Below are positions 1-64,000 of a stretch of DNA of 64,000 nucleotides, piece by piece; positions within the stretch are counted from its first letter, which is position 1; each line of letters begins with the position of its first letter. A program made the position numbers and the translations under genes. The notes beneath the pieces are model-generated. The model saw only the letters and a list, made by a program, of their open reading frames with translations, searched no databases and had not been told where the DNA came from. The stretch spans positions 2,671,001 through 2,735,000 of the forward strand of contig NZ_JABWRE020000001.1 of assembly GCF_014268815.2 (NCBI RefSeq). The letters run 5' to 3'. The DNA comes from Pseudomonas urmiensis (GTDB taxonomy: Bacteria; Pseudomonadota; Gammaproteobacteria; Pseudomonadales; Pseudomonadaceae).

Positions 1-735
1 TTTCTGGTGTCGCTGCTGGCACTGACTGCCGGCAGTACGCTGATCGTTGCCGTGGCGCAAAATCTCATGCATTTCAGCGTGCCGCAGAGCGTTCCAGGGG
101 TGACCACGCTGATGTCAGCGCGCTTAGGCATCGCCATGCTGGTGCTCGGCCCACTGGTGGTCGCCTGTGTCAGCAACACCAACCGCAGCCTGCTCGCGCG
201 CCTGGCCCATCAGGCGACCATCGACCACCTCACCGGCGCCCTCACCCGCAGCGCCTTCACCCGCCGCGCCAATGCCTTGCTCGACAGCCGCCAACAGCAC
301 GCCCAGGCGCTGCCGCTGACCTTGATGATGCTCGACATCGATCACTTCAAGACGATCAACGACCGCCATGGCCATGGCGTCGGCGACCAGGTGCTGCGCC
401 AGTTCGCCAACGCCTTGCAAGACCAACTGCACGACGGTGAGCTGTTCGCCCGCCTGGGCGGTGAGGAGTTCGTGGTGATCATTCCAGGCCTTGAGCCAGA
501 ACGCGCCAAATTCACCGCCGAACGCATGCGCCGCGCCATCCAGGACTTGCACCTGACCCACAACGACCCGCGCTTGCAGATCACCGTCAGCATCGGCCTG
601 GACGGCTGTACTGCCGACACCCCGGCACCGAGCCTGGACGAACTGCTGGTACGCGCCGACAAAGCGCTGTACCGCGCCAAAGCCCATGGCCGCAACCGCG
701 TCGAACAGGCCGAGCCGCAGCGCCAGGTGGTCTGA
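1..735 (+). CDS. Diguanylate cyclase, C-terminal part (GGDEF domain; 5' end outside window)
   Basis: The reading frame is open from the first base, so the start lies upstream. The visible part has two hydrophobic segments (about residues 1-20 and 35-55 of the visible protein) and then a complete GGDEF domain with DIDHFKTIND, the H-G-H-G-V-G-D loop and an active-site LGGEEF. GGEEF is a catalytically competent variant, so the protein should make cyclic di-GMP from two GTP at the inner membrane. The place of the inhibitory RxxD I-site, five residues before GGEEF, reads HDGE, so product inhibition through that site is unlikely. The N-terminal sensor cannot be seen. Confidence 0.93.
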   Translation, partial: FLVSLLALTAGSTLIVAVAQNLMHFSVPQSVPGVTTLMSARLGIAMLVLGPLVVACVSNTNRSLLARLAHQATIDHLTGALTRSAFTRRANALLDSRQQHAQALPLTLMMLDIDHFKTINDRHGHGVGDQVLRQFANALQDQLHDGELFARLGGEEFVVIIPGLEPERAKFTAERMRRAIQDLHLTHNDPRLQITVSIGLDGCTADTPAPSLDELLVRADKALYRAKAHGRNRVEQAEPQRQVV

Positions 736-736
736 C

Positions 737-1498
737 TCAGCCAGCCAGCAAGTCCCACGACAACTTGGCGATCAGCACGCACAACAAGATCAGGAACAGC
801 CCACGGACAAACCCTGCACCCTTGCGCACCGCCAGCCAGGTGCCGGTCAGGGCGCCGAGGATATTGCACAGCGCCATGGGCAAGGCGATGGCATACAGCA
901 CGTTGCCGGTGGGAATGAAGAACACCAGCGCCGCCAGGTTGGTGGCGATGTTGACCAGCTTGGCCGAGGCCGAGGCGTGCAGGAAGTCCAGGGCAAAGAA
1001 GCGGATGAACAGAAAGATCAAGAAGCTGCCGGTACCTGGCCCGAACAAGCCATCGTAAAAGCCGATTGCGCCGCCGATCAGCACCGCCAGGCATTGCTCC
1101 TTACGGCCGATCTGGGCTGGCTTGTGCAAGGTGCCGAAGTCTTTCTTGCAGAAGGTATAGACCGCCATCAGCACGATCATCAGCAGCACCGCTGGGCGCA
1201 TCACGCTAGGCGGCACCAGTGAAACGGTCGCCGCCCCGGCGAACGACATGACGAAGGCGCTCAGCGCTGCCGGCACGATCAGGCCCCAATCCAAGCTCAC
1301 CTTGCGAATGAACGAGCGCGCGGCGAACGCGGTGCCGCACACCGAGGCCAGCTTGTTGGTCCCCAGCAGGGCCGCCGGCTGGGCGCTGGGCAGCACATTG
1401 AACAGTGCCGGAATCTGGATCAGCCCGCCCCCACCCACCGCCGCATCGATCAAACCAGCGGCGAAGGCAAACAGCGACAGCAGGACAACATCCATCAT
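737..1498 (-). CDS. TSUP / TauE-SafE family permease
   Basis: A 253-residue membrane protein with about eight hydrophobic segments and the two family repeats: an N-terminal GLIDAAVGGGGLIQIPAL and a second-half GFYDGLFGPGTGSFL. The TSUP family exports or imports sulfite, sulfoacetate and other small organosulfur or organic anions; the substrate cannot be told from sequence. It starts at the first of two adjacent ATG codons. It is transcribed away from the LysR gene at 1599, and such divergent pairs usually mean the regulator controls the transporter. The preceding GGDEF gene converges on it with one base between them. Confidence 0.92.
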   Translation of the reverse strand: MMDVVLLSLFAFAAGLIDAAVGGGGLIQIPALFNVLPSAQPAALLGTNKLASVCGTAFAARSFIRKVSLDWGLIVPAALSAFVMSFAGAATVSLVPPSVMRPAVLLMIVLMAVYTFCKKDFGTLHKPAQIGRKEQCLAVLIGGAIGFYDGLFGPGTGSFLIFLFIRFFALDFLHASASAKLVNIATNLAALVFFIPTGNVLYAIALPMALCNILGALTGTWLAVRKGAGFVRGLFLILLCVLIAKLSWDLLAG

Positions 1499-1598
1499 GG
1501 CGGGGGCTCCAGGCAGTAAAAACAGAGCCCAAGGCTAATCAAAGCCACGCCGTTGTGCTGAAATGCCATATTGCGAAAACTGCAACAAGGAGCCCCTC

Positions 1599-2498
1599 AT
1601 GGCATTGGACATGCTGCGTGAAATCCAGGCCTTCGTCAGCGTCGCGCACAAGCGCAGCTTTGTCGCTGCTGCCCGCGCCCTGGGCCGCTCGCCTAGCGCG
1701 ATTACCCGGGCGCTACAAGCACTGGAAGACAACGCCGGAAGCAAGCTGCTCAACCGCAACGCCAACGCCGTCACGCTGACCGAAGCAGGTGAACGCTTGC
1801 TGCCACACGCCGAGCGCTTGCTCGATGTGCAACGCGATGCGGCCGATGAACTGGCGGCGTTGAGTGGTACGGCGCAGGGCTGGATTCGTTTCGCCGCGCC
1901 TGAGCTGCTTGGCCAGCAAGTGCTGCCAACGGTCTTGGCTGAATTCTCTCGCCGCCACCCGCAGGTCACCCTGGACGTGCAGTTCAGCGACCAGAGCCTC
2001 GACCCGCTTCAAGGCAAGTTCGACTTCGTGGTGCGCGGCGCCTTCCCACAGTCCAGCGAACTGATCGGCTACCCCCTGTGGAGCTACCGCCGGCACCTGT
2101 ACGCCAGCCCCGACTATGTGGCCCGCGCAGGCCTTGCGCAGGAGCCGGAAGCACTTAGCGAACACGCGCTGATCCTGCACACCGCCCCGCGCATCCTCAA
2201 GGCTTGGCATTTTTGCCGCGACGGGCAGATCACCCGCTTGCAGCCACGCCCTCGCTTGCGCCTGAGCGCCGGAAGCGCGGTGTTCCACAGCGCCCTGGCT
2301 GGGGCGGGTATCGCACGATTGGCTGACTGGGTGGGTGAGCCACAGGTCGCGGCCGGGCGGCTGGTGCGCGTCTGCCCTAGCTATCACCTGACCTCAAGCA
2401 GTGGCGACGACCCACAAATGCATGCCGTATACCCGGCCGGTGAATTGCCGGCGCGGGTGCGCGACCTACTGCAAGCGTTGCGTCGTGGCAAGCCGTGA
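1599..2498 (+). CDS. LysR-family transcriptional regulator
   Basis: A 299-residue protein with an N-terminal winged HTH (LREIQAFVSVAHKRSFVAAARALGRSPSAITRALQALE) and a LysR effector domain of the CrgA/GcvA-like branch. The start is ATG 1599 because AAGGAG lies at 1587-1592 with six bases between; an in-frame codon at 1563 has no such site. The gene is divergent from the TSUP permease, with about 100 bases between for a shared promoter and operator, so control of that permease is the likely role. The effector is unknown. Confidence 0.93.
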   Translation: MALDMLREIQAFVSVAHKRSFVAAARALGRSPSAITRALQALEDNAGSKLLNRNANAVTLTEAGERLLPHAERLLDVQRDAADELAALSGTAQGWIRFAAPELLGQQVLPTVLAEFSRRHPQVTLDVQFSDQSLDPLQGKFDFVVRGAFPQSSELIGYPLWSYRRHLYASPDYVARAGLAQEPEALSEHALILHTAPRILKAWHFCRDGQITRLQPRPRLRLSAGSAVFHSALAGAGIARLADWVGEPQVAAGRLVRVCPSYHLTSSSGDDPQMHAVYPAGELPARVRDLLQALRRGKP

Positions 2499-2541
2499 TA
2501 CAGCAAGCCAATCACTGTTCAAATTCTGCTCAATTTAACAG

Positions 2542-2602
2542 AGGCCGCAACCGGCCTTACTTACAGCGATTTATCCACAGACCTACCCACGTTTTCTGTG
2601 GA
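2542..2602. other. Two inverted repeats and a DnaA-box-like 9-mer downstream of the LysR gene
   Basis: AGGCCG at 2542-2547 and CGGCCT at 2552-2557 form a 6-bp GC hairpin with a CAAC loop but no T tract, so it is at best a weak terminator. Just after it, TTATCCACA (2571-2579) matches the consensus DnaA box. TCCACAG (2574-2580) and CTGTGGA (2596-2602) also form an inverted repeat. There is no cluster of boxes or AT-rich unwinding region, so this is not an origin. Confidence 0.4.
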
Positions 2603-2627
2603 CAGTTTTCCTTGCACAAAGAACGAC

Positions 2628-2822
2628 TTATCGCGCACGCAGCAACGCCGAATTGGCTTGCTTGACCAATTCGATCCACTCCCCTGCACTGATCACTCCC
2701 GAGCGTTCCAGGTCTTCGGCGCAGCGCAAGGCTTGGTCGTAATCATCCTCTTGCAGGCCAGCCTCTGCGAGAAACCGGTTGCGCCACGCCAGCATCGCGG
2801 CAGCGCCCTTCTTGCATTCCAT
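2628..2822 (-). CDS. Small conserved-type hypothetical protein
   Basis: A 64-residue soluble, acidic, helical protein (MECKKGAAAMLAWRNRFLAE...). No known domain is recognised. Coding seems real: the frame has ordinary codon use for this genome, starts with ATG and has GGAG about 12 bases upstream. It stands alone between the LysR gene and a terminator, and its function is unknown. Confidence 0.6.
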   Translation of the reverse strand: MECKKGAAAMLAWRNRFLAEAGLQEDDYDQALRCAEDLERSGVISAGEWIELVKQANSALLRAR

Positions 2823-2946
2823 GTAGATCTCAACTCCAAGGCAAGTGACGGGTCCTCGAACGTGGGACCCTTTGATGGCGGCGGGAGATTACACGAGCCA
2901 TTCGCACTTGAGAATTGCTTGCAGCTACCACTTATCCAACGGGTAC

Positions 2947-2970
2947 AAAAAAACGGGCAAAAAGCCCGTT
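2947..2970 (-). terminator. Rho-independent terminator, leftward
   Basis: AACGGGC (2952-2958) pairs with GCCCGTT (2964-2970) around an AAAAA loop. The A run at 2947-2953 becomes the U tract when read leftward, so it ends transcripts coming from the small membrane peptide and SH3-like genes to the right. A second pairing, GGCCCG (2981-2986) with CGGGCC (3001-3006), lies just upstream in that direction. Confidence 0.75.
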
Positions 2971-3025
2971 GAGAGGTGCAGGCCCGTCTGCTGGAAAAAA
3001 CGGGCCTCAAGGATAGGGGGTGGCT

Positions 3026-3109
3026 TCAGGTGGGCGGAATGGTACCCAGCAGGCCAATGAGGATTGTCAGCAGCAGAAAACCACCCAGGAACAGCGAGAG
3101 CTTGCCCAT
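3026..3109 (-). CDS. Tiny single-pass membrane peptide (27 residues)
   Basis: Starting at ATG 3109 with AGAGG about five bases upstream, the frame encodes MGKLSLFLGGFLLLTILIGL followed by LGTIPPT and stops at 3026. That is one hydrophobic segment with a short charged N-terminus and a PPT tail. A terminator follows about 55 bases later in the same direction, so the gene, its ribosome site and its terminator make a complete unit. The role is unknown; small peptides of this kind often bind larger membrane proteins. Confidence 0.6.
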   Translation of the reverse strand: MGKLSLFLGGFLLLTILIGLLGTIPPT

Positions 3110-3285
3110 TGGAACCTCTACAGTGTGATAACAGAATACCGGAGCTGGCCGATGCGGGTGCAGAGCAGCGCAACTTGCCCAGCGCACACCGGTTTGGAAG
3201 GCTGGGCCTGGTAAGCATTTTCGACTTTTCGCTGATACGGTTACAGATGCAGGTTGGTGGAAAAAAAGCGGATCAGATGAGCCGA

Positions 3286-3639
3286 TCAGTCCACCAGGCG
3301 CAGCTTCTCGGCCGGCAGCCAACCCAGCTCACCGTTGGCCTCGCGGCGACACCACAGCCACCCATTGAGCGGGCGCAAACCCAGCACCCGCTGCCCCGGA
3401 TCGACATCCAGTTCGTGAGCACAGTACTGTTCGAGCGCCCTACCCCGGGCAACACCGAGCCGTTCGATGACCTGCGCCGGCACCCAACCAGGCTCCTGCC
3501 CAGCACAGCTGCACAGGTACCAGTCCTGCCAGTTTTGCTCACCGGCATAGCGGGGGCCGATGTCGAGCATCTCACCTTGGGCAAAACGGATCGGACGCGG
3601 GTATTCAGAGCGATGTGCTTCGATCACGACGTACTTCAC
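3286..3639 (-). CDS. SH3-like domain protein (two tandem SH3 folds)
   Basis: A 117-residue protein with two SH3-like halves: residues 1-58 (RFAQGEMLDIGPRY...WYLCSCAGQEPGWVPAQVIE) and 60-117 (ALEQYCAHELDVDPGQRVLG...GWLPAEKLRLVD). Each half ends in the typical GW(V/L)P strand. It starts with GTG 3639, chosen for a GGGAGAGG ribosome site. Such proteins bind peptides or ligands; no catalytic residues are seen and there is no signal peptide. Confidence 0.75.
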   Translation of the reverse strand: MKYVVIEAHRSEYPRPIRFAQGEMLDIGPRYAGEQNWQDWYLCSCAGQEPGWVPAQVIERLGVARGRALEQYCAHELDVDPGQRVLGLRPLNGWLWCRREANGELGWLPAEKLRLVD

Positions 3640-3707
3640 AAGCCTCTCCCTGGCTAGGCAAAAGGCCGGATCCTAGCAGGCGCTGCGACAAAACCTGACG
3701 CACCTGC

Positions 3708-4199
3708 TCAGAGCGCCATCACCATTTCATGCCAGGCCATGCCGCCATGATCAGAGGCCGACGGCTGCACATAGCGGTAACCCAACTTCTCGTACAGGCC
3801 CACATGCTGGTCCTTGCACATCAAGTGAATGCTCGCCTTGCCGCGCTCGCGCATTTGCTCGACGAACCGCGTCATCAGCAAGCCCGCATAGCCACGGCCT
3901 TGGAAGGCCGGGTCGACCACCACTGACATGATCACCACATTGGCGGCGTGCGGATCATGGCCGACCAGCTCCTTGAACGCCTCATCGGACATCACCACGT
4001 GCTCGGCGCAGCCGCTATTGATGAAACCGATCACCTGGCCATCGAGCTCAAGGATCAGAAAACCCTCGGGATACTGCGCAATGCGCGTGGCGATTTTCTC
4101 GCGGGTGGCCGCTTCGTCGCCCTCATAGGCGGTCGTTTCGATGTGGAAGCAGCGATCCACGTCCTGGGGCGTAGCTTGGCGAAAGATGGCAGTGCTCAT
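3708..4199 (-). CDS. GNAT-family N-acetyltransferase
   Basis: A 163-residue protein with the GNAT fold: MSTAIFRQATPQDVDRCFHIE at the N-terminus, the acetyl-CoA motif VVDPAFQGRGYAGLLM (Q-x-x-G-x-G/A) in the middle and a C-terminal GLYEKLGYRYV. The start is placed at ATG 4199 because family homology begins there; the frame stays open upstream to 4301. The acceptor substrate is unknown. It is divergent from the LysR gene at 4343. Confidence 0.88.
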   Translation of the reverse strand: MSTAIFRQATPQDVDRCFHIETTAYEGDEAATREKIATRIAQYPEGFLILELDGQVIGFINSGCAEHVVMSDEAFKELVGHDPHAANVVIMSVVVDPAFQGRGYAGLLMTRFVEQMRERGKASIHLMCKDQHVGLYEKLGYRYVQPSASDHGGMAWHEMVMAL

Positions 4200-4342
4200 G
4201 GAAAAATCCGCAAAACAGTTGAAGGCCGACATGCTAGCGCAACTGAGCACCTTCAGGTTGCTAGCACAGCACCATCGGGCCAGAATCGGCGGGCACTTCA
4301 ACCCTCTCGATCAGCGGGCCAAGCCTGCAGGAAAACTACTGG

Positions 4343-5260
4343 ATGAGCGTTTGCAAACGACGCACCACGCCTTACGTGATCAATCACCTGGTCGCCTTTG
4401 AGGCGGCGGCGCGCCTGGGCAGTTTCCGCGCCGCCGCCCAAGCGCTGCACGTCACCCCCGGCGCGGTGGCCCAGCAGGTGCGCACGCTCGAAGAGAAGCT
4501 CGGCCAGGCACTGTTCGAGCGACTGCCACGCGGCTTGAGGCCCAACCGCGCGGGCAGTGAGTATCTGGAGCGGGTCCGCCTGGCGCTGCACATCATCGAA
4601 GATGCCAGCCGCGAACTGCTTGAACGCGATGCCCCGCAAGACCCTCATCAAGTGCTGCTGAGCACCACCCCGGCATTCGCCAGCCGTTGGCTGATACCGC
4701 GCCTGGGCCGCCTGGCTGCCGCGCACCCGCAGATCGCGCTGATGATCGATGCCTCCGACAGCACCCGCCCGCTCAGCGGCAAAGGCGCGGTAGACATGGC
4801 CGTGCGCTGGGGTGCGCCGCCCTTTGCCGATGCCCACGCCCGCCTGCTGCTAGCCGGCCAGGCCGTGCCCGTGTGCGCCCCGTCGCTGCGCGGGGAGCGA
4901 CGCTGGCAACAGCCAGCAGAACTCAGCGACGTAGCGTTGATTTCAGACAGCCACAACAATTGGAAACGTTGGTTCGATCATTACGGCCTGCCCGGCACCC
5001 GCTTCAGCGGCCCGGCCTTCTCCCAGACCATCCTGGCCATCGAGGCCGCCGAGCAAGGCATGGGTATCGCCCTGGTGCCGCAGTTACTAGTCGAGAACGC
5101 ATTGAAGGCCGGCACCCTGGTGATTGCCCTTGAGGGGCACCAACTGAACAGCGCTGCAGGCTTTCACCTGCTCACGGCCCAGCCCCCAGCAGCGGGCTCG
5201 GCGAGCACGTTGGTCGCGCAGTGGCTGCTGCAGGAAGTACTACAGCACGAGCCTGGTTAA
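4343..5260 (+). CDS. LysR-family transcriptional regulator, GcvA-like
   Basis: A 305-residue protein with a LysR HTH at about residues 14-70 (LVAFEAAARLGSFRAAAQALHVTPGAVAQQVRTLEEKLG) and a GcvA-type effector domain (ASRWLIPRLGRLAAAHPQIAL...GMGIALVPQLL). GcvA-type regulators control amino-acid, beta-lactamase or small-molecule genes. No target is evident; the divergent GNAT gene is the nearest candidate. The start is ATG 4343, though the ribosome site is weak. Confidence 0.9.
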   Translation: MSVCKRRTTPYVINHLVAFEAAARLGSFRAAAQALHVTPGAVAQQVRTLEEKLGQALFERLPRGLRPNRAGSEYLERVRLALHIIEDASRELLERDAPQDPHQVLLSTTPAFASRWLIPRLGRLAAAHPQIALMIDASDSTRPLSGKGAVDMAVRWGAPPFADAHARLLLAGQAVPVCAPSLRGERRWQQPAELSDVALISDSHNNWKRWFDHYGLPGTRFSGPAFSQTILAIEAAEQGMGIALVPQLLVENALKAGTLVIALEGHQLNSAAGFHLLTAQPPAAGSASTLVAQWLLQEVLQHEPG

Positions 5261-5597
5261 CGCCGGGTCTCCACGCTCCTCAAGTGGAGCGAGCCTATTT
5301 GCAACATAACGTTTCGCCATACGTGCGAGACACAGCTAAACGACCTGCCTGGCAGCCACCTCGATCTAGGGGGGGATATGAGCGCCAAGCGGCTTGTTCA
5401 CTGGCCTGCCGGCGCAATCCTGAACATACTTAGCAATACCGGCTCACCTAGGCTTGTAGGAAGCTTCTGATGGCTGAGTAGGATGAAGCCCGCGACAGAC
5501 CAATCCCTGTATGAAAACGCAGTTTCACTGGCTGGAATTGGCTGATACGGTCCGGATATTCCTACAACGGCATGGATGCCATCAGCCAGAGACAGAC
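5261..5597. other. Non-coding stretch after the GcvA-like gene
   Basis: About 340 bases without a convincing gene. An in-frame ATG at 5511 could extend the small hypothetical gene upstream, but it lacks a ribosome site. No REP element, RNA gene or clear terminator is seen. Confidence 0.4.
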
Positions 5598-5783
5598 ATG
5601 GAAACGTTCACTACTTCAGCGCTCGCCCTGCAAAAGAACCTGCTTATCTTGCGCCAACAGCGTGATCAACTGCGAGCGATGGGCAATGATGAACAAGCCG
5701 ATAACCTTGAAAAGGTGATTGCCGGCATCGAAGCAACCTTAGGCCAGTTACAGGGCCCGTTGAAGCCACCGACCTTGCAATAG
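5598..5783 (+). CDS. Small coiled-coil hypothetical protein
   Basis: A 61-residue helical protein (METFTTSALALQKNLLILRQ...GIEATLGQL) with heptad-like leucines and many charged residues, probably a short coiled coil. The frame is open from ATG 5511, which would give 90 residues. ATG 5598 is preferred because an AGAG lies in front of it and the upstream residues look non-conserved. Function unknown. Confidence 0.5.
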   Translation: METFTTSALALQKNLLILRQQRDQLRAMGNDEQADNLEKVIAGIEATLGQLQGPLKPPTLQ

Positions 5784-5800
5784 GCTCAGCCGCAGCAGGC

Positions 5801-5830
5801 AAAAATAATCCCCGCGAACGGGGATTATTG
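5801..5830. terminator. Bidirectional rho-independent terminator
   Basis: AATAATCCCC (5804-5813) pairs perfectly with GGGGATTATT (5820-5829) around GCGAAC. The A run at 5801-5805 makes a U tract for leftward transcripts, so it serves the PQQ dehydrogenase. It can also stop the small gene on its left. Confidence 0.85.
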
Positions 5831-5840
5831 TCAGGCGTGC

Positions 5841-8279
5841 TTAGTGCTTGGATGCTTTGTCTGGCAGCGCATAGGCGATGATGTAGTCCCCCACATCAGG
5901 CGAATGGCTCATCCCACCCGCCGAGATCAGCACATACTGCTTGCCGGTTTTTGGCGATACGTAGATCAATGGCGCGGCCACGGCGCCCACCGGCAAGCGT
6001 GCCTTCCACACCTCTTTACCAGTGGCCGAATCAAGCGCGCGCAGGTAGTAGTCCTGGGTACCGGCGAAGAACACCAGGCCCGATGCAGTCGAGGTCGGCC
6101 CGCCCAGCGCCGGCATGCCCAGCGGGATCTGCATGTGGGTCTTGATCCCCAGCGGACCGGTGTCCTGCACGGTGCCCAGGGGCACCTGCCAGACCAGCTT
6201 CTGGGTATTCAAATCAATCGCACTCATGCTGCCAAACGGAGGGGTGTTGCACGGCACGCCCAGTGGAGACTGCAGGATGTCGATTTTCACCCCGCCGTAG
6301 ATCCCCGCCACTTGTGGCCGAATGGTGCCCATGAAGCCAGGTACTTCATCGGTCGAAACCTTGAAGTTCTTGGTGTTTTCCTGAGTAACCAGCGACATCC
6401 GCAACGGCATGCGCATGTCATTGACGAACATCATCCCGGTGTTCTCATCGATCGAGATGCCACCCCAGTTCATCCCACCCAGCAAGCCCGGCCACTCGAT
6501 GTAGGGCTTTTCGCTGGGAGGGGTAAAGGGCCCCAGGTACACCGAGTCCTTGAACATGATCCGGCAGTACAGTTGATCGAAGGTCGACACACCCCACATC
6601 GACTTCTCGGTCAGCGGCTCGGCGCCAATGACCGGCATCCCTTTGGAGTAAGGCTGGGTTGGCGACAAGTGCTCGCCAACAGCGGCTGGCGAAGTGGGCA
6701 CCGGACGTTCTTCAACCTCGGTGACCGGCTCACCGGTACGCCGATCCAGGACAAAGATGTGACCTGTCTTGGTGGTCTGGATCAGCACCGGAGTCTTCAC
6801 GCCCTGGGCATTGTTGATCTCGTAGAGCACCGGCTGCGACGGCAGGTCATAGTCCCAGACATCGTGGTGAACGGTCTGGTAAACCCACTTGGCCTTACCA
6901 GTAGATGCATCCACCGCCACCACTGCCGAACCGTACTTTTCCTTGGCCTGGTTACGATCACCGCCCCAGTAGTCGGGCGGTCCGTTACCGGTAGGCAGAT
7001 AGACCAGGTTCAGCTCTTTATCGTAGGTCGGTACGGTCCAAACGTTGGGCGTTTCCAGGGTGAACTGGTGCTCGGCCTGGGCTGCATCCTCGCTCTCTGG
7101 CGCACCGACATCCCATGCCCATACCAGCGCACCACTGAGTACATCGAAGGCCCGCACTGCACCTGAAGGCTCCTTGGCAACGATATCGCGCACCCAGCCG
7201 CCAACCACCGTCAGATGGCCCATGACCACCGGCAGCGACGTGGGGTGGTAGCGCTTGCTGTTCTCGGTCGGGCCCATGCCCTTCTTCAGGTCAACGTAGC
7301 CGTTGTCGCCAAAGCTTGGGCAAAGCGTGCCGCTATGCGCATCCAAGGCAAACAGACGGGCGTCGACCGACGATACCAAGATGCGCTGGCGGCATTGCTG
7401 CTCATCGCCATAGGCAGCCTTGGCCTGCGCGCTCAGGCTGTCGTCCTTATCGATGTCGTAATAGCCGACACCGCGGCAGGTCACATGCTCTGCACTTTTA
7501 GCCTGCGGATCGAATTTCCACAGCGGCGTACCGGTGTCGGCGTCGAGCGCGGTCACCAGGTTTTCTGGCGTGCAGGAGTACAGCACGTTGCCGATCTGCA
7601 GCGGCGTGTTTTCGTCTACACCTGCGCCAGCGCCGGTGGTTCTGCGGCCGGTTCTGTAGGTCCAGGCGACTTGCAGCTGGTTGACGTTGTCAGCAGTGAT
7701 TTGCGTGTACGGCGCGAACCGGGTGCCCGAGGCGTTGCGGCCAAAGAATTCCCAGTTTTCAGGAGCGCTAGCCAGCTCCTCGGCCACATTGGCACCGCCC
7801 GCCGCGACCGGATTGGAAATTGCGCCATGCGGGTAGAATGCAGCTACGAACGTGGCCAGCAACGCCACCAACAGCGCAAAACCCACCCGATTGGCCACAC
7901 GCCGCGTGCTCACGGAAACACTTGGCAGCGCAGCGCCGACCCACAGGCTCAAGGTCAGGATAATCGCCGGCACTACCAGGCGTGGCAGCAGCTCCCAGTA
8001 GCTGAGTTGGCCGACTTCATACAGCGCCCAGACACAGGTCGCCAGGAAGATCGCTACAGAGAGCGCAATGCCCACACGTGCCCGCATCAAGAACAGCACC
8101 GCCAGCAGCAAATATGCCACGCCCGCGATCAGGTAGTAACGTGAGCCACCCAGTGCAACCAGCTTGAAGCCGCCATAGATCAGCGCCAGCGATACGGCCA
8201 GAACGAGCAAGGCAAATAGCACCCTGGCGCTGGTGCGTAGCGGCGACGCTGCGCTTGGGGGGCGTTGGTCATCCGTCAT
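5841..8279 (-). CDS. Membrane-bound PQQ-dependent glucose/quinate/shikimate-family dehydrogenase
   Basis: 812 residues. Five hydrophobic segments in the first 150 residues anchor it in the inner membrane. From about residue 170 there is a periplasmic eight-bladed quinoprotein propeller with typical repeats (WEFFGRNASGTRFAPYTQIT, HVTCRGVGYYD, TVHHDVWDYDLPSQPVL, WGGISIDENTG, GDYIIAYALPD). It oxidises a sugar or polyol with PQQ and passes electrons to ubiquinone. Both glucose dehydrogenase (Gcd) and quinate dehydrogenase (QuiA) have this architecture, and I cannot separate them here: there is neither an OprB gene nor a quinate gene next to it. No PQQ biosynthesis genes are in the window. The start ATG 8279 has AAAGGAG upstream. 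Confidence 0.93.
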   Translation of the reverse strand: MTDDQRPPSAASPLRTSARVLFALLVLAVSLALIYGGFKLVALGGSRYYLIAGVAYLLLAVLFLMRARVGIALSVAIFLATCVWALYEVGQLSYWELLPRLVVPAIILTLSLWVGAALPSVSVSTRRVANRVGFALLVALLATFVAAFYPHGAISNPVAAGGANVAEELASAPENWEFFGRNASGTRFAPYTQITADNVNQLQVAWTYRTGRRTTGAGAGVDENTPLQIGNVLYSCTPENLVTALDADTGTPLWKFDPQAKSAEHVTCRGVGYYDIDKDDSLSAQAKAAYGDEQQCRQRILVSSVDARLFALDAHSGTLCPSFGDNGYVDLKKGMGPTENSKRYHPTSLPVVMGHLTVVGGWVRDIVAKEPSGAVRAFDVLSGALVWAWDVGAPESEDAAQAEHQFTLETPNVWTVPTYDKELNLVYLPTGNGPPDYWGGDRNQAKEKYGSAVVAVDASTGKAKWVYQTVHHDVWDYDLPSQPVLYEINNAQGVKTPVLIQTTKTGHIFVLDRRTGEPVTEVEERPVPTSPAAVGEHLSPTQPYSKGMPVIGAEPLTEKSMWGVSTFDQLYCRIMFKDSVYLGPFTPPSEKPYIEWPGLLGGMNWGGISIDENTGMMFVNDMRMPLRMSLVTQENTKNFKVSTDEVPGFMGTIRPQVAGIYGGVKIDILQSPLGVPCNTPPFGSMSAIDLNTQKLVWQVPLGTVQDTGPLGIKTHMQIPLGMPALGGPTSTASGLVFFAGTQDYYLRALDSATGKEVWKARLPVGAVAAPLIYVSPKTGKQYVLISAGGMSHSPDVGDYIIAYALPDKASKH

Positions 8280-8875
8280 GTTTCTTAAACTCCTTTGGTT
8301 AAATCAAACTGCTCGCGCCAGAGGCGAAGGGACTGGGTCGACAGCGTTGGTCGACGACGCGCGAGGGGCTGATCAGCAGCTGAACATTCAAGTCCCGGAT
8401 TGGACGTGCTTGGGCAGGGGCGAAACCAAGAGGATTTCGAGGGCCGGATCGAAATCGGCCAGAGGAAAGCCGCGTAAACAGATCAGCCTGGGCGAGTGAC
8501 TGCTACCCCTGTTTGTTCAGCGCTCAACGGCGCTCGCTCGAAGGCTGGGGGGCAGCGTATCGCCTCAGTTAGAAGGGATAAATCCAGGAGATTGAGAAGC
8601 AGTATTGGGGGAGATGTAACAATCCGTGTCAGCCGGATCATCCTCCCACGCGCAAAGCGCGGTTAAGCGCTAAACCTGTGGGAGCGGGCTTGCCCGCGAA
8701 GGGCCGCAAAGCGGCCCCAAAGCAGACGACACCGGACTTAAGTGAACAGCATTTGCCCTCAAAGGCGGGCTTTATTTGTGATTTTCGGCGCGCAATGCAG
8801 CAACATGCCACTATTGAGAAAAGGCGTTTATTCGATCACGCGAATACGAGCGTCAGCTGTCCCTTAGTGAAGATG
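8280..8875. other. Gene-poor 600-base stretch with one REP element
   Basis: It holds the upstream region of the PQQ dehydrogenase on the left and a REP palindrome at about 8675-8705. Frames reading rightward here are not convincing as genes: no ribosome site and shadow-like composition. I see no RNA gene with confidence. Confidence 0.5.
8675..8705 (+). repeat. REP palindrome
   Basis: CCTGTGGGAGCGGGCTTGCC followed by CGCGAAGGGCC: a single copy of the genome's REP family, with stem GCGGGC/GCCCGC. Confidence 0.75.
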
Positions 8876-9163
8876 TCAGCTGATCAATTTCAGCAGTGCG
8901 GCCAACAACCCCTGGGCTTGCTGCTTGTAGCCCTCCCGCCAGCAATCTGCCCAGTCGACGGGCCGCCCGTGCTCGTCCCACTCGGCCAAGGCCAGGGCAT
9001 TGACGATTTCCAGCTCGAACCAGAGGGCTTGCCAGGCGCAAGCATCCGGTACCAGCGTCGTGTCCTGCCATAGGAACTCGGTTTGAGCGACGAAGCTGGC
9101 CCAGGAAAACACGTCCTCATCTGCTTGCCGCGCCAAGGTCATCAGTTGCGACTGGGTGATCAT
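8876..9163 (-). CDS. Hypothetical protein, 95 residues
   Basis: A soluble, acidic, tryptophan-rich protein (MITQSQLMTLARQADEDVFS...VDWADCWREGYKQQAQGLLA). No domain is recognised. It starts with ATG 9163; the ribosome site is weak. Nothing in the neighbourhood suggests a job. Confidence 0.6.
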   Translation of the reverse strand: MITQSQLMTLARQADEDVFSWASFVAQTEFLWQDTTLVPDACAWQALWFELEIVNALALAEWDEHGRPVDWADCWREGYKQQAQGLLAALLKLIS

Positions 9164-9252
9164 CGATCATGCTCTGGGGATACAAGTGAGGCTGGAGGGC
9201 GGTGATCTCGGTTCAGGCATACACCGAGAAGGCGTACCAGCGGAATGCAGGA

Positions 9253-9594
9253 CTACTTGGCAGCGTACATCTTGCAGGTGCCCTGCTCCACCGCCAGTGC
9301 CGACAACGGGGAGCCCGACAGCCTGTTAGCCATGTCATCGATTTGAGTCTTGCTGCCCGGTGCCGACCTCAGCGCCATGATCTCGGCCTTCAACGCATCG
9401 TCCATCGGTTCGTTGGCCAATGCGTTATCAACAGTGCCGTTCAACCCAGGAATGGCCTTGTTGCATACCTGCTCCATGGCGAGGATAGTCACGGCGGTTT
9501 TGTGATTTTCCGCCTTCGAATCGGCGAGGGCCGCATTGGCCATGCCCAAGGTAGCCAAGCAAAGCGAAACTGCGGTAATCCGTGCTGAAAACAT
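9253..9594 (-). CDS. Small secreted hypothetical protein
   Basis: A 113-residue protein with a clear signal peptide (MFSARITAVSLCLATLGMAN, cut after AALA) and a helical mature part with two cysteines (EQVCNKAIPG and EQGTCKMYAAK at the C-terminus) that could form a disulfide in the periplasm. The start ATG 9594 is set by AAGGAG just upstream; the frame is open further but without a signal sequence. No family is recognised. Confidence 0.75.
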   Translation of the reverse strand: MFSARITAVSLCLATLGMANAALADSKAENHKTAVTILAMEQVCNKAIPGLNGTVDNALANEPMDDALKAEIMALRSAPGSKTQIDDMANRLSGSPLSALAVEQGTCKMYAAK

Positions 9595-9856
9595 TGGAAG
9601 CTCCTTTTCATCAATAGTAGACGACGCCTGAGGCAGTACCCTAGGTTCGGCATCGGGAAGATCGGACAGCGAAAAGAACCGAAAGTTACAGTGGGCAGGA
9701 ATCTGCGCTGACCTGCTGCCTCGCTGCAAGATTGATCATCCGTCTAACCTCAAGCTTTTGCACAGACGGTGTAGGAGATCGCAACCTACATTGCTCACTA
9801 AGGCGATATAGGCATTAGCAGAACTGAAACTTGCCAGCAACGTCGCACCACCAGCA

Positions 9857-10270
9857 CTAGAACTCGACCTTGCCCCGACCAGCCTTGACAGTGCTGCGCC
9901 TGGCTTTTCCTTCGAGACGGCGGGTCTTGGAGCCAAGGGTCGGCTTGGTGGGGCGGCGTTTCTTCTCGGTCTTGCCGGCTGCAATGATCAGCTCGGCAAG
10001 ACGCGCCAATGCGTCAGTACGATTCTGCTCCTGGGTGCGGTACTGCTGGGCCTTGATGATCACCACACCGTCGCCGGTGATACGACTGTCACGCAGCGCC
10101 AGCAGCCGCTCCTTGTAGAACTCGGGCAACGATGAGGCCGGGATGTCGAAGCGCAGGTGCACCGCGCTGGACACCTTGTTGACATTCTGCCCACCCGCAC
10201 CTTGTGCGCGGATGTAGGTGAGTTCGATTTCGGCATCCGGCAGATGCACGTTATTGGAGATGGTCAGCAT
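9857..10270 (-). CDS. arfB: Alternative ribosome-rescue factor ArfB (peptidyl-tRNA hydrolase, YaeJ family)
   Basis: A 137-residue protein with the class-I release-factor catalytic GGQ motif ([21 protein letters not shown], about residues 20-40) and a basic, disordered C-terminal tail rich in K and R ([11 protein letters not shown]...KAGRGKVEF) that enters the empty mRNA channel. It frees stalled ribosomes lacking a stop codon by hydrolysing peptidyl-tRNA. It lacks the codon-reading domains of RF1 and RF2, which agrees with the family length of about 140 residues. The start ATG 10270 ([20 protein letters not shown]) matches the family. Confidence 0.95.
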
Positions 10271-10394
10271 GACATGGCCCTTGTGATTGCCCCCATTATC
10301 ACAGCCTCCGCCGGTCTTCCATAGGAGAACACACAATTGCTTGAGTCGGCGGGGAATTGGCCATTGCTGGGGCTCTTCCAAACCCCAGAAACAC

Positions 10395-10420
10395 AAAAGC
10401 CCCGAATAATCGGGGCTTTT
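10395..10420 (-). terminator. Rho-independent terminator for tRNA-Ser
   Basis: AAAAGCCCCG (10395-10404) pairs with CGGGGCTTTT (10411-10420) around AATAAT. It lies just downstream of the tRNA in the leftward direction and separates it from arfB. Confidence 0.85.
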
Positions 10421-10431
10421 GCTGAAAAATA

Positions 10432-10519
10432 TGGCGGAAGCGTAGAGATTCGAACTCTAGGATAGTTGCCCATCGACGGTTTTCAAGACCGTTGCCTTAA
10501 ACCACTCGGCCACGCTTCC
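10432..10519 (-). tRNA. tRNA-Ser(UGA)
   Basis: Read on the minus strand, GGAAGCG (10519-10513) pairs with CGCTTCC (10442-10436), followed by discriminator G and an encoded CCA (10434-10432). The anticodon stem ACGGT/ACCGT encloses CTTGAAA with anticodon TGA (10485-10483). A long variable arm (CGATGGGCAACTATCC region) and GGTTCGAATC-type T loop (GTTCGAATCTC) identify a class-II serine tRNA. Length 88 bases. Confidence 0.97.
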
Positions 10520-10532
10520 GGAACAGATTTGC

Positions 10533-10566
10533 GGCGCCATAATACCGTAATGTAACAAGCTGTCAA
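10533..10566 (-). promoter_or_regulatory. Sigma70 promoter of tRNA-Ser
   Basis: On the minus strand, TTGACA (10566-10561) and TATTAT (10544-10539) are separated by 16 bases. A GC-rich GGCGCCG follows the -10 box, the kind of discriminator that makes stable-RNA promoters sensitive to ppGpp. Confidence 0.75.
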
Positions 10567-10643
10567 ACTCTCTGTGTCGCGGCCTGCGGCGGCTCTGGTA
10601 TGCTCACAGCATCCATAGGTTTCAACCCCACAGGAGTGTCGCC

Positions 10644-11315
10644 ATGCGCGAACAGGATTATGCCGTACAACACGGCCAGCAGGTCGAGCAGCAGGAGGTC
10701 AGCAAGGTCCTGCGCAACACGTACAGCCTGCTGGCGCTTACCCTCGCCTTCAGCGGTGTGATGGCGTTCGTCGCGCAGCAGATGCGCGTCGGTTACCCGA
10801 ACATCTTCGTGGTACTGATCGGCTTCTACGGGCTGTTCTTCCTCACCGCCAAGCTGCGTGATTCGGTCTGGGGCCTGGTCTCCACCTTCGCCCTCACCGG
10901 TTTCATGGGCTTCATCCTTGGCCCGATCCTCAACCGCTACCTGGGCATGGCCGGTGGCGCTGAAGTGGTCAGCTCGGCATTTGCCATGACCGCGCTGGTG
11001 TTTGGTGGTCTGTCGGCCTACGTGCTGATCACCCGCAAGGACATGAGTTTCCTCAGTGGCTTCATCACTGCAGGCTTCTTCGTTCTGCTCGGCGCTGTGG
11101 TTGCCAGCTTCTTCTTCCAGATCAGCGGCCTGCAGTTGGCGATCAGCGCTGGCTTCGTTCTGTTCTCGTCGGTCTGCATTCTGTTCCAGACCAGCGCCAT
11201 CATTCATGGCGGCGAGCGGAACTACATCATGGCGACCATCAGCCTGTATGTATCGATCTACAACCTGTTCATCAGCCTGCTGCAGCTGTTTGGCATCATG
11301 GGTCGTGATGACTGA
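10644..11315 (+). CDS. yccA: Bax inhibitor-1 / YccA family membrane protein
   Basis: A 223-residue protein with a short polar N-terminus and seven hydrophobic segments. Its order matches the BI-1 family: YSLLALTLAFSGVMAFV, IFVVLIGFYGLFFL, STFALTGFMGFILGPI, VSSAFAMTALVFGGLSAYVL, GFFVLLGAVVASFFF and a C-terminal SLYVSIYNLFISLLQLFGIM containing the family's conserved Asn. E. coli YccA modulates the FtsH protease. It starts at ATG 10644 with CAGGAG upstream and is followed by its own terminator. Confidence 0.93.
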   Translation: MREQDYAVQHGQQVEQQEVSKVLRNTYSLLALTLAFSGVMAFVAQQMRVGYPNIFVVLIGFYGLFFLTAKLRDSVWGLVSTFALTGFMGFILGPILNRYLGMAGGAEVVSSAFAMTALVFGGLSAYVLITRKDMSFLSGFITAGFFVLLGAVVASFFFQISGLQLAISAGFVLFSSVCILFQTSAIIHGGERNYIMATISLYVSIYNLFISLLQLFGIMGRDD

Positions 11316-11339
11316 TCGATGTTGCTGATCGAGTAACGC

Positions 11340-11364
11340 AAAGCCCGCTTCGGCGGGCTTTTTT
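11340..11364 (+). terminator. Rho-independent terminator
   Basis: GCCCGC (11343-11348) TTCG GCGGGC (11353-11358) followed by six T. It ends the Bax-inhibitor gene. Confidence 0.9.
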
Positions 11365-11396
11365 GTGCGCCCCAGATGGTGTGTTGTTTGCGCTGG

Positions 11397-11425
11397 CCTC
11401 ATCGCGGGGCAAGCCCGCTCCCACG
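11397..11425 (-). repeat. REP palindrome
   Basis: CCTCATCGCGGGGCAAGCCC followed by GCTCCCACG; a single copy, in inverse orientation to the copy at 8675. Confidence 0.8.
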
Positions 11426-11547
11426 AGTTGAAACTGCGGGGGGGCGAACACGAAATCGCCCAGTAAGCGGCAAATGAGCCTGGGGCCTACCCCAATTGCC
11501 TAGCGCCCCGTAGAATGCGCTCCTTTTTTCTTCCGGGGCAGCTTCCC

Positions 11548-12927
11548 ATGAGTTCCATCGAACACGGGCCCGGCGCGCCAGCGCCTGCCAATGAACTGGT
11601 CCTTGGCCTTGAGGACAAGCCGCGGCCACTGATCGGCATGCTGGCTGCACTGCAGCATCTGCTGGCGATCATCGTGCCGATCGTGACCCCGGGCCTGCTG
11701 ATCTGCCAGGCATTGGGCGTGTCGGCGCGCGATACCAACCTGATCGTGTCGATGTCGCTGGTGATCTCGGGTATCGCCACCTTCGTCCAGTGCCGGCGCT
11801 TCGGCCCGTTTGGTGCGGGGCTGCTGATCGTGCAGGGCACCAGTTTCAACTTCGTCGGGCCGCTGATTGCCGGTGGTGCGCTGATGGTCAAGCAAGGCAC
11901 GCCGGTTGAAGGGGTAATGGCGGCGATCTTCGGTGTGGTAATCGCCGGTTCGTTCGTCGAGATGGGCGTGTCGCGTATCCTGCCGTTCGTCAAACGCCTG
12001 ATCAGCCCGCTGGTGACCGGCATCGTCGTGCTGATGATCGGCCTGACCCTGATCAAGGTTGGCCTGATCAGCATGGGCGGTGGCTTCACGGCAATGGGCA
12101 ATGGCACCTTCGCCAATGGCGAGAACCTGCTGCTGTCGGGTGTGGTGCTGGCGATTATCGTGGTGCTTAACCGCATTCCGGTAGTGTGGATGCGCAGTTG
12201 CGCCATCGTTATTGCCTTGGCAGTTGGCTATGCCTTGGCCGGCTATCTGGGCCGCCTGGACTTTACCGGTATGCACGAGGCTGCTGTGTTCCAGGTGCCG
12301 ATGCCACTGCATTTCGGCCTGAGTTTCTCCTGGGCGCTGTTCATTCCGATGCTGGTGATCTACCTGGTGACTTCGCTGGAAGCCATTGGTGACGTCACTG
12401 CAACCAGCAAAGTGTCGCGCGAGCCGGTCGAAGGGCCACTGTGGATGCAGCGGATCAAGGGCGGTGTGCTGGTCAACGGCGCCAACTCGCTGCTGGCCGG
12501 GGTGTTCAATACCTTCCCCAGTTCGATCTTCGCCCAGAACAATGGGGTGATTCAGCTGACCGGTATCGCCAGCCGTCATATCGGCATCTGGATCGCAGCC
12601 ATGTTGGTGTTGCTCGGCCTGTTCCCAAGCGTTGCCGGGGTAATCCAGGCAGTGCCTGAGCCAGTGCTGGGTGGCGCGGCGATGGTGATGTTCGGCGCCG
12701 TGGCGGCTTCGGGTATCAATATCTTGGCCAGCACCCGTCTGGATCGCCGTGCGCTGCTGATCATTGCCGTGTCCCTGGCGCTGGGCCTGGGCGTGGCGCA
12801 GGTGCCAGAATTCCTTGCGCATATGCCTGCTGCGCTGCGTAACGTGCTGGAGTCGGGTGTGGCCACCGGCGGCATCTGCGCCCTGGTGCTGAACTGGTTC
12901 CTGCCAGAGAGCAAGGATCAGCACTAA
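11548..12927 (+). CDS. NCS2 nucleobase:cation symporter, xanthine/urate type
   Basis: A 459-residue inner-membrane permease with about 14 hydrophobic segments. The NCS2 signatures are present: the TM1 LQHLLAIIVPIVTPGLL, the TM8 motif SLEAIGDVTATSKVS with the substrate-binding Glu, and the TM10 AQNNGVIQLTGIASR, which closely resembles the NNGVIQMTGVASR of E. coli XanQ rather than the uracil permeases. Xanthine or urate uptake with protons is therefore likely. The start is ATG 11548 (MSSIEHGPG). No purine catabolism gene is adjacent. Confidence 0.92.
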   Translation: MSSIEHGPGAPAPANELVLGLEDKPRPLIGMLAALQHLLAIIVPIVTPGLLICQALGVSARDTNLIVSMSLVISGIATFVQCRRFGPFGAGLLIVQGTSFNFVGPLIAGGALMVKQGTPVEGVMAAIFGVVIAGSFVEMGVSRILPFVKRLISPLVTGIVVLMIGLTLIKVGLISMGGGFTAMGNGTFANGENLLLSGVVLAIIVVLNRIPVVWMRSCAIVIALAVGYALAGYLGRLDFTGMHEAAVFQVPMPLHFGLSFSWALFIPMLVIYLVTSLEAIGDVTATSKVSREPVEGPLWMQRIKGGVLVNGANSLLAGVFNTFPSSIFAQNNGVIQLTGIASRHIGIWIAAMLVLLGLFPSVAGVIQAVPEPVLGGAAMVMFGAVAASGINILASTRLDRRALLIIAVSLALGLGVAQVPEFLAHMPAALRNVLESGVATGGICALVLNWFLPESKDQH

Positions 12928-12944
12928 GCGTCGACTGAGCGTTA

Positions 12945-13023
12945 GCTATCGCGGGGCAAGCCCGCTCTCACGTTGCTCGTCCTGTTGGTAGGATTGACGT
13001 GAGAGCGGGCTTGCCCCGCACTC
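12945..13023. repeat. Inverted pair of REP palindromes (BIME-like)
   Basis: CTATCGCGGGGCAAGCCCGC (from 12946) and the reverse copy GTGAGAGCGGGCTTGCCCCG (from 12999) face each other across about 25 bases. Both carry the same TC-to-CT change (CTCTCACG instead of CTCCCACG), so they changed together or were copied as a unit. The pair lies between the permease and tusD. Confidence 0.85.
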
Positions 13024-13075
13024 TATCCGGGCTTTTTTGCTTTATCATGGCCGCATTACGTTGCAAGAGCCTCCC

Positions 13076-13468
13076 ATGAAATTCGCCATCGCGGTTTTTT
13101 CCCCAGCCCATGCGCCCTCCTCGCGCCGCGCCCTGCGCTTCGCTGAAGCGGCGCTGGCCGGCGGGCATGAGATTGCCCGCCTGTTCTTCTATCAGGACGG
13201 GGTGCACAGCGCCTCGGCCAACGTCGTCGCACCCCAGGACGAACTGGACGTAGCCGCGCAGTGGCGCACTTTCATCAGCGAGCATCAGTTTGACGCAGTG
13301 GTGTGCATTGCCGCCGCCCTGCGCCGTGGCGTGCTGGACGAGACCGAAGCCAACCGCTACCAGCGCCCTGCCGTGAACCTGCCAGCGCCGTGGGAGCTGT
13401 CCGGCCTTGGCCAGTTGCACGAGGCGGCGCAAGTTGCCGACCGCCTGGTCTGTTTCGGAGGCGATTGA
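13076..13468 (+). CDS. tusD: Sulfurtransferase TusD
   Basis: A 130-residue DsrE-fold protein (MKFAIAVFSPAHAPSSRRAL...). The catalytic cysteine is in CIAAALRRGV, matching the persulfide-carrying Cys78 of E. coli TusD. It takes sulfur from TusA within the TusBCD hexamer and hands it to TusE, which supplies MnmA for 2-thiolation of uridine 34 in tRNA. The start is ATG 13076; upstream in-frame codons are not conserved. First gene of tusDCBE-ybiB. Confidence 0.95.
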   Translation: MKFAIAVFSPAHAPSSRRALRFAEAALAGGHEIARLFFYQDGVHSASANVVAPQDELDVAAQWRTFISEHQFDAVVCIAAALRRGVLDETEANRYQRPAVNLPAPWELSGLGQLHEAAQVADRLVCFGGD

Positions 13469-13469
13469 A

Positions 13470-13829
13470 ATGGCCAAATCCTTATTGATCATCAGCCGTC
13501 AGGCACCGTGGAACGGCCCTTCTGCCCGCGAAGCCCTGGACATTGCCCTGGCCGGCGGTGCCTTCGACCTACCGCTGGGCATGCTGTTTCTCGATGATGG
13601 CGTATTCCAGTTGGCCGAAGGTCAGCAACCGGCACAGGTGCAGCAGAAGAACCTTGCGGCCAACCTGCAGGCACTGCCGATGTTTGGCGTCGAGGCGCTG
13701 TTCGCCTGCGGTCATAGCCTGGCCGAGCGCGGCCTGGAAAGTGGCGAACTGGCGCTGCCGGTAGAAGTGCTGGACGACGCGGCCCTGGCCGCACTGATTG
13801 CCCGATTCGACCAGGTGGTAACGCTCTGA
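13470..13829 (+). CDS. tusC: Sulfur relay protein TusC
   Basis: A 119-residue DsrF-like protein (MAKSLLIISRQAPWNGPSAR...), the structural partner of TusD in the TusBCD complex. It starts one base after the tusD stop, with GGAGGCG upstream. The length agrees with the family. Confidence 0.94.
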   Translation: MAKSLLIISRQAPWNGPSAREALDIALAGGAFDLPLGMLFLDDGVFQLAEGQQPAQVQQKNLAANLQALPMFGVEALFACGHSLAERGLESGELALPVEVLDDAALAALIARFDQVVTL

Positions 13830-14134
13830 TGACGACCCTGCATGTAATTGCCCACTCACCGTTTGGCGACAACCGCCTGCAAAGCTGCCTGCGCTTGCTG
13901 GGTGCTGACGATGCGCTGCTGTTGTGCGGCGATGCGGTCTACGCCCTGCGTAACGGCACTGAGCCACAGCGGCTGTTGCAAGCGGCCAGCCTGGAGGCTC
14001 GGCTGTACGCGCTCGACGAAGACCTGCAGGCCCGCGGCATTGGCGGCATTGATGGTGCCTTGGCCGAAGCCGTGGACTACCCGGCCTTCGTTGCGCTGTC
14101 GCTCAAGTATGACAAGGTAAATAGCTGGTTATGA
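13829..14134 (+). CDS. tusB: Sulfurtransferase complex subunit TusB
   Basis: A 101-residue DsrH-like protein (MTTLHVIAHSPFGDNRLQSC...). Its ATG shares one base with the tusC stop (TGATG), showing translational coupling. It completes the TusBCD complex. Confidence 0.94.
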   Translation: MTTLHVIAHSPFGDNRLQSCLRLLGADDALLLCGDAVYALRNGTEPQRLLQAASLEARLYALDEDLQARGIGGIDGALAEAVDYPAFVALSLKYDKVNSWL

Positions 14135-14466
14135 GCACCCTGACTGTCGGCGATCAGCAGATCGCTTTGGACAAGGACGGCTTTCTGGTCGACCTGCACG
14201 ACTGGTCCCCCGCCGTCGCCGAGGCCTTGGCTGCGCGCGAGGCCATCGCCCTGAGCCAGGATCACTGGGAGATCCTCGAACTGCTGCGCCAGTTTTACCA
14301 GGAGTTCGAGTTGTCGCCAGCCACCCGCCCGCTGATCAAGTACACCGCACTCAAGCTGGGCGCGGAAAAAGGCAACAGCCCACACCTCAATCGCCTGTTC
14401 AACGGCACTCCCGCCAAACTCGCCGCCAAGCTGGCGGGCCTGCCCAAGCCGACCAATTGCATATGA
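14131..14466 (+). CDS. tusE: Sulfur relay protein TusE (DsrC family)
   Basis: A 111-residue DsrC-fold protein with the swinging C-terminal arm ending in GLPKPTNCI; the penultimate cysteine carries the persulfide. GNSPHLNRLF and DHWEILELLRQFY are family motifs. It passes sulfur from TusD to MnmA, whose gene is at 48050 in this window. It overlaps tusB by ATGA. Confidence 0.95.
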   Translation: MSTLTVGDQQIALDKDGFLVDLHDWSPAVAEALAAREAIALSQDHWEILELLRQFYQEFELSPATRPLIKYTALKLGAEKGNSPHLNRLFNGTPAKLAAKLAGLPKPTNCI

Positions 14467-15476
14467 CCGAACTCTGCGCCGAACTGCGCCCGCTCACCCT
14501 GGAAACGCCAGCCGAACACCCCTTCGCCGAATTCGTGCGCATCCTAGGCAAAGGCAAGCGCGGCGCCCGCGGCCTGACCCGAGAAGAGGCCCGCGCGGCG
14601 ATGACCCTGCTGCTCGAAGGCAAGGTCGAGGATACCCAACTGGGCGCCTTCCTCATGCTCTTGCGGCACAAGGAAGAAAGCGCCGAGGAGCTGGCTGGGT
14701 TCACCGAGGCGCTGCGCACGCACCTGCAAGCGCCGAACATCGCTGTCGATCTGGACTGGCCCAGCTACGCCGGCAAAAAGCGCCATCTACCCTGGTATTT
14801 GCTGGCGGCCAAGTGCCTGGCCGGCAATGGCGTGCGGATCATGCTGCATGGCGGTGGCGCCCACACCGCAGGCCGGATGTACACCGAGCAGTTGCTGACC
14901 CTGCTGGAAATTCCGCTGTGTCGCAGCTGGCAAGCGGTCTCCAACGCCCTCGATGAACAGCGCCTGGCCTTCTTCCCGTTGCAGGACTGGGCGCCCCAGC
15001 TGCAACGAATGATCGATCTGCGCAACACCTTGGGCCTGCGTTCGCCGATTCACTCGCTGGCCCGGGTGCTCAATCCGCTGGCAGCGCGTTGCGGCCTGCA
15101 AAGCATTTTCCACCCCGGCTACCAGGCAGTGCACCGCGAGGCCAGCCGTTTGCTGGGCGACCACGCCGTGGTGATCAAAGGTGACGGCGGCGAGATCGAG
15201 ATCAACCCGGACGTTGCCAGCCATCTGTACGGCACCAGCGGCGGCGAGAACTGGGACGAAGAGTGGCCGGCCATGAGCGCCCAGCGCCATGTCAAACCGG
15301 CCAGCCTGCAGCCTGAGCAACTGCTTGCGGTCTGGCGCGGCGAAGCGCAAGACAGCTACGGCGAAATGGCGGTGATCGCAACCATGGCCCTGGCCCTGCG
15401 CGGGCTTGGGCAAGATCGCGAGCAGGCTTTCGGCAATGCCCGTGTTTACTGGGCGGAGCGCAAAAACATCAATTAA
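14463..15476 (+). CDS. ybiB: TrpD2/YbiB-type glycosyl-transferase-fold protein
   Basis: A 337-residue protein of the anthranilate phosphoribosyltransferase fold: N-terminal helical domain (REEARAAMTLLLEGKVEDTQLGAFL) and a modified phosphoribosyl-binding site (LHGGGAHTAGRMYTEQLL instead of the TrpD GTGGD motif). Family members such as E. coli YbiB bind nucleic acid and are not known to make tryptophan. It overlaps tusE by ATGA, so it belongs to the same transcript and may act in tRNA modification or repair. An in-frame TTG at 14457 precedes the chosen ATG. Confidence 0.9.
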   Translation: MTELCAELRPLTLETPAEHPFAEFVRILGKGKRGARGLTREEARAAMTLLLEGKVEDTQLGAFLMLLRHKEESAEELAGFTEALRTHLQAPNIAVDLDWPSYAGKKRHLPWYLLAAKCLAGNGVRIMLHGGGAHTAGRMYTEQLLTLLEIPLCRSWQAVSNALDEQRLAFFPLQDWAPQLQRMIDLRNTLGLRSPIHSLARVLNPLAARCGLQSIFHPGYQAVHREASRLLGDHAVVIKGDGGEIEINPDVASHLYGTSGGENWDEEWPAMSAQRHVKPASLQPEQLLAVWRGEAQDSYGEMAVIATMALALRGLGQDREQAFGNARVYWAERKNIN

Positions 15477-15572
15477 TTCGATAAGAACAGCGCAGTCTTT
15501 GCGCTATTTATTCGAACGATAAGCCCTAGACTGGGCTCCAACGACAAACAACTTTGTTCCGAGGAGCTCACC

Positions 15573-16535
15573 ATGGGCCTTTTGATTGATGGCCGCTGGC
15601 ATGACCAGTGGTACCAGACCAGCAAGGACGGCGCGTTCCAGCGCGAGAACGCACAACGGCGTAATCAGCTGCCCGCCCCCGAAGCCGGCCGCTATCACCT
15701 GTATGTGTCACTGGCCTGCCCGTGGGCACACCGCACCCTGATTTTCCGCGCGATCAAAGGCCTGGAGCCGCTGATCGACGTCTCGGTGGTCAGTTGGCTG
15801 ATGGGCGAGCACGGCTGGACTTTCGATAAGCAAAATGGCTCCAGCGGCGATCAGCTCGACGGCCTCGACTACCTGCACCAGCGCTATACCCAGGATGACC
15901 CCAATTACACCGGCCGAGTGACCGTGCCTGTGCTGTGGGACAAGAAGCAAAAGCGCATCGTCAACAACGAGTCGGCCGAGATCATCCGCATTTTCAACAG
16001 TGCCTTCGATGAGCTGACCGGCAATCGTCTTGACCTGTACCCCGAAGCGCTGCGCCCAACCATTGAAGCGTTGAACGAGCGCATCTATCCGGCAGTGAAC
16101 AACGGCGTGTACCGGGCAGGTTTCGCGACCACCCAAGAGGCCTATGAAGCGGCGTTCGACGAAGTGTTCAACGAACTGGACTACCTGGAAGCGCTGCTCA
16201 GCCGCCAGCGCTATCTGGCCGGTGAATACCTGACCGAGGCCGACGTGCGCCTGTTCACCACCCTGGTGCGTTTCGATGCGGTCTACCATGGCCACTTCAA
16301 GTGCAACCTGCGACGGTTGAGCGACTACCCGAATCTGTCCAACTGGCTGCGTGAGCTGTATCAGTGGCCTGGAGTGGCAGGCACCGTGGATATGGAGCAT
16401 ATCCAGAAGCACTACTACATGAGCCACAAGACCATCAACCCCAATGGCATCGTGCCTAAAGGGCCGCTACAGGACTTCAGCCTGGCCCATGATCGTGAGC
16501 GCCTTACTGGCTACGGCATCTGGCAGGGCCGCTAA
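15573..16535 (+). CDS. yqjG: Glutathionyl-hydroquinone reductase, YqjG/ECM4 type
   Basis: A 320-residue omega/Xi-class glutathione transferase. The thioredoxin-like domain has the catalytic cysteine in SLACPWAHRTLIFRA (about residue 52), followed by an all-helical domain. It reduces glutathionyl-hydroquinones formed during quinone stress. It starts at ATG 15573 with GAGGAG upstream. It appears to be a single-gene unit. Confidence 0.93.
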   Translation: MGLLIDGRWHDQWYQTSKDGAFQRENAQRRNQLPAPEAGRYHLYVSLACPWAHRTLIFRAIKGLEPLIDVSVVSWLMGEHGWTFDKQNGSSGDQLDGLDYLHQRYTQDDPNYTGRVTVPVLWDKKQKRIVNNESAEIIRIFNSAFDELTGNRLDLYPEALRPTIEALNERIYPAVNNGVYRAGFATTQEAYEAAFDEVFNELDYLEALLSRQRYLAGEYLTEADVRLFTTLVRFDAVYHGHFKCNLRRLSDYPNLSNWLRELYQWPGVAGTVDMEHIQKHYYMSHKTINPNGIVPKGPLQDFSLAHDRERLTGYGIWQGR

Positions 16536-16550
16536 GGCACACGCCGATCT

Positions 16551-16577
16551 GTAGGCGCGGGATTGTCCCGCGCCTAC
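16551..16577. repeat. Perfect 12-bp inverted repeat, a second palindrome class
   Basis: GTAGGCGCGGGA (16551-16562) pairs with TCCCGCGCCTAC (16566-16577) around TTG. It lies between the convergent yqjG and SDR genes. There is no T tract, so it is a REP-like or transcription-blocking hairpin distinct from the common GCGGGGCAAGCCCGC class. Confidence 0.8.
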
Positions 16578-16600
16578 TAGCTTTGCGCCCGTAGCATCGC

Positions 16601-17383
16601 TCAGTCGCGCATGAACCCGCCATCCACATCCATGATCTCACCGGTGACAAAGCCTGCCTCCGCCGACGCCAAGAAACACACTGCCGCAGCAATATCCCGT
16701 GGCGTCCCAGCACGCCCCAGCGGCATCTGCGCCAGCACCTGCGCCCGAGCTTGCGGCGCCAGCACGCTGGTCATCTCGGTATCGGTCAGTGCCGGCGACA
16801 CTGCGTTTACAGTAATGTCGAACGGCCCCGCCTCACGCGCCAGCCCCTTGGTCAGGGCGATCACCGCACCCTTGGCCGCCGCATAGCAACTGTTGCCCAA
16901 CAACCCTCCCCCGCGCTTACCGGCTACCGAAGCGATGTTGATGATCCGCCCGGCACGCCGATCCATCATCCCCGGCAGCACCGCCTTGACACAGAAGAAC
17001 ACGCTGTTGAGATCGATCGCCATGACCCGATTCCACTCCGCCGTGGTCAGCTCCAGCAGCGGCGCTGTAGAAACGATCCCGGCGTTGTTGACCAGAATAT
17101 CGACCCCACCGAACAGTCGCTCGACCTGCGTGACCATCGCCTGCACCTGCTGCTCCTCTGCCACATCCACCCCCACGCCAATAGCCTCGATCCCCTGTGC
17201 ACGCAGCAGTTCGGCCGCACGCTCCGCGGCCTGTGGATCAAGATCGGCCAGGGCGACCCGCGCCCCGCAGTGGCCAAGCGCGACGGCGATGGCGTGGCCA
17301 ATCCCGCGGGCGGCGCCCGTCACTAAGGCGGTGCGGCCGGTCAGGGTGAAGTTCAAAGGGGCGTAAGCGGCAGCGGCATTCAT
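16601..17383 (-). CDS. Short-chain dehydrogenase/reductase (SDR)
   Basis: A 260-residue classical SDR: cofactor motif TGAARGIG, NNAG, catalytic Ser in NIASVAGK, and Y-A-A-A-K. An acidic residue at the end of beta-2 (ALADLDP) indicates NAD(H). The closest families are 3-oxoacyl reductases and sugar or hydroxy-acid dehydrogenases. It lies 88 bases downstream of the sigma54 activator in the same direction, so co-transcription is likely. In context it may oxidise the hydroxyl of the substrate of the neighbouring island. Confidence 0.9.
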   Translation of the reverse strand: MNAAAAYAPLNFTLTGRTALVTGAARGIGHAIAVALGHCGARVALADLDPQAAERAAELLRAQGIEAIGVGVDVAEEQQVQAMVTQVERLFGGVDILVNNAGIVSTAPLLELTTAEWNRVMAIDLNSVFFCVKAVLPGMMDRRAGRIINIASVAGKRGGGLLGNSCYAAAKGAVIALTKGLAREAGPFDITVNAVSPALTDTEMTSVLAPQARAQVLAQMPLGRAGTPRDIAAAVCFLASAEAGFVTGEIMDVDGGFMRD

Positions 17384-17471
17384 TGTTGTTATTCCTTCAT
17401 GAGGTCGAAGTCAGGCCCGCCCCCTGCACGGCAAGGGGCGTTGGATCTGTGCGATCAGTGGGTGATGCGGA

Positions 17472-18521
17472 TCAGGCGTTGCGGCAGGCGCCCAGCGCCA
17501 ACTGTTCCTTGAGCGGAGGGATATCCAGGCGCCGTAGCACCCGGTACAGCGATGGCCGGCAGATACCCAGCTCACGCGCCGCCGCCGACATGTTCCAGCG
17601 ACAGGCTTGCAGCACTTCGAGCACATCGGCGCGCTCATCGCCTGCGCGAGTCGGGCGAATCGGGCGAATCGGCGTGACATTAGGCATCACCGGACGTACT
17701 GCGCCTGAGGCAGGCGGCAACTGGGCGAGGAAGTCCACCGGCAGATCGCCGCGCTGGATCCGCGCACCTTCCATCACCGCACAGGCATAGCGGATCACCG
17801 CGCGCATCTGGCGCAGGTTGCCGGGCCAGGCGTGGGTCAGCAGCAGCGACCAGACTTCAGCGCTGATCACCTGGCGCGGATCGCAACCGGGCAGTTCATG
17901 AGCAACCATGTTGCACAGCAACTCGCCGCGATCGGTGCGCTCGCGCAGCGGCGGTAGCTCCACCACGCCAGTGGCGATGCGATAGAACAAATCCTCGCGA
18001 AAACTGCCGTCGGCCACCCGCGCGGTCAGGTCCTGGTGGGTGGCGCAGACCAAGGCGAAATTCACCGGCAGGCTGCGTTCGGCGCCCAGCGGGGTCACTT
18101 CACGCTCGGCGATCACCCGCAGCAGACGGGTCTGCTGCTCGTAGGGCATATCGCCGATCTCATCGAGAAACAAGGTGCCGCCATCCGCCTGCTGGACCTT
18201 GCCCTTCTTGCCACCCGGCAACGCGCCGGAAAAGGCACCACGGCTGTAGCCGAACAGCTCGCTTTCGATCAGCGTCTCGGGGATCGAGGCACAGTTGAGC
18301 GCCACCAGTTGGGCGTTGCGCCGTTGACTGTGGGCATGCAGGGCACGGGCAAGAATCTCTTTGCCGGTACCGGTCTCGCCCCGGATCAGCACGGCAATGC
18401 CACGCTCCATCAGGCGCAACGCGCGGCGAAAGGCCTGGCGCACCTGCGGGTCACTGTCATGGGCGATATCGGTTTCGGCGGTGGTGGCGTACGGCACAGC
18501 AGGGTCAGTCAGGGAATGCAT
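17472..18521 (-). CDS. Stand-alone sigma54-dependent activator (AAA+ and Fis-type HTH, no sensor domain)
   Basis: 349 residues. The AAA+ domain starts almost at the N-terminus: Walker A GETGTGKE, the sigma54-contact loop GAFSGA (a variant of GAFTGA), Walker B GGTLFLDEIGDM, and the arginine-finger region FREDLFYRIATGVVELPPLR. It ends in a Fis-like HTH (AARELGICRPSLYRVLRRL). There is no GAF, PAS or receiver domain, as in PspF. ATG 18521 is chosen because AAGGTGA precedes it; a GTG at 18530 would overlap that site. The gene is divergent from a LysR gene. It is the natural candidate to activate the two sigma54 promoters at 24679 and 24953. Confidence 0.93.
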   Translation of the reverse strand: MHSLTDPAVPYATTAETDIAHDSDPQVRQAFRRALRLMERGIAVLIRGETGTGKEILARALHAHSQRRNAQLVALNCASIPETLIESELFGYSRGAFSGALPGGKKGKVQQADGGTLFLDEIGDMPYEQQTRLLRVIAEREVTPLGAERSLPVNFALVCATHQDLTARVADGSFREDLFYRIATGVVELPPLRERTDRGELLCNMVAHELPGCDPRQVISAEVWSLLLTHAWPGNLRQMRAVIRYACAVMEGARIQRGDLPVDFLAQLPPASGAVRPVMPNVTPIRPIRPTRAGDERADVLEVLQACRWNMSAAARELGICRPSLYRVLRRLDIPPLKEQLALGACRNA

Positions 18522-18682
18522 CAGCGTCACCTTTTATTGTTCTATAGCTTGTGACTATGTCGGCGGGCGACGCTTGTGGCGCGGCCGGGGCCGAAGGGGT
18601 GTTGCCTGATCACATTAGGTAGGCGCACTTATATTTTCCAATACATAATCAAGCATCCATTGATACCTTTGCGAGCATCAAC
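18522..18682. promoter_or_regulatory. Divergent promoter region of the sigma54 activator and LysR genes
   Basis: 160 bases between the two starts. The AT-rich TTATATTTTCCAATACATAA (18629-18648) contains TTAT and ATAA as inverted ends and is the best candidate for a LysR operator or promoter. No sigma54 consensus is seen here. Confidence 0.4.
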
Positions 18683-19606
18683 GTGATCGAACTGCGCCAT
18701 TTGCATTACTTCCGCACCCTGGCCGAGACCTTGCATTTTGGCCGCGCAGCCGAGCGCCTGCACATCTCGCAGCCGCCGTTGTCGCGGCAGATCGCCCTGC
18801 TGGAAGAGGAACTGGGGGTGAAATTGTTCGATCGCTCGCGGCGCCGGGTCGAGCTGACCGAAGCCGGCCAGCGCTTCTACCTGGACACCGGCACGGTGTT
18901 CGCCGCCTTCGAGCAGGCCAAGCGCAATGCCCTGGCCGCCGCGCGCGGGGCGGCTGGCGAATTGTCGGTGGGGTTCATGATGTCGACCGCCTACAGCATC
19001 ACCCCGGCCATCACCCGCCGCTACGCAGCGCTGTATCCGCAGGTCAACCTCAAGTTGACCGAGACCTTGCCGCTGGACCTGGCCCAGGACATCAGCAGTG
19101 GCAACAAGGACGTGGCGATCATGTACCGGCCGCAGGATTGCAGTGGCCTGGAGACGGTGACCCTGTACCGCGAAGAAATGACCTTGGTGCTACCGCCTGG
19201 GCATCGTTTGATGGAACACGAGCTGATCGACCCGCAAGCGCTGGCCGGCGAGCCGTTCATCATCGTGCCCAGGCGGATTGCCCCGGCGCTGCACGACATG
19301 ATCTTCAACTACTGCCTGCAGCACGGCGTGACGCCGAACATCGGCATGGAGATCAACATGCAGCAGACCATCGTCAACCTGGTGGGTGAAGGCTTAGGGG
19401 TCGCCATCGTGCCGCGCTCGATGCGCAACATGCGCCTGGCCACCACCAGCTTCAAGCCGTTGAAGCACGCGCCGGTGATCGAAGTGGTGGCAGTGTGGAA
19501 GGCCGATAACCACAACCCGTGCATTGCCACCTTTGTCGAGACGGCGCTGCAGGCGGGCGAGCAGGCAACGCGCGAGGATCAGGCGCAGCGGGGGTTGGAG
19601 GGGTGA
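18683..19606 (+). CDS. LysR-family regulator, CatM/BenM-like branch
   Basis: A 307-residue protein with the HTH at residues 1-60 (MIELRHLHYFRTLAETLHFG..., PPLSRQIALLEEELG) and a periplasmic-binding-like effector domain (GFMMSTAYSITPAITRRYAAL). It starts with GTG 18683. The ELRHLHYF start and the FDRSRRRVELTEAG wing are typical of regulators of aromatic and organic-acid catabolism. It is part of the catabolic island and may regulate the activator gene it faces. Effector unknown. Confidence 0.92.
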   Translation: MIELRHLHYFRTLAETLHFGRAAERLHISQPPLSRQIALLEEELGVKLFDRSRRRVELTEAGQRFYLDTGTVFAAFEQAKRNALAAARGAAGELSVGFMMSTAYSITPAITRRYAALYPQVNLKLTETLPLDLAQDISSGNKDVAIMYRPQDCSGLETVTLYREEMTLVLPPGHRLMEHELIDPQALAGEPFIIVPRRIAPALHDMIFNYCLQHGVTPNIGMEINMQQTIVNLVGEGLGVAIVPRSMRNMRLATTSFKPLKHAPVIEVVAVWKADNHNPCIATFVETALQAGEQATREDQAQRGLEG

Positions 19607-19627
19607 TTGCTGGGGTGTCGGTACTGG

Positions 19628-19656
19628 CCTCATCGCGGGGCAAGCCCGCTCCCACG
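19628..19656 (-). repeat. REP palindrome, left copy of a pair
   Basis: CCTCATCGCGGGGCAAGCCC followed by GCTCCCACG. Intact. Its inverted partner, 29 bases further on, is split by the IS110 element. Confidence 0.85.
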
Positions 19657-19702
19657 CGCCCGGTACACTGACTGAACATGAGTAGCGTGGGAGATTCTAT
19701 GG

Positions 19703-20659
19703 TTATGGGCAAGCCAATTTCATAGCTCTGGTGATGTATTCGCCCTGATTTTTCATCAGGGCGAAAGCCACGCGGGCAAGCTTTCGAGCCAAGATGACCA
19801 AGGCTTGGGTTGTTGCTTTACCGCTGTTTCGATGCTGCTCATAAAGGTCTCTCCAAGCGGCCGACCTGCTGGCGGACATTGCCGCGTTGTGCAGCAAACG
19901 ACGGATCTCTGAACATCCCCGCTTTGTCAGGCGACGACGTCCATTCGTCTGCCCAGAGTCATTAACTCGCAGGTCCATTCCAAGGAATGCGATGAAGGAG
20001 TCACTGTTTTTAAATTCGCCTCTGACAAAGGCCATGACTAATGCCGCAGCGGTCAGAAAACCAATTCCTTCTACGGCTTGGCAGCGAGCCACTTGTTCTT
20101 GTAGTCCGGCTTCTCGGAGCACGTCCTTAAGTTTTTTCTGAATCAGTAAATCGAGGCGGTCTATCGATTTGACGAACACTTCGAAGGCGCTCTTCAAAAG
20201 GCTTTCATTGGCCCAGCTCTGAGTCATTGCAGTGCGCGCTGTCACCAAGGCAGCTCTGCGTCGCAGAAGGCTCTGGACCTTGCCGTAGACGGCGGGAGGG
20301 GGGCTCCAGGGGCGAAGATCTTCCCCTTCGTTTCTCAAGAACCGGGACAACAATCTCGCATCAGAAGGGTCAGTTTTGACTCGTCCTCCAACACTTTTCC
20401 GATAGTTGCTCAGTTGAAAGCCATCAATGACATAAACCTCAAGACCCGCACCATGGGCTAACTCGACCAGGTCCAAGTGATAGACGTTGGTCGCTTCAAC
20501 TGCGATAGCCGTGTTGAGCGGCTGTTGTTTCAACCATCGCTTGATGTCGGGTTTTGAATTTTTCAGTTTGATTACCTCATCACTAGCGTCGTGATGGATA
20601 ACCAACTCAGCCTTTGCGACGTCCGTACCCACGATCAGTTTGCCTGCCTGCATTGCCAT
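19703..20659 (-). CDS. IS110-family transposase (DEDD RuvC-like and Tnp_20 domains)
   Basis: 318 residues. The N-terminal RuvC-like DEDD domain shows its acidic residues in IVGTDVAKAELVIH (Asp), AVEATNVYH (Glu) and VKTDPSDARLLSRFL (Asp pair). The C-terminal Tnp_20 domain has VEGIGFLTAAAL, FLGMDLRVNDSGQTNGRRRL and the serine region HNAAMSASRS, the site expected to hold the nucleophilic Ser. Length is normal and no frameshift is seen, so it may be active. The stop codon lies inside the subterminal repeat. Confidence 0.96.
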   Translation of the reverse strand: MAMQAGKLIVGTDVAKAELVIHHDASDEVIKLKNSKPDIKRWLKQQPLNTAIAVEATNVYHLDLVELAHGAGLEVYVIDGFQLSNYRKSVGGRVKTDPSDARLLSRFLRNEGEDLRPWSPPPAVYGKVQSLLRRRAALVTARTAMTQSWANESLLKSAFEVFVKSIDRLDLLIQKKLKDVLREAGLQEQVARCQAVEGIGFLTAAALVMAFVRGEFKNSDSFIAFLGMDLRVNDSGQTNGRRRLTKRGCSEIRRLLHNAAMSASRSAAWRDLYEQHRNSGKATTQALVILARKLARVAFALMKNQGEYITRAMKLACP

Positions 20660-20688
20660 GGGCGGTTCTCCACGTTAAGGTTTTTCGG

Positions 20689-20851
20689 CTTGAAGGGGTT
20701 TCACCAAGAGGCGCTGGCTTGCTTCTATCGTCGCTTGCAAACGATGCATTCTTTATCGGCGCTTTGGTGGAAGGGGTGGGGCGATGTCTCCCACGGTCTG
20801 TACTGCTGCGAACAGTCAGAATCGGGCATTTAGTCCCACCACCCCTTCAAG
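20689..20851 (-). ncRNA. Candidate bridge RNA in the IS110 leader
   Basis: Read with the transposase, the leader folds into two stem-loops. Loop 1: GAAGGGGTGG (20848-20839) pairs with CCACCCCTTC (20779-20770). It holds GCCCG (20827-20823) on its 5' side, a small hairpin, and CGTGGGAG (20795-20788) on its 3' side. These match the left and right halves of the REP target. Loop 2: CACCAA (20769-20764) pairs with TTGGTG (20707-20702), with inner GCGC/GCGC. It contains AAAGAAT (20754-20748), close to the ATAGAAT at the element's own end. This is the layout of target-binding and donor-binding loops in IS110 bridge RNAs. Exact RNA ends are not known. Confidence 0.65.
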
Positions 20852-20900
20852 TCTAACCATACAAGCGGGCTTGCCCCGCGATGAGGCCGGCACTGCCAGA

Positions 20901-21692
20901 TCAGATCTCCAGGATCCCCGAAGCCATGAAGCCACCATCCACCGGGATCACATGCCCGCTGATGTACGAGGCATCCTCAGAAGCCAGAAACGCCACCGCC
21001 CCCGCCATCTCCGCCGGCGTGCCATAGCGGCGTAGAGGCACCGCCCGCGCATACGACTCACGCGTCGCCGCCGAATGCAGGGTCTGGGTCAGTGGCGTAT
21101 CCACCGGCCCCGGTGCAATGCCGTTAACCGTGATGCCATGCTCAGCCAGTTCAATCGCCATCTGCCGGGTCAGGCCAATCACCGCTGCCTTCGACGTGCC
21201 ATAAGCAGTACGTCCCATGCTCGCGCGCATGCCACTGATCGAAGCGACGTTGATGATCCGCCCCCAGCCCTGCTCGCGCATCAACTGCGCCGCCTGTTGG
21301 CTGCACAGCAAGGTGCCGGTCAGGTTGATGTTCATCAGCCGTTGCCAACCCTCAAGCTCAGTATCGAGAAACGCCTGGGTGCGGGCGACGCCAGCATTGT
21401 TGACCAGCACATCGCAGCGCCCATAGTGCTCGCGCAGCTGGGCGAACAGCGCACTGATCGACTGCCCATCGCCGACATCGATGACCATGGCCTGGGCCTC
21501 GATGCCCTGCACCCGCAGCCCAGCGACCATCTCTTCGGCCGCCGCCAGGTTGATATCGGCCACCACCACGCTGTGGCCGTCGTGACCCAGGCGTTCGGCG
21601 ATGGCCGCACCGATACCCATCGCAGCCCCCGTCACCAGCGCAACCCGGCCGTGGGCTGGCGCATACATCGTTGTTTTCGCAGCTTGGCTCAT
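20901..21692 (-). CDS. Short-chain dehydrogenase/reductase (SDR), last gene of the TRAP operon
   Basis: A 263-residue classical SDR: TGAAMGIG, NNAG, Ser in NVASISGM, Y-G-T-S-K, and VVADIN (Asp, so NAD(H) preferred). It follows the dctQM gene by 12 bases and shares its operon with the TRAP transporter, so it probably acts on the imported compound or its CoA ester. FabG-like beta-hydroxyacyl or 2,3-dihydrodiol chemistry is possible; the substrate cannot be fixed. Confidence 0.9.
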   Translation of the reverse strand: MSQAAKTTMYAPAHGRVALVTGAAMGIGAAIAERLGHDGHSVVVADINLAAAEEMVAGLRVQGIEAQAMVIDVGDGQSISALFAQLREHYGRCDVLVNNAGVARTQAFLDTELEGWQRLMNINLTGTLLCSQQAAQLMREQGWGRIINVASISGMRASMGRTAYGTSKAAVIGLTRQMAIELAEHGITVNGIAPGPVDTPLTQTLHSAATRESYARAVPLRRYGTPAEMAGAVAFLASEDASYISGHVIPVDGGFMASGILEI

Positions 21693-21704
21693 GACAGCCC
21701 TCTC

Positions 21705-23585
21705 TTAAAGGAAACCAATGGAAATCCATGGGAAGCAGGCCACCACTACCAGGGCCACCAGCAAGGCCCCCAGGTAACCCCAAACCCTGCGTATAACGTG
21801 ATCGGACGAGGTCTTGCTGATCGCACAGGCGGCGTAGAAGCCGACCCCCAAAGGCGGTGCGAACAGGCCCACGCCCATCGCCAGGATCACCACCATGGCG
21901 TAGTGCACCGGATGGATACCGAGCATTTCCGCCAGCGGGAACATCAACGGGCCGAACAGCACGATCGCCGGGATGCCCTCGAGCACGCTGCCCAGAATCA
22001 GGAACACCAAAATGGTGACGAACATGAAGCCAAAGGTGCCGCCAGGGATTTCCTCGATCAGCTCGACCAACGAGGCAGAGAACCCGGACTGGGTCAGTGC
22101 CCAGGCCATCGCCGAGGCCATGCCGATGATCAGCAAAATCGCCCCCGATAGCGCCGCCGCTTCCAGCAGCATCGGGTACAGCCGGGCGAACTCGATGTGG
22201 CGCATGAACAGGTGCATGGCAAGGCCGACCAACACCACGTAGGCCACGCCGATGGTCGACACCTCAGTGGCGGTCGCGGCGCCTTCGAGCACCGCCACGC
22301 GGATCAGCAGCGGCAGCGCCAATGCGGGCAAGGCAATGAGGAAGGTCTTGGCCACCCGCGACAGCGGTGCGCGCTCGATCTTCGGTCCGTCTTCCTTGCG
22401 TGACCGCCACCAGCAGACCACCGCGATAGCGATTGTCGCGACCACCGCCGGCATCAAGCCGCCAATGAACAGCGCGGTGATCGATACGCTGCACACCGCG
22501 CCAATGGTGATCAGCACCAGGCTTGGCGGAATGGTCTCGGTCATCGCCCCGGTAGCCGACAGCAGCGCTGCCAGCTCCTCTGGCTTGGAGCCGCGCCGCT
22601 TCATCTCGGGGAACAAGGCCGGTGCCACCGCAGCCATGTCGGCGACCTTGGAGCCGGAAATCCCCGACACCAGGAACATCGCCCCCAACAGCACGTACTG
22701 AAGGCCCCCGCGCACATGGCCGAGCAGCGAGGCCATGAAGTCGATCAGCGTGCGGGCCATGCCCGACAGTTGTAGCACCACCCCCAGCAGGACGAACAGC
22801 GGCACCGCCAACAGCACCATGTGCGACATGCCCTCGTCCATGCGCCCGACCACGATCGACAGCGGCGCATGGGTGGCCAGGGCCAGGTAGGCCATGGTCG
22901 CCGTACCGAAGGCGAAGGCAATCGGGATACCGCCAAACACGCACGCCCCCAGCAGCACCAGGAAGAACACCACCAGGTTGTAGTTACCCATCGCCGCCAG
23001 CAATGGCTGGGCCAGCCACAACGCCGCCCCCACCACCGCCACCACCGCAAGCCCGGCCATGAACTGGCGCACTGTCGAATAGCGTGCCATGCGCGCTACC
23101 GCCGCCAACAGCATCAGTACCGCGCCCACCGGCAGTGCTGCCGCGCGCACCCCGTCAGGGATGCCCAAGGCGGGCGTGGTAATCCACATCTGCTCATGCG
23201 AATGCTGCATCGCCGGAGAAATGATCATCGCCACGAACAGGCAGACAATCAGCGCCGACAAGGTTTCACTGAAGCCGCGCCAGGCAGCCGGCAACTTGTT
23301 CACCACCGCCGACATGCGCATGTGTTCGCCACGGTCCAGCGCCAGCACCGCGCCGAACATCGACAGCCAGATGAACAGCGACGACGCCAGCTCGTCGGAC
23401 CAGATCAACGGGCTGTGCAGCACATAGCGGGCGATCACCCCCGCCAGCAGCACCAGGGTCTCGATCACCATCAAGGTGACGGCGATGACCCCGACCACAC
23501 GCATGGTCCAGGTGTTCAGGCAGATCAGCACCCGGGCCGGCAGGCGCTGCGAAACGTTGGAGGCCGTGACCGCTGGCGCGCTCAT
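21705..23585 (-). CDS. TRAP transporter, fused small and large membrane subunits (DctQ-DctM)
   Basis: 626 residues. Residues 1-200 form a DctQ domain with four hydrophobic segments (LLAGVIARYVLHSPLIWSDELASSLFIWLSMFGA). Residues 210-626 form DctM with about 12 segments (VVFFLVLLGACVFGGIPIAFAFG, FLVSGISGSKVADMAAVAPALFPEM, the G-E-I/LGCL-like PPSLVLITIGAVCS). The junction is in frame, with no sign of a frameshift. With DctP it makes a sodium-driven importer for an organic acid. It overlaps dctP by one base. Confidence 0.95.
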   Translation of the reverse strand: MSAPAVTASNVSQRLPARVLICLNTWTMRVVGVIAVTLMVIETLVLLAGVIARYVLHSPLIWSDELASSLFIWLSMFGAVLALDRGEHMRMSAVVNKLPAAWRGFSETLSALIVCLFVAMIISPAMQHSHEQMWITTPALGIPDGVRAAALPVGAVLMLLAAVARMARYSTVRQFMAGLAVVAVVGAALWLAQPLLAAMGNYNLVVFFLVLLGACVFGGIPIAFAFGTATMAYLALATHAPLSIVVGRMDEGMSHMVLLAVPLFVLLGVVLQLSGMARTLIDFMASLLGHVRGGLQYVLLGAMFLVSGISGSKVADMAAVAPALFPEMKRRGSKPEELAALLSATGAMTETIPPSLVLITIGAVCSVSITALFIGGLMPAVVATIAIAVVCWWRSRKEDGPKIERAPLSRVAKTFLIALPALALPLLIRVAVLEGAATATEVSTIGVAYVVLVGLAMHLFMRHIEFARLYPMLLEAAALSGAILLIIGMASAMAWALTQSGFSASLVELIEEIPGGTFGFMFVTILVFLILGSVLEGIPAIVLFGPLMFPLAEMLGIHPVHYAMVVILAMGVGLFAPPLGVGFYAACAISKTSSDHVIRRVWGYLGALLVALVVVACFPWISIGFL

Positions 23586-24616
23586 CAGGCCAGTTTCCCG
23601 GAGAACTGCTCAAGAATGGCCCAGGCCTCGTCGCCGAACTTCTCGTGCCAGTCGGCGTAGTAATTGGCGCTGCGCAACTTGGCGCGGAACGGCTCGGCGG
23701 GCGAGTCGACCAGCTCCAGGCCCTTGCCTTTGAGGGTGTCGCGCGTAGTGCCTTCCAGTTTGGCCAGGTCATCGCGCTGGGCCAGCACCGCCGCCTCGAT
23801 GTGCTTGCGCAGCACCGCTTGCAGCTCAGGCGGCAGGCGGCCGATGGAGGCGCTGTTGCCGAGCATCCAGAAGCCATCCCAGACATGGTTGGTCAGCGAG
23901 CAATACTTCTGCACTTCATAGAGCTTGGCCGAGGACACCAGGGTCAGCGGGTTCTCCTGGCCTTCGACGATGCGCGTCTGCAGCGCCGAGTAGACTTCGG
24001 CGAAGTTGATGCTGGTCGGCGCTGCATCCAGGGCGCGGAAAATCGACATGATGATCGGGCTCGGCGGCACCCGTAGCTTCATCCCGCGCAGGTCATCGGG
24101 GCTGGCCACCGGCCGGGTGCTGGTGGTGGTGACGCGAAAACCGTTGTCCCACATCCGCTCATAGGCAAACAGCGTACCGGTCTTGGCGATCTCACCGCGC
24201 ACGTGCTCGCCAAGGGCGCCGTCCATTGCGCTCCAGACTTGCTGGTAGTCCTTGAAGGCAAAACCCACCGCGCTGATCTGCACCGACGGCACCAGGGTGC
24301 CGAGAATCACCGGCGACAGCGAGAACAGGTCGACCGCGCCAGAGCGTACCTGGGCCAGGGTGTCGGTATCGCTGCCCAGCTGGCTGCTGGGGAACACCTG
24401 CACGCTCAGCGCGCCGTTGGTTTCCTCCTTGATCGCCTTGGCCATTTCCCGGGCACGGATGTTCATCGGGTGGCTGATGGGCAGGTTGTTGGCAAACTTC
24501 AGCTTGAAGTCGGCGGCGCGGCTATTGCCGCTGTACAGGCCCATCCCGGCGGCAGCGACAGCGGCCGATGCCAGTGAGGCCGTCTTGATGAAGGAACGGC
24601 GGGTGAAATCGCTCAT
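23585..24616 (-). CDS. TRAP transporter substrate-binding protein DctP
   Basis: 343 residues with a twin-arginine signal (FTRRSFIKTASLASAAVAAAGM), so it is exported folded by Tat. The mature part is a DctP-fold ligand binder (KFANNLPISHPMNIRAREMAKAI...). The conserved arginine that fixes the ligand carboxylate is probably in DDLRGMKLRVPPSPI. First gene of dctP-dctQM-SDR, driven by the sigma54 promoter at 24679-24693. Confidence 0.95.
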   Translation of the reverse strand: MSDFTRRSFIKTASLASAAVAAAGMGLYSGNSRAADFKLKFANNLPISHPMNIRAREMAKAIKEETNGALSVQVFPSSQLGSDTDTLAQVRSGAVDLFSLSPVILGTLVPSVQISAVGFAFKDYQQVWSAMDGALGEHVRGEIAKTGTLFAYERMWDNGFRVTTTSTRPVASPDDLRGMKLRVPPSPIIMSIFRALDAAPTSINFAEVYSALQTRIVEGQENPLTLVSSAKLYEVQKYCSLTNHVWDGFWMLGNSASIGRLPPELQAVLRKHIEAAVLAQRDDLAKLEGTTRDTLKGKGLELVDSPAEPFRAKLRSANYYADWHEKFGDEAWAILEQFSGKLA

Positions 24617-24678
24617 GAAGCTCTCCTGACCTATTTGTTCTTATTGATCGAATTGCAGCGACGATGCAGGTGTTGTTA

Positions 24679-24693
24679 GCAATACGGGTGCCA
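24679..24693 (-). promoter_or_regulatory. Sigma54 promoter (-24/-12) of the dctP operon
   Basis: On the minus strand: TGGCAC (24693-24688), five bases, TTGC (24682-24679). Exact consensus. The expected start site is near 24667, about 50 bases before the dctP ATG. Confidence 0.8.
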
Positions 24694-24831
24694 TTGCTCG
24701 CCAGCACCTACGCGCAGCGCTGTGCAAACACCCCAGAAGCTATTCAAGCCTATGTTTTAGCTAGCAAATAAAATTTCACTCGGCGGGCAGTGACAGTGTG
24801 ATCGAGCAGGCATACACGGCGCTTGGGTGTA

Positions 24832-24879
24832 ACAGGTGTCTCCTTGAACTGTCGCCTGCGCGGCCAAGGCGACACCTGT
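24832..24879. promoter_or_regulatory. Palindromic candidate enhancer site between the two sigma54 promoters
   Basis: ACAGGTGTC (24832-24840) and GACACCTGT (24871-24879) are perfect inverted repeats. Inside, GTCGCCT (24851-24857) and AGGCGAC (24867-24873) form another pair. The centre is about 120 bases upstream of the rightward start site and 190 from the leftward one, the usual distance for sigma54 activator sites. Confidence 0.6.
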
Positions 24880-24952
24880 AGGCGGCTAAACGCTACCAAT
24901 GGACACCCCGGGCACGCGCCAAAGCCTCAACGCAGACGCCTCGAAACGACCT

Positions 24953-24967
24953 TGGCACCACCCTTGC
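24953..24967 (+). promoter_or_regulatory. Sigma54 promoter (-24/-12) of the thiolase operon
   Basis: TGGCAC (24953-24958), CACCC, TTGC (24964-24967). Exact consensus, followed by T. The expected start site is near 24979, about 28 bases before the thiolase ATG at 25007. Confidence 0.82.
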
Positions 24968-25006
24968 TATCGACCTCGCACTCTCCATCAAGCGAGGACG
25001 CACCTC

Positions 25007-26176
25007 ATGGATTCGCCTGTTATCAGCGGCTGGTACCACTCCGCCTTCGGCAAGTTTGCCGATATCGACCCCGAGCAGATGATGGCCGACGCCGCCATCG
25101 GCGCCCTCAGCCACGCCCGCCTCGATGCCGAGCAGATCGACTCGGTGCATGTCGGCCATTTCAATGCTGGCCTGATCTACCAGGACTTCCCCTCCGCACT
25201 GTTGGCCAACCACCTGCCGGCGCTGCGCTTCACCCCTTCGGTGCGGGTGGAAAACGCCTGCTCGACAGGCTCGGCAGCGATCCATTCGGCATTGCAGGCG
25301 GTGCTCAGCGGGCAATCCCGGCATGCGCTGGTGGTGGGCTTTGAAAAGATGAACGGCCTGCCTACCGCCGAGGTCGGCAAGATCCTGCTCAAGTGCTGTT
25401 ATGCCCGCGAGGAAGCGCAGATCGAGAATGGCTTTGCCGGCGTGTTCGGCAACATCGCCCAGGCCTACTTCCAGCGCTATGGCGATCAGTCCGATGCGCT
25501 GGCCATGATCGCAGCCAAGAACCACGCCAACGGCGCGCTCAACCCCTTCGCGCACATGCGCCGCGATGTTGGCTTCGACTTCTGCCGCACCCCCTCGGAG
25601 AAAAACCCATTTGTCGCCGGCCCGCTCAAGCGCAGTGACTGCTCGCTGATCACCGATGGCGCGGCCGCGCTGGTGATCAGCCGGGTCGACGCGCTGAACG
25701 GCCAGCAACACGCCGTGGGCTTTCGCGCAGCGGTCCAGGTCAATGACTACCTACCGCTGTCGCGGCGCGACCCGACGGTTTTCGAAGGTGCGGCGCGGGC
25801 CTGGCAGCAGGCCCTGGCGCACGCCGAGCTGACGCTGGCGGACCTGTCGCTGGTGGAAACCCACGACTGCTTCACCATCGCCGAACTGCTCGAATACGAG
25901 GCCATGGGCCTGGCCGAACGCGGCCAGGGCGCGCGGATCATCGCCGAAGGCATCAGCCGCAAGGACGGCCGCCTGCCGATCAACCCTTCGGGCGGGCTCA
26001 AGTCCAAGGGCCATCCGATCGGCGCCAGTGGCGTGTCGATGCACGTGATGGCCGCCATGCAGCTGACGGGCCAGGCCGGCGACATGCAGCTGCCTCGGGC
26101 TGACCGCGCCGGGGTGTTCAACATGGGCGGCGCAGCGGTTACCAATTACGTGAGCATCCTGGAGGCCGTGCAATGA
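25007..26176 (+). CDS. Thiolase-family acyl-CoA acyltransferase (SCP2-type)
   Basis: 389 residues. The nucleophilic cysteine is in VRVENACSTGSAAIHSALQA (about residue 86). The C-terminal half carries ETHDCFTIAELLEYE and the catalytic NPSGGLKSKGHPIGASG. The HDCF and KSKGHP forms are typical of SCP2-type thiolases that cleave branched or substituted 3-oxoacyl-CoA. Such thiolases often need a DUF35 OB-fold partner, which is absent here. ATG 25007 is chosen for GAGGA just upstream. First gene of the rightward operon; overlaps the next by ATGA. Confidence 0.92.
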   Translation: MDSPVISGWYHSAFGKFADIDPEQMMADAAIGALSHARLDAEQIDSVHVGHFNAGLIYQDFPSALLANHLPALRFTPSVRVENACSTGSAAIHSALQAVLSGQSRHALVVGFEKMNGLPTAEVGKILLKCCYAREEAQIENGFAGVFGNIAQAYFQRYGDQSDALAMIAAKNHANGALNPFAHMRRDVGFDFCRTPSEKNPFVAGPLKRSDCSLITDGAAALVISRVDALNGQQHAVGFRAAVQVNDYLPLSRRDPTVFEGAARAWQQALAHAELTLADLSLVETHDCFTIAELLEYEAMGLAERGQGARIIAEGISRKDGRLPINPSGGLKSKGHPIGASGVSMHVMAAMQLTGQAGDMQLPRADRAGVFNMGGAAVTNYVSILEAVQ

Positions 26177-27756
26177 TCAGCGGTATCGACAATGTGATGA
26201 ACCTGGGCGAATTGCTTGCCCAGATCGCCCGCCGCTTGCCCGACGCGCCTGGCTTCATCCGTGCAGGGCAAAGCTACAGCTGGCGCCAGTTGCTGACCCG
26301 GGTCGACAGCGTTGCCGCGGCATTGCGCGCGCGCGGGCTGCGCAAGGGTGATCGCCTGCTGGTGCATTCGCGCAACAACCTGCAGTTGTTCGAGAGCGCC
26401 TGGGTGGCGTTTCGCCTAGGCATGGTCTGGGTGCCCACCAACGTGCGCATCACCCCGCCTGAGGCGGCCTACCTGGGCAGCTCAAGTGGCGCGGTGGCGA
26501 TGCTCTACGACGAAGGCATGGCGCATTACGTCGACGCCGTAGGCGCTGCCTCCCCTGCCCTGCAACAGGTCATCGCCATCGGCGCGCCGCGTACAGGCGA
26601 GCTGAGCTATGACGCGCTGCTCGATGAGGGCGCCGCGCTGCAAGCGGATTTCCGCCCAGCCGAAGTGACTTATCACGACCCGCTGTGGTTCTTCTATACC
26701 TCCGGCACCACCGGCCACCCCAAGGCCGGAGTGCTGACCCACGGGCAAATGGCCTTCGTGATCAACAACCACCTGGCCGACCTGATGCCTGGGCTGAACG
26801 CACAATCGCGCTCGCTGGTGCTCGCACCGCTGTCCCACGGCGCTGGCATCCACGCGCTGATCAACGTCGCCCGCGGCGCCGCCTGCGTGCTGCCCGCCAG
26901 TGACCGACTCGACTGCGACGAGGCCTGGCGCCTGGTCCAGGAGCACCGGATAGATAACCTGTTCACCGTGCCGACCATCGTCAAGATGCTCACCGAAGAC
27001 CCGGCCGTCGAGCGCTACGACCACAGCAGCCTGCGCTATGTGATCTATGCAGGCGCGCCGATGTACCGCGCCGATCAGTGCCACGCCCTGCGTACCCTGG
27101 GCAAGGTGCTGGTGCAGTACTACGGCCTGGGCGAGGTCACCGGCAACATCACCGTGCTACCTGCCGACTGCCACGACGCCGAGGACGGGCCGCAGGCCAA
27201 AGTCGGCTCTTGCGGCTACCCGCGCACCGGCATGCAGGTGGCGATCCTCGATGAGCACGGCAATCAACTGCCCACCGGCAGCGATGGAGAAATCTGCGTG
27301 CGCGGCCCGGCGGTGTTTGCCGGCTACTACAACAACCCCGAGGCCAACGCGGCGTGCTTTCGTTTTGGCTGGTTCCACACCGGCGACCTCGGCCACCTCG
27401 ACGAGCAGGGCTACCTGTTCATCACCGGCCGCGCTTCGGACATGTACATCTCCGGCGGCTCCAACGTTTACCCGCGGGAGATCGAAGAGGCCCTACTCAC
27501 CCATCCGGCGGTCAACGAAGTTGCCGTGCTCGGGCTACCTGACGAGAAATGGGGTGAATGTGGCTGTGCGGTGATCGTGGTCACAGCCGAGGTCAGCGAC
27601 GAGCAGCTGCTGGCTCATTTGCAGCCGCGCCTGGCCCGCTACAAATGGCCCAAGCGCTTCGTGCGCTGGTCGCAAATGCCCAAGTCGGGCTACGGCAAGA
27701 TCGTCAAGAAGCAGATCCGCGCCCTGCTCGAAGCCAGCGAGGAGCCTGCCCTATGA
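26173..27756 (+). CDS. AMP-forming acyl-CoA synthetase
   Basis: 527 residues of the ANL superfamily: P-loop FYTSGTTGHPKAGVLTHGQM (about residues 173-192), YYGLGEVTGNI, the adenylate-binding GWFHTGDLGHLDEQGYLFITGR, and C-terminal YPREIEEAL and GKIVKKQIR with the catalytic lysine. It activates a carboxylic acid to its CoA ester in two steps. Translational overlap with the thiolase implies it primes the same substrate. The chain type cannot be read from the sequence. Confidence 0.95.
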   Translation: MISGIDNVMNLGELLAQIARRLPDAPGFIRAGQSYSWRQLLTRVDSVAAALRARGLRKGDRLLVHSRNNLQLFESAWVAFRLGMVWVPTNVRITPPEAAYLGSSSGAVAMLYDEGMAHYVDAVGAASPALQQVIAIGAPRTGELSYDALLDEGAALQADFRPAEVTYHDPLWFFYTSGTTGHPKAGVLTHGQMAFVINNHLADLMPGLNAQSRSLVLAPLSHGAGIHALINVARGAACVLPASDRLDCDEAWRLVQEHRIDNLFTVPTIVKMLTEDPAVERYDHSSLRYVIYAGAPMYRADQCHALRTLGKVLVQYYGLGEVTGNITVLPADCHDAEDGPQAKVGSCGYPRTGMQVAILDEHGNQLPTGSDGEICVRGPAVFAGYYNNPEANAACFRFGWFHTGDLGHLDEQGYLFITGRASDMYISGGSNVYPREIEEALLTHPAVNEVAVLGLPDEKWGECGCAVIVVTAEVSDEQLLAHLQPRLARYKWPKRFVRWSQMPKSGYGKIVKKQIRALLEASEEPAL

Positions 27757-28304
27757 CCCCGCATTTCGAACAGCGCGCCGGGGTGCGCGTGTTCATTCAT
27801 GGCGGCGAGCCACAACAGCCGCGCCTGCTGGACTGCGAAGTGCCAGCCAGCGAGGAGTTGCGTGTGGTCCTGCCGCTGGCCTGCAATGTCGCCGAGGGCC
27901 TGCTCAAGGTGCTCGAGGGCCGTCGCTATGGCAGCGCGGTCGGGCGCATCCTGTGTGGCGGTGCGGCGCACCTGAGTTATCACCGCATGGTCACCACCCA
28001 AGACCAACAGCGGCCCTACGACTATGGCCAAGCGGTGGTCCTCGATGGCTACATCACCTTCGTCAGCGGCGCGCTGACGGTCGGCCGCGACGCCGCTGGA
28101 GCACCGCTGCTGCACTGCCACGCAGGCTTTCTCGACCGCGATGGCCAGCAGCATGGCGGCCACCTGGTGCTCGACCGGCTGATCGTCGGCAGCGAACCGC
28201 TGGTGCTGCGCTTGTGCCTGTTCGATCAGGTCGCCTATCAGGTCCAGCCCGACGCTGAAACCCACTTCAACCTGCTCCATCCGGTGTTCCAGGAGGCGTC
28301 ATGA
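27753..28304 (+). CDS. DUF296 (PCC/PPC-domain) protein A
   Basis: 183 residues. The fold is that of the prokaryotic PCC/DUF296 domain: ELRVVLPLACNVAEGLLKVL, a beta core, and LLHCHAGFLDRDGQQHGGHL. The H-C-H and H-G-G-H histidines resemble the metal site seen in some bacterial members. The family lacks the plant AT-hook here, so DNA binding is not implied. It overlaps the synthetase by ATGA and protein B by four bases. Function unknown; the position suggests a subunit or partner in the CoA pathway. Confidence 0.8.
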   Translation: MTPHFEQRAGVRVFIHGGEPQQPRLLDCEVPASEELRVVLPLACNVAEGLLKVLEGRRYGSAVGRILCGGAAHLSYHRMVTTQDQQRPYDYGQAVVLDGYITFVSGALTVGRDAAGAPLLHCHAGFLDRDGQQHGGHLVLDRLIVGSEPLVLRLCLFDQVAYQVQPDAETHFNLLHPVFQEAS

Positions 28305-28699
28305 ACCTTGCAGCAACCCAGGCTGAATCCCAGGTACAAAGCGGCCGCCTGGGCCGCTTGGTGGTGGCCCGGCTCAAGCCCAACGAAGACATCATCGACA
28401 GCGCCGAGGCGCTCTGTGCCAGCCACGGCATCAGCCTGGCGGTAGTGCGCGGCGGGCTGGGCAGCCTGATCGACGCCGAGCTGCACTACCTGGGCCGCAG
28501 TGGCATGCAGGACATCCACGTGCCGGGGCCTGGGGTGGAGATTCTCAGCCTCAGCGGTGAGATCGCCCTGGGCGAAAGCCGCCTGCAAGCGGTGGTGGCC
28601 GACGCCGACGGCAATATCTTCGCCGGCAGGCTGCAACGTGGCCGCAACCTGTCGTTCATCACCATCGAGCTGACCTTGCAGGAATGGCTGCCTGATTGA
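28301..28699 (+). CDS. DUF296 (PCC/PPC-domain) protein B
   Basis: 132 residues, a compact DUF296 domain: RLGRLVVARLKPNEDIIDSA, SLAVVRGGLGSLIDAELHYL, VEILSLSGEIALGESRLQAV, ADADGNIFAGRLQRG. The histidines present in protein A are replaced here (VVADADGNIFAGRL), so A could hold a metal and B not. The members of this family form trimers; a mixed A/B assembly is a reasonable inference from the overlap of the two genes. Confidence 0.85.
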   Translation: MNLAATQAESQVQSGRLGRLVVARLKPNEDIIDSAEALCASHGISLAVVRGGLGSLIDAELHYLGRSGMQDIHVPGPGVEILSLSGEIALGESRLQAVVADADGNIFAGRLQRGRNLSFITIELTLQEWLPD

Positions 28700-28792
28700 G
28701 CCAGACCAAGCCCCCAGTTTCACCCGGGTGTGAGCGCGCCCGGCCCACTTGCGCCTGTGTTCTGGGCGCCTCCCTGCATCAGGAAAACAACA

Positions 28793-30121
28793 ATGACAAC
28801 AAAGCCCTTCATGCACCTTTCCCTGCTGACCGCCACCAGCGCCCTGCTGGTTCCCGCCGCCCAAGCGGACTTCATCGGCGACAGCAAGGCCACGCTGACG
28901 TTGCGCAACTACTACTTCAACAACGATTTCCGTGACCGCCCAGGCGCCGCCGGGCAGAGCAAGACCGCCGAATGGGCGCAAGGTTTTCTGCTCGACTACA
29001 AGTCTGGCTTTACCGACGGTACCGTCGGCTTTGGTGTCGATGCACTGGGCTTGCTGGGGGTACGCCTGGATGGCGGCGCGGGTAATCATCGCGGCAGCTC
29101 GATGATTCCGGACGACAGCGATGGCAGCGCCGTGGACGAATGGAGCCGGCTGGGAGTGACCGGCAAGCTGCGTTTTTCCAAGACCGAGGCGCGCTATGGC
29201 ACCTTGCAGCCGAAGCTGCCGATCCTGGTGGCCAACGATGGCCGGGTATTACCGCAGACCTTCGAAGGCGGGATGATCACCTCGCAAGAGCTCGATGGCC
29301 TGACGTTGACGGGCGGACGCCTTGAGCACACCACTGGGCGCGGCTCGACCAATCGCTCCGGGCTGGCGGTGGCCGGTGGCACCCAGCAGAGCAACCAGTT
29401 CCTGTTTGCCGGCGCCGATTACCAGCTGACCAAGGCGCTCAAGCTGCAGTACTACGCCGCCCAGCTGGAAGACTACTACGTGCAGCACTTTGGCGGCCTG
29501 GTGCATGTCTGGGCGCTGGCGGACAACCAGTCACTGACCACCGACCTGCGTTACTTCAAGACCGATGCCGATGGCCGCAACGACTCAGCGGCCGGCCGCG
29601 CCGATGGCTATCAGGTGAGCGGGCTGGCCGACACCCCGGGCAAAATCGACAACGACACCTGGAGCGCCATGTTCACCTATGCCCTGGGTGGGCACTCAGT
29701 GTTGCTTGGCCATCAACGGGTTTCCGACAGTGGCAACTTCGTCCAGCTCAACCAGGGCAATACCGGTGAGGGCGCGGCAGGGTCGAGCATCTACCTGTTC
29801 ACCGACCGCCTGGTAACCAGCTTCACCCGTGCCGGTGAGCGCACCACGTTTGGCCAGTATGGCTATAACTTCGCCGCGCTCGGCGTACCGGGGCTGGTGG
29901 CTTCGGTGACGTATTTGAAGGGGACCAACATCCGCATGGCCGCAGGCGGCGATGAGAAAGAGTGGGAACGGGACATTGCCCTGGATTACGTGGTGCAAGG
30001 CGGGACATTCAAGGGGCTGGCGTTCAGCTGGCGCAATGGGATGCTGCGCAGTGGCGTGCCCAGCGAGTGGAATCAGGACCAGAACCGGCTGATGGTCAGC
30101 TACTCGCTGCCGCTGTTCTGA
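28793..30121 (+). CDS. OprD-family outer-membrane porin
   Basis: 442 residues with a signal peptide (MTTKPFMHLSLLTATSALLV, cut after AQA). The mature part is an 18-stranded OprD-type barrel: DFIGDSKATLTLRNYYFNND at the start, alternating aromatic strands, and a C-terminal MVSYSLPLF ending in Phe for BamA recognition. OprD/Opd porins pass specific organic acids, so it is the outer-membrane entry for the island's substrate. It begins 93 bases after the DUF296 gene with a weak ribosome site (AGGAAAAC). Confidence 0.95.
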   Translation: MTTKPFMHLSLLTATSALLVPAAQADFIGDSKATLTLRNYYFNNDFRDRPGAAGQSKTAEWAQGFLLDYKSGFTDGTVGFGVDALGLLGVRLDGGAGNHRGSSMIPDDSDGSAVDEWSRLGVTGKLRFSKTEARYGTLQPKLPILVANDGRVLPQTFEGGMITSQELDGLTLTGGRLEHTTGRGSTNRSGLAVAGGTQQSNQFLFAGADYQLTKALKLQYYAAQLEDYYVQHFGGLVHVWALADNQSLTTDLRYFKTDADGRNDSAAGRADGYQVSGLADTPGKIDNDTWSAMFTYALGGHSVLLGHQRVSDSGNFVQLNQGNTGEGAAGSSIYLFTDRLVTSFTRAGERTTFGQYGYNFAALGVPGLVASVTYLKGTNIRMAAGGDEKEWERDIALDYVVQGGTFKGLAFSWRNGMLRSGVPSEWNQDQNRLMVSYSLPLF

Positions 30122-30133
30122 CCCCATAACATC

Positions 30134-30223
30134 ACGTGGGAGCGGGCTTGCCCCGCGATAGCGCCAGATCAGGCAACGATGTCGCTGGTTCTGAAGCTAT
30201 CGCGGGGCAAGCCCGCTCCCACG
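30134..30223. repeat. Inverted REP pair in duplicated unit A
   Basis: CGTGGGAGCGGGCTTGCCCC (from 30134) and its inverse ATCGCGGGGCAAGCCCGCTC (from 30199), about 35 bases apart. Confidence 0.85.
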
Positions 30224-30231
30224 ATGTTTCA

Positions 30232-30348
30232 GACCTGCTGCGAGCCTTCAAACCACGCTAGCTTCTCGCGCAACTGCACCACTTCGCCAACAATCACCAA
30301 GGTCGGCGCATGCACTTCGTGACGCGCCACCGCCTCCGACAAATCTGC
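30232..30348 (-). pseudogene. Duplicated 3' fragment of cysG
   Basis: It encodes the same last 33 or so residues as CysG ([20 protein letters not shown]...EGSQQV), including the stop codon, but is cut off from any start and joined upstream to REP sequence. It arose from the local tandem duplication and has no independent function. Confidence 0.85.
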
Positions 30349-30363
30349 CTGACCCCATAAACA

Positions 30364-30452
30364 CGTGGGAGCGGGCTTGCCCCGCGATAGCTCCAGGTCA
30401 GGCAACGATGTCGCTCGTTCTGAAGCTATCTCGGGGCAAGCCCGCTCCCCCG
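30364..30452. repeat. Inverted REP pair in duplicated unit B
   Basis: CGTGGGAGCGGGCTTGCCCC (from 30364) and TCTCGGGGCAAGCCCGCTCC (from 30429), the second with changes (TCTCGGGG and CCCCCG), so it has drifted from the unit A copy. Confidence 0.85.
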
Positions 30453-30457
30453 ATGTT

Positions 30458-31849
30458 TCAGACCTGCTGCGAGCCTTCAAACCACGCTAGCTTCTCGCGC
30501 AACTGCACCACTTCGCCAACAATCACCAAGGTCGGCGCATGCACTTCGTGACGCGCCACCAGCTCTGGCAAATCTGCCAGGGTGCCGGTGAACACCCGCT
30601 GATTGCGCGTGGTGCCCTGCTGGATCAGCGCCGCTGGGGTGCTGGCAGCGCGGCCATGGCGGATCAGTTCGGCGCAAATGGTCGGCAGGCCAACCAAGCC
30701 CATGTAGAACACCAAGGTCTGCGCCGGCGCCACCAGGTCATCCCACGGCAGGTTGCTGGTGCCATCCTTCAGGTGCCCGGTGACGAAGCGCACCGACTGG
30801 GCATAGTCGCGGTGAGTCAGTGGAATTCCGCCATAGGCAGAGCATCCACTGGCCGCGGTAATCCCTGGCACCACCTGGAACGGGATGCCCTGCTCGGCCA
30901 GCTCTTCGATCTCTTCGCCACCGCGGCCGAAGATGAACGGATCACCGCCCTTCAAACGCAGCACACGCTTGCCCTGCTTGGCCAGGTCGACCAGCAGCTG
31001 GTTGATCTTTTCCTGCGGCACAGCATGATCGGCGCGGCGCTTGCCGACATAGATGCGCTCGGCGTCACGCCGGCACATCTCGATGATCGCCGGTGCCACC
31101 AAACGGTCGTACAACACCACGTCCGCCTGCTGCATCAGGCGCAAGGCGCGGAAGGTCAGCAGGTCCGGATCACCGGGGCCGGCGCCGACCAGATACACCT
31201 CACCGCCCTGCTGCATCGGCGCGCCATCGACCATCGCCTGCAACAAGCGCTCAGCTTCGGCGCCCTGCCCGGCCAATTGGCGCTCGGCAATCGGCCCTTG
31301 GAATACTGTCTCCCAGAAGCCGCGACGCTGATTGACGTCCGGGTACAGTGACTTGACCTTGTGCCGAAAGCGCGCGGCCAAACCGGCCAACTCGCCATAC
31401 GCCGAAGGAATCCAGGCTTCCAGCTTGGCCCGGATCAAGCGGGCCAGCACCGGCGCATCGCCACCGCTGGACACCGCCACCACCAGGGGCGAACGGTCGA
31501 CGATTGCGGGGAAGATCACCGTGCACAAGGCCGGTGCATCCACCACATTGACTGGCAGGCTGCGGGCCTGGGCCTCGGCCGAAACCTGCGCATTGAGCGC
31601 AGGGTCGTCGGTGGCGGCGATCACCAGCCGGCAACCGTCCAGGTCGGCGACCTGATAGCCACGCACACGGACGTCACCGCCACCCTCGCGGGCCAAGGCG
31701 GCAAGCTCACCGTCGACTTCAGGCGCGACCACCCGCAACGCGGCGCCGGCATCGGCCAGCAGGCGCGCTTTGCGCAAGGCAATCTCGCCACCGCCGACGA
31801 CCAGCACGCGGCCGCCCTGCAGCTTGTGGAACAGCGGCAGGTAATCCAT
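30458..31849 (-). CDS. cysG: Siroheme synthase CysG (dehydrogenase, ferrochelatase and methyltransferase)
   Basis: 463 residues. The N-terminal third is a Rossmann precorrin-2 dehydrogenase/ferrochelatase ([22 protein letters not shown], with Ser in [21 protein letters not shown]). The C-terminal part is uroporphyrinogen-III methyltransferase ([55 protein letters not shown]). It turns uroporphyrinogen III into siroheme for sulfite and nitrite reductases. It directly abuts serS. Its last codons and stop are duplicated downstream. Confidence 0.97.
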
Positions 31850-33142
<1,293 letters not shown>

Positions 33143-33155
33143 TTATGTGTGTGGT

Positions 33156-33530
33156 TCAGAATTTGGTTAAAGACAGGCCGGCCCAGGTCGCGAGCAGCCC
33201 GCCAAACACGCTAATACCGGTATAGCCCAGGGCGAGCGGTATCTGCCCGTTTTCCAACAGGCGCACGGTATCCAGCGAAAAAGAAGAAAAGGTCGTCAGG
33301 CCGCCGAGAAAGCCGACGATCAGCCCGGCGCGCAGCTCGACCGGCACCAAGGGCTTGTGCAGAAACAGGCCGTAGAGCAGGCCGATCAGCAGGCAGCCAA
33401 TCAGGTTGACCGCCAGCGTACCGAGATAGAAGTGCCGTGGCCAGTTGGCGCTGACCCAGTTGCTGGTGGCAAAGCGCAGCAGCGTACCGGCCACGCCGCC
33501 CGCGCTGACTGCGGCTATCAGGGCAATCAT
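33156..33530 (-). CDS. crcB: Fluoride ion exporter CrcB (Fluc)
   Basis: 124 residues, four hydrophobic segments, with the Fluc motifs [31 protein letters not shown] (pore Asn) and [17 protein letters not shown] (central sodium site and Phe box). It works as a dual-topology dimer. It overlaps rarA by four bases; there is no fluoride riboswitch because the start lies inside the upstream gene. Confidence 0.95.
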
Positions 33531-34852
33531 GGTTTTCTCCGCTGACGGGGGCTGAGGCGGTCGAGCTCGGCCAGGTGGCGCAGCTTCTCGCCGATTTTCA
33601 ACTCCAGGCCACGCGGCACCGGCTGATAATAGGCGCGCGGTTCAAGGGCTTCGGGGAAGTAGTCTTCGCCTGCGGCGTAGGCGTCCGGCTCATCGTGGGC
33701 GTAACGGTATTCTTCGCCATAGCCCAGCTGCTTCATCAGCTGGGTCGGGGCGTTGCGCAGGTGCAGCGGCACTTCCAGCGAACCGTGCTCGGCCGCCTCG
33801 CGCAGGGCGGTCTTGAAGCCGACGTAGACTGCGTTGCTCTTCGGCGCACAGGCGATGTAGGTGATGGCCTGGGCCACTGCCAATTCGCCCTCGGGGCTGC
33901 CCAGGCGCTCTTGCACATCCCACGCAGCCAGGCACAGGCTCAGCGCGCGCGGGTCGGCGTTGCCGATGTCTTCGCTGGCCATGCGCACCACGCGGCGGGC
34001 GATGTACAGCGGATCGCAGCCGCCGTCGAGCATGCGCGCGAACCAATACAGCGCGCCGTCGGGGTTGGAGCCGCGTACCGACTTGTGCAACGCCGAGATC
34101 TGGTCGTAGAACGCCTCGCCACCTTTGTCGAAACGTCGCCGGCTGTCACCGAGCAGGCTTTGCAACAACTCGACGCCGATCTCGCTCCCGTCTTCGGCCA
34201 GGTCAGAGGCGTTCTCGAGGAAATTGAGCATGCGCCGGCCATCGCCATCGGCGGCGGCCATGAGCATCTTGAAGGCCTCATCGCCCACCGTCAGCTGACG
34301 CTTGCCCAGCCCACGCTCCTCGTTCAGGGCGCGGTCGACCAGCTTGCGCAGCGCTTGTTCATCGAGGCTCTTGAGCACATACACCCGCGCCCGCGAAAGC
34401 AAGGCGTTGTTCAGCTCGAACGACGGGTTCTCGGTGGTGGCGCCAATGAAGATCAGCGTGCCATCTTCGACAAACGGCAGGAACGCATCCTGCTGAGACT
34501 TGTTGAAGCGGTGCACTTCATCGACGAACAAAATGGTCCGCCGGCCATACTGGGCGGCCTGCTGCTTGGCCACCTCGACCGCCTGGCGAATCTCCTTGAC
34601 CCCAGCCAGCACCGCCGAGACGGTCTCGAAGTGGGCGTCACAGAACTGCGCCAGCAGCCGCGCCAGGGTGGTCTTGCCCACCCCAGGCGGGCCCCAGAAG
34701 ATCATCGAGTGCAGCGCACCCTGCTCCAGCGCCTCACGCAGCGGCTTGCCGCGGGCCAGCAGGTGCTCCTGGCCGACGTACTCGTCCAGGTTGGACGGAC
34801 GCAGACGAGCGGCCAGGGGCTGGGCGACGGGTTCGCTTCGAAACAGGTCCAT
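33527..34852 (-). CDS. rarA: Replication-associated recombination protein RarA (MgsA)
   Basis: 441 residues, AAA+ clamp-loader-like ATPase: N-terminal [20 protein letters not shown], Walker [16 protein letters not shown], Walker [19 protein letters not shown], sensor [18 protein letters not shown], and the C-terminal tetramerisation domain ([22 protein letters not shown]). It acts at stalled replication forks. Position next to lolA and ftsK is conserved in gammaproteobacteria. Confidence 0.96.
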
Positions 34853-34864
34853 GACGCTCTCTGG

Positions 34865-35488
34865 TTATTCCTGGATGACGTCCGCGCCAGCCGGGATCTT
34901 GAACTGGAACTTGTCCGCCGGGACCGCCTGGTTGGCCTTGACCCCATTGAACAGGATATTGGTGCGCTGGCCGACGCTGTCGATCAGTTGCATATCGTTG
35001 ATCAAGCCTCTACGGAACGACACGCGCAGCGAGTCGAACAGGGTGTCCTTGGTCTTGGGCTTCAAGGTGAAGTCCATGACTTCTCCCTGCTCCTTGGAGG
35101 TGATATCGAAGCTCTGGCTGATCTTCGAAACATCGCCCGAGAGCAGCAGCGCTGGGGTCTGGTTCAAGCGCACGTCGAGCTTCTTGACGGTTGCCTGTTC
35201 CAGGTCCGGGTCCCACAGGGTGACGTTCTTGCCATCGGACACCACCACCTGCTCGGCCGGAGCATCGGTGTGCCAGTAGAACAGGCCAGGACGCTTGACG
35301 GTCATCTTGCCAGTGGTTTCCTGCAGGCTGGTGCCGCCGGCATCCAGGGTCAGCTGGGAGAAATTGGCCTCGATGGTCTGCGACTTTTCCAGCAATTGGG
35401 TCAGGCGTTGCACGTCCTGCTCAGCGGCGTAAGCCGATGCGCAACCCAGGGTCATGGCAGAAACCAACAGCATGCGAATCGCGCGCAT
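34865..35488 (-). CDS. lolA: Outer-membrane lipoprotein carrier LolA
   Basis: 207 residues with a Sec signal peptide ([24 protein letters not shown]) and the LolA beta-barrel half-shell ([45 protein letters not shown]). It carries lipoproteins across the periplasm from LolCDE to LolB. ATG 35488 follows GAGGA; upstream in-frame starts lack a ribosome site and would hide the signal peptide. Confidence 0.96.
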
Positions 35489-35550
35489 GTTAATCCTCAT
35501 TGAGCATTGAAGAAGCCGGGCGCCACCGTTGGCGCCCGGCAGGGTGATCA

Positions 35551-37962
35551 TCAGTCGCGGGGGCCGCCTGGGGCAATCACTTCCCGCGAGCCGTTGCTGT
35601 TCATCGGCGTGACCACGCCGGCCATCTCCATCGACTCGATCATCCGCGCAGCGCGGTTGTAGCCGATCTTGAGCTTGCGCTGGACCGCCGAGATCGAGGC
35701 GCGGCGGCTTTCCAGCACGAACTGCACGGCTTCGTCATACAGCGCATCGGTTTCGGCATCGTCGCCGTCGCCCCCGCCGCTGCCACCGTCGAAGCCGCTG
35801 CCGGCTTCTTCGACGCCGTTGAGAATGTCGTCGTTGTAGTCAGGAGCGCCGCGCAGTTTCCACGCTTCGACCACCCGGTGCACCTCGTCGTCGGAGACGA
35901 ACGCGCCATGCACGCGGATTGGCAGGCTAGTGCCTGGCGGCATGTAGAGCATGTCACCGTGCCCCAGCAACTGCTCGGCGCCGCCCTGGTCGATGATGGT
36001 CCGCGAGTCGATCTTGCTCGATACCTGGAACGCCATCCGCGTCGGGATGTTGGCCTTGATCAGGCCGGTGATCACATCCACCGACGGACGCTGGGTAGCG
36101 AGGATCAAGTGGATACCAGCAGCCCGCGCCTTCTGGGCGATACGCGCGATCAGCTCTTCGACCTTCTTGCCGACGATCATCATCATGTCGGCGAATTCGT
36201 CGACCACCACGACGATGGTCGGCAGGGTTTTCAGCGCAGGCGGCTCGTCGTCCATGCTTTCACGGCGGTACAGCGGGTCGTGGATGACCTCGCCGGCCTC
36301 CTGGGCGTCCTTGATCTTGCGGTTGAAGCCGGCCAGGTTACGCACGCCCATGGCCGCCATCAGCTTGTAGCGCCGCTCCATCTCGGCCACGCTCCAGCGC
36401 AGGGCGTTAGCAGCGTCCTTCATGTCGGTGACCACTGGGCAGAGCAGGTGCGGAATGCCTTCGTAGATCGACAGTTCGAGCATTTTCGGGTCGATCATGA
36501 TCAGCCGCGCGTCTTCCGGGCCGGACTTGAACAGGATCGACAGGATCATCGCGTTGACCCCGACCGACTTACCGGAACCGGTGGTACCGGCCACCAACAG
36601 GTGCGGCATCTTCGCGAGATCCGTGATTACCGGCTTGCCGCCGATGTCGTGGCCCAGGGCCAGGGCTACTGGCGACTTGGCCTCGTCATACTGCGACGAC
36701 GACAGCACTTCGGAGAAGCGCACCATCTGGCGGTTCTCGTTGGGGATCTCGATGCCCACGGTGGTCTTGCCCGGAATAACCTCGACCACCCGCACGCTGG
36801 TCACTGCCAGCGAACGCGCCAGGTCCTTGGCCAGGTTGGCGATGCGGCTGACCTTAACGCCCGCGGCCGGCTGGATCTCGTAACGAGTAATCACCGGGCC
36901 TGGGTGGATCGAGTCGACCGACACCTCGACGCCAAACTCCTTGAGCTTGATTTCCAGCAGGTGACCGACACCCGCCAGCGACTCTGGCGAGTATTCGATC
37001 TTCTTCTCTTCGGCCGGATCAAGGATGGAAATCGATGGCAGAGTACCTTCCACGGCGCTGTCGACGAACAGCGGCGTCTGTTTTTCCTTCATCACCCGCT
37101 TGCTCGGCTCCGGCGCCTTGACCGGGGCCGGCATGATCACCGGTGCCGGCTGCTGCTCGCGCTGGGCGACATGCTTGGTCAACGCCTCGTCGCGCTCGAT
37201 GATGCGCTCGCGGGCCTTGAGCTGCTCGCGTTTGTCTGCAACTACCGGGGCGACCACTTCGTCAACCTGCTCGTCGACTTCACGCAGTTGGGCGACCAGG
37301 CGTTTGCGCTCGTTGCGCGCCTCCCACCAGCGGTTGGCCGCGCCCTGCACCAGCTCGAACAGATCGAGGGTGATCTTGCCGGTCAGGTCCATCACCTTGA
37401 ACCAGGACAAGTCGGTGAACACGGTCAAGCCGAACAGGAACAGGGCAATGAACATCAGCGTGCTGCCCTGCACGTTGAGCAGGTTGCGCGCCAGATCGCC
37501 GAGGCTCTCGCCCAAGGCGCCACCGGCCGAGAACGGCAGGCTCGCAGAAGGGTGGAAATGAATATGCGCCAAGGCCGCGCCCGACAGCACCAGGAACACC
37601 AGGCCAATCAGCCGCCAGGAGAACAGCCAGCCGCTCCACTGCCAGGGCTGATGGCGCTCACGGAAGATCTGCCAGGTCTTGATCGCCAGCAACAACGGGA
37701 AGATGTAGGCGAAGTAGCCGAGCACCATGAACAGGATGTCGGCGAAATACGCACCAGCCCGGCCGGCGGCGTTTTGCACCTGCTCGACATTGCTGGTGTG
37801 GCTGAAGCCAGGATCGGCCGTGTCGTAGGTCAGCAGCGCCATCCAGAGGTACAGGCACAGGGCACCGACGGCGATCAGCGCACCTTCCTTGAGGCGGTAG
37901 TGCAGCTGCTGCCGCCAGAGGGGCACGGGCAGAGGGGGCGGAGTTGCGGTGGATTTCTTCAA
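35551..37962 (-). CDS. ftsK: DNA translocase FtsK
   Basis: About 803 residues. Four N-terminal hydrophobic segments anchor it at the septum, followed by a charged linker. The motor has Walker [21 protein letters not shown] and Walker [16 protein letters not shown]-terminal gamma winged helix ([23 protein letters not shown]) reads polar KOPS sites. It pumps chromosome ends and activates XerCD at dif. The start is uncertain: TTG 37962 gives [14 protein letters not shown] with AGGA upstream and a length close to other pseudomonad FtsK proteins; the frame stays open to an ATG at 38094. Confidence 0.93.
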
Positions 37963-38392
37963 AACGCGTCTATTCCTGCGCTTGCTGCGCGTCCAGTAGT
38001 GATCGACCCGGTGATCGGTCTGCAAACCACTACTTTTAACATTACTGCCCACTAGCCGCCATGGCGGCACGCCGTAAGGGCGTGAACAGGGCAATTTTCC
38101 ATGCGTGCAATTTGAGCATGCATTTTCTTTTGTGACAAAGGCTTATGCTGTGTTTTTGCACAGGTGTGACAACAAAGCGTCAGGTTGGTGCCAGTCGGCG
38201 GATAAATGTGTAGGAAATCAGCCATTAGCCCAACAGCAGTTGCTTCTTCGGGCCTAAGAGTCGACGACAAATCTTGTAGGAGCGGGTTTACCCGCAAACA
38301 CGCCTACCCAGCCAGCACACACCCATGATTGACCTCGATTTGCAGGCGCGCCATGCTGGTCGCCCTCCCCTCCCCCACCGCACTTGAAGACC
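37963..38392. other. Divergent intergenic region, ftsK and aat
   Basis: About 430 bases containing the ftsK promoter region and a divergent REP variant at 38274-38302. No gene or RNA is recognised. Confidence 0.5.
38274..38302 (+). repeat. REP palindrome, GGGTTTACCC variant
   Basis: TTGTAGGAGCGGGTTTACCC then GCAAACACG. The stem GCGGG/CCCGC is kept, but the loop (TTTA) and flanks differ from the main class and match the classic P. putida 35-bp REP. Confidence 0.75.
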
Positions 38393-39073
38393 ATGCTGAC
38401 CTGGCTGACCCGCGACTCGCTGACCTTCCCGCCTTTGGCAAAGGCCCTGCATGAGCCCAACGGCCTGCTCGCTGCAGGCGGTGACCTGACCCCTGAACGG
38501 CTGGTCCGCGCCTACCGCCATGGCTGCTTCCCCTGGTACCAGGATGGCCAGCCGATCCTCTGGTGGTCGCCCGACCCACGTACCGTGCTGTTCCCCGACG
38601 AGCTGCACGTGTCGCGCTCGCTGGCCAAGCTGATTCGCCAAGAGCGTTATCAGGTCAGCTTCGATAGCGACTTCGAGGCCGTGATCGCTGCCTGCGCCGC
38701 GCCCCGCGACTACGCCGACGGCACCTGGATCACCGACAGCATGCGCGCCGCTTATTGCGAGCTGCACCGGCGCGGCATCGCCCATTCGGTGGAAGTGCGT
38801 CAGGACGGCGAGCTGGTCGGCGGCCTGTATGGCCTGGCGATGGGCCGGCTGTTCTTCGGCGAATCGATGTTCAGCCGCGCCGACAACGCCTCCAAAGTCG
38901 GCTTCGTGACCCTGGTCGAACACCTGCGCAGCGCAGGTTTCGTGCTGATCGACTGCCAGATGCCGACCAACCACCTGCACAGCCTGGGCGCTCGCTCCAT
39001 CAGCCGCGACAGCTTCGCCGAGTATCTGGCGCGCCACCTCGATCAACCCAACCAGGCCACCTGGGTTCGCTAG
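38393..39073 (+). CDS. aat: Leucyl/phenylalanyl-tRNA-protein transferase
   Basis: 226 residues with GNAT-like Aat motifs: [40 protein letters not shown] and [19 protein letters not shown]. It attaches Leu or Phe from tRNA to proteins starting with Lys or Arg, marking them for ClpS and ClpAP. The start is ATG 38393 ([19 protein letters not shown]). Confidence 0.97.
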
Positions 39074-39129
39074 GCGAGTTTCCACAGCTGGCTTACACTT
39101 AAGGCAAAGTATTGCCCGAGGGGTTGATC

Positions 39130-39837
39130 ATGACAGAGTTGGCGCGGTTGAAGTTTTATGCCACTCAGCCCCACTCCTGCAGCTACCTGCCGGACGAACA
39201 GGCCACTACCTTGTTCCTCGACCCTAGCCAGCCGATGGACGTCAACGTGTATGCCGACCTTTCGGAAATGGGCTTTCGTCGCAGTGGCGATCATCTCTAT
39301 CGCCCGCATTGCCAGAACTGCAATGCCTGCGTGCCGGCGCGCATTCCGGCTGCGCGCTTCATTCCCAACCGCCAGCAACGGCGCATTCTCAAGCGCAATG
39401 CCGACTTGGCCGTGACGGCCGCGCGCCCGGCATTCAAAGAAGAGTATTTCGACCTCTACCGGCGCTACATCGAGCAGCGCCACAGCGATGGCGATATGTA
39501 TCCACCCAGCCGCGATCAGTTTTCCACCTTTCTGGTGCGCGATCTGCCATTCTGCTGGTTCTACGAGTTTCGCCTCGAAGGCCGCCTGCTGGCGATAGCG
39601 GTCTGCGACCTGCTGCCCAACGGGCTATCGGCGGTATACACCTTCTACGAACCCGACGAAGAGCGCCGCAGCCTGGGCCGTTTTGCCATTCTCTGGCAAA
39701 TCACCGAAGCGCTGCGGCAAAACCTTGAGGCGGTGTACTTGGGCTACTGGATCAAGAACTGCAAGAAAATGAACTACAAGACCCAGTACCGCCCCATCGA
39801 ACTGCTGATCAACCAGCGTTGGGTCAGCCTCAATTGA
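39130..39837 (+). CDS. bpt: Aspartate/glutamate leucyltransferase (Bpt)
   Basis: 235 residues. The N-terminal ATE domain has a Cys cluster ([18 protein letters not shown]) and the C-terminal domain has [20 protein letters not shown]. It adds leucine to N-terminal Asp or Glu, creating an N-degron. It lies 56 bases after aat and next to the clp genes, so the whole N-degron pathway is local. Confidence 0.96.
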
Positions 39838-39940
39838 AAGCATTGGCTTGAAACACTATTTTCGGGCATAATCCACGCCACTTTTTTTGCCCGGTGCAGT
39901 CACGCGTCGGGCCTACACTGGACACCGAGGGCTTTACTGC

Positions 39941-40159
39941 ATGTCGAAAGAAGACAGCTTCGAAATGGAAGGCACTGTCGTCGACACCCTGCCCAACACC
40001 ATGTTCCGCGTGGAGTTGGAAAATGGGCACGTCGTAACCGCGCATATCTCTGGCAAGATGCGCAAGAACTACATCCGTATTCTCACTGGCGACAAGGTCC
40101 GCGTCGAGCTGACGCCTTACGACCTGAGCAAGGGCCGCATCACCTACCGCGCCCGTTAA
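39941..40159 (+). CDS. infA: Translation initiation factor IF-1
   Basis: 72 residues, a single S1/OB fold ([20 protein letters not shown]...), identical in length to other IF-1 proteins. It blocks the ribosomal A site during initiation. The start is ATG 39941; the preceding in-frame codons are not part of the family. Confidence 0.98.
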
Positions 40160-40171
40160 GCTCCAGCCACA

Positions 40172-40203
40172 AAAAAAGCCCGGCCAATGTGCCGGGCTTT
40201 TTT
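40172..40203. terminator. Rho-independent terminator after infA
   Basis: AAAAAAGCCCGGC (40172-40184) and GCCGGGCTTTTTT (40191-40203) around CAATGT; works in both directions but clearly suits infA. Confidence 0.9.
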
Positions 40204-40234
40204 GTGACTCATGCGAAACATCAGGCACCGCCAT

Positions 40235-40320
40235 GTAGAAGCAGGCTTGCCCGCGATAGCGCCAGCTCAGACAACCCATTTGCCCTTACTGCCGCCATCG
40301 CGGGGCAAGCCCGCTCCCAC
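40235..40320. repeat. Inverted REP pair between infA and clpA
   Basis: GCAGGCTTGCCCGCGATAGC (40241-40260; one stem degenerate) and ATCGCGGGGCAAGCCCGCTC (from 40297), in opposite orientation. Confidence 0.8.
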
Positions 40321-40334
40321 ATCGACTTGCAGAT

Positions 40335-42605
40335 CTAGGCCACTTCAGCCGTAGTCTCGAAGTCGAACACCAGCTCGCCATCACGCAGCTCGACGTGCAC
40401 CACGCCACCGTGCTCGGACAGCTCACCGAACAGGATCTCCTCGGCCAACGGCCGTTTGATCTTGTCCTGGATAAGCCGCGCCATTGGTCGAGCGCCCATC
40501 TGCACGTCATAGCCACTGGCTGCCAGCCAGCCTCGCGCATCATCACTGACCTCAAGCAGCACACGCTTGTCTTCCAACTGGGCCTGCAGTTCGATGAGGA
40601 ACTTGTCGACGATGCTCTTGATCGTCTCGTGACTCAGGCGACCGAACTGGATGATGGTATCCAGGCGGTTGCGGAATTCCGGCGTGAAGCTCTTGCGGAT
40701 GACTTCCATCGCATCGGACGCATGGTCCTGATGGGTGAAGCCGATCGAGGCCCGCGCGGCGGTTTCAGCGCCGGCGTTGGTGGTCATGATCAGGATCACG
40801 TTACGGAAGTCCGCCTTGCGCCCGTTGTTGTCGGTCAGGGTACCGTGGTCCATCACCTGCAGCAGCAGATTGAAGACTTCCGGGTGGGCCTTCTCGATTT
40901 CATCGAGCAACAATACGCAGTGCGGTTGCTTGGTGATCGCTTCGGTCAGCAAGCCGCCCTGGTCGAAACCAACATAACCGGGAGGCGCACCGATCAGACG
41001 CGATACGGTATGGCGCTCCATGTACTCAGACATGTCAAAGCGCACCAACTCAACGCCCAGCGCCTTGGCCAGCTGCCGTGCAGCCTCGGTCTTGCCGACC
41101 CCAGTAGGCCCAGCGAACAGGAACGAACCGACTGGCTTGTCTGGCGCCTTGAGCCCGGCCCGCGACAACTTGATCGCGGTAGCCAGCGAATCGATCGCCT
41201 GGTCCTGACCAAACACGGTCAACTTCAGGTCGCGCTCCAGGTTACGCAGCAACTCCTTGTCGGAGCTGGTGACGTGCTTAGGCGGAATCCGCGCGATCTT
41301 GGCGACAATGTCCTCGACCTGGGCCACTTCGATACGCTTGACGCGGTTTTCTTCCGGCTGAAGGCGCTGGTAGGCGCCCGCCTCGTCGATCACGTCGATG
41401 GCTTTGTCCGGCATGTGCCGGTCATTGATATAGCGGGCAGCCAGCTCGGCAGCAGCGCGCAGGGCCTCGTCGCTGTACTCGATGTGGTGGTGGGTTTCGA
41501 AGCGCCCTTTCAGGCCGCGCAGGATACCTACGGTGTCTTCCACTGATGGTTCGGAGACATCGACCTTCTGGAAGCGCCGCGCCAAGGCCCGGTCCTTCTC
41601 GAAGATGCCGCGAAACTCCTGGAAAGTGGTCGAGCCGATGCAGCGGATATCACCCGACGACAACAAGGGCTTGAGCAGGTTGGACGCATCCATCACCCCA
41701 CCGGAGGCCGCACCGGCACCGATGATGGTGTGAATCTCGTCGATGAACAGGATCGCCTGCGGACGTTTGCGCAGCTCCCCGAGCAGCGCCTTGAAGCGCT
41801 TCTCGAAGTCGCCGCGGTACTTGGTCCCGGCCAGCAGCGCGCCCAGATCGAGCGAGTAGACCACGCTCTGCGCCAGCAGGTCAGGCACCTGGCCGTCGAC
41901 AATGCGCTTGGCCAGGCCTTCGGCGATGGCGGTCTTGCCGACCCCCGCCTCACCGACCAGCAGCGGGTTGTTCTTGCGCCGACGAGCAAGGATCTGCGCG
42001 ACGCGCTCGACCTCCTGCTCACGCCCCACCAGCGGGTCGATCCGCCCCTGACGAGCGAGCTCGTTGAGGTTGCTGGCGTAGGCATCCAAGGGATTGCTCG
42101 AAGACGACGTTTCGCCGCCCTCTTCGTCCTGCATGTCCTGGTCGCTGTCGGTATTAGGCCCATGGCCTGGCACCTTGGAGATGCCATGGGCTATGTAGTT
42201 GACCACGTCGATGCGGGCCACGCTCTGCTGCTTGAGCAGGAACACCGCCTGGCTTTCCTGTTCGCTGAAGATCGCGACCAGCACATTGGCGCCGGTGACT
42301 TCGCGCTTGCCCGAACTTTGCACGTGGAACACGGCGCGTTGCAGCACGCGCTGGAAGCCCAGGGTCGGCTGGGTTTCGCGGTCCTCGTCGTGCACCGGGA
42401 TCAGCGGAGTAGTGGAATCGATGAACTCCTGCAGGTCGTGCTTGAGCTTGTCGAGATTAGCGCCACAGGCGCGTAGAACGGTTGCGGCCGCCTCATTGTC
42501 AAGGAGTGCCAACAGCAAGTGTTCGACGGTCATGAACTCATGACGCTTCGAACGGGCCTCCTTGAAGGCCAGATTGAGGGTGACTTCGAGCTCGCGGTTT
42601 AACAT
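40335..42605 (-). CDS. clpA: ClpAP protease ATPase subunit ClpA
   Basis: 756 residues. N-terminal Clp repeat domain ([20 protein letters not shown]), where ClpS docks; first AAA+ with Walker [11 protein letters not shown]; second with [15 protein letters not shown]; and an IGF-type loop for ClpP contact. It unfolds substrates and feeds them to ClpP. ATG 42605 has AGGTGAAG upstream. It lies 30 bases after clpS in the same direction. Confidence 0.97.
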
Positions 42606-42635
42606 AGCTTCACCTCATACCCAAGTGGTCGGCGA

Positions 42636-42998
42636 TTAACCGTCCTTCTCGATTTCACAGAGTAGCGGATGCTGGCTTTCCCTGGCGTATTGGTTGACCT
42701 GCATGGCCTTCGTTTCGGCGATGTCGCGGGTAAACAATCCGCACACTGCCCGTCCCTCGGTATGGACGGTCAGCATGATCTTGGTCGCCAGCTCGCGGTT
42801 CAAACTAAAGAACGTTTCGAGCACTTCGACGACGAAATCCATCGGCGTGTAGTCATCGTTGAATAAAACCACCTTGTACATCGGTGGCGCCTGCAGGATC
42901 GGCTTGGCTTCTTGCACTGCCAGACCGGAGCCATCGTCCTCGTTGGTTTGAGGACGATCCTGATTGAATGTTAGTCGAATCTGACTGTGTGCATGCAT
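42636..42998 (-). CDS. clpS: ClpS N-degron adaptor
   Basis: 120 residues. The core has the typical [40 protein letters not shown] and [12 protein letters not shown]. It recognises N-terminal Leu, Phe, Tyr and Trp and hands proteins to ClpA. A disordered acidic N-terminal tail (residues 1-35) precedes the core. It is divergent from cspD. Confidence 0.97.
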
Positions 42999-43228
42999 GG
43001 AAAGAATTTCATCACATCGACAGGTTAAGGTTGTGGGTTGACCGCACAGGCCGCCGCTGGCGCGGGCGCCGCATGACCTTGACTATCGGCAAAACGGTGT
43101 TACAACCAATAAGAACCCACCGTGGTCGATAAAGATCCGCGCAGTCAACCAGATTTTTTCGCAAGGTTCGTATGCGGATGACGTGGATGATACTCCAGTG
43201 ATGGAGTCCTTTGCAGAGGGACATAGGG

Positions 43229-43483
43229 ATGGCAAGCGGTAAAGTCAAGTGGTTCAACAATGCCAAGGGCTACGGATTCATCAATGAGGACGGCAAAGAC
43301 GAGGATCTATTCGCCCATTACTCGGCGATTCAGATGGACGGTTACAAGACCCTCAAGGCTGGCCAACCGGTAAATTTCGAGATCATCCAAGGCCCCAAAG
43401 GCTTGCACGCCGTCAATATCAGCGGTGTCGGCGCCAAGGTCGAACAGCCTGCCGCGCCACCGGCAACGACCGTGACTGCCTGA
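43229..43483 (+). CDS. cspD: Cold-shock-domain protein CspD
   Basis: 84 residues: [20 protein letters not shown] (RNP1 and RNP2-like KGYGF and LFAHYSAI) followed by a Pro/Ala-rich tail. It is longer than CspA and, like E. coli CspD next to clpS, probably slows replication in stationary phase. ATG 43229 has a GAGGGAC upstream. Confidence 0.95.
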
Positions 43484-43516
43484 GCCTGGAGTACCCTGCG
43501 TTCTGCCGGTAAAACG

Positions 43517-43555
43517 AAAAAACCGGTCGCCTGTTTAACCAGGCGACCGGTTTTT
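43517..43555. terminator. Bidirectional terminator between cspD and icd
   Basis: AAAACCGGTCGCCTG and CAGGCGACCGGTTTTT form a 15-bp stem around TTTAAC, with A and T runs on either side. Confidence 0.92.
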
Positions 43556-43562
43556 GTATGCC

Positions 43563-47469
<3,907 letters not shown>

Positions 47470-47489
47470 GGTTCGCTTGAAGTAACCCC

Positions 47490-47518
47490 ACAAACCCCGG
47501 CCACGCACCGGGGTTTGT
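47490..47518 (+). terminator. Terminator after idh
   Basis: ACAAACCCCGG (47490-47500) and CCGGGGTTTGT (47508-47518) form an 11-bp stem; the T tract is short. Confidence 0.7.
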
Positions 47519-47546
47519 GCTTTCTAAGAACCTACAGGGACTTCAG

Positions 47547-47993
47547 ATGCACATGACCTGGCAACCGCACATCACCGTCGCCACCATCGTCGAAGACCAG
47601 GGCAAATTCCTCTTCGTCGAAGAATTCAAAGCCGGCCAGCACGTTTTCAACCAGCCCGCTGGCCATCTGGAAGCCAACGAAACCCTGGCCCAGGCTGCCC
47701 TGCGCGAGACGCTGGAAGAAACCGCCTGGGACGTCGAACTGACCGGCGTGGTCGGCATCTACCTGTATACCGCCCCCAGTAACGGCGTGACCTACCAGCG
47801 CATCTGCTTTGCCGCGCGCCCCGTGCGCCATCATCCAGCGCTTGCCCTGGACAGCGATATCGTCCGCGCCGTATGGATGACCCGCGAGCAACTGCTGGCC
47901 GAGCCCTCGCGCTGGCGCAGCGAACTGGTGCCACGCTGCCTCGACGACTACCTGGCAGGCCCGCTGCACAGCCTTAGCCTGCTGCGCGACTGA
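47547..47993 (+). CDS. nudJ: Nudix phosphatase NudJ
   Basis: 148 residues. The Nudix box is GHLEANETLAQAALRETLEE-TAWD, with the expected REtxEE. NudJ hydrolyses thiamin and nucleoside pyrophosphates in E. coli, where it also sits directly before mnmA. The start ATG 47547 follows AGGGAC. Confidence 0.92.
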   Translation: MHMTWQPHITVATIVEDQGKFLFVEEFKAGQHVFNQPAGHLEANETLAQAALRETLEETAWDVELTGVVGIYLYTAPSNGVTYQRICFAARPVRHHPALALDSDIVRAVWMTREQLLAEPSRWRSELVPRCLDDYLAGPLHSLSLLRD

Positions 47994-48049
47994 CGCGCGC
48001 GAGCTGGCCTGATAGAATCGACCTTTTTCCCTGATACACATCGGTAGCC

Positions 48050-49174
48050 ATGACCAGCCCAGCACTCAAAGACCCCGCCAAGACCCGCGTCATCGTCGGC
48101 ATGTCCGGCGGCGTGGACTCTTCCGTCTCCGCCCTTTTGCTCATCGAGCAGGGCTACCAGGTGGAAGGTCTGTTCATGAAGAACTGGGAAGAGGACGACG
48201 GCACCGAATACTGCACCGCCCGCGAAGACCTGGCCGACGCCCAGGCCGTGTGCGACCGCATCGGCATCAAGCTGCACACCGCCAACTTTGCAGCCGAATA
48301 CTGGGACCACGTGTTCGAGCACTTCCTTGAAGAGTACAAGGCAGGCCGCACACCGAACCCGGACATCCTCTGCAACCGCGAAATCAAGTTCAAGGCGTTC
48401 CTCGACTACGCCCTGTCGCTGGGCGCCGACCTGATCGCCACCGGCCATTACGTGCGCCGTCGCGACACTGGCGAGCTCACCGAGTTGCTCAAGGGCCTGG
48501 ACCCGAACAAGGACCAGAGCTACTTCCTGCACGCCGTTGGCGGCAAGGAAATCGCCCGCACCCTGTTCCCGGTTGGCGAGCTGGAAAAACCCGAAGTACG
48601 CGCCATTGCCGAGAAGCATGGCCTGGCCACCGCCAAGAAGAAGGACTCCACCGGGATCTGCTTCATTGGCGAGCGACGTTTCAGCGACTTCCTCAAGCAG
48701 TACCTGCCGGCCCAGCCGGGCGACATCGAAACCACCGAAGGTGAAGTGATCGGCCGCCACCATGGCCTGATGTACCACACCATCGGCCAACGCCAGGGCC
48801 TGGGTATTGGCGGCCTGAAGGATGCCGGTGACGATCCGTGGTACGTGCTGGTCAAGGACCTTGAGCGCAACGTGCTGGTAGTTGGCCAGGGCAACGAACA
48901 CCCGTGGCTGTTCTCCCGCGCCCTGCTCGCCTCGCAGATTTACTGGGTCAACCCGATCGACCTGGCTGCGCCGCGCCGCCTGACGGCCAAGGTCCGCTAT
49001 CGCCAGGGCGATCAGGCTTGCACCCTGGAGCGCACGGAAAACGGCTACCGCGCCGTGTTCGACGAACCACAGCGCGCCGTCACTCCGGGCCAATCGGTGG
49101 TGTTCTATGACGGCGAGGTGTGCCTGGGCGGCGGCGTGATCGAAACCGCCGAGCCTTGGAGCCCTCGTCCATGA
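48050..49174 (+). CDS. mnmA: tRNA-uridine 2-sulfurtransferase MnmA
   Basis: 374 residues. ATP-binding PP-loop [20 protein letters not shown], first catalytic cysteine in [14 protein letters not shown] and second in [13 protein letters not shown]. It makes s2U34 in tRNAs for Lys, Glu and Gln, using sulfur from TusE (gene at 14131). ATG 48050; it overlaps hflD by ATGA. Confidence 0.98.
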
Positions 49175-49797
49175 GCAACCTCCAGGAGCAACTGATTGCC
49201 CTTGGCGGCGTGTTCCAGGCGGCGGTGCTGGTCGACCGGATCGCCCGCACCGGCCAGGCCACCGAGGCCAACATCGGCTGCATGCTGAACAGCCTGCTGG
49301 TACGTGACCCCAAGGACACCCTGGAAGTGTTCGGCGGCGATGACCTCAACCTGCGCGATGGTTATCGTGCGCTGGTCGGCGCCCTGGAGCGCGACCCCAG
49401 CAGCCTGCAGCGCGAGCCGCTGCGCTATGCCCTGTCGATGCTTGGCCTGGAGCGGCAGCTGGCCAAGCGCGACGACCTGCTGGAGACCATCGGCAACCGC
49501 TTGCCGCAGATCCAGTCGCAGGCCGACCATTTCGGCCTGGTTCATGAAAACGTCATCGCTTCCAGTGGAGCCTTGTACCAGGACACCCTGAGCACCTTGC
49601 GCCAGCGTATCCAGGTACATGGCGACATGCGCTTCTTGCAGCAGGCCAGCAACGCCTCGAAGATCCGCGCGTTGCTGCTCGCCGGTATCCGCGCCGCACG
49701 CCTGTGGCGCCAGCTGGGCGGGCACCGCTGGCAGCTGGTGTTCAGCCGGCGCAAGCTGCTCAACGAGCTGTACGCGATGATGCGTCCCAACGACTGA
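49171..49797 (+). CDS. hflD: HflD-family protein
   Basis: 208 residues, all-helical and peripheral to the membrane ([20 protein letters not shown]...). In E. coli HflD affects lambda CII stability; its wider role is unknown. The mnmA-hflD-purB order is conserved in gammaproteobacteria. It overlaps mnmA by four bases. Confidence 0.94.
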
Positions 49798-49802
49798 AGT
49801 GA

Positions 49803-51362
<1,560 letters not shown>

Positions 51363-51378
51363 GTCTGTGCCCGCGTGC

Positions 51379-51405
51379 AACGCCCGGCCTGGCCGGGCGT
51401 TTTTA
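51379..51405 (+). terminator. Terminator after purB
   Basis: AACGCCCGGCC and GGCCGGGCGTT form a nearly closed stem, followed by TTTTT. Confidence 0.85.
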
Positions 51406-51443
51406 TTCCCGGACGAAAATTACGTTTTTTCAATAGGTTGAAC

Positions 51444-52610
51444 ATGAATCCTGATACTCCACTGCAGCTGCTTGGCGGTTTGACTGCTCGTGAATTCCTG
51501 CGCGACTACTGGCAGAAGAAGCCCCTGCTGGTGCGCCAGGCCTTCCCTGATTTCGAAAGCCCGATCGACCCCGACGAGCTGGCCGGCCTGGCCCTGGAAG
51601 AGGAAGTCGAGTCGCGCCTGGTACTTGAGCACGGCGAGCGTCCGTGGGAGCTGCGCCGCGGCCCGTTCGCCGAAGACGCCTTCTCCGAGCTGCCAGAGCG
51701 TGACTGGACCCTGCTGGTACAGGCTGTGGACCAGTTCGTCCCGGAAGTGGCCGAGCTGCTGGAAAACTTCCGCTTCCTGCCAAGCTGGCGTATCGACGAT
51801 GTGATGATCAGCTACGCCGCCCCTGGTGGCAGCGTCGGCCCGCACTTCGATAACTACGATGTGTTCCTGCTGCAAGGCCACGGCAACCGCAACTGGAAGA
51901 TCGGCCAGATGTGCGACAGCGACAGCCCGCTGATCGAGCACGCCGACCTGCGCATTCTGGCCGACTTCGAGCAGACCGACGAGTGGAGCCTGGAGCCGGG
52001 CGACATGCTTTACCTGCCACCACGCCTGGCCCACTACGGCGTCGCCGAAGACGACTGCCTGACCTACTCGGTCGGCTTCCGTGCGCCGAGCGCCGCTGAA
52101 GTGCTGACCCACTTCACCGACTTCCTCAGCCAGTTCCTGCCGGACGAAGAGCGCTACAGCGACGCCGACGCCCAGCCGGTCAGCGACCCGCACCAGATCC
52201 AGCACGACGCCCTCGACCGCCTCAAGGCCCTGCTCGCCGAGCACATGGGCGACGAGCGCCTGCTGCTGACCTGGTTCGGCCAGTTCATGACCGAGCCGCG
52301 TTACCCCGAGCAGGTTGCTGGCGAGGAGCTCAGCGAAGAAGAGCTGATCGACAGCCTGGAGCAAGGCGCGATCCTGGTGCGCAACCCAAGCGCGCGCTTG
52401 GCCTGGTCGGAAGTCGACGACAACCTGCTGCTGTTCGCCAGCGGCCAGAGCCGTCTGGTCTCGGGCCATCTGCGCGAACTGCTGAAGCTGATCTGCGCGG
52501 CCGACGCACTGCACATCGAAAACCTTGTAGAGTGGCTCAAAGACGAAGAAGGCCGCACGTTGGTCTGCCAGCTGGTCAAACAAGGGAGTGTGGGATTCGC
52601 CAATGAATAA
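51444..52610 (+). CDS. roxA: Ribosomal protein L16 arginine hydroxylase RoxA (YcfD), cupin/JmjC type
   Basis: 388 residues. The Fe(II)/2-oxoglutarate oxygenase core shows the iron ligands in GSVGPHFDNYDVFLLQ (H-x-D) and a later His in LPPRLAHYGVAE. The C-terminal helical and winged-helix region matches YcfD/RoxA, which hydroxylates an arginine in ribosomal protein L16. ATG 51444. The next gene overlaps its end by eight bases. Confidence 0.92.
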   Translation: MNPDTPLQLLGGLTAREFLRDYWQKKPLLVRQAFPDFESPIDPDELAGLALEEEVESRLVLEHGERPWELRRGPFAEDAFSELPERDWTLLVQAVDQFVPEVAELLENFRFLPSWRIDDVMISYAAPGGSVGPHFDNYDVFLLQGHGNRNWKIGQMCDSDSPLIEHADLRILADFEQTDEWSLEPGDMLYLPPRLAHYGVAEDDCLTYSVGFRAPSAAEVLTHFTDFLSQFLPDEERYSDADAQPVSDPHQIQHDALDRLKALLAEHMGDERLLLTWFGQFMTEPRYPEQVAGEELSEEELIDSLEQGAILVRNPSARLAWSEVDDNLLLFASGQSRLVSGHLRELLKLICAADALHIENLVEWLKDEEGRTLVCQLVKQGSVGFANE

Positions 52611-53037
52611 AATCAGCGTTCGCCTCGCCGACTGGCATAAAGACAACGCCGATATCCGCCGCATCCGCGAAGCGGTGTTTGTCGCCGAACAGCACATTCC
52701 ACCTGAGCTGGAGTTCGATGCCGAAGACCAGGAAGCCGTGCACTTCCTGGCCCTGGAAGGCGACTACCCGATCGGCACCGCCCGTTTGCTCGCCGATGGC
52801 ACCATCGGCCGCATCTCGGTGCTCAAGGACTGGCGTGGCCTGAAGGTAGGCGACGCGCTGGTCCAGGCAGTGATCGCCGAAGCGCAGCACCGCGACCTCA
52901 AGCAGCAGACCTTGAGTGCCCAGGTGCATGCCACGCCATTCTACGAGCGGCTGGGCTTTCGCGTGGTCAGCGAGGAATTCCTCGAGGCCGGTATCCCGCA
53001 CGTAGATATGGTCCGCGACTCCCACGAGATCGCCTGA
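52603..53037 (+). CDS. GNAT-family N-acetyltransferase
   Basis: 144 residues. Acetyl-CoA motif ISVLKDWRGLKVGDALVQAVI and C-terminal ATPFYERLGFRVVSEEF. It begins inside the end of roxA, so the two are coupled. In related pseudomonads this gene also lies between roxA and topB. The acceptor is unknown. Confidence 0.9.
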   Translation: MNKISVRLADWHKDNADIRRIREAVFVAEQHIPPELEFDAEDQEAVHFLALEGDYPIGTARLLADGTIGRISVLKDWRGLKVGDALVQAVIAEAQHRDLKQQTLSAQVHATPFYERLGFRVVSEEFLEAGIPHVDMVRDSHEIA

Positions 53038-53069
53038 TCTGATCCTCGTGAGGCAATCCTGCTCCTGGA

Positions 53070-53093
53070 TGGGAGCGGGCTTGCCCCGCGATC
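53070..53093 (+). repeat. REP palindrome
   Basis: TGGGAGCGGGCTTGCCCCGC, single copy between the GNAT gene and topB. Confidence 0.8.
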
Positions 53094-53216
53094 AGGGTCG
53101 ACAGCCAATTAGCTGCGCGACACAAAAAGCTGTACATCCATACAGATATAGCTTGCTTCCCCCCTTCTCTTTGCGCATCCTAACGCCCATCGTTTGCCCA
53201 CGAAGCGTTGCCGGCC

Positions 53217-55190
53217 ATGCGCCTCTTTCTCTGCGAAAAGCCTTCTCAGGCCAAAGACATCGCCCAAGTCCTCGGCGCCACCCGCCGCGGCGATGGCTGC
53301 TGGCAAGGCCCTGACCTGTGCGTCACCTGGTGCATCGGCCACCTGCTTGAAACCGCCCCACCCGACAATTACGACGACCGCTACAAGCGCTGGAACCTCG
53401 CTGACCTGCCGATCATCCCGGATAAGTGGAAGATGCTGGTCAAGCCCAAGACTGCCAGCCAATACAAGGCCGTCAAACGCCTGCTCGGCCAAGCCCGTGA
53501 GCTGGTGATCGCCACCGACGCCGACCGTGAAGGCGAGATGATCGCCCGCGAGCTGGTCGAGCACTGCCGCTACCGCGGACCGATCCAGCGACTGTGGCTG
53601 TCGGCGCTGGATGACGCTTCTATTCGCAAGGCCCTGGCACGCCTGCTACCCGGCAATGAAACCTTCAGCCTGTACCATTCAGCGCTGGGCCGTTCGCGTG
53701 CCGACTGGTTGATCGGCATGAACATGAGCCGGCTGTTCACCCTGCTCGGCCAGCAGTCTGGCTACCAAGGGGTGTTGCCAGTGGGCCGGGTACAAACGCC
53801 GACGCTGCGCCTGGTGGTCGACCGTGATCGCAGCATCGCTGACTTCGTACCCGTGCCGTTCTGGGCCATCGACGTGCAGCTGGAACACGCCGCCAGCGTA
53901 TTCAACGCCCAATGGCGCGCACCTGAAGATGCCTGTGACGATCAGGGTCGCTGCCTCAACCAGGGCTTGGCCCAGCAAGCCGCCGCCCAGATCAACGCTG
54001 CCGCCAATGCCAGGGTGAGCAAGGTGACCACCGAGCGCGTGCGCGAGGTAGCACCGCTGCCGTTCGACCTGGGCACCCTGCAGGAGGTGTGCTCGAAAAA
54101 GCTCGGCCTGGGCGCCCAGGAAACCCTCGACATCGCCCAGGCCCTGTACGAAACCCACAAACTGATCACCTACCCACGCAGCGACTGCGGCTACCTGCCG
54201 CTAAGCCAACACGCCGAGGCCCCGGCGATTCTCGCCGCCCTGCAACGCGCCGACGCCAGCCTTGCGCCACTGCACGCGCATCTGCAACCGCAGCGCCGCT
54301 CGCGGGCCTGGAACGACGCAAAGGTCAGCGCGCATCACGGCATCATTCCCACCGCCGCAGCCAGCGATCCCACGCGACTGCCGCCCAAGCACAAGGCGGT
54401 CTACACCCTGGTGCGGGCACGCTATCTGGCGCAGTTCCTGGCCAATCACGAGTATGACCGCACCCAGGCCGAATTCGATTGCGCCGGCCACGCCTTGCGC
54501 GCGGTGGGCAAGCAGATCGTCGAGGCGGGTTGGCGCCGCGCCCTGCCCGAAGCGCTGACCCCAGCCAAAGGCCGTGAAGCGCCACCTGCGCAGGTACTGC
54601 CCGCGCTACGCGAAGGCCAGGACTGCGCCGTGCATGGCCTGCAACTCAAGGACCTGTGGACCCAGCCGCCCAAGCCCTTCACCGAAGGCGATCTGATCAA
54701 GGCCATGAAGAACGTCGCCAAGCTGGTCGACGATCCCAAGCTCAAGCAAAAGCTCAAGGACACCACCGGCATCGGCACCGAAGCGACTCGCGCCAGCATC
54801 ATTCAAGGCCTGCTCGATCGTGGTTACCTGGTGAAAAATGGCAAGGCGCTGGCGGCTACCCCGGCGGCGTTCAGCCTGATCGATGCCGTACCCCGGGCGA
54901 TTGCCGACCCTGGCACCACGGCGATCTGGGAGCAGGCGCTGGACATGGTGCAAAGTGGCGAGATGAGCCTGGAAGAGTTCGTCGCCCGGCAGTCGGCATG
55001 GATGGGCAAACTGGTCGAGCGCTGCCGGGGCATGCGCATGACCATTAGTGGGCCGCTGGTACCGGCAGGTGGCAAAGGTGCGCCCTGGAAGAAAAAGCGC
55101 CGCAGTGGCGGCAAGGCCAAGGCCGCTGGAGCGACCAAGGCTGCGAGTGGCAAGCCAAGGCAAAGTCGGGGTAAGACAACAACTGCCTAG
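53217..55190 (+). CDS. topB: DNA topoisomerase III
   Basis: 657 residues, type IA. TOPRIM domain MRLFLCEKPSQAKDIAQVLG and VIATDADREGEMIARELVEH; active-site tyrosine in KLITYPRSDCGYLP; IGTEATRASII near the end. The tail (residues 615-657) is Lys/Arg/Ala-rich. It decatenates replication intermediates and single-stranded tangles. The start is ATG 53217, by homology. Confidence 0.97.
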   Translation: MRLFLCEKPSQAKDIAQVLGATRRGDGCWQGPDLCVTWCIGHLLETAPPDNYDDRYKRWNLADLPIIPDKWKMLVKPKTASQYKAVKRLLGQARELVIATDADREGEMIARELVEHCRYRGPIQRLWLSALDDASIRKALARLLPGNETFSLYHSALGRSRADWLIGMNMSRLFTLLGQQSGYQGVLPVGRVQTPTLRLVVDRDRSIADFVPVPFWAIDVQLEHAASVFNAQWRAPEDACDDQGRCLNQGLAQQAAAQINAAANARVSKVTTERVREVAPLPFDLGTLQEVCSKKLGLGAQETLDIAQALYETHKLITYPRSDCGYLPLSQHAEAPAILAALQRADASLAPLHAHLQPQRRSRAWNDAKVSAHHGIIPTAAASDPTRLPPKHKAVYTLVRARYLAQFLANHEYDRTQAEFDCAGHALRAVGKQIVEAGWRRALPEALTPAKGREAPPAQVLPALREGQDCAVHGLQLKDLWTQPPKPFTEGDLIKAMKNVAKLVDDPKLKQKLKDTTGIGTEATRASIIQGLLDRGYLVKNGKALAATPAAFSLIDAVPRAIADPGTTAIWEQALDMVQSGEMSLEEFVARQSAWMGKLVERCRGMRMTISGPLVPAGGKGAPWKKKRRSGGKAKAAGATKAASGKPRQSRGKTTTA

Positions 55191-55202
55191 GCTTTATCGA
55201 CC

Positions 55203-55268
55203 CTATCGCGGGGCAAGCCCGCTCCCACGCCAATTGCATGTGTATAGGGGGGCTTGCCCAGCGCTAGG
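55203..55268. repeat. REP palindrome and a degenerate inverse copy
   Basis: TATCGCGGGGCAAGCCCGCT (from 55204) and a decayed inverse, GGGGGGCTTGCCCAGCGCTA, from 55246. Confidence 0.7.
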
Positions 55269-55289
55269 GCCTGTATTGACTGCAAGGTT

Positions 55290-56387
55290 TCAGGTTCCAC
55301 TTTTCAGCCGGCTGAAGGCTCTTGTCAGCTCGCGATTGAACTGCTTGCCATTGTCATTCTTGCTATACAACCGCGCCCGCACCTCTGCTGGCGGGTACGT
55401 TCCGGGCGCATTGCGAATCTGCGCATCCACCAGGCCATCAGCGGCGGTTATCGCATTGGCATAGTGGATGGTGTCGGTAATCGGCGCGATCACCTCAGGG
55501 CGCATCAAGTAGTCCATCAGCGCCCAGGCGGCCTGTGGATGCGGTGCATCCCTGGGCACCACCAGGGCATCGAGCCAGATCAACGTGCCCTCCTGCGGAA
55601 TCCGGTAATCCAGGCTGAACGGCTTGCCCGCCTGCTGCGCCTGGCCTTGGGCAATGGCCACATTGCCGTTCCACGACATCGCCACACAGGTTTCGCCATT
55701 GGCCAGGTCATTGATGTTGCGATCATTGTCGAAGTAGCGGATGTAGGGCCGTATCTTGCGCAGCTGCGCCTCAGCCAGCTTGAGGTCTTCCAGGCGCTGC
55801 TGATTGATGTCCAACCCCAGGTAGCGCATTACCGCGGCAAACACCTCATTGGGATCATTCAGCAGGCTGACCCCGCAATCGGCGAATTTCGCCACCACCT
55901 GCGGATCGAACAACATCGCCCAGCTATCGCGCGGCGCATCGGCCAGCCGCGCCTGCACCGCCTGCTGCTGAAAGCCCACCCCGGTAGTGCCCCAGGCGTA
56001 AGTCCCGGCGTAGTGGTTGCCGGGGTCGAACACTGCCATGTGCTGACGGAACTCTTCACCGATACCCTGCAGGTGCGGCAGCTTGGCCTTGTCCAGCGGC
56101 TGCAAGGCGCCGCTGGCAATGGCTCGGCTCAAGTGCTGCCCGGCGCTGAGCACCAGATCGTAGCCACTGCCGCCGGTGAGTAGCTTGGTCTCGGCGGTTT
56201 CCAGAGAATCGAAATGGTCGGCAACCACCCGGATGCCCGTGAGCTTCTCAAAGTTGGCCAGGGTGTCCGGGGCGAGGTATTCGCCCCAGATGTACAGGTT
56301 GACGGTCGGCTGTTGTGCGTCGGCGGCCTGCGCCGCCGCCCCTGCGCAGCCCAACGCCACCGCAAGGGCGAGGTTGCGCAGTTTCAT
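55290..56387 (-). CDS. Polyamine ABC-transporter substrate-binding protein, PotF/SpuD-like
   Basis: 365 residues with a signal peptide (MKLRNLALAVALGCAGAAAQ-AAD). The mature part is a PotD/PotF-type binder: VNLYIWGEYLAPDTLANFEK, ADHFDSLETAETKLLTGGSG, MSWNGNVAIAQG. It should bind putrescine, spermidine or agmatine. No membrane or ATPase subunit lies beside it, so it must use a permease encoded elsewhere or act as a sensor. Its ATG shares one base with the aguA stop. Confidence 0.9.
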   Translation of the reverse strand: MKLRNLALAVALGCAGAAAQAADAQQPTVNLYIWGEYLAPDTLANFEKLTGIRVVADHFDSLETAETKLLTGGSGYDLVLSAGQHLSRAIASGALQPLDKAKLPHLQGIGEEFRQHMAVFDPGNHYAGTYAWGTTGVGFQQQAVQARLADAPRDSWAMLFDPQVVAKFADCGVSLLNDPNEVFAAVMRYLGLDINQQRLEDLKLAEAQLRKIRPYIRYFDNDRNINDLANGETCVAMSWNGNVAIAQGQAQQAGKPFSLDYRIPQEGTLIWLDALVVPRDAPHPQAAWALMDYLMRPEVIAPITDTIHYANAITAADGLVDAQIRNAPGTYPPAEVRARLYSKNDNGKQFNRELTRAFSRLKSGT

Positions 56388-57496
56388 CAGCGGCGTCCCC
56401 CAGCGTATTGCGGCATGGTGATGCAAGCCACGTTGCCGCCACCCAGCAGGATCTCGCGGGAATTTTCGATGCCGATGATGCGGTGCCCAGGGAACAATTC
56501 AGCCAACGTCGCCTGCGCCACGCTGTCATTACGGTCGCCAAACAGCGGCACGACAATCGCCGAATTACCCGCGTAATAGTTGATATACGAGGCGCAGATG
56601 CGCGTGCCCGCCTCGCGCAGGTGGGTGCCTTCGACCTGATCCAGGCCGGCGGCTTCTTCGGCAGTCCATTGCAGCACATCCGGCTGGGGCAACTTGTGAA
56701 CTTTAAGCTCGCGGCCACGGCTGTCGCGGGTGCTACGCAGGATATCGTAGGCCTCCTGGTAGATTTCCCATTGCGGGTCGTCGCGGTTGTCGGTCCATTG
56801 CAGCACCACTTCACCAGGGCGCACGAAACAGGCCAGATCATCGACATGGCCGTCGGTTTCGTCGAACTTGCAGCCCCGTGGCAGCCAGATCACCTGCTCG
56901 GCGCCCAGGTAGTCCTGCAGCCTGCGGGTCACTTCGTCCTTGCCCAGATGGGCATTGCGGTTGCGGTTGAGCAGGCATTGTTCGGTGGTCAGCAGGCTGC
57001 CTTGGCCGTCGCTCTGGATCCCGCCAAGCTCGGCGATCAATGGGGCACGATAGCGGTCCAGGTTCTCGATCTCGAGGACTTTGCGGGCGATCTGGTCGTC
57101 TTTGTCCCACGGGTAGTACAGACCGCCATCGAGCCCACCATAAGCGTTGAACTCAAAGTCGACGCCGCGCACCTCGCCGCTGCTGTCGTTGACCACAAAA
57201 CACGGCCCGCTGTCACGGAACCAAGTGTCATTGCAGGTCATTTCCACCACCCGCACCTGCTCGGGCAGTACCCGCCGGGCATTGGCGTACTGGGCAGCGG
57301 AGGCGCAGACCGTCACCGGCTCACTGCTGGCGATCGCACTGACGATCTGCACCCAGGCGTTTTGCGCAGGCTTTGCCCCGTTGCGCCAGACATCTGTGCG
57401 CTCCGGCCAGCCGAGCCAGCAGCCAGCCTTTGGCTCGAACTCTCCGGGCAGGCGGAAACCATCAGCTTTGGGAGTGGTGGTAAGCGAACGTGCCAT
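56387..57496 (-). CDS. aguA: Agmatine deiminase
   Basis: 369 residues of the guanidino-modifying fold: N-terminal GEFEPKAGCWLGWPERTDVW, WFRDSGPCFVVNDSSG, TDGHVDDLACFV (catalytic His and Asp), and the nucleophilic Cys in LGGGNVACITMPQ at the C-terminus. It converts agmatine to N-carbamoylputrescine. The partner amidohydrolase AguB is not in the window. Confidence 0.96.
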   Translation of the reverse strand: MARSLTTTPKADGFRLPGEFEPKAGCWLGWPERTDVWRNGAKPAQNAWVQIVSAIASSEPVTVCASAAQYANARRVLPEQVRVVEMTCNDTWFRDSGPCFVVNDSSGEVRGVDFEFNAYGGLDGGLYYPWDKDDQIARKVLEIENLDRYRAPLIAELGGIQSDGQGSLLTTEQCLLNRNRNAHLGKDEVTRRLQDYLGAEQVIWLPRGCKFDETDGHVDDLACFVRPGEVVLQWTDNRDDPQWEIYQEAYDILRSTRDSRGRELKVHKLPQPDVLQWTAEEAAGLDQVEGTHLREAGTRICASYINYYAGNSAIVVPLFGDRNDSVAQATLAELFPGHRIIGIENSREILLGGGNVACITMPQYAGGRR

Positions 57497-57592
57497 GGGT
57501 CAACCTCGTCGTCACTGGATGGGATGAGCAGACGCTACGCCGCCCAACGCCACGCTTCCAACGATGAAAACTCAGCGATAGGTGAATTCAAT

Positions 57593-58480
57593 TCAGGGTT
57601 CGGCGATCTGTTCGATGAACCAATCGACGAAATCCGCCACTGCTGCGCGCTCCAGGCGCAGGCGTTCGCACACCAGGGCGTATTGCCCTTGGGCAGTGAC
57701 GCTGGCACTGAACGGGCGCACCAGGCGGCCACTTTGCAGATCGGCCTGGCAGGTCAGGTTGTCGCCCATCGCCACGCCCTGGCCCAGCACCGCCGCCTCA
57801 AGGGCCAACGCCGCGTGGGGAAAATACAGTTGGCGGGTGGGGAGCGCGTCATCGGCGTGAGTGGCCAGCCAGGTGGTCCAGGTCTTGCCGTCCTGGTCGT
57901 CGTGCAGCAGGCAGTGGCGTACCAGGTCGCGTGGGCGCTTGAGTCCGCCTTGGTTGAACAGCCCAGGGCTGCACACTGGAAAGAACTGCAACAACGGCAG
58001 CGGCCGGACGAAGTGAGTACTGGCATCCAACGCGCTGGTGCCGTAGGTGATGGCGATATCGACATCCAGCGCCGGGGCGCCAGCATCGATTGGCTGGTCG
58101 TGCAGGTGCAGGGTGATGTGCGGGTAGCGGCTGCTGAAGTCGGCCAAGCGGGCGACCAACCACTTCTGCGCCAGCTCCGCAGTGACCGCCACCCGCAGCA
58201 CCGCCTGGGAGGCTGGGTCACGCAGCTCATCGCAGGCCTTGCCGATCAATTCGAAGGCCTGTTGCAGGTGATGCAGCAGGCGCTCGGCTTCCGCACTGGG
58301 GCGCACCTGGCGACCGACGCGCTCGAACAGCGCCACGCCCAACTGCTCTTCCAGTTGACGGATCTGGTGGCTGACGGCGCTGTCGGTGACGCACAGTTCG
58401 GTGGCGGCACGGCCGAAATGGCCGTGGCGGGCGGCGCATTCGAAGGTGCGCAGGGCAGTCAGCGAGGGTAGGCGGCGCAT
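57593..58480 (-). CDS. LysR-family regulator, GcvA-like
   Basis: 295 residues: HTH in LTALRTFECAARHGHFGRAATELCVTDSAVSHQIRQLE, effector domain with QKWLVARLADFSSRYPHITL and GQGVAMGDNL. It is divergent from the puuB-like gene, with about 200 bases between, and upstream of aguA in the same direction, so it probably regulates polyamine genes on either side. Ligand unknown. Confidence 0.92.
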   Translation of the reverse strand: MRRLPSLTALRTFECAARHGHFGRAATELCVTDSAVSHQIRQLEEQLGVALFERVGRQVRPSAEAERLLHHLQQAFELIGKACDELRDPASQAVLRVAVTAELAQKWLVARLADFSSRYPHITLHLHDQPIDAGAPALDVDIAITYGTSALDASTHFVRPLPLLQFFPVCSPGLFNQGGLKRPRDLVRHCLLHDDQDGKTWTTWLATHADDALPTRQLYFPHAALALEAAVLGQGVAMGDNLTCQADLQSGRLVRPFSASVTAQGQYALVCERLRLERAAVADFVDWFIEQIAEP

Positions 58481-58559
58481 GGCGGTAATCGCTCTTGTTC
58501 GAGGGATGAAACTGGGCGTTCGAGGCGAAGCTTACCTGTTGGGTGGGTGTCTGTGCTGA

Positions 58560-58588
58560 CCTCTTCGCGGCGGTTCGGCGCGAAGAGG
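58560..58588. repeat. Inverted repeat CCTCTTCGCG/CGCGAAGAGG
   Basis: CCTCTTCGCG (58560-58569) and CGCGAAGAGG (58579-58588) form a perfect 10-bp hairpin in the divergent region between the LysR and oxidase genes; a REP-like class with different arms. Confidence 0.7.
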
Positions 58589-58619
58589 CCGGCGCATGCC
58601 TACAAACCTCACTGGCACA

Positions 58620-58673
58620 ATGAAAATCCTCTGCTAAATTTTCATGAAATTAACAACAATAAATTTCATGAGG
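58620..58673 (+). promoter_or_regulatory. Candidate operator of the polyamine operon (TTTCATGA repeats)
   Basis: TTTCATGAAA (58640-58649) is a perfect palindrome; TTTCATGA recurs at 58664-58671, 24 bases on, and ATGAAAAT (58620-58627) pairs with ATTTTCAT (58638-58645). The sites lie right before, and overlap, the ribosome site of the oxidase gene, where an XRE-cupin repressor encoded in the same operon could act. Confidence 0.5.
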
Positions 58674-58679
58674 CTCGGC

Positions 58680-59969
58680 ATGTTCAAGCAATCCGCACAG
58701 CACGTCGCCAGCTACTACGCCCAAACCTACCCCGCACCGATCCCGTTACGCCCTACCCTGCAAGGCCCGATTGATACCGAGGTACTGATCATCGGCGCCG
58801 GCTTCAGCGGCCTGCACACGGCCCTGCGCCTGGTCCTGGCCGGTAAGCGGGTAACTCTGCTGGAAGCCAGCCGGGTCGCCTGGGCAGCGTCCGGGCGCAA
58901 TGGCGGCCAGGCGCTGCTGGGCTGGTCGTGCGATATGCCGCCGCTGGAAAAAGCCCTGGGCCTTGAGCGTACCCGCCGTTTATGGGACAGCATGTGCTGG
59001 GCTGCCCAGGAGCTGCGTGAACTGCCGCAGCGCCATGGCTTCGATGTCGACTACCGGACCGGCAGCCTGTGGACTGCCGTGCTCCCCCGCCGGGTCAACC
59101 AGCTTGCCCAGGCAAAACGCGAAGCCGAGGAAAAATGGGGCTACGACGCCCTGCGCCTGATCGGCCACGATGAACTACCCCAATGGATCGACAGCCCCCG
59201 CTACCAGGCCGCGCTGTATGACCCCAAAGGCGCCCACCTCAACCCGCTGAAGCTGGCGCAAGGCCTGGCCAGTGCCATCGAAGCCGCTGGCGGGCAGATT
59301 TTCGAACAGAGCCAAGTCCACGACTACCAGCAAACCGCCAGCGGTTTCGTCGCCCGCAGCGATCACGGCGAGGTCCGCAGCCAGGTGCTGGTGCTGGCCT
59401 GTAACGCCTACATCGACCGCCTCGATCGGCCATTGGCACGCCGGCTGCTGCCGGTGGGCTCCTACCAGGTGACCACGGCGCCACTGGAACCGGCCTTCGC
59501 CCTATCGCTGCTGCCGCGCAACAGCTGCGTGATCGACAACCAGTTCGTCCCCGACTACTTCCGCCTGACCCCAGACCATCGCCTGCTGTTCGGCGGCGGC
59601 TGCACCTATCTGGGTGGTATTCCCAAGGACATCGCCAGCGCCACTCGGCCCTACCTGGAGCGGGTCTTCCCTCAACTGACCGGGGTCGCGCTGGAGCATA
59701 CCTGGGGCGGGCATATCGACTGCAGCATCCAACGCACCCCGGACATTGGCCGCCAGGGCCAGCGCTACTGGCTACAGGGGTTTTCCGGCCATGGCGTGCT
59801 GCCGACCCTGGCCGGGGCGCGGGCGGTCAGCGATGCGATCCTCGGCGATGAGCAGTTGCTAAGCCTGTACCAGGGCATCGACAACGGCCGCTTCCCCGGC
59901 GGCGATTTGCTGGCCGCGCCACTGGAGGCGGCGGCCAAGGCCTGGTATCGGCTACGCGACAACTTCTGA
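58680..59969 (+). CDS. puuB: FAD-dependent gamma-glutamylputrescine oxidase-like protein
   Basis: 429 residues of the DAO family: FAD-binding EVLIIGAGFSGLHTALRL, covalent or contact region AASGRNGGQALLGWSCD, and the C-terminal YWLQGFSGHGVLPTLAGARA. It is the PuuB-type enzyme that oxidises gamma-glutamyl-polyamines to aldehydes. The start is ATG 58680 with GAGG upstream; an in-frame ATG at 58644 lies inside the operator repeats. First of a three-gene unit with the regulator and the puuA-like gene. Confidence 0.9.
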   Translation: MFKQSAQHVASYYAQTYPAPIPLRPTLQGPIDTEVLIIGAGFSGLHTALRLVLAGKRVTLLEASRVAWAASGRNGGQALLGWSCDMPPLEKALGLERTRRLWDSMCWAAQELRELPQRHGFDVDYRTGSLWTAVLPRRVNQLAQAKREAEEKWGYDALRLIGHDELPQWIDSPRYQAALYDPKGAHLNPLKLAQGLASAIEAAGGQIFEQSQVHDYQQTASGFVARSDHGEVRSQVLVLACNAYIDRLDRPLARRLLPVGSYQVTTAPLEPAFALSLLPRNSCVIDNQFVPDYFRLTPDHRLLFGGGCTYLGGIPKDIASATRPYLERVFPQLTGVALEHTWGGHIDCSIQRTPDIGRQGQRYWLQGFSGHGVLPTLAGARAVSDAILGDEQLLSLYQGIDNGRFPGGDLLAAPLEAAAKAWYRLRDNF

Positions 59970-59977
59970 TCGGAGCC

Positions 59978-60541
59978 ATGGCAATGAACATGCAAGATGA
60001 AATCGAAGGCTTGGCGATCCTGGTCCGCGACCTGCGCAAGCACCGTGGGCTGACCCTGGATGAACTGGCCAATCAGATCAATCGCTCGGTAGGCTTCTTG
60101 TCCCAGGTCGAACGCGGCCTGTCGCGCCCGACCGTGGCTGACCTGACCGCCATCAGCGAAGCATTGAAGGTGCCCACCACCTATTTCTACAACGTCAGCA
60201 AACCGCGCGCGCTGGACTGGGTCACCCGCCCGGATGAGCGGCGCACACTCTACTACGCCGGTGGCGTTACCGATGTGCTGGTGTCGCCCAAGCTCAACGG
60301 CGGCTTCTCGATGCTCGATAGCCACTTGGCACCGGGCGCCAGCAGTGGCGAGGGGCACCTGAACGACAGCTCCGAGCAAGGCGGCTTTGTTCTGCAAGGT
60401 GAGCTGACCCTCTGGCTCGATGGCCAGGATGAGCCCGTCACCCTCTACCCCAACGACAGCTTCCAGCTGCCGCCCAACCGTCATTTTCGCTATGCCAACC
60501 TGTCCACCCAGGCGACCCGCGTCCTCTGGGTCTTCCGTTGA
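59978..60541 (+). CDS. XRE-cupin regulator, PuuR/PauR-like
   Basis: 187 residues. N-terminal HTH_3 (LVRDLRKHRGLTLDELANQINRSVGFLSQVERGLSRPTV) and a C-terminal cupin (SSGEGHLNDSSEQGGFVLQGELTLWL), as in PuuR of E. coli and PauR of Pseudomonas. It senses a polyamine or its gamma-glutamyl form and represses catabolic genes. It follows the oxidase by eight bases. Confidence 0.92.
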   Translation: MAMNMQDEIEGLAILVRDLRKHRGLTLDELANQINRSVGFLSQVERGLSRPTVADLTAISEALKVPTTYFYNVSKPRALDWVTRPDERRTLYYAGGVTDVLVSPKLNGGFSMLDSHLAPGASSGEGHLNDSSEQGGFVLQGELTLWLDGQDEPVTLYPNDSFQLPPNRHFRYANLSTQATRVLWVFR

Positions 60542-60550
60542 GAGCACACC

Positions 60551-61903
60551 ATGACCAGCACCCAAGGTTTTGCCGATTTGCTCAGTGAAGTACGCGCGTT
60601 TCGCAGCCAACACCCCGCCGTACGCTATGTCGACTTGATCAGCCTGGACATCCCCGGGCATTTCTACGGCAAGCGCTACCCCATCGACATGCTGGAAAAA
60701 GTCGCGGCGGGCAGCGCGCTGAAGTTGCCGCAAAACTGCGTACTGCTCGGCGTGCAAGGCGGATTGTTCGACATTGGCGACTACTGCTTCAACGACGGCG
60801 ACCCGGACGCGCCACGCCGGCTGATCGCCGGCACCCTCAAGCCGGTTAGCTGGGAGCGTGAACCGCTGGGGCAGATGCTGATCAGCTCCGACGGCACCGC
60901 CGCCCCCATCGAGTTCGAGCCACGGGAAGTGCTCGCCCGCGTGCTGCAACGTCTGCAGCGTCGCGGCATTCGCCCGGTGGTGGCGTTCGAGCTGGAGTTC
61001 TACCTGTTCGAACGCACGCTCCAGGACGGTGTGCCGCAGTTCCCCCGCGACCCGCTCAGCGGCGACCTGGATGACCAGCCCAACATGCACATCGAACGGC
61101 TGTCGCGCTTCAGCGACGTGCTGCGCGAGATGGTCGAGACCGCCAACGCGCAAGGCGTGGACGCCAACGTGATCACCGCCGAGCTGGGCCCCGGCCAGTT
61201 CGAGATCAACTTCGGCCACTGCGACGACGGCCTGCGCGCCGCCGACTGGGCGGCGCTGTTCTGCCGCAGCACCCGCGGCGTGGCCCTCAAGCACGGCCTG
61301 CGCGCCAGTTTCATGAGCAAGCCCTACTTGCAAGCGCCGGGCAGCGGCATGCATGTGCATGTCAGCCTGTATGACCAGGCCGGCAACAACCTGTTGGCCG
61401 CTGACGAGCAACGGCCGTTACGCCACGCGGTGGCCGGCTGCCTGGCGCTGCTGCCGCATTGCATGCCGATCTTTGCCGCCAACCACAATGCATTCAGGCG
61501 CTATGGCGCCATGGTCAATGCCGCCAGCCGCGCCAGCTGGGGGTTCGAAGACCGCGACGCGTGCATCCGTATTCCCGAGTCGGATCCGCGCAACCTGCGC
61601 ATCGAGCACCGCTTGGCCGGGGCCGACGCCAATCCGTACCTGGTACTGGCGGCCATTCTAGCGGGCATGGAGCATGGCCTGGACGCGGCGCAGGAACCGA
61701 TCGCGCCGCTCAATGAAGATCGTGGCAGCGGCATTGATTTTCCCAAGGATCTGCTGAGCGCCGTAGCCGCGATGCGCGATTACCCACCCGTGCTGGAAGG
61801 CCTGGGCGAGGAGTTCGTGATGGTCTACTGCGAGAACAAGCGTCAGGATCACCTGGCATTCATGCAGGAGGTCAGTGCCAGGGAGTACCGCTGGTTCCTG
61901 TGA
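60551..61903 (+). CDS. puuA: Gamma-glutamylpolyamine synthetase, glutamine-synthetase family (PuuA-like)
   Basis: 450 residues with the GS catalytic domain: VVAFELEFYLF, ELGPGQFEINFGHCDDGLRA, HGLRASFMSKPYLQAPGSGM-HVHVSLYD, and RRYGAMVNAASRASWGFEDR. It lacks the adenylylation loop of GlnA. It joins glutamate to putrescine or another amine, giving the substrate of the PuuB-like oxidase. It starts nine bases after the regulator. Confidence 0.93.
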   Translation: MTSTQGFADLLSEVRAFRSQHPAVRYVDLISLDIPGHFYGKRYPIDMLEKVAAGSALKLPQNCVLLGVQGGLFDIGDYCFNDGDPDAPRRLIAGTLKPVSWEREPLGQMLISSDGTAAPIEFEPREVLARVLQRLQRRGIRPVVAFELEFYLFERTLQDGVPQFPRDPLSGDLDDQPNMHIERLSRFSDVLREMVETANAQGVDANVITAELGPGQFEINFGHCDDGLRAADWAALFCRSTRGVALKHGLRASFMSKPYLQAPGSGMHVHVSLYDQAGNNLLAADEQRPLRHAVAGCLALLPHCMPIFAANHNAFRRYGAMVNAASRASWGFEDRDACIRIPESDPRNLRIEHRLAGADANPYLVLAAILAGMEHGLDAAQEPIAPLNEDRGSGIDFPKDLLSAVAAMRDYPPVLEGLGEEFVMVYCENKRQDHLAFMQEVSAREYRWFL

Positions 61904-61961
61904 AGATTGCTGGCAGTCCCACCGGTTCCTGTGAAGATAGCTGGGTTTATCGCAGGGCCCG

Positions 61962-61990
61962 CGTGGGAGCGGGCTTGCCCCGCGATGAGG
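61962..61990 (+). repeat. REP palindrome
   Basis: CGTGGGAGCGGGCTTGCCCC then GCGATGAGG; single copy between puuA and the TSUP gene. Confidence 0.8.
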
Positions 61991-62080
61991 TCAACACTGG
62001 CAACCCTTCACCCCGAGGGCTACCATGGCAGGCTTTAGCGCGGCCTTTTGCCGCGCCCTGCCGCATAAGCCCGAACCCTC

Positions 62081-62860
62081 ATGCCTTTCGAACTCTCCGT
62101 AGAACCGCTCACCCTGTTGATCCTCGCCGCAGTCGCCTTCGTCGCCGGCTTCATCGATGCCATTGCCGGCGGTGGTGGCCTGCTGACCACACCAGCATTG
62201 CTCACCGCAGGCATGCCGCCGCACCTGGTGCTGGGCACCAACAAGCTCAGCTCAACCTTCGGCTCGGCCACCGCCGGCTTCACCTACTACCGGCGCAAAC
62301 TGTTCCACCCGGCGCAGTGGCGCCCTGCCCTGTTCGCCACCCTGGTCGGGGCACTGCTGGGGGCGATCATCGCCCACTACCTGCCTGCCGAATGGCTGAA
62401 CAAAATGCTCCCGGTGATCGTCTTCGCCTGCGGTATCTACCTATTGTTTGGCGGCACGCCGAAAGCACCGCTGGATGCCGATGCACCGATCAAGAAAACC
62501 TGGCAGGTGCCGCAGGGCTTCACCCTGGGCTTCTACGATGGCGTGGCAGGCCCTGGCACCGGGGCGTTCTGGACGGTCAGTACGCTGCTGCTGTACCCGA
62601 TCGATCTGGTCCGCGCCAGCGGCGTGGCGCGCAGCATGAACTTCGTCAGCAACATCGCGGCGCTGACGGTGTTCATCGTGTCTGGGCAAGTGGACTACAT
62701 CGTCGGCTTGGCCATGGGCCTGTCAGTGATGGTCGGCGCCTTCTTCGGTGCACGCACGGCGATCAGCGGCGGCAGCAAGTTCATCCGCCCGGTGTTCATC
62801 ACCGTGGTGCTGGCGTTGACCGTGCGCCTAGCCTGGCAGCACTGGTTCGGGCAAGCCTAA
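62081..62860 (+). CDS. TSUP / TauE-SafE family permease
   Basis: 259 residues with the twin repeats [20 protein letters not shown] and [20 protein letters not shown] and about eight hydrophobic segments. It is a paralogue of the protein at 737 but only distantly alike. Substrate unknown. Its end overlaps the convergent nudC gene by 33 bases. Confidence 0.92.
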
Positions 62861-63658
62861 GCGGCGCGCGACATACAGGTCGATCAGGTGCCGGGCGATG
62901 GAACGCCCGGCCGGCAGTGGCGGTAACGCATGGACGTTGAACCACTGCGCATCCTCGATCTCATCCGGCTGCATGACGATCTCGCCACCGGCGTACTCGG
63001 CATGAAAGCCCAGCATCATCGAATGCGGGAATGGCCAACACTGGCTGCCCACGTACTGGATGTTCTTCACCTGCACCGCCACTTCCTCACGCACTTCGCG
63101 CACCAGGCAGTCCTCTGCCGACTCACCGGGTTCGGCGAAACCAGCCAGGGTGCTGTAGACCCCAGTGACAAAGCGCGGCGAGCGCGCCAGCAGAATCTCG
63201 TCACCGCGCGTCACCAGAACGATCATGCTCGGCGAGATCCGTGGGTAGCTGCGCAGATCGCAATGCTGGCAGTACATCGCCCGCTCCCAGTGGATCTGCG
63301 TCATCGCCTGGCCGCAGCTGCCGCAGAACCGGTGCTCACGCGCCCAGGTGCCGATCTGCGCGGCATAGCCCAGTAGCTTGTAGGTATCGAAATCGCCTTC
63401 GAGCATGAACTGGCGCAGGCCACGCCAGCCACAACCGGCCACTTCGCCAGCGCTGCGCAGTTCGAGCAAGAACACCGGCTCGCCGTCGAAGTGGCCGATG
63501 CCGTGCTCGCTGAGCACGTCCAGCGCTTGGCGCTTGAGCCACTGGCGAGGGAACAGCGCGCCGTTGTCATCCACCAGGAACCCGTCCGGGCCGCGGGCAA
63601 CGGCCCAGCCCCCAGAGATCTGCGGGTCGAGTACTGCGGTAGTCCAGCGTGCTGACAT
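62828..63658 (-). CDS. nudC: NAD(+) diphosphatase / RNA deNADding enzyme NudC
   Basis: 276 residues. Zinc ribbon with CGSCG and YCQHC, Nudix box [21 protein letters not shown], and the NADH-specific motif as [14 protein letters not shown], where most family members have SQPWPFP. It hydrolyses NAD(H) and removes NAD caps from RNA. It converges with, and overlaps, the TSUP gene. Confidence 0.95.
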
Positions 63659-63690
63659 GTTCGGCTTCCTTCAAGCGCGTCCCCCGCCAA

Positions 63691-64000
63691 TCAGTCGGCG
63701 AACGTCGGTTTCTGTTTGCTCATGTGCGCCGCCACGGCTACCCGCAAGTCTTCGGACTGCAGCATGGCGGCGTTCCAGGTGGCGATGTACTCCAGGCCAT
63801 CGTCGATGCGATGGTCGCGCATGTAGCCGATCATCTCTTTGGTGCCGGCCACGGCAATGGGGGATTTTCCCGCAATTTCCCGGGCAATGGCAAAGACTCC
63901 GTCAAGCAGCGCCGCCTGATCAAGGTAGACCCGGTTGACCAGGCCGATCTGCCGCGCCTCTTCGGCCTCGACGTGACGACCGGTATAGGCCATTTCGCGC
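63691..64000 (-). CDS. Enoyl-CoA hydratase/isomerase family protein, C-terminal part (5' end outside window)
   Basis: About 103 residues of the crotonase C-terminal region: REMAYTGRHVEAEEARQIGLVNRVY, then SPIAVAGTKEMIGYMRDHRIDDGLEYIATWNAAMLQSEDLRVAVAAHMSKQKPTFAD. These match delta3,5-delta2,4-dienoyl-CoA isomerases and related crotonases. The active-site half is beyond the window edge, so the exact activity is open. Confidence 0.88.
   Translation of the reverse strand, partial: REMAYTGRHVEAEEARQIGLVNRVYLDQAALLDGVFAIAREIAGKSPIAVAGTKEMIGYMRDHRIDDGLEYIATWNAAMLQSEDLRVAVAAHMSKQKPTFAD

Follow-up and report, generated by a model that had tools for sequence, protein, structure and literature searches.

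Several elements with a close bearing on the locus studied here have been described. For IS621, a member of the IS110 group from E. coli, it has been reported that a bridge RNA is made from the left end under the control of a promoter formed when the ends are joined, that the element targets a REP sequence and that IS110 recombinases are programmable (Durrant et al., 2024, PMC11208160). In a second study, RNAs named seekRNAs have been described for the IS110-type element ISEc21 and the IS1111-type element ISPa11 (Siddiquee et al., 2024, PMC11187229). In Pseudomonas putida KT2440, ISPpu9 and ISPpu10 have been described as IS110 family elements that target REPs (PMC1525189, PMC8450116). Bridge RNAs of the IS110 group, their place in the left end, their two loops, the junction promoter and REP targets are already known, and the element described here adds a member. 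What is possibly new is that the left guide of the RNA fits the commonest REP arm of the host; a literature search on bridge RNAs combined with REPs or target evolution, covering sources other than bioRxiv and few subscription papers, returned no title or abstract start on guides that follow host REPs.

In this study, we analysed an IS110-type element and its leader in a window of Pseudomonas urmiensis DNA (the whole stretch analysed, 64,000 nucleotides). Judged from the sequences compared, the leader very probably encodes a bridge RNA of the IS110 group that guides recombination between the element's circle and REPs, with the left guide steering the choice of the REP arm. The element and its immediate setting consist of the following features:

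19694 to 20863, minus strand: IS110-type insertion sequence, 1,170 bp between the cores, with the 5' end (LE) at 20863 and the 3' end (RE) at 19694; four copies with different flanks
19703 to 20659, minus strand: transposase/recombinase gene, 318 aa, with Pfam domains DEDD_Tnp_IS110 and Transposase_20
20864 to 20865, no strand assigned: core dinucleotide at the left end, AG on the plus strand and CT on the element strand
19692 to 19693, no strand assigned: core dinucleotide at the right end, the second core copy
19628 to 19656, plus strand: intact REP holding GCCCGCTCCCACG, the inverted partner of the REP split by the element

The element is set between convergent ORFs at 18683-19606 (plus strand) and 20901-21692 (minus strand), where it splits one REP of an inverted REP pair. 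Its recombinase contains PF01548 (1.5e-18) and PF02371 (1.2e-18), that is, the DEDD RuvC-like domain and the Transposase_20 domain with its conserved serine. Residues D13, E55, D97, D100 and S235 are near-invariant among 47 recombinase proteins (the window copy and one copy per genome from 46 genomes, the own genome among them), and the window copy therefore looks intact. Approximately 200 nt of noncoding sequence precede the recombinase ATG and 9 nt separate the stop codon from the right end; a long noncoding left end with a short right end is characteristic of the IS110 group, while the reverse marks IS1111. Beside the joined core the element has a subterminal ATA/TAT repeat, present here as CCATAGAAT and TGTATGG. 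This repeat is longer in four of five elements compared, with both sides differing together (CCATA/TATGG versus ACATA/TATGT), and shorter in that of genome G261. The domains, the noncoding ends, the ATA/TAT repeat and the site-specific insertion in multiple copies all fit, and the element belongs to the IS110 group.

The window element shares with ISPpu9 and ISPpu10 the REP target, a 2-bp direct repeat (AG for ISPpu9) and an insertion point between REP bases 9 and 10 (PMC1525189, PMC8450116); the comparison was made by description only, and the window element may or may not be one of them. It differs from ISPpu9 in having no downstream small RNA segment like ssr9, since just 9 nt follow its gene. 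According to the description of Ssr9, this RNA of ISPpu9 is flanked by boxes identical to the right and left ends of the element with AG at their junction, the layout of tandem joined ends, and orphan ssr9 copies apparently lie outside REPs (PMC8450116). It may be that Ssr9 is a bridge RNA transcribed from a promoter at this junction, and that its orphan copies are satellites whose guides differ.

The host genome, 5.79 Mb in size, contains four copies of the element, all of which are flanked by GCCCG-CT before and CT-CCCACG after the element while the surrounding flanks differ. The recombinase of one copy scores 690.7 bits and those of the other three 691.8 bits, and the 162-bp leader is 100% identical in all four. 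In the sister copy L001 (694,566, plus strand), ATC is found where the first ATG aligns, and an ATG two codons further on could still start the protein. A first-pass annotation, made from the window alone, had named sister copies at sites not matching the guides as an observation that would speak against a guide RNA; the four own copies all lie at GCCCG|CT|CCCACG and the 123 copies considered below favour their own guides, with exceptions. The same annotation had expected abundant REPs to offer many landing sites, and this holds: exact GCCCGCTCCCACG sites number 539 in the own genome (273 and 266 on the two counts, as compared with 0 and 1 for a reversed-pattern control). With 539 sites and four copies, few of several hundred predicted sites are therefore occupied.

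The predicted structural parts of the leader are:

20689 to 20851, minus strand: predicted bridge RNA of 163 nt, preceding the recombinase gene (fold z -3.5, covariation, own covariance model)
20842 to 20851, minus strand: 5' strand of the terminal stem, CTTGAAGGGG, with its partner at 20689-20698 (MFE; no variation at 8 of 10 pairs among 23 leaders)
20689 to 20698, minus strand: 3' strand of the terminal stem, CCCCTTCAAG (MFE and pair counts)
20833 to 20840, minus strand: 5' strand of the target-loop stem, GGTGGGAC, with its partner GCCCCACC at 20775-20782 (93.5% of cells paired)
20775 to 20782, minus strand: 3' strand of the target-loop stem, GCCCCACC (pair counts in 23 leaders)
20797 to 20820, minus strand: conserved hairpin TCTGACTG...CAGTACAGA between the target guides (fold and aligned leaders)
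20758 to 20769, minus strand: 5' side of the donor-loop stem, CACC...GCGC (GCGC/GCGC invariant in 23 leaders; CACC/GGTG with 96.4% of cells paired)
20702 to 20714, minus strand: 3' side of the donor-loop stem, GCGC...GGTG (same pair counts)

The predicted fold has an energy of -60.6 kcal/mol (z = -3.5), none of 200 shuffled sequences being equally stable, and consists of the terminal stem, a target arm and a donor arm. We aligned 43 leaders and counted pairs in 23 leaders of one structural class, in which 92.9% of the cells in stems are paired as compared with 36-42% in slid controls. Counted by cells, two-sided changes are found 30 times in these 23 leaders versus 10.8 +/- 2.6 times after shuffling (0 of 500 shuffles as high); counted by pair number, covariation in the stems is not above the shuffled level (5 versus 4.2, 187 of 500), and neither are further pair types (8 versus 9.8). 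Covariation in homologues, named beforehand in the first-pass annotation as something to look for, is hence present in the stem cell counts and in the guide-target pairs described below but not in the stem counts by pairs. In the target-loop stem, a UA pair is replaced by CG on both sides in 9 of the 23 leaders, and in 10, the window leader among them, the A of GAC has no partner; in the middle of the terminal stem, two pairs are open in 15 and 16 of the 23 leaders, respectively, with UA in place of AU in two.

It had been proposed in the first-pass annotation that a 10-bp stem formed by 20839-20848 and 20770-20779 (CCACCCCTTC / GAAGGGGTGG) encloses the target guides. This complementarity is exact, but the MFE structure and the homologues favour a different register, that of a three-way junction. 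In the 10-bp register 98.7% of the cells pair, without any two-sided change. The second stem of the annotation, in which CACCAA at 20702-20707 pairs with TTGGTG at 20764-20769, was recovered, and the terminal stem and the right donor guide are both additions to it. Among 19 leaders of another structural class, 15 have a 9-bp terminal stem (7 bp in G039) together with a target stem that reaches 13 bp at most; the two stems overlap by three bases (one in G039), so that approximately 10 bp of the target stem can form simultaneously, and the leaders of G080, G186, G252 and G390 fit this two-stem layout less well in a simple walk without mismatches. We prefer the three-way junction because it is the MFE structure and because these leaders keep a terminal stem beside a separate target stem; the leader probably folds in this way, and both registers possibly form. 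Rfam gave no match to the leader at the gathering score or at E values up to 1, the only gathering match in the window being a tRNA at 10435-10519, whereas our own covariance model, which includes the window leader, finds four places in the own genome, every one of them a leader of the element.

Within the target arm lie the two stretches on which the proposed function depends most directly:

20821 to 20831, minus strand: left target guide, AAATGCCCGAT, whose GCCCG equals target bases -5 to -1 (permutation test)
20788 to 20796, minus strand: right target guide, CCGTGGGAG, which pairs with CT+CCCACG (core and next five bases matching in 118-123 of 123 copies)

The GCCCG and CGTGGGAG which had been pointed out inside the 10-bp stem were found in these two guide regions, as were all other base runs claimed by the annotation at the places it gave. 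When the 163-nt leader was shuffled 5,000 times with its dinucleotides preserved, CGTGGGAG occurred in 18 shuffles, GTGGGAG in 70, and GTGGGAG together with GCCCG within 60 nt upstream in nine. Recombinase relatives at E values up to 1e-30 are present in 59 of 398 genomes of the genus, the own genome included. From 46 of the 58 other genomes we chose 120 stretches, at most five copies per genome, which together with the four own copies gave 123 placed copies in 46 genomes; the other 12 genomes with a recombinase match and the single copy of G091, which has no donor loop, lie outside this set. The guide was taken from one leader per genome; two or three variants of the leader exist in six genomes, but their guide stretches are the same except in G039, where the difference lies outside the five scored bases. 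The two G066 copies have a common left flank and are not independent. The CT core of the 123 copies is given by construction, since the end patterns include it, while the flanking bases are free of this constraint.

On the right side, the core and the next five bases match the guide in 123, 123, 123, 118, 119, 123 and 123 of the 123 copies and the following base in 15. The right-guide match claimed beforehand thus stands for CT+CCCAC, which is common to the family, and falls away for the eighth base, the outer C; since this C fits in merely 15 copies, we take CT+CCCAC as the common guide length. The outer base of the right guide is mostly C, which fits CTCCCACG, and the target outside the own genome is mostly CTCCCACA, a mismatch in 108 of the 123 copies. 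On the left side, bases -5 to -1 match in 98, 107, 107, 106 and 113 copies (24 mismatches at -5); the first core position matches in 42 copies and the second in 92. The left guides match their own sites at a mean of 4.29 of five bases, versus 3.46 when targets are dealt out among genomes, with none of 5,000 shuffles reaching the observed mean; the corresponding values for the 14 different left-guide 5-mers are 3.98 and 2.67 (0 of 20,000 as high). In G018 the guide reads ATTCG, as do the targets of all five copies, and in G094 the guides GTTCG and GTAGGAG go with GTTCG-CT-CCTAC targets in four of four copies. The right guide GTAGGAG is found with the target CTCCTAC in the one copy of G356, and in G080 the left guide CCGCC fits all four targets while the right guide has a one-base mismatch in each.

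There are also exceptions. All four copies of G139 and G004 (L099-L101, L150) are inserted at GCCCC-CT with a guide reading GCCCG, so that position -1 is mismatched each time. Left-guide mismatches are found in G245 (3/3 copies) and G364 (4/4), the G301 guide needs a bulge, those of G383 and G128 are shifted by one base, and in five copies of G066 and G213 the guide fits solely through U.G pairs.

A preference for the guide sequence could in principle reflect no more than the REPs on offer, and we therefore compared insertions with host REP composition. Four REP arm classes were counted in the 46 genomes, with counts that are low in G004, G080 and G356, near or not far above the control. The 34 genomes with a guide in one class were tested, the 12 with guide 5-mers outside the classes being left out. 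Insertions fall into the REP arm class of the guide in 74 of 85 classifiable cases, versus 55.4 expected from the host REPs (P = 1.7e-8 with copies taken as independent, which is roughly true); eight further insertions of these genomes have targets outside the classes and, if scored as misses, give 74 of 93. Eight of the 11 misses differ solely by a guide U versus a target C, which is compatible with wobble pairing, and three are true mismatches. In eight hosts the guide does not correspond to the commonest arm, and here 11 of 20 insertions are in the guide class versus 5.2 expected (P = 0.002, again with copies as independent). Insertions in G252 (3/3), G205 (2/2) and G254 (2/2) follow the guide class and not the host's commonest arm, as read from guides and REP counts and, for the first two genomes, from this test as well. 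The earlier proposal that the specificity of the element for REPs is guided by the leader RNA is supported, at the level of sequence comparison, by the fit of guides to their own sites and by this composition test. These natural sequence data support the idea that the guide letters, beyond REP abundance, decide where an IS110 element lands.

The guide class is also the commonest REP arm of the host in 26 of the 34 genomes, against a shuffled mean of 11.4 and with none of 20,000 shuffles as high. The elements of G000 and G385, whose recombinases are 92% identical, illustrate this. Their left guides read GCCCG and GCCGG; the insertion sites are GCCCG in four of four cases in G000 and, in G385, GCCGG or GCCAG (two and one of three). 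The host REPs comprise 935 GCCCG sites in the former and 876 GCC(A/G)G sites in the latter, the commonest arms differing like the guides.

According to an alternative view, the REP is recognised directly by the recombinase protein, while the leader does no more than regulate its translation, through a hairpin at the ribosome-binding site and an antisense RNA as reported for ISPpu9, the guide matches being by-products. ISPpu9 does insert into REPs, and it has a 244-nt tnp 5'-UTR and the small RNAs Asr9 and Ssr9, which affect tnp expression, as described in PMC8450116; moreover, a regulatory role of the leader could coexist with a guide role. We consider protein reading very improbable: insertions follow the guide sequence more closely than host REP composition would predict, changes in guide and target go hand in hand to the left and to the right of the core, and the G000 and G385 elements, despite their closely similar recombinases, differ in guide and sites alike, in hosts whose commonest arms differ likewise.

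On a quick recombinase tree, the guide classes (41 rows) require at least 11 changes versus 17.9 when shuffled, that is, they are clustered. For independent pairs on this tree, class GCC(A/G)G was taken as host-typical if it was the commonest or above 45%, so that G296 (431 versus 432) was counted. Host and guide shift in the same direction in 2.9 of 5 pairs (in opposite directions in 0.2), 3.0 of 3 and 1.3 of 2, numbers too few for significance. That the leader gained REP pieces by chance or imprecise excision, and that REPs and elements were inherited in common by related hosts, making the match one of history and not of function, has these two observations and a REP-like stretch inside the G080 element in its favour but is the least probable explanation of all, as the matches occupy the same two loop places in the aligned leaders (with the one-base shift of G383 and G128) and involve both strands, the insertions of G252, G205 and G254 follow a guide class other than the host's commonest arm, and the deviations in the composition test are mostly U versus C, which points towards pairing.

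Given a leader RNA that guides insertion, its fit to the host's commonest arm is compatible both with adaptation of the guide and with loss of elements in unsuitable hosts. There is perhaps an even chance that the left guide of Pseudomonas IS110 elements has been rewritten repeatedly (at least 11 class changes), mostly towards the commonest REP arm of the present host; the RNA would then be a quickly adjustable and nearly harmless address that keeps abundant intergenic sites within reach, with U-for-C letters as a tolerant intermediate. The relatives provide a natural series in which closely similar recombinases are combined with differing left guides, in hosts that differ in their REP arms; this makes it testable how an RNA-guided element re-addresses itself when the host changes, and the copy set can be used as a collection of natural guide/target pairs for IS110 recombinases.

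The remaining parts of the leader and the ends of the element concern the donor side and transcription:

20748 to 20757, minus strand: candidate left donor guide, GATAAAGAAT, which resembles the right end ATAGAAT (6/7) and is nearly invariant in the family
20716 to 20726, minus strand: candidate right donor guide, GCAAG (ACAAG in relatives), which would pair with CTTGT of the left end, with one G.U
20856 to 20861, minus strand: -10-like TATGGT (4/6), which meets the -35-like hexamer once the right and left ends join
19707 to 19712, minus strand: -35-like TTGCCC (4/6), in the last codons of the recombinase gene, with a 17-bp spacer to the -10 in the circle

The match of AAAGAAT, part of the candidate left donor guide, to the right end at six of seven positions had been noted before and was confirmed, and CAAG of the candidate right donor guide is invariant in the 43 aligned leaders. 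Since there is hardly any variation in the family, the case for the donor guides is one of sequence resemblance. The joined ends give TTGCCC-17 bp-TATGGT, a weak sigma-70-like promoter with 8 of 12 consensus letters. With the register fixed, the circle has a better -35 than the integrated element in 44 of 45 cases (G039 being skipped) and a worse one in none; for the best promoter in any register, the circle is better in 37 of 45, equal in seven and worse in one. The predicted promoter is better formed where the ends of the excised circle join than in the integrated element, and it is not exclusive to the circle.

Taken with what is described for the family, these features suggest the following course of events. 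Excision would join the right and left ends and thereby form the promoter that transcribes the leader, and the RNA would fold as a three-way junction. In the target arm, the left guide, which copies the target GCCCG, would pair with the bottom strand and the right guide with CTCCCAC on the top strand, while the other arm would carry guides for the element's own joined ends. The DEDD/serine recombinase would then bring circle and REP together and recombine them at the CT core common to both. Because the left guide is the most changeable part among relatives, the element would go mostly to the REP arm with which it can pair, U.G pairs included.

This proposed arrangement is similar to that described for IS621 (PMC11208160), in which a noncoding RNA is encoded in the left end, the promoter spans the joined ends, the first loop is for the target and the second for the donor, the 5' side of the loop pairs with the bottom strand and the 3' side with the top strand, and a CT core and an ATA/TAT end repeat are present. 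The window element differs from IS621 in targeting another REP family, and variation among the Pseudomonas relatives compared is found in the left guide, the right one being almost constant. As in the description of seekRNAs (PMC11187229), a predicted RNA from a noncoding region matches both target strands, with the bottom-strand match first as in ISEc21; natural re-direction has been reported for seekRNAs. In ISPa11, by contrast, the RNA lies downstream of the gene with the matches in reverse order, and the re-direction described for ISEc11 and ISXne4 is between two quite different sites (3/13 bp alike) and not between REP variants (PMC11187229).

The ISPpu9/Ssr9 layout suggests that solo or tandem bridge-RNA satellites could exist, and these were looked for with a joined-end pattern. 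This pattern, CATAGAATCTTGTATG in exact form, matches 2 of 398 genomes of the genus, neither with a bridge-RNA leader after the junction; a wider search gave 36 matches, three in Pseudomonas, again with no bridge-RNA leader after the junction, and 33 in other organisms. A search of the plasmid collection gave no match, and a protein scan of the genome-contig collection found no recombinase relative. Weak matches to the covariance model in draft genomes were left uncounted, many being within approximately 100 bases of a contig end with the target loop alone covered. Apparent mini-elements of 680 bp in G046 (L219-L221), without tnp and with the bridge RNA only, were rejected: the printed copy has a run of N mid-way, and the end search turned out differently for each of the three copies, no right end being present in the stretch for one of them, so that they look like an assembly or scaffolding gap in a repeat.

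Some natural variants of the element were also found. In L269 (G129) and L240, leftover IS ends stand back to back, CTGTGGGAGATTCTATG...CATAGAATCTTGTATG, and a recombinase gene is missing. In L191 (G091), an element with 86% identity, the donor stem-loop is missing and the target stem runs straight into the terminal stem, as if the leader had been deleted between two CCCCTTC repeats; the recombinase frame has no internal stop, and the genome contains no second match. The copy is possibly a natural mutant that has lost the donor loop. Lastly, the G080 element (L088-L090, L154) is 1,373 bp long including both cores, and its REP-like stretch, GCAAGCCGGC-CT-CCCACG or GCGAGCCGGC-CT-CCCACG, lies between the recombinase gene and the right end.
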